Source: an uncultured Prevotella sp. (GTDB taxonomy: Bacteria; Bacteroidota; Bacteroidia; Bacteroidales; Bacteroidaceae). Taken from it: a stretch of 64,000 nucleotides of DNA. Position numbers and translations under genes: made by a program. The stretch spans positions 1 to 64,000 of the forward strand of contig CAMHAM010000003.1 of the NCBI GenBank assembly GCA_946183415.1. Reading direction: 5' to 3'. The notes under the pieces are model-generated. The model was not told where the DNA came from, searched no databases, and saw only the letters and a list, made by a program, of their open reading frames with translations. Of this stretch, positions 1 to 64,000 are shown one piece after another (the stretch's first letter is position 1; every line of letters begins with the position of its first letter).

Positions 1-143
1 GTCCTGATTGACGATGCAAAGGTAAGACGAATTTCGGCACATTCCAAGTTTTTTTCTTAATTTCTTCTTGGGTAGTAGCGACAGAGAAACGATATTGCGA
101 CAAACTTGGCGCATGGGCTCCAAATCTGTCGCATCTGATGGCG

Positions 144-602
144 TCACTGGTCACACAAATCCTTCAGCAACTGGGTGCAACCCTCGATGACATCGCGCCA
201 AGTGGCTTCGAAATCCCCTGTGTACCACGGGTCTGCCACATCGCCAGGACGATTGGTGTAGTCCATCAGCAAACGGATCTTCCCTTCAGGATCGCTGCCG
301 CAGATGCGGTTCATGTTTCGCAGATTCCAAGTGTCCATACCTATCAGCAGGTCGAAACGCTGATAGTCGCTACGTGTCATCTGGCGAGCCGTCTTTCCCT
401 TGCAAGAGATGCCGTGATCGGCTAGTTTCCGCTTGGCTGGGGGATAGACCTCATTGCCGACTTCCTCTGTCGATGTGGCAGCTGACTCGATATAGAACTG
501 GTCGTTGAGACCAGCCTTGCCTACCAGATCTTTCATCACAAACTCTGCCATCGGACTGCGGCAGATGTTGCCGTGACACACGAAGAGTATTCTATGTTTC
601 AT
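144..602 (-). CDS. low molecular weight protein-tyrosine-phosphatase
   Basis: MKHRILFVCHGNICRSPMAEF: C(x)5R(S) P-loop of the LMW-PTP family; C-terminal DPWYTGDF motif. Start moved to the internal ATG at 602. Confidence 0.93.
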   Translation of the reverse strand: MKHRILFVCHGNICRSPMAEFVMKDLVGKAGLNDQFYIESAATSTEEVGNEVYPPAKRKLADHGISCKGKTARQMTRSDYQRFDLLIGMDTWNLRNMNRICGSDPEGKIRLLMDYTNRPGDVADPWYTGDFEATWRDVIEGCTQLLKDLCDQ

Positions 603-606
603 CTCC

Positions 607-2793
607 TCACTGGGCTTCGAGGTAGAGCACACGGCTGCTCCAATCGCTTTTGAGCGACCACTCGGGGTTGAGATTGTTGGGGATATCGAGGCCGTTGTTC
701 ATCAGATACTCGCCACTGAAGACCTTACCCTCGATACTCATCGGCTTCACATCGATGCTGTTCAGCTCGTGTACCTTATATAATTTATTGGCATCGAGAC
801 CAGCCATCTTCACCTTTGGCAGATGCTCGTTCTGGAACGACTCCGTCTTCCACCAGTAAAAGACAGACTTGGTCTTCTGCTCGTTGACGTACATCATCGA
901 GGCAAGGCCCTTCTTATCGTAAGGCGAAACGAGGCGGTAGATGTCGCCAAACTGTACGATAGGACGAATCTCCTTATACTCCTTGATGGCCTTACGACAG
1001 AGTTCCTTCTCGGCTTCGCTCATGTTCTTGGGCTGAATCTCCATACCAAGACGTCCGCTCATAGCTACATCGATGCGATACTTCAGTGAGGTGGTGCGAT
1101 AGACGGTATGGTTAGGTGTTGCTGAGATGTGACAGGCCTGAGCGATGGCTGGGAAGAAGTAAGAGGTGCCCCACTGCATATAGATGCGCTGCAGAGCATC
1201 TGTATTATCAGAGACCCAGAACTCATCGAAGTAAGGCAGCACACCCCAGTTGGCACGTCCGCCACCCGAGGCACAGGCCTGGATGGTCAGGTCGGGATAC
1301 TTGGCACGGATGCGCTCACAAGTCTTCTGGAAACCACGATGATACTCGATATAGAGGTGACTCTGGTCGTTCATCGTCAGATACTGCGAACCATGATTCA
1401 TAATCGACATGTTGGCATCCCACTTGATATAATCGATCTCAGGATACTTCGTCATCAGGTTGTCGACAATCGAGAACACAAAGTCCTGTACCTTAGGATT
1501 CGACATATCGAGCACCAACTGAGTGCCGCCACGACCCAGTACTGGCTCACGCTTAGGAGCCTTCACGATCCAGTCGGGATGCTGCTCGTAAAGCTCGCTG
1601 ACGCTGTTGGTCATCTCCGGCTCGATCCAGATACCGAACTTGATACCGTGCTTCTTGGCATCGCGCAACAGACCCTCGATGCCCTCAGGCAGCTTGTTCT
1701 TGTCGACCTCCCAATCTCCAAGGGCGCAGTTGTCGGTCTTACGCGGATATTTCACGCCAAACCAGCCGTCATCCATCACGAAGAGCTCGCCACCCATCGA
1801 GGCAATGTCGCCCATCATCTGGTCCATTCCCTTCTGGTTGATATCGAAATAGACGCCTTCCCATGAGTTGAGCAGAATCTTGCGCTCCTTGTTGCCATGA
1901 GCCAACTTGTAGTTGCGGCCCCATTTGTGGAAGTTACGACTCACACCTGAGAGCCCCTGCTTCGAGAAACTCAGGGCTACTGCCGGCGTGACGAATGTCT
2001 CGCCTTTCTTCAGATGATAGGCAGAATTGTCAGGATTGATGCCCGCAAAGAAATAGTGGAAATCGGTATCATCGGTCTCCACCTTCAGCTGGTAGTTACC
2101 GCTATAGACGATGGCTGCACCGATCACGTCGCCAGCATTCTCCTGTCCCTTGCCATCGAGCGAGAACATCACTTCGCCGTGGGCAGTATGGGCATTGCGC
2201 ACACCATCCTTATTCTTGATAATCTTCTCGCCAGGCGTCAGAGGTTCCTCACAGAGGATAGCCTCATTACCCCAAGAGCCATAGAAGGAGCTCAGCCAGA
2301 CATTGCCACGACGGATGGGCAGCGAGCAGGAAGCAAACTGCGTCAGCGTGACAGGCTTAGCCTCACTATTGGTAATCTCTGCCCAGGTCTCGATCATGTC
2401 TTCATCCTGATAGACTTTGAAGCAGAGGTCGAGAGTCACGGGATAGACACGATCCTTCATACTGATACGAGTGGTCTGGCCATCTTTCTTGATGGATCCT
2501 GTAGCCACCATATCCGACGAGAGATTGCCGTCGGCATGCGTCATGGCGAGGGCTGCCTCGGCAGGACAGTTCATACCATAGACGGGATAGGCATCCATAC
2601 GACCCCCATGAGGGCGCTGCAGGTTCTGCAGGTCATAGTCGCTCAGTTTAGCACCATAATAAACATACTGGGGTTGTTTGTCTCCCTCCACATTCAGAAC
2701 CATCGTGGTGTTCTTGGTCTGGAGAACCACCGACTCTGCCTTAGCCATCTGAGCTGAGGCGAGGAGTAATGCAAAAAACAAAAATTTCTTCAT
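607..2793 (-). CDS. alpha-galactosidase (GH36-like), secreted
   Basis: Signal peptide MKKFLFFALLLASAQMAKA; GH36 motifs FVMDDGWFG, YIKWDANM, CASGGGR, WVSDNTDA. Confidence 0.93.
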   Translation of the reverse strand: MKKFLFFALLLASAQMAKAESVVLQTKNTTMVLNVEGDKQPQYVYYGAKLSDYDLQNLQRPHGGRMDAYPVYGMNCPAEAALAMTHADGNLSSDMVATGSIKKDGQTTRISMKDRVYPVTLDLCFKVYQDEDMIETWAEITNSEAKPVTLTQFASCSLPIRRGNVWLSSFYGSWGNEAILCEEPLTPGEKIIKNKDGVRNAHTAHGEVMFSLDGKGQENAGDVIGAAIVYSGNYQLKVETDDTDFHYFFAGINPDNSAYHLKKGETFVTPAVALSFSKQGLSGVSRNFHKWGRNYKLAHGNKERKILLNSWEGVYFDINQKGMDQMMGDIASMGGELFVMDDGWFGVKYPRKTDNCALGDWEVDKNKLPEGIEGLLRDAKKHGIKFGIWIEPEMTNSVSELYEQHPDWIVKAPKREPVLGRGGTQLVLDMSNPKVQDFVFSIVDNLMTKYPEIDYIKWDANMSIMNHGSQYLTMNDQSHLYIEYHRGFQKTCERIRAKYPDLTIQACASGGGRANWGVLPYFDEFWVSDNTDALQRIYMQWGTSYFFPAIAQACHISATPNHTVYRTTSLKYRIDVAMSGRLGMEIQPKNMSEAEKELCRKAIKEYKEIRPIVQFGDIYRLVSPYDKKGLASMMYVNEQKTKSVFYWWKTESFQNEHLPKVKMAGLDANKLYKVHELNSIDVKPMSIEGKVFSGEYLMNNGLDIPNNLNPEWSLKSDWSSRVLYLEAQ

Positions 2794-2883
2794 ACGAAAA
2801 TATGTTAGTTATTGATGATATGTTTCTGTGTGCAAAGATACAAAAAAATAACCAACCACTATACATATTATCTAACTTTTTCG

Positions 2884-2891
2884 TACCTTTG
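2884..2891 (+). promoter_or_regulatory. Bacteroidetes -7 box (TACCTTTG) upstream of mntP
   Basis: Matches TAnnTTTG 38 bp upstream of the ATG. Confidence 0.55.
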
Positions 2892-2928
2892 CAGCAGAAA
2901 GTGTAATCATCAGACAAACAAATACTAT

Positions 2929-3519
2929 ATGAACCTTCTGGATATCATCTTCTTGGCCATCGCGCTGGCAATGGACTGCTTTACGGTTTCGATCATCAGT
3001 GGCGTGATATTGAAATCACGTCCTCAAGAACAAGGAGAAACGGCAGCCATCGTCCGCATGGCTTTCTTCTTTGGCTTCTTTCAGGCAGCAATGCCGCTGC
3101 TCGGATGGTTAGGTATCAGTCATTTCCAGGCGATGATAGAGGCCTACGACCACTGGATAGCTTTCTCACTGTTACTGTTGATAGGTGGCAACATGATTCG
3201 TGAGGCGCTTGGACCAGAGGAAGAGCAGCATTTCAACCCTCGAAAGCTCCGTACCCAGCTGATTCTGGCCGTTGCCACGAGCATCGACGCCCTGGCTATC
3301 GGCATCTCGTTTGCCTGTACGGGCTATGAGCATCTTTCCCAACTCACACTCCCTTTATCGATCATCGGCATGGTTTCTTTCCTTTTTAGCATCATTGGTT
3401 ACCGGCTTGGTTCGCGCTTCGGCAAAGCCATTGCCCGTCGCCTGAAGCCAGAGTTGTTGGGAGGCATTTTGCTCATTCTGATTGGCGTGAAGATTCTCGT
3501 TTCCCACCTGTTCGCATAG
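2929..3519 (+). CDS. mntP: manganese efflux pump MntP
   Basis: MNLLDIIFLAIALAMDCFTVSI and TSIDALAIGISFA motifs; six-TM small protein. ATG at 2929 preferred over the longer ORF. Confidence 0.9.
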   Translation: MNLLDIIFLAIALAMDCFTVSIISGVILKSRPQEQGETAAIVRMAFFFGFFQAAMPLLGWLGISHFQAMIEAYDHWIAFSLLLLIGGNMIREALGPEEEQHFNPRKLRTQLILAVATSIDALAIGISFACTGYEHLSQLTLPLSIIGMVSFLFSIIGYRLGSRFGKAIARRLKPELLGGILLILIGVKILVSHLFA

Positions 3520-3569
3520 ATTTTTGTAAAAAAATGGTGCCAGATAGACAACAAAAGGAAAAAAATGAC

Positions 3570-3577
3570 TATCTTTG
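3570..3577 (+). promoter_or_regulatory. Bacteroidetes -7 box (TATCTTTG)
   Basis: TAnnTTTG consensus upstream of the 3629 CDS. Confidence 0.5.
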
Positions 3578-3628
3578 CAATCGAAAACGTGTAAACGTTA
3601 AATATTAAACATTAAACATTAAAGATAC

Positions 3629-5269
3629 GTGAACAATTCGCAATCTGCAATCTGCCAGTTCGTCAATAAGTATACTTATCCCATTTTATTGACCCTGTTC
3701 GTTGTTTGGACGTGCATCGGCATTTTCCCTCTTCAGAGCTACGAGACCGATGGTTATGAAATCATCCTTGGTTGCGACGTGATGTATCGTGAGGGATGGT
3801 CATTTCCCCCCATCTACTCCTACGAGTACCGCATGCAGCCACTGATCACCATCCTGATAGTAAGTCTGAAACACCTGATGCCCTTCTTGACCTGCGAACA
3901 GATCTACAGTATCATGACAGTGGTGTCGAGCCTCGTCTTCCTGATAGGCTGCATCCGTTTCGCTGAATACGTCACAGGTGCCAGCAAAACGAAGATTCTC
4001 ATCGCTGCGATGCTCCTGCCAGAGATGTATGCCATCGCCATGTATCCCAACTCGGCCATCCCCTCGGCAGCCTGTTTCCTCTGGGGCCTGATACTCATGA
4101 GCCGCGAGCGCTATTGGTATGCCGGTGCGCTCTTTGCCTTGGCCATCATCCTGCGCCTTGATATCACCATCGTCCTGCCAACGGTCCTGGCCATGTTTAT
4201 CTTCATGGGGAAATCCATCAAGCGTGCCTTCACACTCTCTATTATCATGGGTGTAGGCTTTGTGGCTGCTGCCATATTCATGTTCTGGATGACGGGAGCA
4301 GAGTTCCTGCCCACCTATAACAGCTATCAGAAGTGGAACTTCATCATCACCACTCAGGAGCGCGTGCTCTGCATCTTAGGCTTCTACTCGCTGGCCTATG
4401 TCGTGCTGGCACCTCTCGGACTCTATGTGGTCATCAAGAAAAAGAACTGGCGCGAATTGTTCCTCATCATGCTGCCCATCATCCTGCTACATAGCATCTA
4501 CGTGCTCTTCGGCAATGCTTCGAAGCATTTTCTCTATAATGCACCCTTCGTCATCATCTTAGGTATCCATGCTTTGACCTGGCTGAAGGAGCAGCTGAGC
4601 ACACGCCCAGTACTAAAGTGGGCTGTCTATGTGCTGGTACTGCTCTTCATGACCGTCTCCGTGCGTAAGCGTAACCTCGATATGCCTTGGCTACAGGAGA
4701 ATCCGCTCCATCAGATAGGTATGGTAACACCTTTCTTCTCGATTCAGAACGGTCACTCTGAATACACCGTCGGTCTGGGAGCCGGCTATCAGCTGATTAC
4801 CAACGACGAGTGCATGCTCCTGACGGGCCACATCTTCTATCCCTGGTATATCCACTCACTGAAACAGGTCATCCGCAACTGGCGCGAACAACAGAAGGCT
4901 GTGCTCGACAAGGTTCCCACTTCCAATATCCTGACTTTCGAGTGGGGTGCATCGGCTCCCGTCTCATTCATGCTGATGACAGAGGACAACCATTTCCGCA
5001 TCGAAGAGAATATGCCTGAGGAATACCGGTTCACCATCTCCAACCCTCAGCACGAGCTGCGCTTCTGGCGCGTGGTTCTGCCCGCTGGTGTCAGAGACCG
5101 TGACGAGATTGCCTCCTATATCGAAAGTGTTCCTGCCAACTATCCAGAAGGCGAACAATATATCATCGCTGCCTCTAACCACTATGGTACCTCACATTTC
5201 CTCGATGAGATTGCTCAGACAGGCAAGCTGAAGAAAAAGGCAGAAAGATTATACCAAATCATCAAATAA
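3629..5269 (+). CDS. polytopic membrane protein, probable membrane glycosyltransferase
   Basis: 546 aa with many TM segments, GTG start, directly upstream of a GT2 gene; overall architecture resembles PMT/GT-C-type proteins. Confidence 0.6.
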   Translation: MNNSQSAICQFVNKYTYPILLTLFVVWTCIGIFPLQSYETDGYEIILGCDVMYREGWSFPPIYSYEYRMQPLITILIVSLKHLMPFLTCEQIYSIMTVVSSLVFLIGCIRFAEYVTGASKTKILIAAMLLPEMYAIAMYPNSAIPSAACFLWGLILMSRERYWYAGALFALAIILRLDITIVLPTVLAMFIFMGKSIKRAFTLSIIMGVGFVAAAIFMFWMTGAEFLPTYNSYQKWNFIITTQERVLCILGFYSLAYVVLAPLGLYVVIKKKNWRELFLIMLPIILLHSIYVLFGNASKHFLYNAPFVIILGIHALTWLKEQLSTRPVLKWAVYVLVLLFMTVSVRKRNLDMPWLQENPLHQIGMVTPFFSIQNGHSEYTVGLGAGYQLITNDECMLLTGHIFYPWYIHSLKQVIRNWREQQKAVLDKVPTSNILTFEWGASAPVSFMLMTEDNHFRIEENMPEEYRFTISNPQHELRFWRVVLPAGVRDRDEIASYIESVPANYPEGEQYIIAASNHYGTSHFLDEIAQTGKLKKKAERLYQIIK

Positions 5270-5279
5270 ACGTGATGCT

Positions 5280-6236
5280 ATGCAGTCAGTAATTACTCCA
5301 CCCCGACTGGCCATCGTCGTACCTTGCTATAATGAAGAAGCAGTACTGACAGAGACCAACAACCGTCTGACCACTCTGCTGAATGAACTCATCAGCAGGA
5401 AGAAGATTACGGCTGAAAGTTTCATCGTCTATGTCAACGACGGTTCGAAGGATCAGACGTGGCAGTTGATCTGCCAACTACAGCAGGGCAACACGCACGT
5501 CAGAGGCATCAAACTGGCCCACAATGCCGGACACCAGAATGCCCTGATGGCAGGACTTGAGTCCTTTAAAGGTGAAGCTGACGCGATGGTCACTATCGAT
5601 GCTGACCTGCAGGACGATGTGAATGCCATCACCGCTATGGTCGACGAATACCTTCATGGCTCTGACATCATCTATGGCGTCAGGAAGGAACGTACGACTG
5701 ATACCTTCTTCAAGCGCTCTACAGCGCAGCTATTCTATAAGCTCATGGCCCTTATGGGGGCTGACACCATCTACAACCATGCCGACTACCGACTGATGAG
5801 CCGACGGGCCGTAGAGGCACTCTGTCAGTATCCAGAGCGTAACCTGTTCCTGCGCGGACTGGTACCGCTGTTGGGCTTTACCACGAAGAATGTCTATTAC
5901 GACCGTGCTGAGCGGTTTGCAGGCGAGAGCAAGTACCCGCTGACCAAGATGCTTGCCTTTGCCATCGACGGCATCACCTCGTTCAGCATCAAGCCCATCA
6001 CTATCATCTTCATGACTGGCATCGGTTGCTTCGTCATCGGTCTCGGGTTGCTCATCTGGGGTCTCTACTCTTACATCAACGATATGGTTGTGCCAGGCTG
6101 GACCTCACTGCTGCTCTCGCTCTGGCTCATAGGTGGTGTGATGATCACATCATTAGGCGTCATCGGACAATACATCGGCAAGATCTATATAGAGGTGAAA
6201 CACCGTCCGCGCTACCACATCGAGGAAATTGTATGA
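5280..6236 (+). CDS. GT2 family glycosyltransferase (GtrB/dolichol-P-mannose synthase-like)
   Basis: VVPCYNEEAVL, DADLQDD, YNHADYRLMSRRA, two C-terminal TM segments. Confidence 0.9.
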   Translation: MQSVITPPRLAIVVPCYNEEAVLTETNNRLTTLLNELISRKKITAESFIVYVNDGSKDQTWQLICQLQQGNTHVRGIKLAHNAGHQNALMAGLESFKGEADAMVTIDADLQDDVNAITAMVDEYLHGSDIIYGVRKERTTDTFFKRSTAQLFYKLMALMGADTIYNHADYRLMSRRAVEALCQYPERNLFLRGLVPLLGFTTKNVYYDRAERFAGESKYPLTKMLAFAIDGITSFSIKPITIIFMTGIGCFVIGLGLLIWGLYSYINDMVVPGWTSLLLSLWLIGGVMITSLGVIGQYIGKIYIEVKHRPRYHIEEIV

Positions 6237-7015
6237 CGATACAAATCCGACAGCTCAGCATCGGCTATCCCTCACGACGCGGTGTGAGGGTAGTGGCAGA
6301 AGGCATCAGCGGTGCCATCCGTAGCGGTGAACTCACCTGCCTGCTGGGTGCTAACGGTGTGGGCAAGTCCACCTTGCTGCGTACCCTCTCGGCCTTCCAG
6401 CCTAAAATAGGGGGCGAAGTGATCATCCAGGGGCGCGACCTCTCGGGCTATACTGATAAGGAGCTGAGCCGGCTGATCGGAGTAGTGCTCACTGAGAAGC
6501 CCGACATCCGCAACATGACGGTACGCGAACTCGTTAGCTTGGGGCGCTCACCTTATACAGACTTCTGGGGGAACTACTCAAAGGATGATCTGCAGATTGT
6601 CGATGAATCCATCCGTCAGGTAGGCATCGTGAACCTGAGTCGACGACCCATTCAGACGCTGAGTGATGGCGAACGCCAGAAGGTGATGATTGCCAAAGCC
6701 CTGGCACAGCAGACGCCCGTCATCTATCTCGACGAGCCAACGGCCTTCCTCGACTATCCCAGCAAGGTGGAAGTGCTGCAACTGCTCAGGCGCATCTGCT
6801 CAGAGGCCGGCAAGACCGTCTTCCTCTCCACCCACGATGTGGAGCTGGCCCTACAGTTGGCTGATACCGTCTGGCTGATGACCCGTGAGCAGGGCGTCAC
6901 AATAGGCTCTCCGCAGCAACTGGCCCGCGAGGGAGCTCTCGCCAGGTTCATTGAGCGCGAGGGTATCACCTTCAATCCCGAGACACTGGCCATCAGTGTG
7001 AGAAAAGATAATTAA
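6233..7015 (+). CDS. ABC transporter ATP-binding protein (FecE/BtuD-like)
   Basis: Walker A GANGVGKST, signature LSDGERQKVMIAKAL, Walker B VIYLDEP. ATGA overlap with the stop of the GT2 gene; the longer ORF from 6026 is out of frame with the GT2 gene. Confidence 0.92.
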   Translation: MTIQIRQLSIGYPSRRGVRVVAEGISGAIRSGELTCLLGANGVGKSTLLRTLSAFQPKIGGEVIIQGRDLSGYTDKELSRLIGVVLTEKPDIRNMTVRELVSLGRSPYTDFWGNYSKDDLQIVDESIRQVGIVNLSRRPIQTLSDGERQKVMIAKALAQQTPVIYLDEPTAFLDYPSKVEVLQLLRRICSEAGKTVFLSTHDVELALQLADTVWLMTREQGVTIGSPQQLAREGALARFIEREGITFNPETLAISVRKDN

Positions 7016-7036
7016 CGATAACTATCAACGAAGACT

Positions 7037-8068
7037 ATGATATACGGACACGGAGACGATATCTTTCGCTACGGCGACAAGATCAAGATGAACTTCAGCT
7101 CGAACGTCTACAGCCGGGCTGACCTTACAGAACTCAAGGCACACCTGATGAATCACTTTGAGGTCATCAGCCACTACCCTGAGCCTGATGCACACTCATT
7201 GGAGAGCATGATTGCCGAAAAGCTTGAAGTGCCGGAAAACTCAGTGATGGTGACCAGCGGCGCCAATGAGGCCATCTACCTAATTGCACAACTTTACAAG
7301 GGTTGGGCTTCCATTATCCCGCAACCGACATTCACCGAGTACGAGGATGCCTGCAAGGCCTTCGGACATCTCATCTCATACGAGACGACCGACGAACTCG
7401 AAGTGCTGCCTCAAGACCGCATCTACTGGCTCTGCAACCCCAACAACCCCACTGGCAACGTGCTCGTGAAAAGCCTCATCACTCATATCGTCCGTAAAAA
7501 TCCCCGCTATCTCTACGTTGTCGATCAGTCGTATGCCGACTATACTCTATGCCCGATGATCAACCCCAAGGAGATGAGCGACTGTTTCAACCTCATGCTA
7601 CTCTTCTCACTCTCGAAGAAGTACTGCATCCCTGGATTGCGACTGGGCTATGTCGTGGCCTCACCCATCATCATCGACCGACTGAAGCACATCCGCCAGC
7701 CTTGGACGATCAATGCCTTGGCCATCGAAGCCGGCAAGTTCTTCATCAGGCACGACCAAAAGATGATCCCCGACCTACAGGCCTATCTGGCAGAAGCACA
7801 GCGGCTCCACGATGCCATCTCGGCTATCGAAGGACTGATGGTGATGAAGACTGACACCAACTTCATGCTCGTCAATATCGACACAGGCAATGCCTTGGAG
7901 CTGAAGAAATGGCTCATCGACAACTATGGCATCCTCATCCGCGACGCCTCCAACTTCCGAGGACTCGACAACCACTGCTTCCGCATCACCTCGCAGACAC
8001 CTGAGGAGAACGACATACTCATCGAAGCACTCAACGAATACCTGACATGGAAGAAAGAACAATCATAA
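7037..8068 (+). CDS. pyridoxal phosphate-dependent aminotransferase, threonine-phosphate decarboxylase (CobD/CobC)-like
   Basis: CNPNNPTGN, SLSKKYCIPGLRLGY; followed directly by cobS and cbiB. Confidence 0.85.
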   Translation: MIYGHGDDIFRYGDKIKMNFSSNVYSRADLTELKAHLMNHFEVISHYPEPDAHSLESMIAEKLEVPENSVMVTSGANEAIYLIAQLYKGWASIIPQPTFTEYEDACKAFGHLISYETTDELEVLPQDRIYWLCNPNNPTGNVLVKSLITHIVRKNPRYLYVVDQSYADYTLCPMINPKEMSDCFNLMLLFSLSKKYCIPGLRLGYVVASPIIIDRLKHIRQPWTINALAIEAGKFFIRHDQKMIPDLQAYLAEAQRLHDAISAIEGLMVMKTDTNFMLVNIDTGNALELKKWLIDNYGILIRDASNFRGLDNHCFRITSQTPEENDILIEALNEYLTWKKEQS

Positions 8069-8077
8069 GTATCTTAC

Positions 8078-8860
8078 ATGGAAATCAATATCGACCGCAC
8101 TCACTGGTATGACCGCATCTGGGCATCTCTGATCTTCTTCACCCGCCTGCCCCTCTGGCGCATCCACCAGCCCCCAAAGGAGTGCTACGCCACTGTAGTA
8201 GAGCACTGGCCGCTGGCAGGCTGGGTTACAGGGGGTGTCATGGCTGCCGTGCTATGGCTGGGCAGCATGGTAATGCCCTGGACGATAACCGTCGGTGCGG
8301 CTATCGCTGCACGGCTCCTGCTCACGGGAGCACTCCACGAAGACGGACTGGCCGATTTCTTCGACGGGTTCGGAGGAGGGGGCAGTAACCGCCAGCGAAT
8401 CCTTGACATCATGAAGGACTCTCATATTGGCACTTATGGTGTGCTTGGACTTATCCTCTATATGTTATTACTTTGGGGCTGTCTATGTTCACTAACTCCA
8501 TGGATGGCTGCCCTGGCTGTCTTGGCTGCCGATCCTTATGCGAAGATGGTCACCAGCCAGCTCATCGTGATGATGCCCTATGCCCGCCGCGAGGAAGAGG
8601 CGAAGGCGAAGGTGGTCTACCGCAAGATCTCAGCCCTCAAGGGAGTCAGCCTCGCTGTTCAGGGACTGCTGCCGCTGACTCTCTTCATCTGGCTCTCCGG
8701 TTCGTCGTGGCAGACGCTTGTCTTTATTCCTGCACTCACGATGTATTTCCTCTATCTTCTCATCTGGCACAGGCTGCACGGCTATACTGGCGATTGCTGC
8801 GGAGCCGTCTGCCTGCTTGTTGAACTCACTTTCTATCTCACGCTCGTCACAGGATGGTAA
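8078..8860 (+). CDS. cobS: adenosylcobinamide-GDP ribazoletransferase
   Basis: FFTRLPLW, ALHEDGLADFFDGFGGG, MKDSHIGTYG, YTGDCCGA motifs typical of CobS. Confidence 0.95.
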   Translation: MEINIDRTHWYDRIWASLIFFTRLPLWRIHQPPKECYATVVEHWPLAGWVTGGVMAAVLWLGSMVMPWTITVGAAIAARLLLTGALHEDGLADFFDGFGGGGSNRQRILDIMKDSHIGTYGVLGLILYMLLLWGCLCSLTPWMAALAVLAADPYAKMVTSQLIVMMPYARREEEAKAKVVYRKISALKGVSLAVQGLLPLTLFIWLSGSSWQTLVFIPALTMYFLYLLIWHRLHGYTGDCCGAVCLLVELTFYLTLVTGW

Positions 8861-9822
8861 AGGCCCTGACTCTTCTCGTCGGGTGGTTGCTCGACATCGT
8901 TTTTGGCGACCCTGCACGACTGCCTCACCCCGTGGTATGGTTCGGTCGACTCATCTCAGTTGGCGAGCACCAACTGAACCGTGGGCAGCATCGCCGGCTG
9001 AAGGGTGGTCTGCTCGCCGTGGGCCTCATCCTCCTCATCTTTGCCACGACCTGGCTGCTCAGGACCCTGCTGGGCGTCTTTGCCTTGCTGATCTATGACG
9101 GCTCGGAGCTTCATCAGATTCCCCTGCTGCTGTATCTCTTCGATGTGATAGCCATCTTCTATTGTCTGGCTGGCACAACGCTCATCCGTGAGGTGCGCCA
9201 GGTGTTTCTCGCCTTAGACCGCTCTCTCGAAGAAGGCCGTCAACAGGTGGCCCGCATCGTTGGGCGCGACACCTCAGAGCTGTCAGCCCAGGAAGTGCGC
9301 ACGGCAGCCCTCGAAACGCTCGCCGAGAACCTCAGCGATGGTGTCATCGCCCCACTCTTCTGGCTGATGCTGCTCGGCACCCCAGGCATGCTAGCCTATA
9401 AGATGGTGAATACGCTCGACTCGATGATTGGTTATCATACGGAGCGCTATCTGGAGTTTGGATGCGTAGCAGCCCGTATCGACGATGTAGCCAACTACCT
9501 CCCTGCCCGCCTCACGGCCCTGCTGATGATTCTGCCATCTCTGCTGGCAGGCCACTTCTCACTCTTCCGCTTCGTCTGCACCAACGGCCGCAACCATGCC
9601 TCGCCCAACAGCGGCTACCCCGAGGCTGCCCTCGCCGGCATCCTGGACTGTCGTTTTGGAGGCCCCCACTACTACTTTGGCGAACGGTTCGACAAGCCCT
9701 ACATCGGCACCAACCCCCGAGAGCTGACCACTGACGACATGAAAACAGCCATCCGCGTCAACCGGACAGCTGAAATTATCATGGTCATGATCATCTGCAT
9801 CGCCGCATCACTTGGGCTGTAG
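8854..9822 (+). CDS. cbiB: adenosylcobinamide-phosphate synthase CbiB
   Basis: GWLLDIVFGDPARLPHPVVWFGRLI, ETLAENLSDGVIAPLFW, NTLDSMIGY, YFGER motifs. Confidence 0.95.
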   Translation: MVKALTLLVGWLLDIVFGDPARLPHPVVWFGRLISVGEHQLNRGQHRRLKGGLLAVGLILLIFATTWLLRTLLGVFALLIYDGSELHQIPLLLYLFDVIAIFYCLAGTTLIREVRQVFLALDRSLEEGRQQVARIVGRDTSELSAQEVRTAALETLAENLSDGVIAPLFWLMLLGTPGMLAYKMVNTLDSMIGYHTERYLEFGCVAARIDDVANYLPARLTALLMILPSLLAGHFSLFRFVCTNGRNHASPNSGYPEAALAGILDCRFGGPHYYFGERFDKPYIGTNPRELTTDDMKTAIRVNRTAEIIMVMIICIAASLGL

Positions 9823-9889
9823 AATGAGAATCCGTAAAAGTGGTTGATTTATCAGTAACTCGTTTAGGTGAACAATGCAGATTTCGCCG

Positions 9890-9897
9890 TACCTTTG
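9890..9897 (+). promoter_or_regulatory. Bacteroidetes -7 box (TACCTTTG)
   Basis: TAnnTTTG 30 bp upstream of the aldo/keto reductase ATG. Confidence 0.5.
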
Positions 9898-9927
9898 CAG
9901 TCGAAATCAAACTAATTATTGAGACAT

Positions 9928-10863
9928 ATGACAAAGATTGCATTAGGCACCTGGGCCTGGGGCGCAGGAGCATTTGGAGGAGACAAAGTGTTCGGCAGCA
10001 AGACCGATGTGGAGAACCTAAAGCCCGTATTCGATACGGCAATGAAAGCAGGGCTGAACCTCTGGGATACAGCCACTGCCTACGGTATGGGCGAATCTGA
10101 GAAGATTCTCGGCAAACTGGCACAGGCATACCATCGCGCAGATGTGCAGATTTCCACGAAGTTCACCCCGCAGATTGCGGAGGTGTTCGAGAATTCTGTG
10201 GAAAAGATGGCATTGGCCTCTATTGAGCGGATGGGCTGCGACTACATAGACATCTACTGGATTCACAACCCGATGGACGTGGAGCGCTGGACGCCCGGAC
10301 TGATTCCCCTGCTCCAGTCGGGCAAGGTGAAGCGCGTGGGCGTGTCGAACCACAACATCAAGGAAATCCGTCGGGCCAATGAGATACTGGGCGAGGCAGG
10401 CTTTAAGGTCTCAGCCGTACAGAACCACTTCTCGCTGCTCTATCGTTCAAGCGAGAAGGGGGGCGTGCTCGACTACTGCCACGAGCAGGGTATTGAGTTC
10501 TGGGCCTACATGGTGCTGGAGCAGGGTGCACTCTCCGGCAAATATAATAAGGAGAACCCGCTGCCCGCTGAGAGCGATCGCGGCCAGAAGTACAACCCAG
10601 TACTGCCACAGTTGGAGGCGCTGACGAATGAGATGACGGCCATTGGCAAGAAGTATGGTGCCTCGTGCTCTCAAATAGGCATTGCCTGGGCCATTGCCAA
10701 GGGCACGCTGCCCATCATCGGAGCCACGAAGGAGCGTCACGTCGTCGAGGCCGCTGAAGCCGCTAAGATTCAGTTGACTGCCGAGGAGGTGGCCCGACTG
10801 GAACAGCTCGCTGATGCCACCGGCATTGACACCCGTGGCGGCTGGGAACATTCGATGGAGTAG
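9928..10863 (+). CDS. aldo/keto reductase
   Basis: GLNLWDTATAYGMGESE, IYWIHNP, KRVGVSNH, PIIGATKERHV. Confidence 0.92.
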   Translation: MTKIALGTWAWGAGAFGGDKVFGSKTDVENLKPVFDTAMKAGLNLWDTATAYGMGESEKILGKLAQAYHRADVQISTKFTPQIAEVFENSVEKMALASIERMGCDYIDIYWIHNPMDVERWTPGLIPLLQSGKVKRVGVSNHNIKEIRRANEILGEAGFKVSAVQNHFSLLYRSSEKGGVLDYCHEQGIEFWAYMVLEQGALSGKYNKENPLPAESDRGQKYNPVLPQLEALTNEMTAIGKKYGASCSQIGIAWAIAKGTLPIIGATKERHVVEAAEAAKIQLTAEEVARLEQLADATGIDTRGGWEHSME

Positions 10864-10890
10864 TTAGGAGTTTATAGTTTAGAGTTGAGA

Positions 10891-11880
10891 GTGAAAATTA
10901 AGACTTTATTGTTATCCATGATGATAACAGCAAATGGTTTTGCTCAGGGCGTGATAGATGTGCACAGCCACATCATCACACCTGAGTTCCTGTCAGCTCT
11001 CGAAAGCGAGGGCAGATCGATGGACGAGGGATTCCCTCTGCCAAAATATGATGCTGAGACGCATCTGAGGTGGATGGACGAAGCGGGCGTACAGACTTCG
11101 GTACTGACGCTGGCGGCTCCGCAACCGACATCAGTAAAGGTCGTGAGGCAGACTAACGAGGCTGCGGCCAAACTGAAGCAGGAGTACCCGGGGCGTTTTC
11201 TCTTCTGTGCTGCCCTACCGCTGCCCAACGTGGATGCGGCTGTCCGCGAGGCCATTTATGCGCTCGACACACTGAAGGCTGACGGCATCAAGTTGGCTAC
11301 AAATGTGCAGGGACAGTATCTTGGCGCTCCTGAACTTGACACACTCTTCTCTGTGCTGAACGAGCGTCAGGCAGTGGTGATACTGCATCCCCACCGCCCT
11401 GAGCCAGTAAACCGTCAGGTGATGCAGCAGACGCCGCTCGCCATGCAGGAGTACCTCTCAGAGACCACCCGTGCCGTCTCGAACATGATTAGCCGTAATG
11501 TGCTGGCCCGTTATAATCATATAAAGGTGGTGGTGCCCCATTGCGGTGCCTATCTGCCATTGGCCATCCCACGTATGAAGTCGCTGACACCTGTGATGCA
11601 GAAGAACAAGATGGTAGGGTCGATAGACTACGAGGCGAACCTCGGCACGCTGTACTACGACCTGGCGGGGGCACACAGCCCTGAAGTCATCCGCATGCTG
11701 CTCACCATCACTACGCCCGACCATCTGCTCTATGGCTCCGACTATCCCTACGTGGCACCGCAGGTGCTTACCCAAAGCCTACAGCGGATGCAGCAGTACC
11801 TGGCCACAGAGCCTGACCTCGCGCCGTTCCGGGAAATGATTCTCCATAAGAATGCAGAGCGTCTGTTTGGTCCCAAATAG
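10891..11880 (+). CDS. amidohydrolase family protein (secreted, ACMSD-like)
   Basis: N-terminal signal peptide; VIDVHSHIITPEF, VILHPHRPEPVNR, LLYGSDYPY. Confidence 0.87.
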   Translation: MKIKTLLLSMMITANGFAQGVIDVHSHIITPEFLSALESEGRSMDEGFPLPKYDAETHLRWMDEAGVQTSVLTLAAPQPTSVKVVRQTNEAAAKLKQEYPGRFLFCAALPLPNVDAAVREAIYALDTLKADGIKLATNVQGQYLGAPELDTLFSVLNERQAVVILHPHRPEPVNRQVMQQTPLAMQEYLSETTRAVSNMISRNVLARYNHIKVVVPHCGAYLPLAIPRMKSLTPVMQKNKMVGSIDYEANLGTLYYDLAGAHSPEVIRMLLTITTPDHLLYGSDYPYVAPQVLTQSLQRMQQYLATEPDLAPFREMILHKNAERLFGPK

Positions 11881-11887
11881 GTTCGTC

Positions 11888-12781
11888 TTATTTCCTGATA
11901 AACTCAGAAGGAGTCACTCCGTAGTACTTCTTGAACTGGCGAGTGAAGTGCTGAGGATAGGCGAAGCCCAGTTGCTCAGCGGCCTCGGTGATAGTAGCCC
12001 CGCCTGCCAAGTGTGTCTGGGCACGCTGCATGATGAAACGGCGAATGTAGGAGGTGGCCGAGTCGCCCGTCAACTCACGAATAAGGTCGCCAAAGTAGTT
12101 GGGCGAAAGAAACGACTCTTGGGCGCAGTATTTCACCGAGGGAAGCCCTTGACTGCGCTGGAGTCCGTTGTCATAGTACTTCTGCAACAGATGCTCGAAA
12201 CGCGACAAGAGGTCAGAGTTCGTTGATGTGGCTGATGTGGAAAGTTGAAGCGCATAGTAGCGGCTGACGAGTTCCAGAACCTGCTCTATCTGCGAGGTCA
12301 CGATGCGCAGGGTGTGAGTGTCCTCTTCCTGCTGAAGTTCTGTGCGCATCTGTTCCAACAGCGTAACGATGCTTTGTCGCTGCTCTGGTGTCATCAGCAG
12401 GGCTTCGCTTGTGCTGTAGGAAAAGAAGTGATAGTCGGTCATGCGCCGTCCGAGTTCGGAATTATGCAGCAGTTCAGTGTCGAAGAGCAGTGCCCAGCCC
12501 TTGGTATGGATTTCTTCGCCCGTGTCAGCCTTGCCGCCAATCTGTCCGGGAGCCACGCACATCAGCGCATGACGGTGAAGGTCGTATTGCAGTTGTCCGT
12601 ATGACAAATCCTCCAGTTCCTCATCACCGATGAACATCGCATAGACGTCATAGTTGTTCAACGAGTGCCTGCAATGCTCCAGCTCGTCGTAGTGAATCAC
12701 CGAGACGAGCGAATGTAACTCCGGTGCCCCGATATAGCGGGCATAGTCGTTGACGTGATGTACCTTCAATATTTTCTCCAT
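11888..12781 (-). CDS. AraC family transcriptional regulator
   Basis: C-terminal double HTH ITEAAEQLGFAYPQHFTRQFKKYYGVTPSEF. Confidence 0.93.
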   Translation of the reverse strand: MEKILKVHHVNDYARYIGAPELHSLVSVIHYDELEHCRHSLNNYDVYAMFIGDEELEDLSYGQLQYDLHRHALMCVAPGQIGGKADTGEEIHTKGWALLFDTELLHNSELGRRMTDYHFFSYSTSEALLMTPEQRQSIVTLLEQMRTELQQEEDTHTLRIVTSQIEQVLELVSRYYALQLSTSATSTNSDLLSRFEHLLQKYYDNGLQRSQGLPSVKYCAQESFLSPNYFGDLIRELTGDSATSYIRRFIMQRAQTHLAGGATITEAAEQLGFAYPQHFTRQFKKYYGVTPSEFIRK

Positions 12782-12829
12782 CTTTACCGATAAATTGGAA
12801 TTAGTAACTTTAACTTATGTTGATAGGAA

Positions 12830-13714
12830 TCACCTCTGTTGTTCCACCCGATATGCTTTAGGCTTAATGCCTTTCATGCGGGTGAAGAAACGCCCGAAAC
12901 TGCTTTGGTCAGCGAAATGCAGACGTTCGGCAATAGCAGCGATACTGAGGTCGGTAGTCTGTAGCAGCCATGTGGCTTCCATCAGCAGCATCCGATTGAT
13001 ATAATCGACCACCGTACGCCCCGTAACCTGACGGACGATGCGCGACAGGTGGATGGGAGTGATATGAAGCCCTTCTGCATAGAAACCTATGTCATGATGC
13101 TCGATGAAGTGCTTGGTCAGCAGACGCATAAAGGCGATGAACTGTTCCGTGGTGCGCTCGCTGACCTGCCTGGGGCCGATGTTCTGGGCCATGGCATCCA
13201 TCAGGTCAAGGACGAACTGAGTGAAGAGCGTACGCAGTACCTCGCGCAGATAGCGATGGCCAGAGTGCTGATACTGAATCATCTCGTGCATGTGCTGCCA
13301 GAAATGGGCCGTCTGCTGCTCATTGAGATGGATGATAGGGCGCCCGAGTTCTGCTATCGGCTGATAGGCGGTATGGACAACATTGCGCACGGCCGGTATC
13401 TCGAGTGCCGCCTGTTCGTCGATCATCAGGCAAACAGAATGGTAATCTGTCGAACCATTGATGATTCTGATTTTCACCCCAGGGGAATAAATCATCAGGT
13501 CGCCTTTTTGTAGAGTCAGCATACGGTCATTGTAAAGCAGTTCTAACCAGCCGCCGTTCACCAGCGTATAAGAATAGCCCGACAGCGTCTCCTGCATCTG
13601 GTTAGTGCGAAACGTCAAACGGGTGTTACTCTCTGAGCAATACAACTCGTCGGATACCACTTCGTCCTGCGGCATACCGATGACCGATATCAGAAAATCC
13701 ATCAACTTATACAT
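12830..13714 (-). CDS. AraC family transcriptional regulator
   Basis: IAAIAERLHFADQSSFGRFFTRMKGIKPKAYR; cupin-like N-terminus. Confidence 0.92.
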   Translation of the reverse strand: MYKLMDFLISVIGMPQDEVVSDELYCSESNTRLTFRTNQMQETLSGYSYTLVNGGWLELLYNDRMLTLQKGDLMIYSPGVKIRIINGSTDYHSVCLMIDEQAALEIPAVRNVVHTAYQPIAELGRPIIHLNEQQTAHFWQHMHEMIQYQHSGHRYLREVLRTLFTQFVLDLMDAMAQNIGPRQVSERTTEQFIAFMRLLTKHFIEHHDIGFYAEGLHITPIHLSRIVRQVTGRTVVDYINRMLLMEATWLLQTTDLSIAAIAERLHFADQSSFGRFFTRMKGIKPKAYRVEQQR

Positions 13715-13827
13715 ATCGGTGGCGAAGATACGATAAATAATGTGAAAAACCAAGGGAAAATGCAAAAATGTTTGCTTGGGTAGAATTTTTGTTTGTTTAG
13801 GACAGCTGTCGTATATTGGATAATTCG

Positions 13828-13835
13828 TATCTTTG
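13828..13835 (+). promoter_or_regulatory. Bacteroidetes -7 box (TATCTTTG) for the redox cassette
   Basis: TAnnTTTG 39 bp upstream of the ferritin-like gene. Confidence 0.55.
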
Positions 13836-13873
13836 CACCCACATTATTTTTAACTTAAAAGAAAAAAACTATT

Positions 13874-14335
13874 ATGACTAAAGAAGAAGCATTGAAACAG
13901 TTTGCCAATCTTGGCGCTGTATGGTTTGGAAACAGTAAGCAACATTTCGCATTCTCAGCCTACTGCCGTCTGCAGGGCTGGAACAAGCTGGCCGACAAGT
14001 GGAAGGAAGAGGCTGAGGAAGAGTGGGACGAGGCAGAGGAAGTGCTGAACCGACTGGTAGAGTTGGGCTGCAAGCCCGCTGACCTGCAGGAGGCCATGAA
14101 GACCATCGAGTTCCCCTTCACCGACGATCCCAAGAAGCAGATTGAGGGCGACTATGAGCCTACCGCCATCCAGCAGCTGAGCGAGCTGGCCGAGGCCTTC
14201 AACGACGACTATCCCACCAAGAAGCTCATCCTGAAGTGGATTGACGACGAAAAGGACCACATGGCTTGGGAGGCTCAGTACCTGAACTACATCGAGAAGC
14301 TCGGCTACGAGAACTTCCTCACCGCTATGATGTAA
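13874..14335 (+). CDS. ferritin-like / Dps-like protein
   Basis: 153 aa, helical, with E/H-rich helices (FAFSAYCRLQGWNKLADKWKEEAEEEWDEAEEV ... WIDDEKDHMAWE). Confidence 0.75.
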   Translation: MTKEEALKQFANLGAVWFGNSKQHFAFSAYCRLQGWNKLADKWKEEAEEEWDEAEEVLNRLVELGCKPADLQEAMKTIEFPFTDDPKKQIEGDYEPTAIQQLSELAEAFNDDYPTKKLILKWIDDEKDHMAWEAQYLNYIEKLGYENFLTAMM

Positions 14336-14354
14336 GAGACCAATACATTCTGAG

Positions 14355-15131
14355 ATGGCAGTAATCATAGGACTGCTCATCCCATTGCTGGGAACTATGC
14401 TCGGGGCGGCATTCGTCTTTCTGATGAAGGACGAAATGTCGCCCCGTCTGCAAAAATCGCTGCTGGGGTTTGCCTCCGGCGTGATGGTTGCCGCATCCGT
14501 ATGGTCGTTGCTCATACCCGCCATGGAGATGCGAGAAGCAGAAGGAGCATGGTCGGTATTTCCTGCCGCTGTAGGCTTTCTGCTGGGCATGGGCTTCTTG
14601 TTGCTGATAGACGAGTTGACGCCCCACCTGCACATAGGCACCGACAAGCCCGAGGGTCCCCGCTCGCATCTGTCGCGCACGGCAATGCTGGCTCTGGCCG
14701 TCACCATCCACAACTTGCCTGAGGGCATGGCCGTGGGTGTGGTGTTCGCCGGAGCAGAGAATGGTGCGGCAGGGCTGTCTGTAGCCAGTGCCTTAGCCGT
14801 CTCTATCGGTATTGCCATTCAGAACGTGCCCGAGGGAGCGATTATCTCCATGCCGATGCGGGCAGCAGGCAATTCGAAGTGGCGCTCGTTCGTCATCGGC
14901 AGCTTGAGCGGGGCCGTTGAACCTATTGGTGGTTTGGCTGTCGTATTGTTAGCCTCGTTGATGACACCAGTACTGCCCTATATGCTGGCATTCGCTGCCG
15001 GAGCTATGTTCTATGTCGTCGTAGAAGAACTGATTCCTGAAGCCTCAGAAGGCCAGCACTCCAACCTCAGCACCATCGGCTTTGCCATCGGTTTCGTACT
15101 GATGATGGTACTCGACGTGGTGATGGGATAA
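14355..15131 (+). CDS. ZIP family metal transporter
   Basis: HNLPEGMAVGVVFAG, IGIAIQNVPEGAIISMPM, VVVEELIPEA. Confidence 0.92.
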   Translation: MAVIIGLLIPLLGTMLGAAFVFLMKDEMSPRLQKSLLGFASGVMVAASVWSLLIPAMEMREAEGAWSVFPAAVGFLLGMGFLLLIDELTPHLHIGTDKPEGPRSHLSRTAMLALAVTIHNLPEGMAVGVVFAGAENGAAGLSVASALAVSIGIAIQNVPEGAIISMPMRAAGNSKWRSFVIGSLSGAVEPIGGLAVVLLASLMTPVLPYMLAFAAGAMFYVVVEELIPEASEGQHSNLSTIGFAIGFVLMMVLDVVMG

Positions 15132-15167
15132 TAGTTTAAGTTGAAAAATCTAATAAACAAATAAACA

Positions 15168-16109
15168 ATGGAAATCAAAGCCGTAAAATTCAGACGTGAC
15201 GGGTACTATACCCAGCCCTTCGCCTTTGGTGGCGAGGAAGGACCGGATAAATTTGACCACAACATCCGCTATCGCGGCAGCCTGCAGAATTATCTGATCG
15301 ACACAGGTTCAGAGATAATCCTCGTAGACACTGGTCTGCCCGCAGGCTTCCCTGAAGAAGTCATCGACGAGAAGGCGATGGTCTATACTGGCAAGGACAT
15401 CTGCAGCTATATGGATGCGCTGGCAGCCTTGGGCTACAAGCCGGAGCAGGTGACGAAAATCCTGCTAACCCATCGGCACAGCGACCACTCTGGCGAAATC
15501 CGCTCGTTCCCCAACGCAAAGATTTATGTGGGTGCCGACGAGGTGCAGGCTGATGAACTGAAAGGCCTGTCCAACCTGGTGCCAGTCACCTACACGGACG
15601 GCCCCTATCACAACTTCCCTGAGGCGCAGAAGATTTGCGACGGCGTGTGGTTCATCAAGGCCAAGGGACACACCAACGGCAACAGCCTCGTGATTGCCGA
15701 GAGCGACGGACTCTACTATATGTTCCAGGCCGACATCACCTATGCCGATGAGGCGCTGTATGAGAACAAGCTGTCGGTGGTCTATGACGACCTGCCCGCT
15801 GCCCGTGAGACTTTGGACAGAGTGCGTGAGTTCGTCCGTAACAATCCCACCGTCTATATGGGCACGCACACCCCACAGGGCTACGAGAACCTGGAGGCCA
15901 AGCGCGTGATGGATCTGGACAACCCCGTTCCCACCGTCTTTGCCGAGGTGGACTTCTCGCAGCAGGAGGCTTCGGGCAAATATGTCTGCAGCATCTGCGG
16001 CTATGTCTATGACCCGGCTGAGCATGATGGCGTGGCCTTCGAAGACCTGCCCGACGACTGGCGTTGTCCGCGTTGCAAGCAACCAAAGGAAAAGTTCAAC
16101 AAGGCATAA
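15168..16109 (+). CDS. MBL-fold metallo-hydrolase with C-terminal rubredoxin domain
   Basis: [11 protein letters not shown] metal-binding motif; C-terminus [39 protein letters not shown] is a complete rubredoxin CxxC...CxxC domain. Confidence 0.92.
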
Positions 16110-16145
16110 TCACATATAGAATATTTATTAAAAGACAACTAAGTT

Positions 16146-16544
16146 ATGGAAGGAATACAGAAAGTTTACGATTTCCTGGAGAAAGCAGGAACGTTTTATC
16201 TCGCAACAGTAGAGGGCGACCAGCCTCGCGTACGTCCTTATGGAGCAATGCTGTTTTTTGAGGGCAAAATCTACATCATGGCCTTTGGTAAGACCAATGC
16301 CACCCGTCAGATTGCTGCCAACCAGAAAGCTGAGATCTGCGCCTTCAAGGGTCAGACGCTGCGCATCGAGTGCAAGCTGGTAGAGGACAACCGTCAGGAG
16401 GTTGGCCGCGCACTGGTTGACAAGATGCCTGTGCTGAAGCCCGCCCTTGGCGAGAACTGCGAGAATGGCGTGATGTACTATCTGAAGGATGCCAAGGCCG
16501 ACTTCTTCAAGATGATGGAGCTGGTGGAAACAATCACATTCTAA
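16146..16544 (+). CDS. pyridoxamine 5'-phosphate oxidase family (FMN-binding split barrel) protein
   Basis: FYLATVEGDQPRVRPYGAMLFFEGKIYIMAFGKTN. Confidence 0.85.
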   Translation: MEGIQKVYDFLEKAGTFYLATVEGDQPRVRPYGAMLFFEGKIYIMAFGKTNATRQIAANQKAEICAFKGQTLRIECKLVEDNRQEVGRALVDKMPVLKPALGENCENGVMYYLKDAKADFFKMMELVETITF

Positions 16545-16733
16545 ATGACAAGCGATATGAAAGAACAAGTATTACAGGCCATGCGTGAGGCTGGCAAGCC
16601 CGTTTCTGCAGGTGACGTGACCAAGGCTCTGGGAGCCGATCGTAAGGAAGTAGACAAAGCATTCGCTGAACTGAAGAAAGAGGGTGCGATTGTCTCGCCC
16701 GTCCGTTGCAAGTGGGAGCCTGCCGCAAAGTAG
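16545..16733 (+). CDS. small winged-helix DNA-binding-like protein (62 aa)
   Basis: VLQAMREAGKPVSAGDVTKALGADRKEVDKAFAELKKEGAIVSPVRCKWEPA; immediately follows the preceding stop codon. Confidence 0.75.
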   Translation: MTSDMKEQVLQAMREAGKPVSAGDVTKALGADRKEVDKAFAELKKEGAIVSPVRCKWEPAAK

Positions 16734-16760
16734 CTATCCGTGTACCACAATCTACAAAAG

Positions 16761-16794
16761 GAGCAGCATCCACAGTTTAGGATGCTGCTCTTTT
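16761..16794 (+). terminator. rho-independent terminator
   Basis: GAGCAGCATCC-ACAGTTTA-GGATGCTGCTC followed by TTTT. Confidence 0.85.
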
Positions 16795-16840
16795 GCTATA
16801 ACGACAACAGAATGGATGATGAAACTACTTCTGAAAGTTG

Positions 16841-16895
16841 TATTAATAGTAGCACTTTTTAGTATTAATAGTAAATAGTTCTGGAATTAATAGTA
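16841..16895. repeat. 22-bp-period tandem repeat (TATTAATAGTA units)
   Basis: TATTAATAGT at 16841 and 16863 and AATTAATAGT at 16885, spaced exactly 22 bp; includes GCACTTTTTAGTATTAATAGTA. Confidence 0.7.
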
Positions 16896-17110
16896 AAAAA
16901 TCGGCCTATTCGAGCCCTGCGAGCCCTCGCGGCAAGGTACGTGAAGTCCGATAATGACAAGATTCTTCGACGTTGGAACTCATCCAGAAGTGCCTTGCCA
17001 TGATAGGCTCTTATGGATGCTTTCGGGTCAAATTTCTGCCTGAAAATTTTGTGGTTTCGGAAATAAAACTTATCTTTGTAGCTGAAAATGGAAAGACTGT
17101 GAACTGTAAC

Positions 17111-18727
17111 ATGAGAAGACTATTAATCATTATGGCATTGTGCTGCTGGTACGTGAATGCTGCCAGTCAGGAGTATTTAGTGCCGGTATCGGAGGCACAC
17201 GAGAAGATGCAGACGGGCAAGTATAAGCCCACGTGGGAATCGCTGAAACAGCACAAAACGCCGGAATGGTTCAGGAATGCGAAGTTCGGCATCTGGGCAC
17301 ACTGGGGTCCGCAGTGTGTGGAAGGCTCGGGTGACTGGATGGCCCGGGAGATGTATATGGAGGGCAGGAAGGCCTACCAGTATCACCTGGAGCACTACGG
17401 CCATCCTTCAGAAGTAGGATTCAAGGATATCCTGCCGCTGTTCAAGGCAGAGAAGTGGAATCCGGAAAAGCTCGTGGAGAGGTATAAGCGCTGCGGAGCA
17501 CAGTATTTCTTCGTGCTGGGCAATCACCATGACAACTTCGACCTATGGGACTCGAAATACCAACGCTGGAACTCCGTGAACATCGGCCCGAAGAAGGATA
17601 TCCTCGACGGCTGGGCCAAGGCAGCGAAGAAGGCAGGACTGCCTCTGGGCATCTCGTTCCATGCCGATCACGCCTGGACATGGTACGAGCCATCGCAGCG
17701 ATACGACCAAAACGGCCCTAAGGCTGGAATATACTACGACGGCAAACTGACGAAAGAGGACGGCAAAGGCAAATGGTGGGAAGGCTACGACCCGCAAGAG
17801 CTGTATGCTCAGGACCACGAGCCAAGCGAGCTATCATGGTCGAACGTACAGATCCACAAGCAATGGGACTGGACAAACGGGGCAACACTCCCCACACAAG
17901 CATTCGTTACCAACTTCTATGACCGCACACTGGATGCCATCAACCGCTATGAGCCAGACCTGATCTACTTCGACGTGACGGTGCTGCCATTCTATGGCAT
18001 CAGCGACGCTGGCATGAAGATCACAACACATCTCTACAACAAGAACCCACGATCGGTCGTGTTTGGCAAGATTCTCAGCGAAGAGCAGCGTAAGTGCATC
18101 ACCTGGGATGTGGAGCGCGGTGCTCCTAACGAAATCATCGACGAGCCGTGGCAGACATGCAACTGTATCGGTGGCTGGCACTATAACACGGAGATCTATG
18201 AAAAAGGATGGTACAAGAGTGCCGAGACGGTAGTGAAACAGCTGGTGGACATCGTATCGAAGAACGGATGCCTGCTGCTGAGCATACCCTTAAGAGCCGA
18301 CGGCACCTACGACGAGAAAGAAGCACAGATACTCGACGACCTGGAGGCCTGGATGACTGTAAACGGTGAGAGTATCTTCGGCACCCGCCCATGGAAGATC
18401 TTTGGAGAAGGGCCGATAGCTGAAAAGACTGTGGACATGAACGGCCCTGGCTTCAACGACGGACAATACGCAGGCATGAGCCATCGGGACATACGCTTCA
18501 ACCAAACTCAGAAGCATCTGTATGCAACGGCTATGGGATGGCCTGAGGACGGCAAGATCGTCATCAAAAGTCTGGCCAAAGGCAATTCTTATTTCAAGAA
18601 GGCAATCTCGGGTGCCTGGCTGTTAGGCTACGGCAAGGTAAAAGCGAAGCAGACAGGAGAGGGACTGGTCGTGGAACTGCCTGCTCCTACCAACAAGATT
18701 GCACCAGTTATAAGGATTACGAAATAA
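17111..18727 (+). CDS. alpha-L-fucosidase (GH29)
   Basis: KFGIWAHWGPQCV, FVLGNHHDNFDLWDSKYQRWNS, LIYFDVTVLPF; ATG at 17111 begins a signal peptide; TATCTTTG box upstream. Confidence 0.92.
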   Translation: MRRLLIIMALCCWYVNAASQEYLVPVSEAHEKMQTGKYKPTWESLKQHKTPEWFRNAKFGIWAHWGPQCVEGSGDWMAREMYMEGRKAYQYHLEHYGHPSEVGFKDILPLFKAEKWNPEKLVERYKRCGAQYFFVLGNHHDNFDLWDSKYQRWNSVNIGPKKDILDGWAKAAKKAGLPLGISFHADHAWTWYEPSQRYDQNGPKAGIYYDGKLTKEDGKGKWWEGYDPQELYAQDHEPSELSWSNVQIHKQWDWTNGATLPTQAFVTNFYDRTLDAINRYEPDLIYFDVTVLPFYGISDAGMKITTHLYNKNPRSVVFGKILSEEQRKCITWDVERGAPNEIIDEPWQTCNCIGGWHYNTEIYEKGWYKSAETVVKQLVDIVSKNGCLLLSIPLRADGTYDEKEAQILDDLEAWMTVNGESIFGTRPWKIFGEGPIAEKTVDMNGPGFNDGQYAGMSHRDIRFNQTQKHLYATAMGWPEDGKIVIKSLAKGNSYFKKAISGAWLLGYGKVKAKQTGEGLVVELPAPTNKIAPVIRITK

Positions 18728-18732
18728 GATGC

Positions 18733-19617
18733 TCAGGGCTTGCCCTTCCTGTAGGCTAAGGGGGTGATGCCCGCCTTTGTACGGAAGAAATTGGTGAGAG
18801 CAGACTGGTCGCTGAAATTCAGTTCGTCTGCTATCTCGCTGATGGTTTTGTCGGTGGTCTTCAACTGGATACAGATTTCGTTGTAGAGGAAGTTCGAGAG
18901 ATAGCTGAGCACCGTATTGCCTGTCAGTTCCTTGATAGTACGTGAAAGATAAGTTGCAGATACATTCAGGCGATCGGCATAGAACTGCACCTGCCGCTCT
19001 CTCTTGAAGTTCCTCGAAGCCAGATGGAGGAAAATCTTCAGGATATTATCCTTGTATTTCAGGTCGTGCGTATTGATCTCGTTGCCGGAAATCAGCTCAG
19101 CCAACATGAACAGACAGATGTTCAACTGATACTTGATCATCTCATTCTTATAGAGGTGAGGGGTCACGATCGTCCTTTGGATGTTAGTCATCATCTGATA
19201 AAACGACGCAGCCTGCATCTCACCTAGATGAACCACTGGCATGGAACTGAACACTTCTATCGGATTCTGCCCTTTGAAATGTTCATGATTAACAATCAAA
19301 CTGTCGAAGTAATTCTTTTCCACCAGCAGATGAATCGACGACACCTCCTCAGAACAGTCCTCAACGGCGAAATTGTCGTACGACTGCTTCACAAACAGGT
19401 CGTGCATCTCCAGATGCACTTGGTTGTTGTTGATTTGATAGTTTTCCCATCCATCTACGATGAGATTGACGGAATAGAAACTGCCAAGCCCAGGATGAAC
19501 CACGCGCCGCAGAATATCGCGATCGGCAGTAAAGCATACCAAAGCCGAACCGAATAGTCCGTCGATATAGTTTTGCTCGGTGAATTCTTCCAAGTTATAA
19601 ATACCGCTTTGATTCAT
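18733..19617 (-). CDS. AraC family transcriptional regulator
   Basis: ISEIADELNFSDQSALTNFFRTKAGITPLAYRK. Confidence 0.92.
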   Translation of the reverse strand: MNQSGIYNLEEFTEQNYIDGLFGSALVCFTADRDILRRVVHPGLGSFYSVNLIVDGWENYQINNNQVHLEMHDLFVKQSYDNFAVEDCSEEVSSIHLLVEKNYFDSLIVNHEHFKGQNPIEVFSSMPVVHLGEMQAASFYQMMTNIQRTIVTPHLYKNEMIKYQLNICLFMLAELISGNEINTHDLKYKDNILKIFLHLASRNFKRERQVQFYADRLNVSATYLSRTIKELTGNTVLSYLSNFLYNEICIQLKTTDKTISEIADELNFSDQSALTNFFRTKAGITPLAYRKGKP

Positions 19618-19758
19618 TCCTTTAGGTTTCAGACTTGATTGTGCAAAGATACAACAAAAAAACGATGTTTGCAAATTTTAGAATGTTTTATCTGGGCTTG
19701 TGTCGTTTTTTACAAAAAATAGTTCGTTTTTTATAATACAGGGTAAGAAAAATCTCCC

Positions 19759-19766
19759 TACCTTTG
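19759..19766 (+). promoter_or_regulatory. Bacteroidetes -7 box (TACCTTTG) of the dcuB operon
   Basis: TAnnTTTG 50 bp upstream of the dcuB ATG. Confidence 0.55.
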
Positions 19767-19815
19767 CAGCCGAGAACAAACTCAAAACAATTATTCATAA
19801 CAAACAAAACAATCT

Positions 19816-21162
19816 ATGGTGACGTTCTTGGTTCTTTTCCAATTGTGTATTGTCCTCGCACTGATTTTCATCGGTGCCAGAGTCGGAGGCATCGGACTGG
19901 GTATCTACGGAATGGTAGGTGTCTTCATCCTTGTCTTCATCTTCGGCATGCATCCAGGCAAAGTGCCCATCGATGTAATGCTGATTATTGCTTCGGTGAT
20001 TACGGCAACTGCTGCGCTTCAGGCTGCTGGTGGTCTGGATTACCTGGTAGGCTTGGCAGCAAAATTCCTGCGTAAACACCCCACTCACATTACTTATTAT
20101 GGTCCACTGACCACCTGGCTCTTCTGTCTCGTGGCTGGTACGGCCCATACCTCTTATTCGCTGTTGCCGATTATCTCAGAGATCGCCAAGAACTCTAAGA
20201 TCCGTCCTGAGCGCCCCATGACAGTGGCCACGATCGCTGCCTCGTTGGGTATTACAGGTTCGCCTATGTCGGCTGCCACCGCCGCTGTAATCTCTACTGA
20301 CCTGCTGGGTGGACAAGGTATTGAGTTGAAGGACATCCTGCTCATTTGCATCCCAGCCTCACTAATCGCTATCCTCGTGGCTGCATTCGTTCAGAACCGT
20401 GTAGGTAAGGAGCTGGAAGATGATCCTGAATACCAGCGCAGAGTGCGTGAAGGTCTGATTGATCCTGAGGCTGAGGCCAAGGCCATGCAACAGATGGAGC
20501 AGAGTCCGAATCCGCGTGCGAAATGGAGTGTGCTGGCATTCCTCCTAGGCGTTGTCTTGGTCATCATTTTCGGTAGTGTACCCTCCCTGCGCCCCTCTTA
20601 CGAGGTGGATGGTGTCATCGAGCGACTCTCTATGCCTGAGACCATTGAGATCCTGATGATGTCGATTGCAGCCCTCATCCTGATTGTGGGTAAGGCGAGC
20701 GTAAAGAAAGCCGTCAGTGGCAACATCTTTGGTGCCGGTATGAATGCCATGATCTCTATCTTTGGTATCGCATGGATGGGTGACACCTTCTTCAATGGCA
20801 ACATTGAATTCTTCAAGAGTCACATCGCTGACATCGTGACACAGTATCCGTTCCTCTTCTCTGTGGCCCTGTTTATCATGAGTATCATGCTCTTCTCACA
20901 AGCCGCCACTGTGCGTACCCTCTTCCCTTTGGGTATGGGTCTGGGTATCTCACCCTTGGCACTCGTAGCTATGTTCCCTGCCGTGAACGGTTACTTCTTC
21001 ATCCCCAACTATCCGACTGAGGTGGCTGCTATCAACTTCGACACTACTGGAACGACGCGTATCGGCAAGTATGTGCTCAACCACTCGTTCCAACTCTCTG
21101 GCTTTATCACAACCTTTGTCAGCATTGGCATCGGCTATCTCATCATAACATTCTTATATTAA
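19816..21162 (+). CDS. dcuB: anaerobic C4-dicarboxylate transporter (DcuA/DcuB family)
   Basis: RVGGIGLGIYGMVGVFILVF, GTAHTSYSLLPIISEIAK, SQAATVRTLFPLG, FFIPNYPTEVAAINFDTTGTTRIGKYVLNHSF. Confidence 0.93.
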   Translation: MVTFLVLFQLCIVLALIFIGARVGGIGLGIYGMVGVFILVFIFGMHPGKVPIDVMLIIASVITATAALQAAGGLDYLVGLAAKFLRKHPTHITYYGPLTTWLFCLVAGTAHTSYSLLPIISEIAKNSKIRPERPMTVATIAASLGITGSPMSAATAAVISTDLLGGQGIELKDILLICIPASLIAILVAAFVQNRVGKELEDDPEYQRRVREGLIDPEAEAKAMQQMEQSPNPRAKWSVLAFLLGVVLVIIFGSVPSLRPSYEVDGVIERLSMPETIEILMMSIAALILIVGKASVKKAVSGNIFGAGMNAMISIFGIAWMGDTFFNGNIEFFKSHIADIVTQYPFLFSVALFIMSIMLFSQAATVRTLFPLGMGLGISPLALVAMFPAVNGYFFIPNYPTEVAAINFDTTGTTRIGKYVLNHSFQLSGFITTFVSIGIGYLIITFLY

Positions 21163-21194
21163 TATTTACTAACAATTTCAAACTTCAAACAATT

Positions 21195-22244
21195 ATGAAA
21201 ACAATGCGTAATGTATTAATGCTTTTGGCACTGTTGGTATCAGTTAACATCGTTGCTAAACCTAAAATCCGCATCATTGCCACTGGCGGTACTATCGCTG
21301 GCGTAAGTGAATCTGCCACTTCGTCTGCTTACAGTGCAGGACAGGTAGGTGTAAAGACCCTTATCGACGCTGTTCCACAAATGCTCTATCTCGCTGATGT
21401 TACAGGCGAACAGCTCGTGAACATAGGTTCGCAGGATATGAACGACCAGGTATGGCTGAAGCTGGCCAAGCGCATCAATCAGCTGCTAAACGAAGAAGAC
21501 TATGACGGCGTAGTCATCACTCACGGAACCGACACGATGGAAGAGACAGCCTACTTCCTAAACTTGACGGTGAAGAGCGACAAGCCCGTAGTGCTGGTAG
21601 GCTCAATGCGCCCTTCAACAGGTATCAGTGCCGACGGTCCCGGTAATCTCTATGCCGGTGTAGCTGCTGCTGCCAGTCCCAACTCAAAGGGCCGTGGCGT
21701 ACTTGTCTGCATGAACAACCTGCTGCTCGATGCCAAGGATGTCATCAAGTTGCATACCACTGATGTAGCTACCTTCCAAAGCGCCAATTACGGTAAGGTG
21801 GGCTATGTATATAATGGTGAGGCCATCTACAACCGCAACATCGACAACCTGCACACCACAAAGAGCGAGTTTGATGTGACTAACCTCGAGAAACTCCCAC
21901 AGGTAGGTATCGTCTATGGCTATGCCAACTGCTCTCCCCTGCCCTTCCAGGCTTTTATAGACGCTAAGTTCGACGGCATCGTACTGGCTGGTGTAGGTGA
22001 CGGCAACTTCTATACCGATGTGTTCGATGTAGCCTTGAAGGCTCGTCAGAAGGGTATCAACGTAGTTCGCTCAAGCCGCTGCCCAACAGGACCTACCTGT
22101 CTGAATGGTGAGGTTGACGACGAGAAGTATGAATTCGTAGCAGCCCTGACCCTCAATCCCCAGAAGGCTCGCGTACTGCTGATGCTTGCCTTGACTAAGA
22201 CCCGTGACTGGAAGGAGATTCAGGAGTATTTCAAGAAGTACTAA
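21195..22244 (+). CDS. ansB: type II L-asparaginase
   Basis: Signal peptide; IIATGGTIAG, VVITHGTDTMEETAYFLNL, GSMRPSTGISADGPGNLY, RCPTGPT. Confidence 0.95.
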   Translation: MKTMRNVLMLLALLVSVNIVAKPKIRIIATGGTIAGVSESATSSAYSAGQVGVKTLIDAVPQMLYLADVTGEQLVNIGSQDMNDQVWLKLAKRINQLLNEEDYDGVVITHGTDTMEETAYFLNLTVKSDKPVVLVGSMRPSTGISADGPGNLYAGVAAAASPNSKGRGVLVCMNNLLLDAKDVIKLHTTDVATFQSANYGKVGYVYNGEAIYNRNIDNLHTTKSEFDVTNLEKLPQVGIVYGYANCSPLPFQAFIDAKFDGIVLAGVGDGNFYTDVFDVALKARQKGINVVRSSRCPTGPTCLNGEVDDEKYEFVAALTLNPQKARVLLMLALTKTRDWKEIQEYFKKY

Positions 22245-22259
22245 AAAAGTGAAAAGTCT

Positions 22260-23429
22260 ATGAAAAAAAAGTTATTATTTGGAATGATGCTTTGCGTGGC
22301 ACTGGGTGCCAATGCACAGCAGGATAAGGATGCATCGACTGGTGAGCAGTCTCTGTTCGAGAAAATCACCAAGATAGAGAAGAAGCAGGACAACTTCCAC
22401 TTCCTGCTAAACCTCAACAATAGTTTCGACTTGAACCAGGGCAACGGAGAGTTTCAAGATGCCAAGTTCAACATGCGCCAGATCCGTATTGAGGCAAAAG
22501 GAAATATCAACAAAACGTTCTCTTTCCGCTATCGTCATCGCCTAAACCGCAGTAACTCCCCTACTCCAGACGGTCTTGACAATATGCCATCATCATCTAT
22601 CGACGTGGCAGGTATCGGTGTCAAGGCAAGCGACTTGTTCTCCATGTTCCTTGGTAAGCAATGCGCTGCATACGGTGGTATGGAGTTTGACCTCAATCCT
22701 ATTGAGATTTATGAATATTCAGATATGGTCGACTACATGAGCAACTTCCTAACGGGTGCCAACTTTCAGTTCCAGCTTCACCCCAACCACCAGTTGCAAC
22801 TGCAAGTGCTCGACAGCCGTAGTGGCAGCATGAGCGACATGTATGGCGAGGGCTACGAGAAGTCGAAGGTACCCCTGGTTTACACCGTGAACTGGAATGG
22901 TAATTTCGGTGGTGTATTCAGCACACGCTGGAGCTACTCACTGATGAGTCAGGCCAAGGGCTATCAGAGCCATTATGTAGCCCTGGGTAACGAGCTGACC
23001 ATTAATAATTTTGACGCTTTCTTCGACGTGATGTATATGCGTGAGGGTATCGATCGCGAGGGTATCGTATCAAGTATCGTAGGCAACAATAAACTGGGTG
23101 GCCATCAGAACGATGCCGAGTATCTGTCGTTGGTTTTAAAGGCACAGTACCGTTTTTCTCCGAAGTGGAACATCTTCGTCAAGGGCATGCTGGAGAACGA
23201 AGGTTTCTCCAAGGCCAACGGTGTCATCGAGAAGGGCAAGTATCGCACGGCTTACGGCTATCTCGCAGGTTTGGAATTCTACCCGCTGAAGAGCAGTAAT
23301 CTGCACTTCTTCCTCACCTATGTAGGGCGTCACTACAGCTATACTGACAGAGCAAAGGCATACGGTGCAGACAACTACAGCACTAACCGCATCTCACTGG
23401 GCTATATCTGGCAGGTGCCAATGTTCTAA
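22260..23429 (+). CDS. outer-membrane porin-like beta-barrel protein
   Basis: Signal peptide ending ANAQ; alternating aromatic/beta pattern with a C-terminal ISLGYIWQVPMF. Confidence 0.75.
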   Translation: MKKKLLFGMMLCVALGANAQQDKDASTGEQSLFEKITKIEKKQDNFHFLLNLNNSFDLNQGNGEFQDAKFNMRQIRIEAKGNINKTFSFRYRHRLNRSNSPTPDGLDNMPSSSIDVAGIGVKASDLFSMFLGKQCAAYGGMEFDLNPIEIYEYSDMVDYMSNFLTGANFQFQLHPNHQLQLQVLDSRSGSMSDMYGEGYEKSKVPLVYTVNWNGNFGGVFSTRWSYSLMSQAKGYQSHYVALGNELTINNFDAFFDVMYMREGIDREGIVSSIVGNNKLGGHQNDAEYLSLVLKAQYRFSPKWNIFVKGMLENEGFSKANGVIEKGKYRTAYGYLAGLEFYPLKSSNLHFFLTYVGRHYSYTDRAKAYGADNYSTNRISLGYIWQVPMF

Positions 23430-23462
23430 AGGTAAAAGAGTAAAAAGGTAAAAAGGTAAAAC
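23428..23462. repeat. AAAGGTAAA-type low-complexity intergenic repeat
   Basis: AAAGGTAAAAGAGTAAAAAGGTAAAAAGGTAAAAC; same motif recurs at 35148-35180 and, inverted, at 35228-35275. Confidence 0.6.
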
Positions 23463-23478
23463 TTAAAATATTATTATT

Positions 23479-24891
23479 ATGTCAGATCAGAAATTCAGAG
23501 TAGAGTCCGACCTCTTAGGCGAACTCAAAGTTCCAGCAGACGCCCTCTATGGCGTGCAGACACAGCGTGGTATCAACAACTATCACATCTCGCGCAAGAC
23601 GATGTCGATGTATCACGACTTTATCATTGCCATCGCTTATGTGAAGCTGGCAGCAGTAGAAACCAACCACACTCTCGGTGTTATCAACGACGAGATTGCT
23701 GGAGCCATCGCTCAGGCGTGTCGTGAGCTCATCGATGGCAAGTGGCATGAGAACTTCCCCATCGACATGATGCAGGGTGGTGCTGGTACTTCCGTCAACA
23801 TGAATGCCAACGAGGTGATTGCCAACCGCGCCCTTGAGATCATGGGCCACGAGAAAGGCGACTATCAGTACTGCTATCCTAACGACCACTGTAACTGTGG
23901 ACAGTCTACCAACGATGTTTATCCTACTACCATCCGCCTGGCCCTCGTTCGTATGAACAAGAGTCTGATTGCTGCCCTCACAGGTCTTATCAGTGCCTTC
24001 CGCTACAAAGGTGATGAGTTTAAGGACTGTATCAAGATGGGGCGTACCCAGCTGCAGGATGCCGTACCTATGACCTCTGGACAGGAGTTCAATGCATACG
24101 CTAACAACCTTGAAGAGGAAATTCTGAACCTAGAGCGCAATGTGAAATTGCTCCATGAGATTAACATGGGTGGTACAGCTATCGGCACAGGTCTGAATGC
24201 CGTTCCTGGTTTTGCCAAACTCTGCGCTGCCAACCTGTCGAAGCTTACAGGTGAGGCCTTTGTATCTGCTGCCGACCTTGTAGAGGCAACTCCTGATACT
24301 GGTGCTTATGTCAGCTATTCTTCAGCCTTGAAGCGCCTGGCAGTCAAACTGTCGAAGATCTGTAACGACCTCCGACTGATGGCCTCAGGTCCTCGCTGCG
24401 GTCTCAACGAGATTAACCTGCCTCCAAAGGCTCCTGGTTCTTCAATTATGCCTGGAAAGGTGAACCCCGTTATTCCCGAGGTTGTGAACCAGGTTTGCTT
24501 CAAGGTGATCGGTAACGACACAACAATATCTTTTGCTGCTGAGGCAGGTCAGTTGCAGCTCAACGTGATGGAGCCTGTGATTACTGAGTCGCTCTTCGAA
24601 AGTCTCATTTGGCTAAAGAATGCTATCGAGACCCTCACAGAGGAGTGTGTACTCGGCATCACCGTCAACAAGGAGCGCTGTCTCGAGATGGTAAAGAACT
24701 CTATTGGTATTGTTACAGCCTTGAACCCCTACATTGGCTATAAGACCTCTACAAAGGTAGCTAAAGAGGCTCTGGAGACCAACCGCAGTGTTTATGACAT
24801 CGTGCTTGAGAAGGGTCTGATGACACAGGAGAAACTTGACGAAGCCCTCGATCCGAAGAACATGCTCGTTTCTCATAAATTCATCAAGTAG
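23479..24891 (+). CDS. aspA: aspartate ammonia-lyase
   Basis: RVESDLLGELKVPADALYGVQTQRG, GQSTNDVYPT, GSSIMPGKVNPVIPEVVNQV. Confidence 0.95.
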   Translation: MSDQKFRVESDLLGELKVPADALYGVQTQRGINNYHISRKTMSMYHDFIIAIAYVKLAAVETNHTLGVINDEIAGAIAQACRELIDGKWHENFPIDMMQGGAGTSVNMNANEVIANRALEIMGHEKGDYQYCYPNDHCNCGQSTNDVYPTTIRLALVRMNKSLIAALTGLISAFRYKGDEFKDCIKMGRTQLQDAVPMTSGQEFNAYANNLEEEILNLERNVKLLHEINMGGTAIGTGLNAVPGFAKLCAANLSKLTGEAFVSAADLVEATPDTGAYVSYSSALKRLAVKLSKICNDLRLMASGPRCGLNEINLPPKAPGSSIMPGKVNPVIPEVVNQVCFKVIGNDTTISFAAEAGQLQLNVMEPVITESLFESLIWLKNAIETLTEECVLGITVNKERCLEMVKNSIGIVTALNPYIGYKTSTKVAKEALETNRSVYDIVLEKGLMTQEKLDEALDPKNMLVSHKFIK

Positions 24892-24914
24892 TTTTGAGAA
24901 CCAGCAATCAACAA

Positions 24915-24955
24915 GAAACCCCGATGATTTTAACGTCATCGGGGTTTCCTTTTTA
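24915..24955 (+). terminator. rho-independent terminator downstream of aspA
   Basis: GAAACCCCGATGA-loop-TCATCGGGGTTTC followed by CTTTTTA. Confidence 0.85.
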
Positions 24956-24966
24956 TGCTTTATCAA

Positions 24967-25980
24967 TTATCCTTCAGCGAAAGCAGCAGCTTCTGCCTCA
25001 GCAATGATTTCCTCCTTGGATTTCTCTTTATGGGAAATATCAGAGAGATCGAACTCGTTGTCAACAGATGATTCTACAGGAGCAACAGCTTTTGATGCCT
25101 TTGAACGACGGCGTGAAGACTCTTGAGACTCTCCCTGTACAATGATGAAGTTCTGTTCCTGATCAGTGTCAGGAACGGCCATAGTAGGCTCTTCCTCCAT
25201 CTTTGTACGATTGGTCTTGGCCGCAAAAATAGTATCTACAAACTGTGGCTCACGCTTCAGACGCTTCAGAGTAGCTTCTGAGGCTAATTGCTGCGACTCC
25301 TTCTTAGAGTAACCTGTACCACGTTCACCTGTAATACCTTCGAGTACAACCTGGAAACAGAAAACAGGACTACCATTTTCATCTTTCTGTTGCTTCAACA
25401 TGCGAAATTCGAGACGCACACGATTCTTCTGACTCCATTCCAAAAGCTTGGACTTGAAATTGACCTCCTTGAAAGCCACTTTATCGATATCCACATATTT
25501 GCCCAAGATTTGCTTCTCAAAGAACTCAAGACAGGCCTCATAGCCACGATCAAGATAGATAGCACCCACTAAAGCCTCGAAGGCATTACCTTCCACATAA
25601 CTATTATGCGAGGTGGAATGTCCAGAGGAAAGCAGCAGACTGCCCAGTCCCATCTCGTTGGCAATCTTGCCTAACGTCTCGCGCGACACCAGTTTAGAAC
25701 GTGTATTGGTGAGGAATCCTTCACGTTTACCCTCGTAATGGCGGTAAACTATATAACCCACCGCAGCATCGAGTATAGCATCACCCAAGAACTCCAGTCG
25801 CTCATTATTCAGTGGCTTGCCCTTGTCATTGCGCTTACGGATGCTCTTATGCATCAGCGCCATCTTGTAATACTCGATGTTGCGGGGATAGAATCCCATT
25901 ATCGCGTAAAGAGAAGAAAAAAGCTCCTTCTCCTCGCGGAAAGGGAGCTTGATAATATCAATAATATCCTTAAGCCTCAT
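24967..25980 (-). CDS. rnc: ribonuclease III with long C-terminal extension
   Basis: NNERLEFLGDAILDAAVGY signature, dsRBD (SKLLEWSQKNRVRLEF ... SKKESQQLASEATLKRL); ATG at 25980 overlaps the end of fabF. Confidence 0.93.
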   Translation of the reverse strand: MRLKDIIDIIKLPFREEKELFSSLYAIMGFYPRNIEYYKMALMHKSIRKRNDKGKPLNNERLEFLGDAILDAAVGYIVYRHYEGKREGFLTNTRSKLVSRETLGKIANEMGLGSLLLSSGHSTSHNSYVEGNAFEALVGAIYLDRGYEACLEFFEKQILGKYVDIDKVAFKEVNFKSKLLEWSQKNRVRLEFRMLKQQKDENGSPVFCFQVVLEGITGERGTGYSKKESQQLASEATLKRLKREPQFVDTIFAAKTNRTKMEEEPTMAVPDTDQEQNFIIVQGESQESSRRRSKASKAVAPVESSVDNEFDLSDISHKEKSKEEIIAEAEAAAFAEG

Positions 25981-27232
25981 ACTTCTTGAATACCACACAA
26001 GCATTGTGACCACCAAAGCCGAAGGTATTGCTAAGACCAACACGTACCTGACGCTTCTGAGCCTTGTTGAAGGTGAAATTCAGATTATAATCAATCTCAG
26101 GATCCTCATCACCTTCCTCGTGATTGATGGTGGGAGGAACAATATCGTTCTGAACAGCCAGTATTGTAGCCATAGCTTCAACGGCTCCAGCGGCTCCCAG
26201 CAGGTGACCCGTCATAGACTTCGTAGAAGAGATGTTCAGCTTGTAGGCAGCCTCACCGAAGACCTCCTTGATAGCCTTGGCCTCAGAGATATCACCTACG
26301 TGGGTAGAAGTACCGTGAACATTGATATAGTCGATGTCTTCGGGCTTCAAACCAGCATCCTCAAGCGCATTCTTCATAACGAGTTTAGCACCCAGTCCCT
26401 CTGGATGAGAAGCAGTGATATGATGAGCATCAGCACTCATACCTGCACCCACCATCTCGGCATAGATCTTGGCACCACGGGCCTTGGCATGCTCTAATTC
26501 CTCAAGGATCAGGCAGCCTGCACCCTCACCCATGATGAAGCCATCACGACTGGCACTGAAGGGACGACTTGCCTTCTCAGGCTCATCGTTACGAGTAGAG
26601 AGAGCCTTCATGGCATTGAAGCCACCCACACCAGTAGCACAGATAGCAGCCTCAGCACCACCTGCTACGATAACGTTAGCCTTACCCAGACGAATAAGAT
26701 TGAACGCATCGGCCAGTGCATTAGAAGAAGAAGCACAAGCTGAAGCAGTGATATAGTTGGGACCATGGAATCCGTACATGATGGAGATCTGTCCAGCAGC
26801 AATGTCAGCAATCATCTTCGGGATGAAGAAAGGATTGAACTTAGGACCATCGGCCTCATGCTGGGCATAGTAGCCCACTTCTTCCTCGAAGGTCTTAATT
26901 CCACCGATACCGACGCCATAGACTACACCAATACGGTCTTTGTCCTCGGTTTCCAAATCCATCTTACTATCCTCGACAGCCTGCTTGGCAGCAATCAAGG
27001 CCAGCTGGGTGTAGCGGTCCATCTTGCGGGCCTCTTTACGGTCGAGATAATCATTAATATTGAGGTTCTTTACCTCGCAAGCAAACTGTGTCTTGAATTT
27101 ACTTGCATCAAAAAGCGTAATAGGTGCTGCGCCACTGACTCCTGCAAGAAGGTTCTTCCATGTTTCCTCAGGAGTGTTGCCCACTGGCGTTACTGCGCCA
27201 AGACCTGTTACAACTACTCTTTTTAATTCCAT
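25970..27232 (-). CDS. fabF: beta-ketoacyl-ACP synthase II
   Basis: RRVVVTGLGAVTPVGN-like N-terminus, TASACASSSNALADAF, NVHGTSTHVGD, STKSMTGHLLGAAG. Confidence 0.95.
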   Translation of the reverse strand: MELKRVVVTGLGAVTPVGNTPEETWKNLLAGVSGAAPITLFDASKFKTQFACEVKNLNINDYLDRKEARKMDRYTQLALIAAKQAVEDSKMDLETEDKDRIGVVYGVGIGGIKTFEEEVGYYAQHEADGPKFNPFFIPKMIADIAAGQISIMYGFHGPNYITASACASSSNALADAFNLIRLGKANVIVAGGAEAAICATGVGGFNAMKALSTRNDEPEKASRPFSASRDGFIMGEGAGCLILEELEHAKARGAKIYAEMVGAGMSADAHHITASHPEGLGAKLVMKNALEDAGLKPEDIDYINVHGTSTHVGDISEAKAIKEVFGEAAYKLNISSTKSMTGHLLGAAGAVEAMATILAVQNDIVPPTINHEEGDEDPEIDYNLNFTFNKAQKRQVRVGLSNTFGFGGHNACVVFKKYEA

Positions 27233-27247
27233 AAGTTACAATTAAAG

Positions 27248-27283
27248 CATAATGGTTGCTTCTGATTTGAAGCAACCATTATG
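27248..27283. other. 15-bp perfect stem-loop between acpP and fabF
   Basis: CATAATGGTTGCTTC-TGATTT-GAAGCAACCATTATG; no clear U-tract. Confidence 0.8.
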
Positions 27284-27296
27284 TTATGATCAAAAT

Positions 27297-27533
27297 TTAT
27301 TTTGCGTTCTCCTCGATGTAAGCGATAGCATCACCTACAGTACCGATCTTCTCAGCCTTGTCATCGGGAATAGAAATACCAAACTCTTTCTCGAACTCCA
27401 TAATCAGTTCGACAGTATCCAAAGAATCTGCGCCCAGATCATTTGTGAAGCTTGCCTCTGCCTTTACTTCAGCCTCATCTACACCAAGTTTGTCTACAAT
27501 AATTGCCTTTACTTTGCTTTCAATTTCTGACAT
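27297..27533 (-). CDS. acpP: acyl carrier protein
   Basis: [20 protein letters not shown] phosphopantetheine site. Confidence 0.97.
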
Positions 27534-27811
27534 AATTTTAATACTTTAAAATGTTAATAATGAATTTGCTATCTTGAAAAATATCAGCCTCTTGCTGAAA
27601 TCGGGTGCAAAGTAACACATTTTCTTTCACTTACGCAAATTTTTTTAAGAAAAACTGACTATCTTTTGCACAAAAGGGGTGTATCTGTGCATATTTTTGC
27701 CCTATTTCTGCATCTGCTATTAAATAAAATACCAAAAATTAAATAAATTCTCCGATTTAGTTTGGCTAATTAAAAAAGTTTCAGTAGTTTTGCGGAATAA
27801 AACAATTAAAG

Positions 27812-28417
27812 ATGTCATTTACAGAAAAAGCAAACCAGATTTTCAATCGTGCCATCAGCGACTATCATCTGACGGATGATATCAATACGCCGATTCAGAA
27901 TCCATATAAGAAAGACAGTATCGAATCTAAGCTTTACCTGAAATGCTGGATTGATACTGTTCAGTGGCATTTTGAGGATATCATCCGCGATCCTCATATT
28001 GATCCTGTGGAGGCTCTTTCCCTGAAGCGCCGCATCGATCATAGTAATCAGGATCGTACTGATCTGGTGGAAGAGATAGATTCCTATTTCCGTCAGTACT
28101 ATAGCGAGGTGAAACCTATGGATGATGCGCGTCTGAATACGGAGAGTCCTGCCTGGGCAGTAGACCGCCTGAGCATCCTTGCCTTGAAGATCTACCACAT
28201 GCAGGAACAGGTTGATCGTCAGGATGCTGAGCCTGCACATATTGAAAAGTGTAAGGCAAAGCTTGGTGTACTGCTGGAGCAACAAAAGGACTTGGCGCTG
28301 GCCATCGATCAGCTGTTGGAAGATATCGAGGCAGGTCGTAAGTATATGAAGGTATATCGCCAGATGAAGATGTATAACGATCCTGCTACCAATCCTATAT
28401 TATATATGAACAAATAA
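27812..28417 (+). CDS. DUF4254 domain-containing protein
   Basis: 201 aa, FNRAISDYHLTDDINTPIQNPY...; located before a GT9 gene, the usual Bacteroidetes context for this family. Confidence 0.75.
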   Translation: MSFTEKANQIFNRAISDYHLTDDINTPIQNPYKKDSIESKLYLKCWIDTVQWHFEDIIRDPHIDPVEALSLKRRIDHSNQDRTDLVEEIDSYFRQYYSEVKPMDDARLNTESPAWAVDRLSILALKIYHMQEQVDRQDAEPAHIEKCKAKLGVLLEQQKDLALAIDQLLEDIEAGRKYMKVYRQMKMYNDPATNPILYMNK

Positions 28418-28427
28418 GAGAGGAATA

Positions 28428-29483
28428 GTGAAGAAAGAGCATATCCTCGTCATACGATTCTCTGCACTGGGCGATGTGGCAATGACTGTTCCAGTGATTT
28501 GGGCTTTGGCTAACCAGTATCCTGATATCCGTATCACAGTACTGAGCAAGAAATTTGCCCGTCCACTCTTCTACGACCTGGCACCTAATGTGAACTTCAT
28601 GGAAGCAGATCTCTCGAATGAATATCACGGGGTGAAGGGTCTGAATGCGCTCTATCGCAGACTTGTTGCCAAGCAGTTTACAAAGGTAGCTGACCTCCAT
28701 AATGTGTTGCGCTCAGAATATCTGAGAATGCGCTTCAATCTGGGTCGCTATCGTGTGGAGCATATAGACAAACACCGTCAGCAGCGCAAGAAACTTATCT
28801 CATATAAGAATAAGGTGAAGAAGCAGCTGCCCAGTTCGTTTGAAAACTATGCTGAGGTGTTTGAGCGCTTGGGGTATCCTGTTGATATCCGCCAGTTCCA
28901 TTCCATTTTCCCTGAAGATGGTGGTAACCTGAATCTGCTTCCTAAAGAGATAGGTCCGAAAAAGAGTTTTGAACAGTGGATAGGTATTGCGCCCTTTGCA
29001 GCCCATGAGGGTAAAGTCTATCCTCCAAGACTGATGGAGCAGGTAATCTTTAACTTGATACAGAAATACCCCCAAGGACGCATCTTCCTTTTCGGAAAAG
29101 GTGAACTGGAGGATAAATACCTACAGTTATGGTGTGCTCAATATCGACAGTGCCTGATGGTAAGCAAATATTGTGAGGATAATATCTATCAGGAACTGAT
29201 TCTGATGAGTCACCTCGATGTGATGCTCTCGATGGATTCTGCCAATATGCATCTGGCCTCACTCACAGGAATCCCTGTTGTCAGTGTCTGGGGAGCTACT
29301 CATCCTATGGGTGGATTCCTGGGATTCAATCAGAATGCTGATAATGTGATACAACTTGACCTGGAATGCAGACCCTGCAGCATCTATGGTAATAAGCCTT
29401 GCCAGCGAGGCGACTATGCTTGTCTACAAAACATTCCGCCAGAGCGGATTGTTGAGAGAATAACAACCCTAATTAATAACTAA
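28428..29483 (+). CDS. glycosyltransferase family 9 (heptosyltransferase-like)
   Basis: ILVIRFSALGDVAMTVPVIWAL, MDSANMHLASLTGIPVVSVWGATHP; GTG start. Confidence 0.92.
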   Translation: MKKEHILVIRFSALGDVAMTVPVIWALANQYPDIRITVLSKKFARPLFYDLAPNVNFMEADLSNEYHGVKGLNALYRRLVAKQFTKVADLHNVLRSEYLRMRFNLGRYRVEHIDKHRQQRKKLISYKNKVKKQLPSSFENYAEVFERLGYPVDIRQFHSIFPEDGGNLNLLPKEIGPKKSFEQWIGIAPFAAHEGKVYPPRLMEQVIFNLIQKYPQGRIFLFGKGELEDKYLQLWCAQYRQCLMVSKYCEDNIYQELILMSHLDVMLSMDSANMHLASLTGIPVVSVWGATHPMGGFLGFNQNADNVIQLDLECRPCSIYGNKPCQRGDYACLQNIPPERIVERITTLINN

Positions 29484-29495
29484 ACACTTACAATT

Positions 29496-29651
29496 ATGAA
29501 GTACGTTTGCGAAGTTTGCGGTTATGTCTATGACCCCGCAGAAGGTGATCCCGACAATGGTATTCAGCCAGGAACAGCTTTTGAAGACATTCCTGATGAC
29601 TGGGTATGCCCCGTTTGTGGAGTAGGCAAGGAAGAATTCAAGCCTGAGTAA
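29496..29651 (+). CDS. rubredoxin (51 aa; absent from the supplied ORF track)
   Basis: Direct translation [51 protein letters not shown]; canonical CxxCG...CPxCG. Confidence 0.97.
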
Positions 29652-29655
29652 AATT

Positions 29656-29690
29656 AAATAAGGTGGCAACGACTGATTGCCACCTTATTT
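29656..29690. terminator. bidirectional rho-independent terminator
   Basis: AAATAAGGTGGCAA-CGACTGA-TTGCCACCTTATTT between convergent genes, T-run follows. Confidence 0.85.
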
Positions 29691-29695
29691 TTTAT

Positions 29696-30436
29696 TTACT
29701 TATCCTGTTTTTCAATTTTCAGGAGATCCATACAGTAATATTCCATTCCAGCTACTTGCTCTGACTGATAGTCACCCCAGTTAATATCCATATGATAGGC
29801 ATCGCCTGAGAAGACAACTTTCAGATCCTCCTGCAGAAAGTCTATATCAGGAAATGATTCTGGATAATACCTGATGATGGTAACATTGCTTCCAGGATAA
29901 TTATAGGCAATATACCACTTACGAAGATATTTATCCTTATGGATAGTACCCTGCTCATCTTTAACAGTCATGACGATATTCTGATCACAGTTACAGCTGG
30001 GCTTTATATTATTTGTAAACTGATTGGTAAAAAGGAAATAGTCATTATCCGAAAAATAGATTTTCAGTTTGTTACCAATAAGTTCATATCGATTCATATT
30101 GACTATATTCTTATCAAAAAATATAGATTCGTCGTCGATAACAAAGACTTGAGTCTGAATAGCACTTTCCTTTATCAAAGTATTATTCTTGCTTCTTACT
30201 TTTCCAAAGTCTGTGACGTTGCCTAAAGAATAGGCTTTCACGTTATTACCCGAGAACTCAATGGAGAACTTATGATACTCTACCTTGAAAGAATCAACTT
30301 CATGGAAATAGCCATCAACGTCCCAACCTAATAGTCTCCATTCACCTTGCAAATCATTACTGATATTATCCTTCAGACAACCCGTCAGCGAGATACCAAG
30401 AACAAACAATAAACAGATAGCAACAATCTTTTTCAT
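29696..30436 (-). CDS. putative lipoprotein
   Basis: Lipobox MKKIVAICLLFVLGISLTGC; lipocalin-like GEWRLLGWDVDG. Confidence 0.6.
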   Translation of the reverse strand: MKKIVAICLLFVLGISLTGCLKDNISNDLQGEWRLLGWDVDGYFHEVDSFKVEYHKFSIEFSGNNVKAYSLGNVTDFGKVRSKNNTLIKESAIQTQVFVIDDESIFFDKNIVNMNRYELIGNKLKIYFSDNDYFLFTNQFTNNIKPSCNCDQNIVMTVKDEQGTIHKDKYLRKWYIAYNYPGSNVTIIRYYPESFPDIDFLQEDLKVVFSGDAYHMDINWGDYQSEQVAGMEYYCMDLLKIEKQDK

Positions 30437-30455
30437 GACAATGAACAATTATAGA

Positions 30456-30986
30456 TTAAAATAATAATGCTTTTGCGAAATGCCAGATGATGATGCCTGC
30501 TGTGACAGAAACATTCATTGAGTGCTTCGTACCAAACTGGGGAATCTCAATACAACCGTCTGAGGCATCGACTACTTCCTGATGAACACCTTTCACTTCG
30601 TTACCTAAGACAACAGCATATTTATCCTGACCAGCAGGCGTAAAATCCTGAAGTTTCGTAGAGCCATGAGCCTGTTCGATGGAAAGGACTGTATATCCTT
30701 CTGCCTTCAAAGCCTCAAGTGCCTCAAGTGCCGTACTATAATATCGCCAGCTGACGCTGTCTTCTGCGCCTAAAGCTGTCTTATGAATCTCAGCCATAGG
30801 AGGCGTTGAGGTAATACCACATAAATAGATGGCCTCAATGCGGAAGGCGTCGCCAGTACGGAATACGCTGCCAACATTATGCATCGAGCGAACATCATCG
30901 AGAACCACTATCAATGGCAATTTCTCAGCCTTACGGAATTCCTCTACCGTGAGGCGCTGCATCTCTATCGTACGAAGCTTTTCCAA
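30456..30986 (-). CDS. SpoU/TrmH family RNA methyltransferase
   Basis: VVLDDVRSMHNVGSVFRTGDAFRI, VVLGNEVKGVHQEVVDASDGCIEIPQFGTKHSMNVSVTAGI. Confidence 0.93.
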   Translation of the reverse strand: MEKLRTIEMQRLTVEEFRKAEKLPLIVVLDDVRSMHNVGSVFRTGDAFRIEAIYLCGITSTPPMAEIHKTALGAEDSVSWRYYSTALEALEALKAEGYTVLSIEQAHGSTKLQDFTPAGQDKYAVVLGNEVKGVHQEVVDASDGCIEIPQFGTKHSMNVSVTAGIIIWHFAKALLF

Positions 30987-30996
30987 CGAAAATACA

Positions 30997-31617
30997 TTAA
31001 TTGAATTTATAGCCGAGAGTTAAGACAAACACCTTGTTGTGAATATCCTCACCCTTTATCAACTTAGTAAGGCCGATATTGTAGCGGGCATCAAATGTGA
31101 TACGATTGAATTCATAGGATAAACCTACGGGGATAGACAAGTCGAATTTATTCATATCCTCTGTTTTTTCACCAAACCAGTTTTTCCAAAGATCCATCAT
31201 CCTGTCATAGTCATAGGTATTATCGCCCATCTTTGCCTTGGCCTTTACACGAAAAGCAGGCTGGATACCAGCTTTCAAGGCAAGTCCTGGAAGCACATAG
31301 AAATTGGCTGTGATGGGAATAGTAGCATAATAGATATTCAATGTCAAGTCGCTCTTTTTATTTGTTTCATCATATATATCGGTATATTTGCCACCCTGAT
31401 TGGTGAATAACAAACCAGCTGCCCAACTAAACTGATCAGCAAAGAAATGCTCGAACTCTACACCATAAGCAAAATTCACCTTTGACTTGTCAGCATCCGT
31501 AAATTTAGAAATAGTAATACCTACTCGTGGCTGAATAGTAAAATCTCCCTGCTCATGCTGGGCCTGAACAGTTACCGTAAATGCCATAACGGCAATTAAT
31601 GTTAATAGCTTTTTCAT
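30997..31617 (-). CDS. outer-membrane beta-barrel protein
   Basis: Signal peptide MKKLLTLIAVMAFTVTVQAQ; porin-family beta pattern, C-terminal VLTLGYKFN. Confidence 0.8.
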   Translation of the reverse strand: MKKLLTLIAVMAFTVTVQAQHEQGDFTIQPRVGITISKFTDADKSKVNFAYGVEFEHFFADQFSWAAGLLFTNQGGKYTDIYDETNKKSDLTLNIYYATIPITANFYVLPGLALKAGIQPAFRVKAKAKMGDNTYDYDRMMDLWKNWFGEKTEDMNKFDLSIPVGLSYEFNRITFDARYNIGLTKLIKGEDIHNKVFVLTLGYKFN

Positions 31618-31693
31618 ACCTTATTAATTAATAATTTTGTGCAAAGATACAATTTAGAAAGCAAATAACAAAGCATTTACTCATTTATTTATA

Positions 31694-31729
31694 AGAAAAA
31701 AGCACTACCCGATGCTGGCGGATAGTGCT
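31694..31729 (-). terminator. rho-independent terminator-like hairpin on the minus strand
   Basis: Plus strand AAAAA-AGCACTACCC-GATGCTGGC-GGATAGTGCT; on the minus strand the stem is followed by TTTTTT. Confidence 0.6.
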
Positions 31730-31919
31730 GAAAACCTTCCTGTGTCGATTCATGGAACTCTACTAATTCTATGCTTACAGATTCATTATTACTCTCAAAT
31801 TGTCAGATATGGAGCTATATGTATTAAAACAACATTGTCATCAGACGTTTCTATCTATATAACTGGAAAAAGCAAAAACCTTGCAAAGATTTGCCAGAAT
31901 TTATAATTCATTAACTTTT

Positions 31920-32240
31920 CTCTATATTTGTTCAGAAAAGAAAATGTTGATAAACCTGTGGAAAACTATGTGGATAACTTGTGGATTTTTGCACAAAAAG
32001 AAGTTGAAAACCTGAAATATGTGGATATTAACAGACTTATTAAGGGGAAATACAGCACTTTTCAACAGATTTTTGCTGAAAAAAGATATAAACTTATTAA
32101 ATTTGCACCGAAAATGGAAATTGTGGATAAAGTGCGTGAAGTCTTCATTATCAGAGAATAAGAATCCACAGAGAGTGTGAATAAGGCATCTTTGTACGTG
32201 GATAACTGATTGTGCAAGAAAAACGTGGAAAAGTTATCAA
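31920..32240. other. candidate chromosomal replication origin (DnaA-box cluster)
   Basis: Exact TGTGGATAA (=TTATCCACA) at 31969-31977 and 32122-32130; one-mismatch boxes at 31957-31965, 32020-32028, 32176-32184 and 32197-32205, all in the same orientation, in a roughly 700-bp AT-rich gap without a credible gene. Confidence 0.65.
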
Positions 32241-32312
32241 GATTTCAACGGCATATCATCCTATTCATTTCATTTTTAAAGAAAAGAAAAAAAGAAAAAT
32301 AAGAATAATGAG

Positions 32313-33257
32313 ATGTTGAAAACTGAAGATCTGAAAGCGGAAATCCGCAGAATGTGTGAAGAGAAGGATGCAATCATTCTCGCACACTATTATACGATTG
32401 GCGATATTCAAGATATTGCTGATTTCGTAGGTGATTCATTGGCTTTAGCTCGTAAGGCTGCAGAGACTGATGCGAAAATCATGGTGATGTGTGGTGTTCA
32501 CTTTATGGCTGAGACGTGTAAACTGCTCTCACCAGACAAGATGGTGCTTTGTCCAGATTTGGAAGCAGGCTGTTCTTTGGCTGACTCATGCAAAGCTGAG
32601 GACTTGAAGAAATTCAAGGCTGAGCATCCTGGTTATCAGGTTATCTCTTATGTCAATACGACAGCTGCTGTGAAGGCTCTGACGGATGTAGTCGTTACAA
32701 GTGGTAATGCCAAGAAGGTAGTAGATCAGCTACCAAAGGATGCCAAACTTATTTTTGGTCCTGATTATAACTTAGGTAACTATATCAATGAGGTGACGGG
32801 TAGAGAGATGTTACTCTGGAATGGTGGTTGTCATGTGCATGAGCGTTTCTCTGTAGAGAAGATCATAGAACTGAAGAAACAATATCCAGAAGCTGTGGTG
32901 ATGGCTCACTTGGAGTGTAAGGCTCCTGTTCTGGCTGTTGCTGATGTCAAGGGCTCTACGGCAACGATGCTGAATTATGCTCAGCAGAGTGATAAGAAGC
33001 AGTTTATTGTGGCTACAGAGGCTGGAATCCTCCACGAGATGCAGCGAACTTGTCCTGACAAGGAATTTATCCCTGTGCCTCCTGAAATCAGCGAGAGCGG
33101 GCTGGAATGCAGCTGTAACGAGTGCCAGTATATGAAGATGAATACACTGGAGAAGGTCTATAACTGTCTGAAAAATGAAAATCCTCAAATAGAGATTGAT
33201 CCTGAGATAGCAAAAGAGGCTGTCAAGCCGATAGAGAGAATGCTTGAACTCTCATGA
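32313..33257 (+). CDS. nadA: quinolinate synthase
   Basis: ILAHYYTIGDIQDIADFVGDSLALARKAA, HFMAETCKLL, PDLEAGCSLADSC, CSCNECQYMKMNTLEKV. Confidence 0.96.
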   Translation: MLKTEDLKAEIRRMCEEKDAIILAHYYTIGDIQDIADFVGDSLALARKAAETDAKIMVMCGVHFMAETCKLLSPDKMVLCPDLEAGCSLADSCKAEDLKKFKAEHPGYQVISYVNTTAAVKALTDVVVTSGNAKKVVDQLPKDAKLIFGPDYNLGNYINEVTGREMLLWNGGCHVHERFSVEKIIELKKQYPEAVVMAHLECKAPVLAVADVKGSTATMLNYAQQSDKKQFIVATEAGILHEMQRTCPDKEFIPVPPEISESGLECSCNECQYMKMNTLEKVYNCLKNENPQIEIDPEIAKEAVKPIERMLELS

Positions 33258-33293
33258 AAGTGCTTTTCCCTTCCTATTTATGAGGGGCCTTTA

Positions 33294-35225
33294 TCAACGG
33301 ATAATGGCTATTTTGCAACAAGTGCCACTTCTGCCTTCTGAAGTGGCACTTATTACATAATAAATGCCACTTATTACGCGACGCCCGTTTTTGTCGCAAC
33401 CATCCCAAGTAAACAGGCCTCCGTTACTGCGTCCTTCAGCTATCAGAGCACCATTAGAGGTAGTGATTTTTACGTCTGCATCGTAGCTGAGACCAGTAAT
33501 GGTGATCAGTCCCGTATAGTCAGGTGTCACAGGGTTAGGATAAGCCCAGACATTATCTTTTGTCATCTCCTCAGCAGGCTCGATAGCGTTGCTCATATAG
33601 GAGCAAAGTCCATCATCAGAAAGGAAGAACACCTCGCCTGACTTCTGATTGATGACAACGGATGTAATCTGATTGGTAATCAGTTTCGAATTGTCAGTCG
33701 TGAAGTTATGTATCTGGTTCATGTTATCAGCACTGATCAGGAAGGCTCCTGCGCCATTCGTACCAAACCACTTACGATTGCCACCATCAATGGCAATACT
33801 GCTGATGCTGACGCCTGAAAGCAGATAGTCAGCATAATCAGTACCATCGTTACGAGGCACTTTCACCTGCTGGAAAGTCACACGCTCCTGCCCTACTTCC
33901 TTTTTCTGTATCATAAAAGGTCCTGAGTCTGTGCCTACCCAGATATTGCCCTCTCTGTCTTCTGCTACGCAATAGGTCCATACCACGTCGTATTTTACGC
34001 CATCCTGATTCGTAAAGTTATTGTATTTGATAAGATTATCGTTCTCCATATCATAGCAGAAGAGCGACGGATCCTGCCAGTTATTGTTCACGAACCAGAG
34101 CAGCCCACGACTGTCGATCATCATTCCTCTGAGACCTGCCAACGTATTGCCAGCATCGTCAGTAAGTAATGTCTGATGATGGTCTGTCCACTGATGGTCT
34201 GATGAGAGCTTCAGAAGACTGGCACCTTTGGCCATACTGTTCAGAACCCAGAGATTTCCCTGAGCGTCGAACTTGATACCAAGGATCAGCACAAAGTCGT
34301 TGCCTAACTCTGTACCTCTGTCGTTAGCTCCCTTCAGCGGACTGTTATCCTTATTATAATAGGTTGTCAGTTTACCATTCAGAAACTCGTAGAGTCCGCA
34401 TTTGCCTCCAGCATAAACGTGGTCTGCATTCGTTGGATCTACATCGATGCAACAGATATCCTCATATTTATAGCCAGTCTTTTGGCTTATTTCCTCTTCA
34501 TAGAGCGTCCAGTCGTTGCCATTGTAGGTCTGAATGATACCAGGCAGCTGTTTATCAGGAATACTTGGCAGGAAATAGCCTCCTGTGGTATAGAGTCTGC
34601 CATTTATTAATTTGGCCTCGTAAAAGTGGTTATAGGCTGGTCCTCCAGGATTCAGCGTGATGACGGTAGCGATATATTCATCATAGTCATCCTGATATTC
34701 AGGCAGATTTGTAGGATAATCAGGCATGTTAGGCGTATAGGTGTCAGAGATCTCAGCCTTCTGTAGATTAACCTTCACGATACCAAATCCACAATGCAGA
34801 TAAGCATAGATGCCATCGATTGAAATCTTATAAACCGTTTTGTCGTCTGTCATCGATTTATTGTAGAGAGCAGAGATATTGATGATGTCGCCATCTGTCT
34901 CCACCAGATCGATATTAGAGTTCTGATAAACTGCTATCAGGCGCTTGGCTTGCTGGCTCCAAGCGATATGAGTGATGTGGGTATCGCTGAGTCCATTGAT
35001 CTTATCGTAGGTGATGATACTCTGATCGTTCAGGTGATACTGATAGAGATCGTTTGAAGCCAGCACGAAGAGTTCATCGCCAGCCTTACAGATGCTCTGC
35101 ACTTGGTGATAAGCCAGATGATGATGCCAAGTGCCCACTTGAGCATGTAAAGGTAAAAAAGTAAAAAGGTAAAAAGGTAATAGCCATTTTACCAGATGTC
35201 TGATAGCAAATACGTTTATTCTCAC
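33294..35225 (-). CDS. PorZ-like T9SS-associated beta-propeller protein
   Basis: Signal peptide then QVGTWHHHLAYHQVQSI...; repeated propeller blades (GNLWVLNS, GLLWFVNNN, GNIWVGTDSGPF); C-terminal Ig-like/T9SS-CTD-like domain. Confidence 0.8.
   Translation of the reverse strand: MRINVFAIRHLVKWLLPFYLFTFLPLHAQVGTWHHHLAYHQVQSICKAGDELFVLASNDLYQYHLNDQSIITYDKINGLSDTHITHIAWSQQAKRLIAVYQNSNIDLVETDGDIINISALYNKSMTDDKTVYKISIDGIYAYLHCGFGIVKVNLQKAEISDTYTPNMPDYPTNLPEYQDDYDEYIATVITLNPGGPAYNHFYEAKLINGRLYTTGGYFLPSIPDKQLPGIIQTYNGNDWTLYEEEISQKTGYKYEDICCIDVDPTNADHVYAGGKCGLYEFLNGKLTTYYNKDNSPLKGANDRGTELGNDFVLILGIKFDAQGNLWVLNSMAKGASLLKLSSDHQWTDHHQTLLTDDAGNTLAGLRGMMIDSRGLLWFVNNNWQDPSLFCYDMENDNLIKYNNFTNQDGVKYDVVWTYCVAEDREGNIWVGTDSGPFMIQKKEVGQERVTFQQVKVPRNDGTDYADYLLSGVSISSIAIDGGNRKWFGTNGAGAFLISADNMNQIHNFTTDNSKLITNQITSVVINQKSGEVFFLSDDGLCSYMSNAIEPAEEMTKDNVWAYPNPVTPDYTGLITITGLSYDADVKITTSNGALIAEGRSNGGLFTWDGCDKNGRRVISGIYYVISATSEGRSGTCCKIAIIR
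35148..35180. repeat. AAAGGTAAA-type repeat inside the porZ-like signal peptide region
   Basis: AAAGGTAAAAAAGTAAAAAGGTAAAAAGGTAAT; encodes LLPFYLFTFLPL on the minus strand. Confidence 0.6.
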
Positions 35226-35227
35226 AT

Positions 35228-35275
35228 TCTTTTACTTTTTACTTTTTTACCCTTTTACTTATTTACCTTTTCACT
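35228..35275. repeat. inverted copy of the AAAGGTAAA-type repeat
   Basis: CTTTTACTTTTTACTTTTTTACCCTTTTACTTATTTACCTTTTCAC. Confidence 0.6.
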
Positions 35276-36785
35276 TCTTCAGCAGGTAGTCAGCGAGTTT
35301 CTGAGCAGCTCTTGCCCTATGGCTGATGCTGTTTTTGATGTTTACGCCCAGCTCAGCGAATGTCTTGTTGTAGCCTTCAGGCTGGAAGATGGGATCGTAG
35401 CCAAAGCCCTCTCCTCCCCTACGCTCTTCAATGATTTCACCATTGACGATGCCTTCGAAACACATTTCCTTTCCATTGATTATTAACGCAATGACAGTAC
35501 GGAATCTTGCCTTACGATTGTTATTATTCTCTAATTCGCCCAACAATTTCTTCATGTTGGCATTCGAGTCGTGGCCTTCTCCGCCTGCATAACGGGCACT
35601 ATACACACCTGGGGCACCTCCGAGGGCATCTACTTCAAGACCCGTATCGTCAGCAAAGCAGTCGATATGGTATTTCTCATACACATAGCGGGCTTTGATG
35701 AGGGCATTGTCCTTCAATGTCTGTCCCTTCTCAGGAATATCTTCATGGCAGCCGATGTCAGCAAGTGATACCACTTCAAACTGGTTGCCCAGAATCTTTC
35801 TGATCTCTGTCAGTTTGTTCAGGTTGTTGGTGGCAAAAACGATTTTCATTTTCTTCTTATGTTCTTTGATTTTTACTTTCATCTCCTCGAATCCCTCGCC
35901 ATAGACACCGATAACGGCACTCTGAGATACAAACGCATTAGGGTCGATCATTTTTATCAGACGGAACATGTTGACACTCTCGTTCTTCTTTGCCAGAATA
36001 CAGAGCACCTTCATCTGCTTACCAGTGTACCACCCGTGTCCGTCGAGAATGGTCACTCCGTGATTCATCTGCGTGCCGATGGCGTTGGCTATCTCCTGCC
36101 ATTTGCGCGAGAAGATAAAGAACTGCACAGACTGTCGACGGGCATTCATCACGTAGTCGAGCGTATAGTTCTCCATCGCCATCACGCAGAAGCCGAACAT
36201 CACCTTGTGAGCACGTTCGAGATAAGTGCCGAACTGAGGGAAGAACATACAGGAGCCGATGATACAGAAGTCGGCAGCTATCAGCACGTTGCCCAGCGAC
36301 AGGCTGGGATGATACTTGTTGACAGAGGCAGCAATGATGTCAGTACCTCCTGTGGAACCATTGTGCGTGAAGACTGTGGCCAGCGCGATACCAGTGATGG
36401 CACAACCAATAATCATTGACATGAAGTCCTGTCCCTCGCCCATCAACTTAAAGGGCAGTCCGTTATCCTGTTTGGGGATAATCTCCTGGGCGAACATCAG
36501 CATGAAGTAGAGTGAGAAGATGGCGAAGATGGTCTTCATCAGAAACTTCACACCCAGAATCTTCAGTGCCACTACCAGCAGGATGCCATTGATGATGATA
36601 TATGTATTCTCCAAGTGGAAGCCTGTGGCATAATAGATGATGGCTGAGAGACCTGTCACGCCTCCCGCTACAATCTGGTAGGGCATCAGGAAGACGGTGA
36701 AGGCGATTGTATACAGCAGGAGGCCAAGGCTTATAAAGAGATAATCCTTGACCTCACTCCATATCATTTGATGGCGTTCTGTCAT
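35271..36785 (-). CDS. YitT family membrane protein fused in frame to RdgB/HAM1 non-canonical purine NTP pyrophosphatase
   Basis: Residues 1-312 are YitT plus DUF2179-like; from the internal ATG at 35849 [20 protein letters not shown] ... [25 protein letters not shown] ... GFGYDPIF ... SHRARA is a full RdgB. No stop codon between them. Confidence 0.88.
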
Positions 36786-39605
36786 TTACTTCTTCAGCAC
36801 AATGTTCACCATACGCTTAGGGACGATGATAACCTTTGCTACCTGGAAACCTTCGAGATACTTCTTGGCGCGCTCATCTGCAAGTACTGACTCTTCGATA
36901 GTCTTATTGTCAGCATCAGCGGCAAACTGCATCTCGAAACGGGTCTTACCGTTGAAGGCAATACCCAGCTTCATCTGGTTCTCTACGAGATACTCCTCAT
37001 TCCATGTAGGCCACTTCGAGTCGCATACACTACCCTGCTCGCCCAGCATCTCCCAGAGCTCTTCAGCGATGTGAGGCGCAAATGGAGCGATGAGGATCAC
37101 GAGCGTCTTCAGCATCTCCTTGTTCTTGCACTTCTGCTGTGAGAGTTCGTTCACGCAGATCATGAAGGCAGAGATAGAGGTATTGTAAGAGAAGGTCTCG
37201 ATGTCTTGAGACACCTTCTTGATGAGCTTGTGGACGCTCTTCAGATTGTCAGCTGTTGCCTCACCCTCATCGAAACCATTCTGGAAGAGGTTCCAGAACT
37301 TACGCAGGAATCGGTGGCAACCATCGATACCATTCGTATCCCAAGGCTTCGACTGTTCAACAGGACCTAAGAACATTTCATAGAGACGCAGGGTATCAGC
37401 ACCATACTTCTCAACAATCATGTCCGGATTCACCACATTGAACATCGACTTAGACATTTTCTCAATAGCCCAGCCACATTTGTACTGACCGTTTTCAAGG
37501 ATGAACTCAGCATTCTCATATTCAGGGCGCCAAGCCTTGAAGGCATCGATGTCGAGCACATCAGCTGATACGATGTTCACATCTACGTGGATAGGAGTCG
37601 TGGTGTACTTATCCTTCAGACCAAAGCTGACGAACTTACCCTTATCTGCTCCTTCGTCTTCGATACGATACACGAAGTTAGAGCGACCCTGAATCATTCC
37701 CTGATTGACGAGCTTCTTGAAGGGCTCATCCTCGCAAGAGTAGCCAGAGTCATAGAGGAACTTATTCCAGAAACGAGAGTAGATCAGGTGACCAGTAGCG
37801 TGCTCCGTACCTCCTACATAGAGGTCTACATTACGCCAATATTCATCGGCATCACGACTCACAAGAGCCTTCTCGTTCTTTGGGTCCATATAGCGCAGAT
37901 AGTAAGCTGAACTTCCTGCGAAACCAGGCATCGTGTTCAGCTCCAAGGGGAAGACGGTCTTATTGTCAATCTCGTCCTTGCTCACCACCTTGTCGAACTT
38001 CGTATCCCAAGCCCACATCTTGGCACGTCCCAATGGGGGCTCGCCAGTCTCTGTTGGCTTGTACTCATCAATTTCAGGCAGTTCCAGAGGCAGGCACTCC
38101 TTTGGAATCATGTAAGGCATGTCGTCCTTGTAGTAAACAGGGAACGGCTCGCCCCAATAACGCTGACGAGAGAAGATGGCATCGCGCAGGCGATAGTTCA
38201 CCTTCACACGTCCCAAGCCCTGTTCTGTCACAAATTTCTTCGTAGCGGCGATAGCTTCCTTAACTGTCAGACCATTCAGTGAGAACTTATCTGAAGCAGA
38301 GTTGCACATGATACCATCCTTGGCATCGAAGCTCTCCTCGCTCACATCAGCACCCTCAATCACTGGGATAATCGGCAGGTTGAAATGCTTGGCAAAAGCA
38401 TAGTCACGAGAGTCGTGGGCAGGCACAGCCATGATGGCACCTGTACCATAACCAGCCAACACGTATTCTGCAATCCAGATGGGAATCTTCTCATCCGTAA
38501 ACGGATTGATGGCATACGAACCTGAGAAGACACCCGTCACCTTATGATCCATCTGACGATCGCGCTCTGTGCGCTTTTTCACGTAGTCGAGATATTTTTC
38601 TACCTCTGCCTTCTGCTCAGGTGTGGTGAGTTCTGCAACAAGGTCGCTCTCAGGAGCCAGCACCATGAAGGTTACACCAAACATCGTATCGGCACGAGTG
38701 GTGAAGATGGTGAAGTGCTTGTCAGAATCAGCCACTTTGAACTCCACTTCCGTTCCTTCGCTGCGTCCAATCCAGTTGCGCTGGGTTTCCTTCAGCGAGT
38801 CAGTCCAATCAATCTCCTCCAGACCATCGAGCAAGCGCTGAGCGTAGGCCGATACACGCAGGCACCACTGGCGCATCTTCTTCTGAACCACGGGATAGCC
38901 GCCACGAACAGAGACACCGTCCACTACCTCATCGTTGGCGAGCACCGTGCCAAGCTTCGGACACCAGTTCACCATCGTATCGGCGAGGTAGGCGATACGG
39001 TAATTCATCAGCACCTCTTGCTTCTTCTTCTCCGAGAATCTGGCCCAGTCGGAGGCTGTGAAGTGCAGCTCTTCGGTACCCAAGGCGTTGCAGTTATCCG
39101 TACCCATCAGTTCGAAGTGCTCGATAAGCTTGATGGTAGGCTGAGCCTTGTGCGACGATGTGCTGTAGTAGCTCTTGAACATGCGCTGGAAGGCCCACTG
39201 GGTCCACTTGTAGTAGATAGGATCGCAGGTACGCACCTCGCGCTCCCAGTCGAACGAGAAGCCTATCTTGTCGAGCTGACTTCTGTATCTGTCGATATTC
39301 TCGAAGGTAGTCTTCTCTGGGTGCTGACCAGTCTGGATGGCATACTGCTCAGCAGGCAGTCCGTAGGCATCGTAGCCCATGGGGTTGAGCACGTTGAAGC
39401 CCTGCTGACGCTTGTAGCGGGCATAGATATCACTGGCGATATAGCCAAGGGGATGACCTACATGAAGTCCTGCCCCTGAGGGATAAGGAAACATGTTCAG
39501 CACATAGAACTTTTTCTTCGTCTTGTCCTCTACTACGCGATAAGTGCCATTCTCTACCCATCGCTTCTGCCATTTCTGTTCGATTTCTCTGAAATTGTAA
39601 TCCAT
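36786..39605 (-). CDS. leuS: leucyl-tRNA synthetase
   Basis: [18 protein letters not shown] (HIGH), [13 protein letters not shown] (KMSKS), 939 aa. Confidence 0.97.
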
Positions 39606-39729
39606 TGTATTTATGTTTTTATTGATTTTTCGAATTGTGGTTGCAAAGATACGAATATTTTCTGAATATCCAATGATTTTGCAAGGTTTTTACGTTATTA
39701 CGTAAATTAAGTGCCCGTTGCTGGTGTGC

Positions 39730-40668
39730 TTAATAGTTGATAAAGATGTAGGCGTAAATGATAATGATAACGAGTATCAGCAATAAAACAACGATACAGA
39801 AGGGAATGAATGACACGATCAGTCGCCAGATGGTGCTCCAGTAGCTATAGCCGGAAAACTGCTTGATGGGGATGATGACCAGTGGTGCACCAAGTGCGTA
39901 GAATATGTAGTCGCCCGTATCGCTGGGTATCAGCATTGTGATGAATGTGCTGTAGATAAGGAGCATATTGGTGATATATACCATTGCCACGAAGCACTCC
40001 GAGAAGCGTAAGTCAGGTATGTCAGGACTTTTGCGGAACAGCAGGAAGAGCGGTACTGAGAAGAGCAGCAGACATGCGAGACTCACCAGCGAAATATTCT
40101 TATTGACCCACTGATAGGCTTTTAGATAGAGTTCCCCTGAGTCCATTTGATGGAAAAGTTCCTTTTTCTTGTTTTGCTTTTCTATTTCTGCTTTAGTGAG
40201 ATTCTTCTTAGTATGGTCGGTCTTTTTTTCATCTTTTTTCACTTCTGCGGGCGTTAATAATTCCGTCTCGTTCTGCTTGATGAGATTCACGCCCTGGATG
40301 TTCAGGCCTGAATCCACCAGGAATGCCAGAGTGCAGAGCAGGAAGAGCATCTTGAACGGAGGGAAATAAGCCATCTGCATGCCTCTGAGGTAGTCGCGGA
40401 TCATGTAGCCAGGTCGTAGTATCAGGTCGCGAAGGGAACGGAACATACCGCGGTTGCCTACGCCCCAGACATCGAGAAACAGCAGGAATGCCTTCTTGAA
40501 GGAGTAGCGCCCTATACTGGCCGACTGTCCGCAACGTGGGCAGTAGTTGCCCTCGAAGCGAGTGCCGCAGGTAGCGCATTCGTGCTGCTCCTCAGAGAGC
40601 GGGGCCACCTGATGAGGCTGATGCTGCCATTTCTTGAATTTCCTGTATTTCTCCTTTTGTTTATTCAT
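39730..40668 (-). CDS. DUF3667 domain-containing membrane protein
   Basis: CATCGTRFEGNYCPRCGQ zinc ribbon then YSFKKAFLLFLDVWGVGNRGMFRSLRDLILRPGYMIRDYLRG, TM segments. Confidence 0.8.
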   Translation of the reverse strand: MNKQKEKYRKFKKWQHQPHQVAPLSEEQHECATCGTRFEGNYCPRCGQSASIGRYSFKKAFLLFLDVWGVGNRGMFRSLRDLILRPGYMIRDYLRGMQMAYFPPFKMLFLLCTLAFLVDSGLNIQGVNLIKQNETELLTPAEVKKDEKKTDHTKKNLTKAEIEKQNKKKELFHQMDSGELYLKAYQWVNKNISLVSLACLLLFSVPLFLLFRKSPDIPDLRFSECFVAMVYITNMLLIYSTFITMLIPSDTGDYIFYALGAPLVIIPIKQFSGYSYWSTIWRLIVSFIPFCIVVLLLILVIIIIYAYIFINY

Positions 40669-40843
40669 TTGTGTATCTTTAATCGCTGCAAAGTTACCTC
40701 ATTTTGTCCTAATAGCCAAATATTCAGGCAAAAAGTTCCAGAAAAGTATCCTTTCTATTATTCCCAGCCTGGGATGAAATAAAAAAGTAGTTAAATCCAT
40801 ACATAAAAACGCTGAAGTTCGAGATTTATTAGCTATAATTGGT

Positions 40844-40851
40844 TAACTTTG
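40844..40851 (+). promoter_or_regulatory. Bacteroidetes -7 box (TAACTTTG)
   Basis: TAnnTTTG upstream of the FNT-like gene. Confidence 0.5.
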
Positions 40852-40872
40852 CAGCCAGGAATCGTAAGAAGG

Positions 40873-41478
40873 ATGAAGATGATAAGAAAGATTTTGCCTT
40901 TGGCTATTCTGGCTGGTATATGTATTTCAATAGGTTGTGTTGTCAATCTGAGGGTTGGCGGTGTGGCAGGTGCCGTACTTTTTGCCTTTGGCCTGACAAC
41001 GGTAGTGTATTATGGGCTGAAGCTTTATACGGGCACAGCTGGATTTATCCGTATGAAGGGTGACTGGCTGATGCTCTGTGTGGTGCTTTTGGGCAATATC
41101 ATTGGCTGTCTGCTTACGGCGTGGATGATTGCATACGCTCAGCCCGACTGTGTTGAACCAGCCTCTAAGATTCTCGCAGGTCGCTTGGCTAAAGGTCCTT
41201 TGGCTTGTTTTCTGTTAGCCATCGGTTGCGGTTTCATCATGACTACTGCAGTCGAGTTTGCCCGCAAGGGTAAGATGCTCACGTTACTGCTGGGTGTGCC
41301 TGTATTTATTCTCTGCGGCTTTGCCCACTCTATCGCTGATGCTTTCTATTTTCTGGTTTCGCCCTCTGAGCAAGTGCTGCAGGCGAGTGTTCTTATCGTC
41401 TATGTCAGCGAGGTACTGGGCAATTTCGTAGGTTGCAACCTTTATCGTTGGATGCTCGTCTTCGAGCCAAAAGAATAA
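40873..41478 (+). CDS. formate/nitrite transporter family protein
   Basis: GCVVNLRVGGVAGAVLFAFGLTTVVYYGLKLYTGTAGF, LGNIIGC, GFAHSIADAFYF, SEVLGNFVGC: FNT fold repeats. Confidence 0.75.
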   Translation: MKMIRKILPLAILAGICISIGCVVNLRVGGVAGAVLFAFGLTTVVYYGLKLYTGTAGFIRMKGDWLMLCVVLLGNIIGCLLTAWMIAYAQPDCVEPASKILAGRLAKGPLACFLLAIGCGFIMTTAVEFARKGKMLTLLLGVPVFILCGFAHSIADAFYFLVSPSEQVLQASVLIVYVSEVLGNFVGCNLYRWMLVFEPKE

Positions 41479-41485
41479 ACCGTAT

Positions 41486-42307
41486 ATGAGTATGAAGAAA
41501 CCCAAGTGGCTTGAGAAAGAAGCTCTCTATAAAATCATGTTCGAGTCGGAGCATCCCGTAGGACGCATCTTCGATCTCACGCTGATAACAGCCATCTCGC
41601 TGAGTATCATTATCTCGTTTATCGAGACCATTCCCTCGCTGGCACATACCTTCAAGCTGGTGCTGGAGATACTGGAGTATCTGCTCACCTTCTTCTTTAC
41701 CGTCGAGTATATTGCCCGTGTCTACTGTTCGCCCCGTCCTCGCGATTATGTGTTGAGTTTCTTTGGCATCATCGACTTGTTGTCCACCTTGCCGCCTTAT
41801 CTCTCCTACTTCCTGCCCAACGCACGATACATGATCCTCTTGCGTTCATTCCGATTTATCCGTATCTTCCGCATTTTCAAGCTGTTCAGCTTCATCAACG
41901 AGGGCTACATGCTGATGCGCTCGCTTCATAAGAGCCTTACCAAGATTTCAGTTTACTTCTTGTTTGTGCTGATACTCGACATCTGCTTGGGTACGCTGAT
42001 GTATATGGTGGAGAGTGGCCAGCCTGGCACGCAGTTCACCGATCTGGCCACATCCGTCTATTGGGCCATCGTCACGATGACCACAGTGGGCTATGGCGAC
42101 ATCACGCCTGTTACTGCAATCGGACGTCTGCTTTCTGCCTTCGTCATGCTGCTTGGTTACACCATCATCGCTGTTCCCACAGGCATCGTGACAGCCAATA
42201 TCATCGATGAGACGAAAGAGAAGCCCAAGGACGGACATTGTCCTCGCTGTGATGCCCCCGTCCGCGACAAGGACCACTATTGCTCCCGTTGCGGCGAGAA
42301 GTTGTAG
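41486..42307 (+). CDS. voltage-gated-type K+ channel (ion transporter) with C-terminal zinc ribbon
   Basis: Six TM; S4-like LRSFRFIRIFRIFKL; selectivity filter TMTTVGYGDITP; C-terminus CPRCDAPVRDKDHYCSRCGEKL. Confidence 0.93.
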   Translation: MSMKKPKWLEKEALYKIMFESEHPVGRIFDLTLITAISLSIIISFIETIPSLAHTFKLVLEILEYLLTFFFTVEYIARVYCSPRPRDYVLSFFGIIDLLSTLPPYLSYFLPNARYMILLRSFRFIRIFRIFKLFSFINEGYMLMRSLHKSLTKISVYFLFVLILDICLGTLMYMVESGQPGTQFTDLATSVYWAIVTMTTVGYGDITPVTAIGRLLSAFVMLLGYTIIAVPTGIVTANIIDETKEKPKDGHCPRCDAPVRDKDHYCSRCGEKL

Positions 42308-42363
42308 AAGATGTGTTACAAAAGAATTATTCTAAGAAAATTATCCCTGCCAAGTAGTGTATA

Positions 42364-43551
42364 TTAAAACAAATCTTCTATTCGCATACGGAAAAATTCT
42401 TCGAAGGGAATACCATCTGTTCCGATAACAAGAGAGTGCTTGGGATGAAACAAATCATTGAATTTTGAAATACCACTATTCATTCCTCTACGCCCACTCT
42501 TAACTTCTAATGCCATAACTTCTCCTTGACGAACGATAATAAAATCAACCTCGTCTGAACGTTCACGCCAGTAATAAACGCTATATCCGCCTTCTTCAGC
42601 TCCACCAAGCAAATATGCTCCTACTGCAGATTCTATCCATCGCCCCCATATCTGAGGGTCTATACGATCTTTTTCGTATGATGTGCCTTTAAAAGCTGTT
42701 AGTAATGCATTGTTATAGACCTGATATTTGGGTATAGACTGATAGCGTCGAGCCTCATCGTTAGCATATTTCTGAAGTCCAGCTAAGAGGTTACACTGAT
42801 TGAGAATTTCCAGATAAGATGATAAGGTTGTTACGTTTCCTGCATCTTGAAGCTGCCCTAATGCCTTAGTTAGTGATAACAATTCTGCAGAATAAGTACA
42901 GCCCAACTCGAACAGTTGTTTCATCAGTGCTGGCTTATAGATATTGGAAGTAAGAATAATATCTTTCTCAATAGCAGGAGCCACAAGAGATTCTTTGATA
43001 TATTTTTTCCAACGGCGCATATCTTTGATGAGGCTGGCACTACCAGGATAACCTCCGTAATAGATCCAGTTATCAAGTGTCCATCCGAAGGCATCTTCCA
43101 TTTCCTGTAATGTCCAATGCCCTAAGCGTATTAGTTCAAAACGACCAGCCAATGATTCTGTTAGTCCTTTGCGGAACATTAATCGTGATGATCCAAGTAT
43201 GAAGAGTTTCAGTTGTCGTTTGCTACGAGTGTCAGCATCCCATTCTCGTTTCACGATTTCGCTCCATCGCTTGATTTTATGAATCTCATCAATGACAAGT
43301 ACAGCTTCTGTTTGTTGTCTAGTATCCATGAGAGTACGTGTAGTTTCCCATATTCGGCGTATCCAGTCTGTGTCGTTCTCATCAACACCATCTGCGTTAT
43401 ATAAATAATGTGGTATCTGACATTCTGCCAATACCTGATCTATCAATGTTGATTTACCAACCTGACGAGGGCCTGCTAATACCTGAATGAATGTGCGTGG
43501 TTCATTCATTCTGTCAAGCACTTCTGCAAATTGTGGTCTTTTATACTCCAT
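42364..43551 (-). CDS. AAA+ ATP-binding protein (DUF4143 type)
   Basis: LAGPRQVGKSTLIDQVL Walker A, AVLVIDEIHKIKRWSEIVKREWD, C-terminal nuclease-like EVDFIIVRQGEVMALEVKSGRRG. Confidence 0.9.
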   Translation of the reverse strand: MEYKRPQFAEVLDRMNEPRTFIQVLAGPRQVGKSTLIDQVLAECQIPHYLYNADGVDENDTDWIRRIWETTRTLMDTRQQTEAVLVIDEIHKIKRWSEIVKREWDADTRSKRQLKLFILGSSRLMFRKGLTESLAGRFELIRLGHWTLQEMEDAFGWTLDNWIYYGGYPGSASLIKDMRRWKKYIKESLVAPAIEKDIILTSNIYKPALMKQLFELGCTYSAELLSLTKALGQLQDAGNVTTLSSYLEILNQCNLLAGLQKYANDEARRYQSIPKYQVYNNALLTAFKGTSYEKDRIDPQIWGRWIESAVGAYLLGGAEEGGYSVYYWRERSDEVDFIIVRQGEVMALEVKSGRRGMNSGISKFNDLFHPKHSLVIGTDGIPFEEFFRMRIEDLF

Positions 43552-43617
43552 AATGTTCAAATCTCAGATACAAAATGTTCAAATCTTGGCTGCAAAATGT
43601 TCAAATCTTGGCTGCAA
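43552..43617. repeat. three tandem 22-bp repeats upstream of the AAA+ ATPase
   Basis: AATGTTCAAATCTCAGATACAA, then AATGTTCAAATCTTGGCTGCAA twice (43574-43595 and 43596-43617). Confidence 0.95.
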
Positions 43618-43675
43618 AGATAAGTATTATTTTTGAAACTGAAAAGAAAAAGGAAGGAAATCTTGTGGATTTTAT

Positions 43676-43770
43676 TCTTTCGTTGTATGAATAATCACTA
43701 AATAGTTTGAAAACTTTTGGAGGGTATGGGATGAATGATTATTTTTGCAGGCGATGAGTTATTGGCGAAT
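43676..43770 (+). repeat. duplicated promoter/start cassette, copy 1
   Basis: About 95 bp, near-identical to 45152-45246; contains TTTG(43716-43719)-N20-TATTTTTG(43740-43747) and ATG at 43754. Confidence 0.93.
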
Positions 43771-44752
43771 CCAATGTATGAGGAAGATTTGGATATTGAT
43801 GTTGCTGATGCCAGTGATGCTGATGGCACAGGAGGTGACTGTAATGAAACAGCGCAAATTCCCTAAGACTGTTTCAGCTGGAAACTATAGTGGGATTACT
43901 TGGTTGGGAGGTTCTCGTTATGCAGTGGCTAACGATAAATCGCCTACTGCCGGATTCTATCTGATGACGATCGATATCGATAGTATCACAGGTGAATTAT
44001 CGTCTGTTCGTGAAGATACTTTTCTTACCAGCGGCCTACCAAATCGCGATGAGGAAGGCATTTGTTATATGCCTCATACTCAGACGGTTTTCGTGAGTGG
44101 AGAGAAAGATCAGGAGATTCTGGAGTATAACCTGCAAGGTCAGTTGACGGGTAGAAAACTAAACATTCCAGAAATCTTCAAGTCTTGCTATTCCAATGGT
44201 GGTTTCGAGGCTCTTACTTATCAGGAGCAGACCCATCTCTTTTGGACCACAACTGAGTATACGCTGAAGACGGATGGTGAGAAGCCTACAATAAAAAGAA
44301 AGATCAAGAATCGCTTGCGCCTTCAGTCTTTTGGTGATGACTTACAGCCCAAAGAGCAATATTGGTATGAGACGGACTCTACGATGATTCACAAGGAAAA
44401 GGGTCGCAGCATCTTGGGAGTCAGTGGGTTAGCGGCTCTTGAGGATGGGCGGATTGTGGTTCTCGAACGCGAGATGTATTTCCCCAAGAAGCAGATAGGT
44501 TCGTTTTGTATAGTCAGATTATACTTAGTGGATACCTCTCAGCACCAACCAGGCGAAGTGCTGAGTAAAACCCTTCTGACTGAATTCAAGACAAAATTCA
44601 ATCTCACTCGCAGAAACTTTGCCAATTATGAAGGCATTTGCCTGGGTCCCAAACTCTCAGATGGTCGCCGACTCCTCATCCTTATCTGCGATTCCCAGAA
44701 TCAGCATCGAGGTGTTATGAGAGATTGGTTCAAAACCGTTATTCTTCATTAA
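43754..44752 (+). CDS. secreted esterase-like activity of phytase family protein
   Basis: N-terminal signal peptide (MRKIWILMLLMPVMLMAQ); YSGITWLGGSRYAVANDK, NRDEEGICYMP, NGGFEALTY, NYEGICLGP. Confidence 0.78.
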   Translation: MSYWRIQCMRKIWILMLLMPVMLMAQEVTVMKQRKFPKTVSAGNYSGITWLGGSRYAVANDKSPTAGFYLMTIDIDSITGELSSVREDTFLTSGLPNRDEEGICYMPHTQTVFVSGEKDQEILEYNLQGQLTGRKLNIPEIFKSCYSNGGFEALTYQEQTHLFWTTTEYTLKTDGEKPTIKRKIKNRLRLQSFGDDLQPKEQYWYETDSTMIHKEKGRSILGVSGLAALEDGRIVVLEREMYFPKKQIGSFCIVRLYLVDTSQHQPGEVLSKTLLTEFKTKFNLTRRNFANYEGICLGPKLSDGRRLLILICDSQNQHRGVMRDWFKTVILH

Positions 44753-44907
44753 TTGTTTTTACAAACCGATGTCTGAGAATCGCGCGTCAGTCACCAATCC
44801 TAAAGAGGACTCATACACGCGAAATATGGCTCGTTTTGTAAGCGATTGATATTCTGAGGCTTACAAATTCGACGATTTCTGGACGCACGAAAAATCTCCT
44901 GAAAAGT

Positions 44908-44972
44908 GCCATTTTACTATTAATTTTGGCACTTTTTACTATTAAATCTAGCACTTTTTCCCACTGGAGGGA
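44908..44972. repeat. 22-bp-period GCACTTTTTACTATTAA repeat
   Basis: GCCATTTTACTATTAATTTTG / GCACTTTTTACTATTAAATCTA / GCACTTTTTCCCACTGGAGGGA; related to 16841-16895. Confidence 0.7.
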
Positions 44973-45005
44973 ATACTTTTTCCCTAGTTATCCCGCAAGT
45001 TTGCA

Positions 45006-45052
45006 GTAAGCAAGCACCTTGTTCCCTTGCTGGGAACGCCTCGTTTGCTTAC
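45006..45052. other. long interrupted stem-loop, intergenic
   Basis: GTAAGCAAGC-ACCTT-GTTCCC-TTGCT-GGGAAC-GCCTC-GTTTGCTTAC. Confidence 0.8.
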
Positions 45053-45151
45053 TTCTTCTTCATTTCCCTCCCCTCGCCTCTCCTAGAACACTCAGTTCCG
45101 AAGTGTTAATTTTCAGCACAATTCCTTTACAGAAGAAAGAATTGCCTTGTG

Positions 45152-45246
45152 TCTTTCATTGTATGAATATTCACTAAATAGTTTGAAAACTTTTGGAGGA
45201 TATGGAATGAATGATTATTTTTGCAGGCGATGAGTTATTGGCGAAT
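45152..45246 (+). repeat. duplicated promoter/start cassette, copy 2
   Basis: TTTG(45192-45195)-N20-TATTTTTG(45216-45223), ATG at 45230; near-identical to 43676-43770. Confidence 0.93.
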
Positions 45247-45730
45247 GATATGGTTGGCGTTGATGGTGTGGGCGATTCAGGCTCATGCACAAAGGCGACT
45301 TGTGGTTGTCGATGTGGAGACGCTGCAGCCTGTGGTTGGTGCTAATGTCATCAGTAAAGATGGTTCTGCTACGACAGACTCTTTGGGATATATTAGCGTG
45401 AGTGACAGTTGTAAGTCGCTCTCATTCTCGCACGTCAACTATGAGAGTCGCCTTATCAATCTCAAGGAGCTGAACGATACTGTGTTCTTGATATCCAAGT
45501 TGTTGAATATCAAGGAGGTTGTCGTCTTTGGGCATGATCAGCGTGATAAACTGCCTGAAGCCTTGAAGCGACAGTTGGAAATCGATAAAAAAGAAGCTCA
45601 ACTGGCTGCTATCGACCCCAGTAGTGGTAATCTACTGACTCTTTTGAGCTATATCATTCCCAAAAAGTGGCGCAAGAGTAAAAAAGAGAAGCAGCGCCAA
45701 CGTCTGAAGAAGATATTAGACGCATACTGA
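45230..45730 (+). CDS. secreted carboxypeptidase-like regulatory domain protein
   Basis: Signal peptide ...MIWLALMVWAIQAHAQ; VVDVETLQPVVGANVISKDGSATTDSLGYISVSD resembles CarboxypepD_reg-like domains. Confidence 0.75.
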   Translation: MSYWRMIWLALMVWAIQAHAQRRLVVVDVETLQPVVGANVISKDGSATTDSLGYISVSDSCKSLSFSHVNYESRLINLKELNDTVFLISKLLNIKEVVVFGHDQRDKLPEALKRQLEIDKKEAQLAAIDPSSGNLLTLLSYIIPKKWRKSKKEKQRQRLKKILDAY

Positions 45731-45793
45731 GCCCCATGCGCAAATTGTAGTGAGAAAAATCAGAAAAAGTTTTGAGTTTTGCGAAAAAGTTCC

Positions 45794-45801
45794 TACCTTT
45801 G
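45794..45801 (+). promoter_or_regulatory. Bacteroidetes promoter -7 box TACCTTTG with TTTG 19 bp upstream
   Basis: TTTG-N19-TACCTTTG upstream of the 45845 CDS. Confidence 0.6.
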
Positions 45802-45844
45802 CAACGCTCGAAAAGCTTATTACCAATCTAATCAACAACTGTGT

Positions 45845-46723
45845 ATGAGGAAATTATTAGTTTCACTGCTTTTAGCATTCGTCATTCCTGCAGCAGCGCA
45901 AGATGAGAACAACGGGTTGTACACCCTGAAGAGTGGCAACGTGACCATGACTATCGATGCTGCCAAAGGTGGAAAGATCCTGTCTTTCAAGTATGGTGAT
46001 CAGGAAGTCATTTCACAACTGAAGTGGCCTGAGTCTTTTGGTAGTACCTTTTGGACTAGTCCTCAGAAAGAATGGTATTGGCCACCAGTACCTGAATACG
46101 ACAAGAAGCCTTATACCGTAGAGGAAAAGGACGGGGTGCTGACGATGACAAGCGAGGTGAATGATAAACTGAAATACAGAATCCGCAAGGCTTTTGCTGT
46201 CGATGAGCAGAATCAGGCCATCACCATCACCTACTCTATCATCAACGAGAGCGATGAGACGCGTAAAGTGGCTCCTTGGGAGATTACCCGTGTGCAGAAC
46301 GAGGGAGGTCTGATATTCTTTGAAGCCCCTGTTGACAGCATCTGGCCAGCAGGACTGATGGCCTTCAAGGATGCCAACGGCATAGCCTGCTATGAGCCTG
46401 ATGAGGCCAATGAGAACCGTAAGGTGAATGCTGACGGAAAAGGATGGCTGGCTTATCTGAATAAGGAAAAAGGTCTGCTGTTGGTGAAGCAGTTTGAGGA
46501 TCTTGCTGCAGGACAGCCAGCACCTGACGAGGCTGAGATTCAAGTGTATGTGAATAGAGGCAAGACCTATATCGAGCTTGAGAGTCAGGGAGCCTATACG
46601 ACACTGAAGCCCAAGGAGCAAGTCTGCTGGACAGTGCGCTGGAATCTGCTGCCCTGCGAGGCTACCCCTACCCTATCAGACGCTTTGTTGCAGCAAATAA
46701 GAAATCTGAAATCATCAAACTGA
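45845..46723 (+). CDS. secreted DUF4380-like / galactose-mutarotase-fold protein
   Basis: Signal peptide MRKLLVSLLLAFVIPAAAQ; LKSGNVTMTIDAAKGGKILSFKYGDQEVI ... FGSTFWTSPQKEWYWPP. Confidence 0.65.
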   Translation: MRKLLVSLLLAFVIPAAAQDENNGLYTLKSGNVTMTIDAAKGGKILSFKYGDQEVISQLKWPESFGSTFWTSPQKEWYWPPVPEYDKKPYTVEEKDGVLTMTSEVNDKLKYRIRKAFAVDEQNQAITITYSIINESDETRKVAPWEITRVQNEGGLIFFEAPVDSIWPAGLMAFKDANGIACYEPDEANENRKVNADGKGWLAYLNKEKGLLLVKQFEDLAAGQPAPDEAEIQVYVNRGKTYIELESQGAYTTLKPKEQVCWTVRWNLLPCEATPTLSDALLQQIRNLKSSN

Positions 46724-46727
46724 GGAT

Positions 46728-47369
46728 ATGAAACTGAGTGAACAATTTGTAATAACCATCAATCGCGAGCTTGGCTCTGGCGGCAGAACCATTGGTGAGA
46801 AACTGGCAGGAAAACTGGGTGTGCCCTTCTATGACAAGGTACTCATCCAAGGTCTGCAGGAGAAGTACGAACTGACAACGGAAGAGATAGAGCGCCTGAA
46901 AGGTCAGCAGCACAACTGGTGGGCAGATTTCAAGCGCAGTCTGAAAATTATGCCCAGTTATGCAGCCCCACAGTTGATTTCTGGAAAGACGTCAATTCCT
47001 GACTTCCTGATAACAGACGATATTTTCCAGTCAGAGACAGAGATCCTGAAAGGTATCGCAGCTGATGAATCATGCGTGATAGCAGGCCGTAGCGGCTTTT
47101 TCGTACTGCGCGATCATCCCAATCATCTGAGTATCCTCATTCAGGCTCGTAAGGAGCATCGTATCAATCGTTTGGTAGAAAAGCGTGGCATCTCGCCTAA
47201 AGAGGCTCAGAAGATTATCGAGGAGGTGGATACGGGTCGTGAGAACTATGTGAAGAAATATACAGGCACCTCGCGCTACGACACCAGAAACTATGACCTG
47301 GTCTTCAACGTAGATAATCATAATGAAGACGAGATCGTAGACCTTATCTTGAGATATCTAAAGAAATAG
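46728..47369 (+). CDS. cytidylate kinase-like family protein
   Basis: ITINRELGSGGRTIGEKLAGKLGVPFYDK; VIAGRSGFFVLRDHPNHLSILIQA. Confidence 0.88.
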   Translation: MKLSEQFVITINRELGSGGRTIGEKLAGKLGVPFYDKVLIQGLQEKYELTTEEIERLKGQQHNWWADFKRSLKIMPSYAAPQLISGKTSIPDFLITDDIFQSETEILKGIAADESCVIAGRSGFFVLRDHPNHLSILIQARKEHRINRLVEKRGISPKEAQKIIEEVDTGRENYVKKYTGTSRYDTRNYDLVFNVDNHNEDEIVDLILRYLKK

Positions 47370-47379
47370 GTAGCAGGCA

Positions 47380-50001
47380 ATGGCAAAGAAGGACGGGGAG
47401 CTGACCCCGATGATGAAACAGTTCTTCGATCTAAAGGCGAAACATCCTGACGCAGTGATGCTATTCAGGTGTGGCGACTTCTATGAGACTTATTGCGAAG
47501 ACGCCATCACTGCCTCGAAGATTTTGGGCATCACGCTCACCCATCGCAACAACGGTGCAGGCGTAAAGGGCGACGAGATGGCTGGCTTTCCCCATCATGC
47601 CCTTGATACTTATCTTCCCAAGTTGATCCGTGCTGGCAAGCGCGTGGCTATCTGTGACCAGCTTGAAGACCCCAAACTTACCAAGAAACTCGTCAAGCGA
47701 GGCATCACGGAGTTGGTGACTCCTGGTGTCGCCTTATCAGATAATGTGCTGAACTACAAGGAGAACAACTTCCTGGCAGCTGTCCATTTTGGTAAGTCTT
47801 CGTTTGGAGTAGCCTTCCTGGATATCTCTACAGGTGAGTTCCTGACAGGCGAGGGAACAGCTGACTACGTGGAGAAGCTCTTGGGCAACTTCTCGCCAAA
47901 GGAAATCCTGCACGACAGAACGAAGAAACAGGAGTTTGAGCGTCATTTTGGCTCGAAATACTTCACCTTCCAACTCGATGATTGGGTGTTTACAGAGCAG
48001 ACTTCGAAACAGAAGTTGCTGCGCCACTTCAACGTGAAGAACCTGAAAGGCTTTGGTGTGGATCATCTACAGGCTGGTGTGATAGCTGCTGGAGCCATTT
48101 TGCAATATCTCGAACAGACACAGCACACACAGATTGGTCATATCACCAGCATCTCGCGCATCGAGGAAGATAAGTATGTGCGACTCGATAAGTTCACCAT
48201 TCGCAGTCTGGAGCTGGTTCATCCCATGCAGGATGATGGCAAGTCGCTGCTCGATGTGATTGACAAGACGGTAAGTCCGATGGGGGGGCGTCTGCTGCGT
48301 CGCTGGCTCGTATTCCCTCTGAAGGACGAAAAGCCCATCAACTCCCGTCTCGACATCGTGGAGTATTACTATCGCGAGCCAGAGTTCCGTGAGTGTATCG
48401 ATGACCAGTTGCATCGCATAGGCGACTTAGAGCGTATCATCTCGAAAGCAGCAGTAGGGCGCGTAACACCTCGTGAGGTAGTACAGCTGAAAATCGCCCT
48501 GCAAGCCATACAACCCATCAAGACAGCCTGTCTCTACGCCAAGAACGAAGCACTGAATCGAGTGGGGGAGCAGCTGAATCTCTGCGAATCGCTAAGAGAC
48601 AGGATAGAGAAAGAAATCCAAAACGACCCTCCCCAATTGGTAGCGAAAGGAGGCGTCATCAAAGACGGTGTGAATGCAGAACTAGACGAACTGCGCAGCA
48701 TCGCCTATTCAGGCAAAGACTATCTGCTGAAGATACAGGAGCGTGAGGCTGCAGAGACAGGCATCAGCTCACTGAAAATCGGCTATAACAATGTGTTTGG
48801 CTATTATCTCGAAGTGCGTAATACCTATAAGGACTTGGTGCCGCCAGAGTGGGTGCGTAAGCAGACGCTGGCTCAGGCCGAGCGCTATATCACGCAGGAG
48901 CTGAAGGAGTATGAGGAGAAGATACTTGGCGCTGAGGATAAGATTCTCTCGCTCGAAGCCAAGCTCTTCAACGATCTCGTGCTATCGATGCAGGAGTTTA
49001 TCCCACAGATACAGATCAATGCCAATATCGTGGCACGTCTCGACTGTCTGCTGAGTTTCGCGAAGACTGCCGAGGAGAATAAGTACATCCGTCCTGTGAT
49101 AGATACTTCAGAAGTGATAGATATCAAACAAGGGCGCCACCCTGTTATCGAGCAGGAACTGCCACTTGGCGAGCGATATATCCCTAATGATATCCTGCTC
49201 GACAATGAGCGTCAGCAGATTATCATCATTACAGGTCCGAATATGGCTGGTAAATCAGCGCTGCTGCGACAAACGGCGCTGATAGTACTGTTGGCGCAGA
49301 TAGGTTGTTTCGTGCCCGCAGAGGCCGCGAGAATAGGCTTGGTTGACAAGATATTCACAAGGGTAGGGGCCTCGGATAACATTTCGCTGGGAGAATCCAC
49401 GTTTATGGTAGAGATGACAGAGGCATCGAATATCCTGAACAACGTGTCTTCGCGCTCCTTAGTGCTCTTCGATGAGTTAGGTCGTGGCACGAGTACTTAC
49501 GATGGCATCTCAATCGCGTGGGCCATCGTGGAGTACCTGCATGAGAATGCCAAGGGACATCCCAGAACGCTCTTCGCTACACACTATCATGAGCTCAATG
49601 AGATGGAGAAGAACTTCTCGCGCATCAAGAATTATAACGTCTCTGTGAAGGAGGTCGATGGCAAAGTGATCTTCCTGCGAAAACTTGAAAAGGGTGGGAG
49701 TGAGCACTCCTTTGGTATCCATGTGGCAGAGATTGCGGGTATGCCGCGATCGATCGTGAAGCGCGCCAACGTGATTCTGAAGCAGCTGGAGGCAGATAAC
49801 TCTCAGGTAGGAACCGTTGGCAAGCCCACAGCAGAGATTGCGGCTTCGCGCGAGGGTATGCAGCTGAGTTTCTTCCAGTTAGATGATCCCGTATTATGTC
49901 AGGTTCGCGATGAGATCTTAGGTATTGACGTGAATAATCTCACGCCTCTCGAGGCCCTGAACAAGCTTAACGACATCAAGAAAATCGTATCAGGCAAATA
50001 A
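47380..50001 (+). CDS. mutS: DNA mismatch repair protein MutS
   Basis: [68 protein letters not shown]. Confidence 0.97.
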
Positions 50002-50017
50002 GTGCCGAGGATTGAAT

Positions 50018-50056
50018 AATAAGAGCCGCTTATCAAACGAGAAGCGGCTCTTATTT
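50018..50056. terminator. bidirectional terminator between mutS and lgt
   Basis: AATAAGAGCCGCTT-loop-AAGCGGCTCTTATTT. Confidence 0.85.
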
Positions 50057-50885
50057 ATGCTTTCTTGGCTCTTATCATGCAATAGGTGCCAAGTATGACA
50101 AACGGGATTGATAGTATCTGTCCCATATCGATTGGGAGAGTGGCCTCGAAAGCCTCCTGAATCTCCTTTGTATACTCGATGAAGAAGCGGAAAGTAAAGA
50201 TATACGTCAGGCAGAAGCCGAAGTACCAGCCAGTGCCGATCTTCTCAGGCATCTTCTTGTGGAGTGCCCACATAATAAAGAAGAGTAGGGCATAGGCGAT
50301 GGCTTCGTAGAGCTGTCCAGGGTGGCGAGGCATCGTATCTACCTTCTCGAAGATAAACGCCCAGGGTACGTCAGTAATCTTGCCGATAATCTCAGAGTTC
50401 ATCAGGTTTCCCAAGCGGATGAAACAGGCTGTGGTACCTGTGGCGATGGCGATGTTATCCAATACTGTCCAGATGCTCAGTTTGGTATGCTTGACGTACA
50501 GCCAGAGCGCTATCATCAGTCCTAAGGTGCCACCGTGTGAGGCCAGTCCTGCGTAGCCTGTTACTTTCCAGTCTCCATCAGGCAGTAAATGGATAGGCAG
50601 CAGCATCTCTACGAAGCCCTTCCAGGAGGTGAGAAAATAGTCGGGCTGGTAGAAGATACAATGGCCTAAGCGGGCTCCTAACAGGATACCTATGAAACAG
50701 TAGAAGAAGAGCGGATCGAAGAGTTCGTCCTTGATTTTCTGCTCCTTATACAGTCGCTGCACTACGAAATAGGCCAGCGCCAGTCCGATAATCCACATCA
50801 GCCCATACCATCTTACGGTTATCGGCCCCAGATGGAATGCCTCCAAGTCAGGATTCCAAACGATATAGCTAATCAGATCTATCAT
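50055..50885 (-). CDS. lgt: prolipoprotein diacylglyceryl transferase
   Basis: [58 protein letters not shown]. Confidence 0.96.
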
Positions 50886-50888
50886 GGC

Positions 50889-51989
50889 TTATACATTAAA
50901 GCGGAAGTGCATGATATCACCATCCTGTACCACGTAGTCCTTGCCCTCTACAGCCAGCTTGCCGGCCTCTCTTACAGCAGCCTCAGAACCGTACTGCAGA
51001 TAGTCGTCATACTTGATGACCTCTGCACGGATGAATCCCTTCTCGAAGTCGGTGTGGATGACACCTGCACACTGCGGAGCCTTCCAGCCCTTCTTATAGG
51101 TCCAGGCCTTCACCTCCATCTCGCCTGCGGTGATGAACGTCTCAAGGTTCAGCAGGGCGTATGCCTTCTTGATGAGGCGGTTTACGCCGCTCTCCTCCAA
51201 GCCCAGTTCTTCGAGGAACATCTGCTTGTCCTCATAGCTCTCCAGCTCGGCGATATCCTCCTCGGTCTTTGCAGCGATGATCATCGTCTCTGCGCCTTCT
51301 TCTTTGGCGAGAGCCTCGACTTTCTTAGTGAAGTCATTGCCGTTCTTCGCATCGGCCTCGCCTACATTGCAGACGTAGAGCACAGGCTTCGAGGTCAACA
51401 GGAAGAGATTCTTGGCGCAGTCCTGCTCCTCCTTGCTCTCAAACTCCACCACACGGGCGTTCTTGCCCTGATCGAGCACCTCTTTATAGGCATGAAGTAC
51501 AGCAACTTCCACCTTGGCGTCCTTATTGCCAGCGGCAGCGGCTTTCTCCGTTTTTGCCAGACGGCCCTCGATGGTCTCAAGGTCCTTCAGCTGCAGCTCA
51601 GTGTCGATGATCTCCTTGTCGCGGATAGGATCGATGGTGCCATCCACGTGGGTGATATTCTCATCCTCGAAACAACGGAGTACATGGATAATCGCGTCCG
51701 TCTCACGGATGTTTCCCAGGAACTTATTACCTAATCCCTCGCCCTTAGAGGCACCCTTTACAAGGCCAGCGATATCTACAATCTCACAAGTAGCAGGCAC
51801 GATACGGCCTGGGTGCACGATCTCTGCCAACTTCGTCAGTCGCTCATCAGGAACGGTGATGACACCCACATTGGGCTCGATCGTACAGAAAGGAAAGTTT
51901 GCTGCCTGAGCCTTGGCGCTCGACAGACAATTAAACAATGTGGACTTGCCCACATTCGGCAGTCCCACAATACCACATTTTAATGCCAT
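50889..51989 (-). CDS. ychF: ribosome-binding ATPase YchF
   Basis: CGIVGLPNVGKSTLFNCLS, NFPFCTIEPNVGVI, GLVKGASKGEGLGNKFL, C-terminal TGS domain. Confidence 0.97.
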   Translation of the reverse strand: MALKCGIVGLPNVGKSTLFNCLSSAKAQAANFPFCTIEPNVGVITVPDERLTKLAEIVHPGRIVPATCEIVDIAGLVKGASKGEGLGNKFLGNIRETDAIIHVLRCFEDENITHVDGTIDPIRDKEIIDTELQLKDLETIEGRLAKTEKAAAAGNKDAKVEVAVLHAYKEVLDQGKNARVVEFESKEEQDCAKNLFLLTSKPVLYVCNVGEADAKNGNDFTKKVEALAKEEGAETMIIAAKTEEDIAELESYEDKQMFLEELGLEESGVNRLIKKAYALLNLETFITAGEMEVKAWTYKKGWKAPQCAGVIHTDFEKGFIRAEVIKYDDYLQYGSEAAVREAGKLAVEGKDYVVQDGDIMHFRFNV

Positions 51990-52124
51990 TTTCTTCTATA
52001 AACGTTTATTTCGGCTGCAAAATTAAGAAACATTTTCCGAGAAACAAAGGTTTTCTCAGAAAATGTTCCTTTTTCACCTTATTATTTAAGCTATTAATGC
52101 TTTTTTTCAGCCTTACGTAGGTGA

Positions 52125-54890
52125 TTAATGCGCTTCGAGCCAGTTTTGGCCAAATCCGGAATCAGCTACGAGGGGGACACTGAGTGGGAAGGCTGCCTGC
52201 ATTTCCTCTATCACGATGCGCTCCACCTTTTCTTTCTCCTCTGGGAAGACTGAGAAGTTGAGTTCGTCGTGTACTTGGAGAATCATTTTGCTCTTGATGC
52301 CCTCTTTCTTGAAACGCTCATGGATATGAATCATCGCCACCTTGATGATATCGGCAGCAGTGCCCTGAATGGGAGCATTGATGGCATTGCGCTCAGCAAA
52401 ACCTCGAACTGTCGCATTGTGGGAATTGATATCTGGCAGATAGCGGCGACGCCCGAATAGGGTAGTGACATAACCTTTCTGGCGAGCCACTTCCTTGGAT
52501 TTCTCCATGTAGTCGTGTACTTGTGGGAAGGTAGCGAAGTAGCCGTCTATCAGCATCTTAGCTTCATCGCGGGGGATGTCAAGACGCTCAGCTAAACCAA
52601 AGACGGTGATGCCGTAGATGATACCGAAGTTGGCACGTTTCGACTTGGTGCGTTCATCGCGAGTGACCTCTTCGATAGGTTTCTTATAGATATTCGCAGC
52701 TGTAGCCGCATGGAGGTCCTTGCCTTCACGGAACACCTCTATCATCGCTTCGTCCTTCGAAAGATGGGCCATCACGCGCAGTTCTATCTGGCTATAGTCT
52801 GCTGAAAAGAACAGACAGCCAGGCTCTGGGATAAAGGCTTTGCGAATCTCCTTACCGTCTTCACCACGAATGGGAATATTTTGAAGGTTTGGATCAGAGG
52901 AACTTAGGCGCCCTGTTGCTGTTATCGTCTGATTGAAGGATGTGTGAATGTGTCCTGTGCGAGGATTAATCAGCTTGGGTAGTGCGTCGATATAGGTTCC
53001 TATCAGTTTCTTCAAACCTCTGTGTTCCAAGATGTCTGCCACAATTTCGTGCTTGTTTCGGAGTTGCTGTAGCACTTCTTCTGATGTAACGTATTGGCCT
53101 GTTTTGGTCTTCTTGGCCTTCTCAACGATTTTTAGTTTGTCGAACAAGATTTCACCAACTTGTTTGGGCGATGCGATATTGAATTGTTCGCCAGCGAGTT
53201 CGTAGATACGGTGTTCAAGCTCGTTCATGCGATCCGTCAAAACCTTTGACGTTTCTTTAAGTGATTCCGTATCGAGACAGACACCATTCATCTCCATTTC
53301 TGCGAGTACAGGCATCAGTGGCATCTCGATATTATAGAATAGGTCTTCGCATTCGAACTTTTTCAATTCTGGCTCCAACTTGTTCTTCAGCCGGAGGGTG
53401 ATATCAGCATCCTCTGCGGCATATTCATAGACCTGAGAGGGTAGGAGGTCGCGCATCGATTTCTGTCCTTTGCCTCGAGGACCTATCAGTTCATCGATGT
53501 GGATGGTCTGATAGTTGAGATAGATCTCGGCCATGTAGTCCATATTGTGATGCAGCTCTGGTTGGATGAGGTAGTGGGCAATCATCGTGTCCCACATCTT
53601 GCCTTTGAGTTCGATGCCATAGTTGCGCAACACCTCGAGGTCGTACTTCATGTTTTGTCCGATTTTCAAAATATTCTCATTCTCGTAGACCTCTTTAAAG
53701 ATATTAACAATTCGCAACGCTTCTTCACGATTGGCAGGAATTGGGACATAAAATGCCTCGAATTCCTTCACGGCGAAGCTCAATCCTACCAATTCTGCCT
53801 CAATCGCAGAGGTTGATGTGGTTTCTGTATCTAGACTGAGAATTTCGTTTGTTAAGAAATAATCACGTAATTTCAACAAATCTTCCTCATTTTCAACGAG
53901 TTTGTAATCGTGAGAGGTCGTTTTAAGGCTCTCAAAACTTGAATTTTCGCTTACATTCGCCCCGTCGATTGGAAATTCTGCAAAGAGATCGAGTTGTCCA
54001 TTAACGGGAATTTGGGGTTTTTGGCTTTTTTTAAGAACTCTGTCTGCGAACGACTTCATCTCAAGTTCGAGCAACAATTTGCCAAGTTCTTCCTCATTGG
54101 GGTCCACGAGTTTCAGATTTTCCATATCGAGTTCGATGGGCACATCTGTTTTGATGGTTGCCAGGAAGTAACTCATCTTGATATCATCGACATGCTCTTC
54201 CACTTTTTCGCGCAGTTTACCCTTGATCTCAGATGACCTTTCAATCAGACTATTGATATTACCAAACTCATTGATCAGTTTCACAGCTGTTTTCTCACCC
54301 ACACCAGGACAGCCAGGGAAATTATCAGCAGAATCACCCATCAGTGCCAGGAGATCGATGACAGCATTTGTCGATGGAATGCCATATTTTTCACAGACTT
54401 CCTTCGGACCCATTGTTTCATAGCCACCTCCATGACGAGGGCGGAAGATGAAAACATTATCTCGCACCAGCTGGCCATAGTCTTTATCTGGTGTCAGCAT
54501 AAAGGTCTCTATACCTTGAGCGCCTGCTTTTGTTGCCAGTGTTCCGATGACGTCATCTGCCTCAAAACCATCAACTTGCAGTATAGGAATGCGATAAGCC
54601 TTTAACAGGTCCTTGATGATAGGCACTGCCTTACGGATATCCTCTGGCGTCTCTTCGCGCTGGGCCTTATATTCAGGAAAAGCCTCACTACGGAATGTAG
54701 GCCCATGAGGATCGAAGGCTACGCCAATATGGGTGGGATGCTCTTTTGTTAGCACTTCATTCAGCGTGTTCAGAAAGCCCATGATGGCACTGGTATTTAG
54801 ACCTTTCGAGTTGATTCGAGGGTTTTTAATGAACGCGTAATAACTGCGATAAATGAGCGCATAAGCGTCTAAAAGAAATAATTTCTGCAT
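52125..54890 (-). CDS. polA: DNA polymerase I
   Basis: FEADDVIGTLA (5' nuclease), LSLDTETTSTSAIEAE (3'-5' exo-like), DYSQIELRVMAHLS, GIIYGITVFGLAERL, LQVHDELNF. Confidence 0.97.
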   Translation of the reverse strand: MQKLFLLDAYALIYRSYYAFIKNPRINSKGLNTSAIMGFLNTLNEVLTKEHPTHIGVAFDPHGPTFRSEAFPEYKAQREETPEDIRKAVPIIKDLLKAYRIPILQVDGFEADDVIGTLATKAGAQGIETFMLTPDKDYGQLVRDNVFIFRPRHGGGYETMGPKEVCEKYGIPSTNAVIDLLALMGDSADNFPGCPGVGEKTAVKLINEFGNINSLIERSSEIKGKLREKVEEHVDDIKMSYFLATIKTDVPIELDMENLKLVDPNEEELGKLLLELEMKSFADRVLKKSQKPQIPVNGQLDLFAEFPIDGANVSENSSFESLKTTSHDYKLVENEEDLLKLRDYFLTNEILSLDTETTSTSAIEAELVGLSFAVKEFEAFYVPIPANREEALRIVNIFKEVYENENILKIGQNMKYDLEVLRNYGIELKGKMWDTMIAHYLIQPELHHNMDYMAEIYLNYQTIHIDELIGPRGKGQKSMRDLLPSQVYEYAAEDADITLRLKNKLEPELKKFECEDLFYNIEMPLMPVLAEMEMNGVCLDTESLKETSKVLTDRMNELEHRIYELAGEQFNIASPKQVGEILFDKLKIVEKAKKTKTGQYVTSEEVLQQLRNKHEIVADILEHRGLKKLIGTYIDALPKLINPRTGHIHTSFNQTITATGRLSSSDPNLQNIPIRGEDGKEIRKAFIPEPGCLFFSADYSQIELRVMAHLSKDEAMIEVFREGKDLHAATAANIYKKPIEEVTRDERTKSKRANFGIIYGITVFGLAERLDIPRDEAKMLIDGYFATFPQVHDYMEKSKEVARQKGYVTTLFGRRRYLPDINSHNATVRGFAERNAINAPIQGTAADIIKVAMIHIHERFKKEGIKSKMILQVHDELNFSVFPEEKEKVERIVIEEMQAAFPLSVPLVADSGFGQNWLEAH

Positions 54891-54950
54891 AACTTTCTTA
54901 ATTTTCGGTGTAAAATTACTTAAAATTCTTTGAAATCCGTCCTTTTTTAC

Positions 54951-54958
54951 TATTTTTG
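54951..54958 (+). promoter_or_regulatory. Bacteroidetes -7 box (TATTTTTG)
   Basis: TAnnTTTG 20 bp upstream of the polyprenyl synthetase ATG. Confidence 0.5.
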
Positions 54959-54978
54959 TATCGAAAATTTTGTTTCGA

Positions 54979-55953
54979 ATGGATTTTTTAGCAACGATAC
55001 GAAGGCCAATAGCGACGGAAATGAACGATTTCGTCGTACTATTTAATGAAAGTCTGACTCACGGTGATGGATTGCTCGAGCACGTTCTTTCGCATATCCG
55101 TAAACGTGGAGGAAAGCGCATGCGCCCTATGCTCTTCCTCTTGTCTGCCAAGAACTATGGCGAGGTTTCAGATATGACGCAAAATGCTGCTTTGGCTTTG
55201 GAACTGATTCATACGGCAAGTCTTGTTCACGATGATGTTGTCGATGAGAGTAGTGAGCGTCGTGGGCAGGCATCTGTAAATGCTTCTTATAATAATAAGG
55301 TGGCTGTGTTAGTGGGTGATTATATTGTTTCTACAGCGTTATTGCGCATTGCTCTTTCAGATAATCCACAAATCGTACAGCATCTTGCTGAATTAGGAAG
55401 AACATTAGCTGCTGGTGAGATTCTCCAACTCTCGAATATTTCGAATCAAGAGATTTCAGAAGATACTTATTATCAAGTAATTGAAAAGAAAACGGCCGTT
55501 CTTTTTGAAGCATGTGCAGGTTTGGGTGCTATTTCTGTAGGTGTCGCTGAAGATGATGTTGTGAAAGCCAAAAAGTTTGGACATAATATCGGTATGATCT
55601 TTCAGATTCGAGATGATATTTTCGATTATTATGATTCCAAGGAAATTGGTAAGCCTACAGGTAATGATATGACAGAAGGCAAGCTGACGCTTCCTGTCAT
55701 CTATGCCTTGACTCATTCAGATTCTCAGGCAATGCTTACTCTTGCTAAGAAGGTGAAAGCTGGGACGATTAATGCTGATGAAATCGCTGTTCTTGTTGAG
55801 TTTACAAAGCAGAATGGAGGTATTGAATACGCAGAACAGAAGATGAATGAGTTTGCCAAAGAAGCTCAGAAATATATCGATGAATCCGTGAAACCAGAAT
55901 TGAAACAAGCCTATACTGCCTATCTTGATTATGTGATACAGCGCAAGCTATAA
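54979..55953 (+). CDS. polyprenyl diphosphate synthase
   Basis: GGKRMRPML, LIHTASLVHDDVVDESSERRG, FQIRDDIFDYYD. Confidence 0.95.
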   Translation: MDFLATIRRPIATEMNDFVVLFNESLTHGDGLLEHVLSHIRKRGGKRMRPMLFLLSAKNYGEVSDMTQNAALALELIHTASLVHDDVVDESSERRGQASVNASYNNKVAVLVGDYIVSTALLRIALSDNPQIVQHLAELGRTLAAGEILQLSNISNQEISEDTYYQVIEKKTAVLFEACAGLGAISVGVAEDDVVKAKKFGHNIGMIFQIRDDIFDYYDSKEIGKPTGNDMTEGKLTLPVIYALTHSDSQAMLTLAKKVKAGTINADEIAVLVEFTKQNGGIEYAEQKMNEFAKEAQKYIDESVKPELKQAYTAYLDYVIQRKL

Positions 55954-55957
55954 TGAA

Positions 55958-55987
55958 AAAACCCTCGCCATCGCGAGGGCTTTTTGT
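55958..55987 (+). terminator. rho-independent terminator
   Basis: AAAACCCTCGC-CATC-GCGAGGGCTTTTT. Confidence 0.85.
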
Positions 55988-56017
55988 TTGAGGAGTATTG
56001 TTTTAATGATTCGTCAA

Positions 56018-56950
56018 TCAGAAGAATTTTGTTTCTTCTCCAATGACTTCGCTGAGCAATAAGTTTGCCAGGCGTGAGGTACCCATGCGGAACCACTGAT
56101 TCGTGAGCCATTTCTCGCCCAGGACCTCTTTTACAATCGTGTAGTATATCAGTGCATCCATCACCGAGTTAAGGCCTCCAGCGGGCTTAAAACCAATCTG
56201 TATGCCCGTTTCATCGTAGTATTCCTTAATTGCCTGACACATGACGTAGGCAGCCTCGGGTGTAGCTGCAGGCTCAAGCTTACCAGTAGAGGTCTTGATG
56301 TAATCTGCTCCTGCATACATGGATAGGATAGAGGCAGTCTTGATATTGGCTGCTGTCTTCAGGCAACCTGTCTCGAGGATTACCTTCATTTTCTTATCGC
56401 CGCAAGCCTCTTTCATCTGCTGAATCTCGTCTATTACTGTCTCGTAATCACCTGAGAGGAATGCACCTACGGAGAGAACCATGTCAATCTCTGTAGCACC
56501 GTCTTTTATCGCCAGTCCTGTCTCTATCGTCTTGACTTCAATCAGTGCCTGAGAAGACGGGAAAGAGCCTGATACACATGCTATTTCAACGCCATCGACC
56601 TCAAGTGTCTCTGAAACGATCTTTGCAAAACGTGGATACACACAGATGGTCGCTACGTGGGGGAGGTTAGGATATTGCTCATCGAACTGATTGACGCGCT
56701 CCGTAAAGGCCATCACGCTCTCGTCTGAATCCGTTGTTTTCAGTGTGGTTAGTTCTACACTTCCCATCAGGAATTTCTTGGTTTCCAGATTGTCGTTCTC
56801 ATGTACTTTCTCAGTGATGATCTTCTTCACTGCCTCACGTACTTCCTCGTCGCTGATTTCGAGGTTATACTTACTCAGAGCTTCTTCTATACGGCTCTTT
56901 TGTGGCATCTCGTGGTGGTGATGCTCATGCTCATGATTGTGTTCTGCCAT
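56018..56950 (-). CDS. deoC: deoxyribose-phosphate aldolase with His-rich N-terminus
   Basis: ATEIDMVLSVGAFLSGDY, KVILETGCL, ADYIKTSTGK, GFKPAGGL; N-terminus MAEHNHEHEHHHHEM. Confidence 0.93.
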   Translation of the reverse strand: MAEHNHEHEHHHHEMPQKSRIEEALSKYNLEISDEEVREAVKKIITEKVHENDNLETKKFLMGSVELTTLKTTDSDESVMAFTERVNQFDEQYPNLPHVATICVYPRFAKIVSETLEVDGVEIACVSGSFPSSQALIEVKTIETGLAIKDGATEIDMVLSVGAFLSGDYETVIDEIQQMKEACGDKKMKVILETGCLKTAANIKTASILSMYAGADYIKTSTGKLEPAATPEAAYVMCQAIKEYYDETGIQIGFKPAGGLNSVMDALIYYTIVKEVLGEKWLTNQWFRMGTSRLANLLLSEVIGEETKFF

Positions 56951-56957
56951 AATCGTT

Positions 56958-57284
56958 TTATGCTAAAAGTTTCTTATTGTGTATATGTCTTAATGAATCT
57001 CTCTCAGTCTTCTTTTCGATGGACTTCTGAAGCTCTTCGGTGAGGTCTACGCCAGTCTGATTGGCCAGACAGAGTAGTACCCAAAGAACATCTGCCATTT
57101 CTTCGCCCAGATTGTCTTTCTCGCCCTCCTTGAAACTCTGGTCACCATATTTGCGGGCTATCACACGTGCCAGTTCGCCCACTTCTTCCGTTAAAACCGC
57201 CATATTCGTTAGTTCCGAAAAGTATCTCACGCCGTATTTCTTGATCCAGCGATCCACTGCTTCTTGTGCTTCTTTGATGGTCAT
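56958..57284 (-). CDS. MazG-like nucleotide pyrophosphohydrolase
   Basis: LTEEVGELARVIARKYGDQ ... NLGEEMADVLWVLLCLANQTGVDL. Confidence 0.88.
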   Translation of the reverse strand: MTIKEAQEAVDRWIKKYGVRYFSELTNMAVLTEEVGELARVIARKYGDQSFKEGEKDNLGEEMADVLWVLLCLANQTGVDLTEELQKSIEKKTERDSLRHIHNKKLLA

Positions 57285-57529
57285 CTTGCTCTTAACATTT
57301 GAATGAATAATAGGGCTATCGTCAGTAGGATAATCCAGATATATTGCTTATTTTCACGGGCATATTCGTTCCAGTGAAAGGCTTTATAGAGGAATACGAT
57401 CAGCATCAGCAGGATACCGATTCCGCAGATCCATCCGCCATAAATCGAACCCCAAATCAGTGAGTTGACGATTCCAGTAGACGCCAGAATCACCCCTGCC
57501 ATTTCTATTTCCCGTAGATATTTCTTCAT
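57281..57529 (-). CDS. small membrane protein (82 aa)
   Basis: Two to three hydrophobic segments; compactly placed in a gene string. Confidence 0.5.
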   Translation of the reverse strand: MKKYLREIEMAGVILASTGIVNSLIWGSIYGGWICGIGILLMLIVFLYKAFHWNEYARENKQYIWIILLTIALLFIQMLRAR

Positions 57530-57533
57530 GCTA

Positions 57534-57755
57534 TTAGAGACCGAAGAGTGAGAGTCCGACGAGTACTAGGAAGGCTACAGAAATATAGTTCGACATCTTG
57601 TCGTTCTCCTTCCAATGGATGATAGTCCATATGCTCAGTACGGCCATGATGGTCAGGCCGAAAGCGATGAGGAAATTCGAGTGGAGAATGCGCCCCAAGA
57701 TATAGCTCACTAGGGCGGCAAGGTTCACGTAATTGGTAATTTGTCTCTTGTCCAT
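57534..57755 (-). CDS. small membrane protein
   Basis: MDKRQITNYVNLAALVSYILGRILHSNFLIAFGLTIMAVLSIW...; start moved downstream of the dtd overlap. Confidence 0.55.
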   Translation of the reverse strand: MDKRQITNYVNLAALVSYILGRILHSNFLIAFGLTIMAVLSIWTIIHWKENDKMSNYISVAFLVLVGLSLFGL

Positions 57756-57778
57756 AATCTTAATGGTTTTGTTTGTTT

Positions 57779-58231
57779 CTATTCTTTGTTCTTGGTGTCC
57801 ATACATATTGTGACTGGGCCGTCATTCAGTAGCTCTACCTTCATGTCTGCCCCAAATTCTCCTGTTCCCACTGGCTTCCCTATGGCCTCTGAAAGTTGGG
57901 TGCAGAAGGCCTCGTAGAGTGGGATAGAGTGTTCATGTGAGCCTGCTTTGAACCAGCTGGGGCGATTACCTTTCTTATAGCTGGCATAGAGTGTGAACTG
58001 GCTCACTACGAGGGCCTCGCCGCTGATGTCGATGACGGAACGATTCATGACTCCATCCTCATCATCAAACACCCTCAGGTTGGCTATCTTTTTAACCAGC
58101 CACTCTACGTCTTCGTTTGTATCCTCGTCACAGATGCCCACCAGAATCAGGAATCCTGCTCCTATCTGGCTTTTGACTGCGCCCTCTATGGTGACGCTGG
58201 CACGGCTGACTCTCTGTACGACTGCTCTCAT
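57779..58231 (-). CDS. dtd: D-aminoacyl-tRNA deacylase
   Basis: MRAVVQRVSRASVTIEG, SQFTLYASYKKGNRPSWF, GPVTICMDT. Confidence 0.96.
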   Translation of the reverse strand: MRAVVQRVSRASVTIEGAVKSQIGAGFLILVGICDEDTNEDVEWLVKKIANLRVFDDEDGVMNRSVIDISGEALVVSQFTLYASYKKGNRPSWFKAGSHEHSIPLYEAFCTQLSEAIGKPVGTGEFGADMKVELLNDGPVTICMDTKNKE

Positions 58232-58576
58232 TGTTGCTCTAATTTTTCTGCAAAGATATGAAATTATTCGGAGAATACTCTATATATGCCGTTAAATTTC
58301 TTAGTTTTTTCTTAATTGGTACGAACTATAATGTCGTGTTGTCCTCTTTTTTCGCTTTTCCCCTTTCTTTATTTAGAATTCTTTATGCCTTCCATAGTGT
58401 TCCTCCTTTTTCTCTCTAACCAAGAAAATTTTTTGTAGTTAGGAAAATTTTTTTTTGTGCTTTTGTCTCTAGAACCTGTTTGTTGGCCGAATTTTCAAAT
58501 GTAACAATATTTCATCTATGCGACAGGCGTATCTGCGCAGCAGCGTGTTACCGCGTCATTTCGAATTGCGATGCGC

Positions 58577-60409
58577 CTATTTGTCGCTGGGGTGGAAGTG
58601 CGAATAGACAATTTGTGCTTTCGCTGGTCCAATGGCTGTCTGTAGTGTTTCCAGGTTGGCCTCCCTAATCCGTTTAACCGATTTGAGGGCATTTAGAAGC
58701 CCGTCACGTGTCTTAGGACCGATGCCCGGGATGTTGTCAAGCTCAGAGTGCAAAGCGCGCTTAGAACGCTTGTTTCGGTGGAATTCGATGGCGAAGCGGT
58801 GTACCTCGTCTTGAATGTGCGTGAGCACGTGGAAGAGTTCTGAGTCGGTCTTCAGCGCTACGTGGATTGGCGGGAATCCGTAGAGCAGTTCGTTGGTGCG
58901 GTGACGGTCGTCTTTGGCTAATCCTGCGATAGGAATGTCGAGGTTCAGCTCGTCCTGGATGACTTCTCTGATCACCTCCATCTGGCCCTTGCCGCCGTCG
59001 GCGATGATGAGGTCGGGTAGGGGCTGTTCTTCATTCGTCAGACGAGTATATCTGCGGTGTACTACCTCCTTCATCGAAGCATAGTCATCGGGACCTACTA
59101 CGGTCTTGATGTTGAAGTGCTTGTATTCCTTTTTGCTGGGCTTCATGGCCTTGAATACCACGCATGAGGCTACTGCGTCAGTGCCTGATATGTTCGAGTT
59201 GTCGAAGCATTCGATGTGGTAGGGCAGGGTAGGCAGGTGCAGCTTCTCTTGCAGTTCTTTCATCAGGCGTGTCTGTTTCTGCTCCGGATTCAGTTTCTCG
59301 GCCTGCTTCAGGCGGTCGAACTTGTATTGTTTTCCGTTCATGATTGAGAGGTCGAGCAGGGTCTTCTTGTCACCTCGTTGGGGTATGGTGAAAGTGACGT
59401 TTTCCAACTCTATATCCACCTCCGTTGGTATGATGATCTCCTTGGCGTCGCTCTTGAATCTTTGGCGCAGTTCGATGATGCCGAGTTGCAGCAGCTCCTC
59501 ATTGCTCTCGTTCAGCTTCTTTTTGTACTCGATGGTGAAGCTCTGGTTGATGCTGCCGTTCGAGACGTGTATGTAATTGATGAAGGCCATTTTCTCGTCC
59601 GAGGTGATAGAGAATACGTCTACGTTGTTGATTGTGTTGCTTACCACTTCGCTCTTGCTTACGAATCCGTCCAGCGCTATGTATTTCCTCTTGATTTCTT
59701 CTGCCTCCTCGAAGCGCAGTTCTTCTGAGAGTCTGAGCATTTCTTCTTTCATGTCTCGTAGCACCTGACGTGTGTTCCCTTTCAGGATCTCTCGGGCCTG
59801 CATGATGTTCTTCTGGTAGTCCTCGTAGGCTTGCTTTCCCGTGCAAGGTCCCAGACACTTCTTGATGTGATAGTCCAGGCATACCTTGTATTTTCCTGTG
59901 TCAACGCCTTCCTTCGTGAGTGGGGTGTTGCAGGTGCGAGGGTGGTAGAGTTCCTTGATGATGTCGAGGACGGCGTACATCGACCCGATGTGGGAGTATG
60001 GCCCGTAGTAGGTACCCCATTTCCTGTTGATGTTACGAGTCTTGAAGATACGTGGGAAGAATTCGTTGGTGACGCAAATGCTGGGGTATGTCTTGCCGTC
60101 TTTCAGCAGCACATTGTAGCGAGGATTGTATTTCTTGATGAGAGCGTTTTCCAGCAAGAGTGCATCCTCTTCCGTATTCACGACGGTGTAGCTGATATCG
60201 TGGATCTTGCTGACCAGCACTTTGGTCTTGAAGCGGTCTACCTCCGTGTGGAAGTACGAAGATACTCTCGATTTCAGGTTCTTCGCCTTCCCCACGTAGA
60301 TGATAGTGTGGTTCTCGTCGTAATACTGGTAGCTGCCCGGCTTCTCCGGCAGTCGGCTGACGATACTCTTCAGATAGCTCAGTCGCTTCTCGTTTTCTTC
60401 TTTCGTCAT
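58577..60409 (-). CDS. uvrC: excinuclease ABC subunit C
   Basis: PEKPGSYQYYDENHTIIYVGKAKNLKSRVSSYF (GIY-YIG), CFDNSNISGTDAVAS, C-terminal HhH NIPGIGPKT. Confidence 0.97.
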   Translation of the reverse strand: MTKEENEKRLSYLKSIVSRLPEKPGSYQYYDENHTIIYVGKAKNLKSRVSSYFHTEVDRFKTKVLVSKIHDISYTVVNTEEDALLLENALIKKYNPRYNVLLKDGKTYPSICVTNEFFPRIFKTRNINRKWGTYYGPYSHIGSMYAVLDIIKELYHPRTCNTPLTKEGVDTGKYKVCLDYHIKKCLGPCTGKQAYEDYQKNIMQAREILKGNTRQVLRDMKEEMLRLSEELRFEEAEEIKRKYIALDGFVSKSEVVSNTINNVDVFSITSDEKMAFINYIHVSNGSINQSFTIEYKKKLNESNEELLQLGIIELRQRFKSDAKEIIIPTEVDIELENVTFTIPQRGDKKTLLDLSIMNGKQYKFDRLKQAEKLNPEQKQTRLMKELQEKLHLPTLPYHIECFDNSNISGTDAVASCVVFKAMKPSKKEYKHFNIKTVVGPDDYASMKEVVHRRYTRLTNEEQPLPDLIIADGGKGQMEVIREVIQDELNLDIPIAGLAKDDRHRTNELLYGFPPIHVALKTDSELFHVLTHIQDEVHRFAIEFHRNKRSKRALHSELDNIPGIGPKTRDGLLNALKSVKRIREANLETLQTAIGPAKAQIVYSHFHPSDK

Positions 60410-60460
60410 CTTCAATCCCTATGCTAAAATCCCTTTGCTGAAGGGTTTTTCCAAATAAGT

Positions 60461-60476
60461 TGTTTCACGTGGAACG
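60461..60476. promoter_or_regulatory. parS-like ParB binding site
   Basis: TGTTTCACGTGGAACG versus universal parS TGTTTCACGTGAAACA. Confidence 0.7.
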
Positions 60477-60523
60477 TTCCTCGCCCTCAATGTGAGACAT
60501 GTTTTGTGCTACCTCTTTTGTCT

Positions 60524-61051
60524 TTATACGATCATGAGGGTGGTGTATTCAATGTCCTTAAAGAGGTCACGGCCATGCAGTCCTTCGTCTCTGATTTCCA
60601 CGATGAAGTTCATGTAGATGTGCTTTGGCTTGAAATATTTGACGAGCTTATAGGCGGCCTTTGCCGTACCACCAGTTGCGAGCAAGTCATCATGGATTAG
60701 TACTACGTCGTTCTCATCGATAGAATCAAGGTGCATCTCAATGGTGTCCACACCATATTCTTTCGTGAACGATTCCTTGATGACGGTAGAGGGCAGTTTA
60801 CCAGGTTTGCGTGCCAACACGATTCCGCAACCGAGTCTTGCTGCCAAAGCGGATGCCATGACGAAGCCACGGCTCTCGATGCCAACGATCTTGGTGATGC
60901 CTTTGTCTTTGTAAAGTTCCTCCAGTTCGTCGAGCATGATCTTCATACACTCGGCACTCTTGTAGAGCGTGGTCACGTCACGGAAGTTGATGCCCTTCCT
61001 TGGAAAATCTGGTATGCTACGCAGATTGTCAATCAATGTCTTGTTGTTCAT
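60524..61051 (-). CDS. apt: adenine phosphoribosyltransferase
   Basis: FPRKGINFRDVTTLY, GIESRGFVMASALAARLG, VVLIHDDLLATGGTAKAA. Confidence 0.95.
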   Translation of the reverse strand: MNNKTLIDNLRSIPDFPRKGINFRDVTTLYKSAECMKIMLDELEELYKDKGITKIVGIESRGFVMASALAARLGCGIVLARKPGKLPSTVIKESFTKEYGVDTIEMHLDSIDENDVVLIHDDLLATGGTAKAAYKLVKYFKPKHIYMNFIVEIRDEGLHGRDLFKDIEYTTLMIV

Positions 61052-61085
61052 AATCAGTGAGTTATAAATGTTGTTTAATGTTGTT

Positions 61086-61101
61086 TGTTTCACGTGGAAC
61101 A
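61086..61101. promoter_or_regulatory. parS-like ParB binding site
   Basis: TGTTTCACGTGGAACA; accounts for the MFHVKQ N-terminus of the over-extended apt ORF. Confidence 0.75.
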
Positions 61102-61135
61102 TTGCCCCATGTCCTGCGTCGTCGGCCTTGCATGC

Positions 61136-63028
61136 CTACCGGCCCATAAGGACGAGCAGCACATTGATATCGCTTGGCGACACCCCTGGGATACGGCTTG
61201 CCTGGGCAAGTGTTTCTGGCTGAATCTTCATTAGCTTCTGGCGGCACTCTGTGGAGAGCCCTTGCAGTTCTTCGTAGTTGAAATGGCCACGGATCTTGAT
61301 GTTCTCCAGTCGGTGCATTTTCTCAGCTACGACACGTTCACGCTCGATGTATCCGCTGTATTTCATTCTAATCTCTGCTGCTTCAGCAATTTCTTCTTTT
61401 CGATTATTCGGGCGATTTAATACCTCTTTCAATTGAGGAATGATTTCCGAGAGATTTGACAGATTCAACTGAGGACGGTTTACCAGATCGACCAACTTAC
61501 ATCCAAACTGGAGTGGGGTAGTGCCAAGGGCTTCTAAGGCAGAATTAATGAGTCGCGGTTTGATCGCAAAGTTCTGACAGAAACTTTCGATTTCTTCGAT
61601 ATGCTCTTTCTTTTCTTTCCACCAATCAAATCGGTCACTTTTGGCTAAACCAAGATTGTATGCCTTTTCTGTCAGACGGGCGTCAGCATCGTCTTGTCTG
61701 AGAAGGATGCGATACTCAGCGCGAGAGGTAAACATACGATAGGGTTCGTCTACACCCTTTGTTACCAAGTCGTCGATTAAAACGCCAATATATGCTTCGT
61801 CGCGATGGAGGATGAAGGGCGTGAACTGGCTCTCACTCTCTGCTCCAGCTTTCAGGGCTGCATTGATACCGGCCATCGTTCCCTGCCCGCCTGCTTCCTC
61901 ATAGCCAGTCGTGCCGTTCACCTGTCCTGCCATAAACAGATTCTTGATAATCTTCGATTCCAACGAATGGTTGAGTTGGGTAGGGTCGAAGAAATCGTAT
62001 TCTATCGCATAACCTGGCCGATATACTTTTATATCTCTGAATGCTGGCATTTTCTTCAAAGCCTCTATCTGTACATCCATTGGGAGAGATGACGAGAATC
62101 CATTCAGATACATTTCGTTGGTGTCTTCGCCCTCAGGCTCGAGGAATAGTGGATGCTTGTCTCGATCTGGGAAGGTCACCAGTTTGGTTTCTATAGACGG
62201 GCAATATCGAGGACCTATCGATAGAATCTGTCCATTGTAGAGTGGGGAGTCTGCCAAACCGCTACGAAGTACCTCATGAACTTCAGCATTCGTGTTGACT
62301 GTCCAACAAGGCAGTTGTTTCAGTGCTCTTGCTTTGTTCATGTAACTAAACTGATAGGGTTTGCTCTCTCCTGGCTGAATCTCCATATCCTCGAAATGAA
62401 CCGAACGCTTGTCGATACGTACTGGCGTACCAGTCTTCATTCGCGCTGAGGTGACCCCAAGTCGAGTGATGCTTTCGGTGAAATGAGCTACAGCAGGTTC
62501 AGCAATTCGTCCGCCAGGCACCATCTTGCGTCCGATATGCATCAGTCCGTTAAGGAAAGTGCCAGCCGTGACGATGACGCATTTGGCATATAGCTCTGCT
62601 CCCCAGATAGTGCGCACACCAATGGCTTGCTTTGTCTGTTCTTCAACTAACAACTCGTCTGCCTGATCCTGCCAGACATCGAGACGCTCTGTCTCATCAA
62701 GATGTCGGCGCCACTCCCAGATAAACTTCCCTCTGTCGCACTGAGCGCGCGGACTCCACATTGCAGGCCCTTTACCAACGTTCAGCATACGGAATTGTAT
62801 CGAGGTGGCGTCAGTCACCAGTCCCATCTGCCCTCCGAGGGCATCAATCTCGCGGACGATCTGCCCCTTTGCAATGCCGCCAACGGCAGGGTTGCACGAC
62901 ATCTGCGCAATCTTGTTCATGTCCATCGTCACGAGGCAGGTTTTGGCACCCATATTGGCACTGGCGCAGGCTGCTTCGCACCCCGCATGACCACCTCCGA
63001 TGACCAGAACATCATAATTGAATTTCAT
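61136..63028 (-). CDS. mnmG: tRNA uridine-5-carboxymethylaminomethyl modification enzyme MnmG (GidA)
   Basis: VLVIGGGHAGCEAACASANMG, CNPAVGGIAKGQIVREIDALGG, GRYCPSIETK-like GPRYCPSIETKLV, GQVNGTTGYEEAGGQG. Confidence 0.97.
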   Translation of the reverse strand: MKFNYDVLVIGGGHAGCEAACASANMGAKTCLVTMDMNKIAQMSCNPAVGGIAKGQIVREIDALGGQMGLVTDATSIQFRMLNVGKGPAMWSPRAQCDRGKFIWEWRRHLDETERLDVWQDQADELLVEEQTKQAIGVRTIWGAELYAKCVIVTAGTFLNGLMHIGRKMVPGGRIAEPAVAHFTESITRLGVTSARMKTGTPVRIDKRSVHFEDMEIQPGESKPYQFSYMNKARALKQLPCWTVNTNAEVHEVLRSGLADSPLYNGQILSIGPRYCPSIETKLVTFPDRDKHPLFLEPEGEDTNEMYLNGFSSSLPMDVQIEALKKMPAFRDIKVYRPGYAIEYDFFDPTQLNHSLESKIIKNLFMAGQVNGTTGYEEAGGQGTMAGINAALKAGAESESQFTPFILHRDEAYIGVLIDDLVTKGVDEPYRMFTSRAEYRILLRQDDADARLTEKAYNLGLAKSDRFDWWKEKKEHIEEIESFCQNFAIKPRLINSALEALGTTPLQFGCKLVDLVNRPQLNLSNLSEIIPQLKEVLNRPNNRKEEIAEAAEIRMKYSGYIERERVVAEKMHRLENIKIRGHFNYEELQGLSTECRQKLMKIQPETLAQASRIPGVSPSDINVLLVLMGR

Positions 63029-63122
63029 TCTCTTTTGATAATTTTCCGCAAAAGTAAGAAAAAAAATTGAGATAAAGTTGAATTTTTATCTCAAAAAGGT
63101 TTGTTTTATCATTATTTTTTAT

Positions 63123-63130
63123 TAACTTTG
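63123..63130 (+). promoter_or_regulatory. Bacteroidetes -7 box (TAACTTTG)
   Basis: TAnnTTTG upstream of the sdh/frd operon. Confidence 0.5.
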
Positions 63131-63203
63131 CACTCTAAAGCAATCCTCCAATCCTAAATAGTGAGTACGCAATATTTTTTAAATAACTTAAATTCAACAA
63201 CTT

Positions 63204-63899
63204 ATGTGGTTAATCAATTCATCAATTGGTAGAAAAGTTGTAATGTCTGTAACGGGTATTGCGCTGATTCTGTTCCTGACCTTTCATGGTTGCATGAACA
63301 TGGTGGCGCTTTTCTCGGAAGAGGGTTACAACATGATTTGCGAATTCCTGGGTGCCAACTGGTATGCTGTTGTAGCAACACTCGGTCTGGCTGCCCTGGC
63401 AGTGCTTCACATCGTCTTCGCGTTCATTCTGACTGCGCAGAACCGTACAGCTCGTGGCGATAATCGTTACGAGGTGGCTACGGAGGTCAAGGCCGGAAAG
63501 GTAGAGTGGGCTTCCAAGAACATGCTCGTTCTGGGTATCATCATCTGCATCGGTCTGCTGATTCACCTCTGGAACTTCTGGTACAACATGATGTTCGCAG
63601 AGCTCGTCGGTGCTATGCCCAAGATCAGCCCCACTGATGGTTTCGGATGGATCAAGGAGACATTCTCTAACCCTGTGTTCGTGGTGATTTACGTCGTATG
63701 GCTCGCAGCCATCTGGTTCCATCTCACTCATGGTTTCTGGTCAGCTATGCAGACGCTTGGTGTGAGCGGCAAGGTATGGCTGAAGCGCTGGCAGTGCATC
63801 GGCATGATCTATGTAACACTGCTCATGCTCTGCTTCCTGATCGTTGTTCTGGCTTTCGCATTCGGTTGCGCTCCTTCGCTCTGTAGCGGTAGCTGCTAA
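63204..63899 (+). CDS. succinate dehydrogenase/fumarate reductase cytochrome b subunit
   Basis: SSIGRKVVMSVTGIALILFLTFHGCMN, HLTHGFWSAMQTLG; five TM. Confidence 0.92.
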   Translation: MWLINSSIGRKVVMSVTGIALILFLTFHGCMNMVALFSEEGYNMICEFLGANWYAVVATLGLAALAVLHIVFAFILTAQNRTARGDNRYEVATEVKAGKVEWASKNMLVLGIIICIGLLIHLWNFWYNMMFAELVGAMPKISPTDGFGWIKETFSNPVFVVIYVVWLAAIWFHLTHGFWSAMQTLGVSGKVWLKRWQCIGMIYVTLLMLCFLIVVLAFAFGCAPSLCSGSC

Positions 63900-63927
63900 T
63901 TATCCACCTTTTAATTAGAAAAAGATT

Positions 63928-64000
63928 ATGGCAAAAGTATTAGATTCTAAGATTCCCGCAGGTCCAGTGCCTGAGAAATGGAAGGAATATAAGGCTCATC
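63928..64000 (+). CDS. succinate dehydrogenase/fumarate reductase flavoprotein subunit, truncated by the window end
   Basis: MAKVLDSKIPAGPVPEKWKEYKAH directly downstream of the cytochrome b subunit. Confidence 0.8.
   Translation, partial: MAKVLDSKIPAGPVPEKWKEYKAH

Follow-up and report, generated by a model that had tools for sequence, protein, structure and literature searches.

A highly probable chromosomal replication origin, distant from dnaA, in a Prevotella-type bacterium

Introduction

Bacteroidota count among the principal bacteria of gut and rumen, and their replication origins are mostly computer predictions that lie away from dnaA. Such a location is also found in Escherichia coli, where oriC lies between gidA and mioC, not adjacent to dnaA, and consists of a DnaA box cluster beside an AT-rich unwinding region. 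In Bacillus subtilis, the basal unwinding system comprises DnaA-boxes 6/7 and DnaA-trios (PMC8287927, PMC6669920). The published rule for such systems specifies a box with at most two mismatches, a partner with at most four, a spacer of up to 16 bp and at least three NAN trios (PMC8287927). In Prevotella intermedia OMA14, oriC was predicted by Ori-Finder at a site away from dnaA, a situation that the authors call common in the phylum (PMC4755523).

The DNA analyzed here, referred to as the window, is a stretch of 64,000 nucleotides from an uncultured Prevotella sp. (contig CAMHAM010000003.1, positions 1 to 64,000). A preliminary description had proposed that a cluster of DnaA boxes upstream of nadA is an oriC not adjacent to dnaA, a proposal now supported by conserved boxes and by a skew switch in relatives. 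The sequence, its conservation, its copy number and the skew switch in relatives indicate that window positions 31945-32310 are very probably the chromosomal replication origin of this Prevotella-type bacterium. The cluster is, however, only part of a longer conserved element that has a 26-bp core and in some relatives lies away from nadA.

A DnaA-dependent oriC away from dnaA is a known kind of origin, of which this is another, well-supported case. The locus resembles E. coli oriC in its distance from dnaA and in having boxes beside an AT-rich region, but its neighbours and architecture differ, the array in the window being mainly of one orientation, and no homology is claimed. With the B. 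subtilis system it shares tandem boxes, a short spacer and NAN trios with a conserved middle A; in contrast to that system, it is not beside dnaA, it has a near-invariant core with a promoter-like motif between the box arrays, and its unwinding is predicted. Like the OMA14 oriC, it is a Prevotella locus with multiple DnaA boxes and a skew transition that is not near dnaA, the likeness being one of published position (PMC4755523).

Results

DnaA boxes in the intergenic gap

When both strands were counted, the gap 31618-32312 was found to contain seven DnaA boxes with no more than one mismatch to TTATCCACA, two exact and five with one mismatch. They start at 31945, 31957, 31969, 32020, 32122, 32176 and 32197 and all have the TGTGGATAA orientation; the first three are spaced 12 bp apart. 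The number expected was 0.23, and the maximum in 5000 first-order Markov shuffles was three. Outside the cluster, the densest 300-bp segment of the 148,580-bp contig has two boxes, and the exact boxes at 31969/32122 are the only such pair less than 1 kb apart in the whole 3.38-Mb assembly. No Rfam match was obtained in the window.

The preliminary description had listed exact TGTGGATAA sites at 31969-31977 and 32122-32130 and one-mismatch sites at 31957, 32020, 32176 and 32197. All of these are present, but the one-mismatch site TGTTGATAA at 31945 had been overlooked. The sites at 31980 and 32224 have two mismatches each. The statement that all boxes share one orientation holds for the seven boxes that have one mismatch or none, but not for the weaker inverted pair at 32234-32250.

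Table 1. Features of the putative origin and its neighbours (window coordinates)
Feature	Position	Strand	Remarks
DUF4254 and glycosyltransferase-9 genes	27812..29483	+	Left neighbours kept in several relatives
Left DnaA-box array	31945..31988	+	TGTTGATAA 31945, TGTGGAAAA 31957, TGTGGATAA 31969, TGTGGATTT 31980; positions aligned in relatives
DnaA box TGTGGATAT	32020..32028	+	Inside a block reading GGGATATC-CACA in relatives
Inverted weak box	32059..32067	-	Two mismatches in the window; relatives' consensus TTTTCCAC; just upstream of core
Near-invariant core AAAGATATAAACTTATTAAATTTGCA	32082..32107	+	Holds Bacteroidota -7-like TAnnTTTG
Exact DnaA box	32122..32130	+	Constant 40 bp from core start
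DnaA boxes TGTGAATAA (32176) and CGTGGATAA (32197)	32176..32205	+	Box scan
Inverted tandem box pair TTATCAAGA / ATTTCAACG	32234..32250	-	Conserved in position among relatives
DnaA-trio-like tract ATC ATC CTA TTC ATT	32255..32269	+	T every third base; A on opposite strand
T-rich then A-rich tract	32270..32310		Candidate unwinding region; conserved tract beside boxes
nadA (quinolinate synthase)	32313..33257	+	Conserved neighbour

Conservation and copy number

Conservation of the boxes upstream of nadA in related Prevotella had been suggested as a check, and their positions proved to be kept in many relatives. A search of 149 genomes identified nadA relatives in 113. Many genomes of the genus have the same array with the same spacing upstream of nadA, and others have nothing there. 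A sequence profile, R1, was built from an alignment of the relatives' elements. In 11 genomes picked mainly for completeness, R1 gave one outstanding match in ten (E 2.5e-43 to 2.5e-12; next best 8.4e-4 or weaker), the exception being the draft G025, in which no match was found. Among 249 genomes of the genus, 166 had a match at E ≤1e-5, as did 93 of the 107 high-quality assemblies; many of the 83 genomes with no R1 match are incomplete. A single strong copy was found in 165 of the 249 genomes, and G044 alone was multi-copy. In every relative sampled, the densest box cluster was this same element.

The three copies in G044 (contigs C26, C30 and C13) accompany three nadA matches of very different identities; the record is likely a mixed assembly, with multiple origins as the alternative. 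The element of G016 is the most diverged among the complete genomes.

The core

The core has no other copy in its own genome, even when three mismatches are allowed. Searching genome records with the core located at least 119 places, and almost all of those listed are labelled Prevotella or Prevotellaceae. When loci were fetched by the core alone, three or more boxes lay within 350 bp at 115 of 119, the average in control stretches being 0.27 boxes. The information content of the core pattern AAAGATATAAACTTATTAnnTTTGCA equals or exceeds that of the boxes, an estimate that is inflated because the loci were chosen with this very pattern. A less biased observation is that the core, including TAnnTTTG, is intact in nearly every copy selected by profile.

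TAnnTTTG is the Bacteroidota -7 motif, and the sigma-ABfr promoter also has TTTG near -33 (PMC7366714). A TTG was found upstream of the TAnnTTTG of the core at 66 of 114 loci versus 8 of 114 control stretches. Since the core has the motif and the upstream TTG is enriched, a rightward promoter inside the origin core is plausible. A sigma-70 promoter scan of the region was uninformative.

The predicted opening site

Of the inverted pair, TTATCAAGA (32234-32242) has two mismatches and ATTTCAACG (32242-32250) has four. The pair is nearer the consensus in relatives (TTATCAAC-TTATCCAC), where it is followed by a spacer of 4-5 nt and then by T at every third position. Over the five trios, the T fractions in 46 sequences were 1.00, 1.00, 0.78, 0.76 and 0.87, a periodicity matched by 1 of 1000 column permutations. 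The signal is strong only column-wise; tested per sequence with simple shuffles it was weak (median p 0.098). A loose regular expression for an inverted box plus trios matched only 61 of 119 core loci. The window itself conforms to the basal-unwinding rule (PMC8287927), with a pair of two and four mismatches followed by five trios at 32255-32269. Judged from this arrangement, the inverted pair and the trio-like tract (32234-32269) are likely the opening site. The A-rich tract at 32270-32310, earlier regarded as a possible unwinding element, qualifies as part of the site but not alone, since the probable site is the trio-like tract at 32255-32269 plus the AT tract that follows it.

Strand skew

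Skew was sampled in 20-kb blocks around three single-contig chromosomes, with denser blocks near the element in seven genomes. Gene orientation confounded both raw GC skew in the window and uncorrected GC3, which were dropped in favour of a strand-corrected test, carried out gene by gene at third positions with a term for gene orientation. The preliminary description had expected the skew minimum to fall near the boxes; in complete relatives, the strand-skew switch indeed maps to the element. GC3 changes from -0.123 to +0.116 across the element in G024 and from -0.101 to +0.047 in G045, with free change points +1.0 to +1.9 kb and -0.6 to +1.1 kb from the element, respectively. In whole-chromosome two-point fits on the 20-kb grid, the best origin position was 1.52 Mb for G024 (element at 1.5097 Mb) and 2.76 Mb for G045 (element at 2.7637 Mb), in both cases a grid point adjacent to the element.

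The local GC3 switch had p values of 0.0005 in G024, G045, G084 and G010, 0.001 in G075 and, more weakly, 0.003 in G061. Free GC3 change points were 7 to 108 kb off the element in G075, G084, G010 and G061; those of G084, G075 and G010 were within about 32 kb, and in G061 the two sides differ, yet the free switch is 108 kb off. The skew of G016 is scrambled, the best origin fit being 0.98 Mb versus 0.66 Mb for the element. The sampled skew of G016 changes sign several times along the whole chromosome, suggesting large rearrangements or assembly errors.

The skew of the fragmented genome to which the window belongs (107 contigs) is only suggestive. On its own contig, where the part to the left of the element spans 29 genes and 32 kb, GC3 gave p=0.073 with a free change point 22 kb off, and TA3 gave p=0.0105 with a change point at +6 to +8 kb. 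A version restricted to four-fold sites, which uses short contiguous segments and is noisier, showed no signal in this contig (p=0.31) or in G061. Because GC3 on the contig is not significant, whereas TA3 is, the skew case rests on the relatives and is carried to the window by sequence homology.

Neighbouring genes and dnaA

To the right of the element, several relatives share nadA, porZ, rdgB/yitT and leuS, and to its left rnc, fabF, DUF4254 and the family-9 glycosyltransferase. PorZ (window 33294-35225, - strand), which belongs to the type IX secretion system, is a conserved near-origin neighbour. In the window, the glycosyltransferase is separated from the origin by an ORF at 29696-30448, a SpoU methylase and an outer-membrane barrel; it is closer to the origin in G045, G244 and G075. 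The ORF (- strand, about 250 aa) has no Pfam/NCBIfam match.

As the preliminary description had stated, dnaA is absent from the window. DnaA is encoded on another contig of the same genome, C48 (PF00308 match, E 1.5e-50), and in the complete relatives examined dnaA lies 0.37-1.24 Mb from the element around the circle.

A second profile, R2, was searched in 40 genomes representing 40 other Bacteroidales families, in most of which no recognizable match was found. In nine (G117, G110, G112, G148, G130, G118, G109, G105 and G131), among them the six best-scoring, the best match lay immediately upstream of nadA; a lower-ranked match in G114 was also upstream of nadA. Because a single such coincidence would arise by chance roughly once in several thousand cases, the nadA-origin linkage is, judged by these matches, older than the genus. 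A literature search found no report of the linkage; individual DoriC predictions may already include the place.

Discussion

The possibility was considered that the boxes constitute a DnaA-controlled nadA promoter that regulates quinolinate synthase and not replication. Such a role would be in keeping with the location of nadA, directly downstream at 100 of 119 core loci (from at least 119 places) and in nine other families, and with the promoter-like TAnnTTTG of the core with its upstream TTG (66/114 versus 8/114 controls). However, a distance of 0.7-1.5 Mb separates the element from nadA in G075, G084 and G010, where it retains both its sequence and its skew switch. A search for nadA in G016 and G003 did not find the gene, though the element is present. 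The element thus persists where nadA lies elsewhere and is not a nadA leader. Moreover, a regulatory leader would not coincide with the skew minimum, so that the skew result already largely refutes this explanation, which we consider very unlikely.

A dense, single-copy box cluster could also be a DnaA titration or reactivation site of the datA/DARS type instead of an origin. Sites of this type would be out of place at the skew minimum, trio-like and AT-rich tracts are present here, and the sampled parts of relatives contain no second comparable cluster; this reading is extremely unlikely. Finally, the locus might be where a second chromosome or a megaplasmid starts its replication, considering that two-chromosome Prevotella exist, P. 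intermedia having two (PMC4755523), and that the window's own assembly is fragmented. Against this, the element is located on the single chromosome of G024 (3.5 Mb) and of G045 (3.3 Mb), and leuS, rnc and fabF are among its neighbours, leaving a second replicon with almost no probability.

If the element is the chromosomal origin, DnaA supplied by the distant dnaA gene would fill the same-orientation box array, and the inverted pair at 32234-32250 would direct DnaA to form a filament on the neighbouring trio-like strand at 32255-32269. Strand opening would occur at this tract and in the AT-rich stretch preceding nadA, after which helicase would be loaded and replication would proceed bidirectionally. 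A rightward promoter probably lies in the core at 32082-32107; transcription from it through the right half may help opening or may tie the downstream gene's expression to DnaA occupancy. A more far-reaching proposal is that the core is an origin-specific element undescribed in other bacterial origins, for instance a built-in promoter or the site of a novel initiation factor of Bacteroidota on which opening depends, and that the origin-nadA linkage is ancestral in Bacteroidales. This combined proposal is possible, though we regard it as rather doubtful.

An origin-finding sequence profile, usable even in draft assemblies, would improve read-depth growth-rate estimates and genome orientation, and the core and trio tract provide precise bases to test.

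Two minor observations were also made. The single-contig assembly of G176 (C1, length 3454626) terminates inside the element, with profile positions 40-212 matched at 3454454-3454626; the record was therefore probably opened at the origin or close to it. In the window, a terminator-like hairpin of 11 pairs followed by a T run (31701-31729, - strand) separates the outer-membrane gene from the origin, in a position suited to stop leftward transcription leaving the origin.
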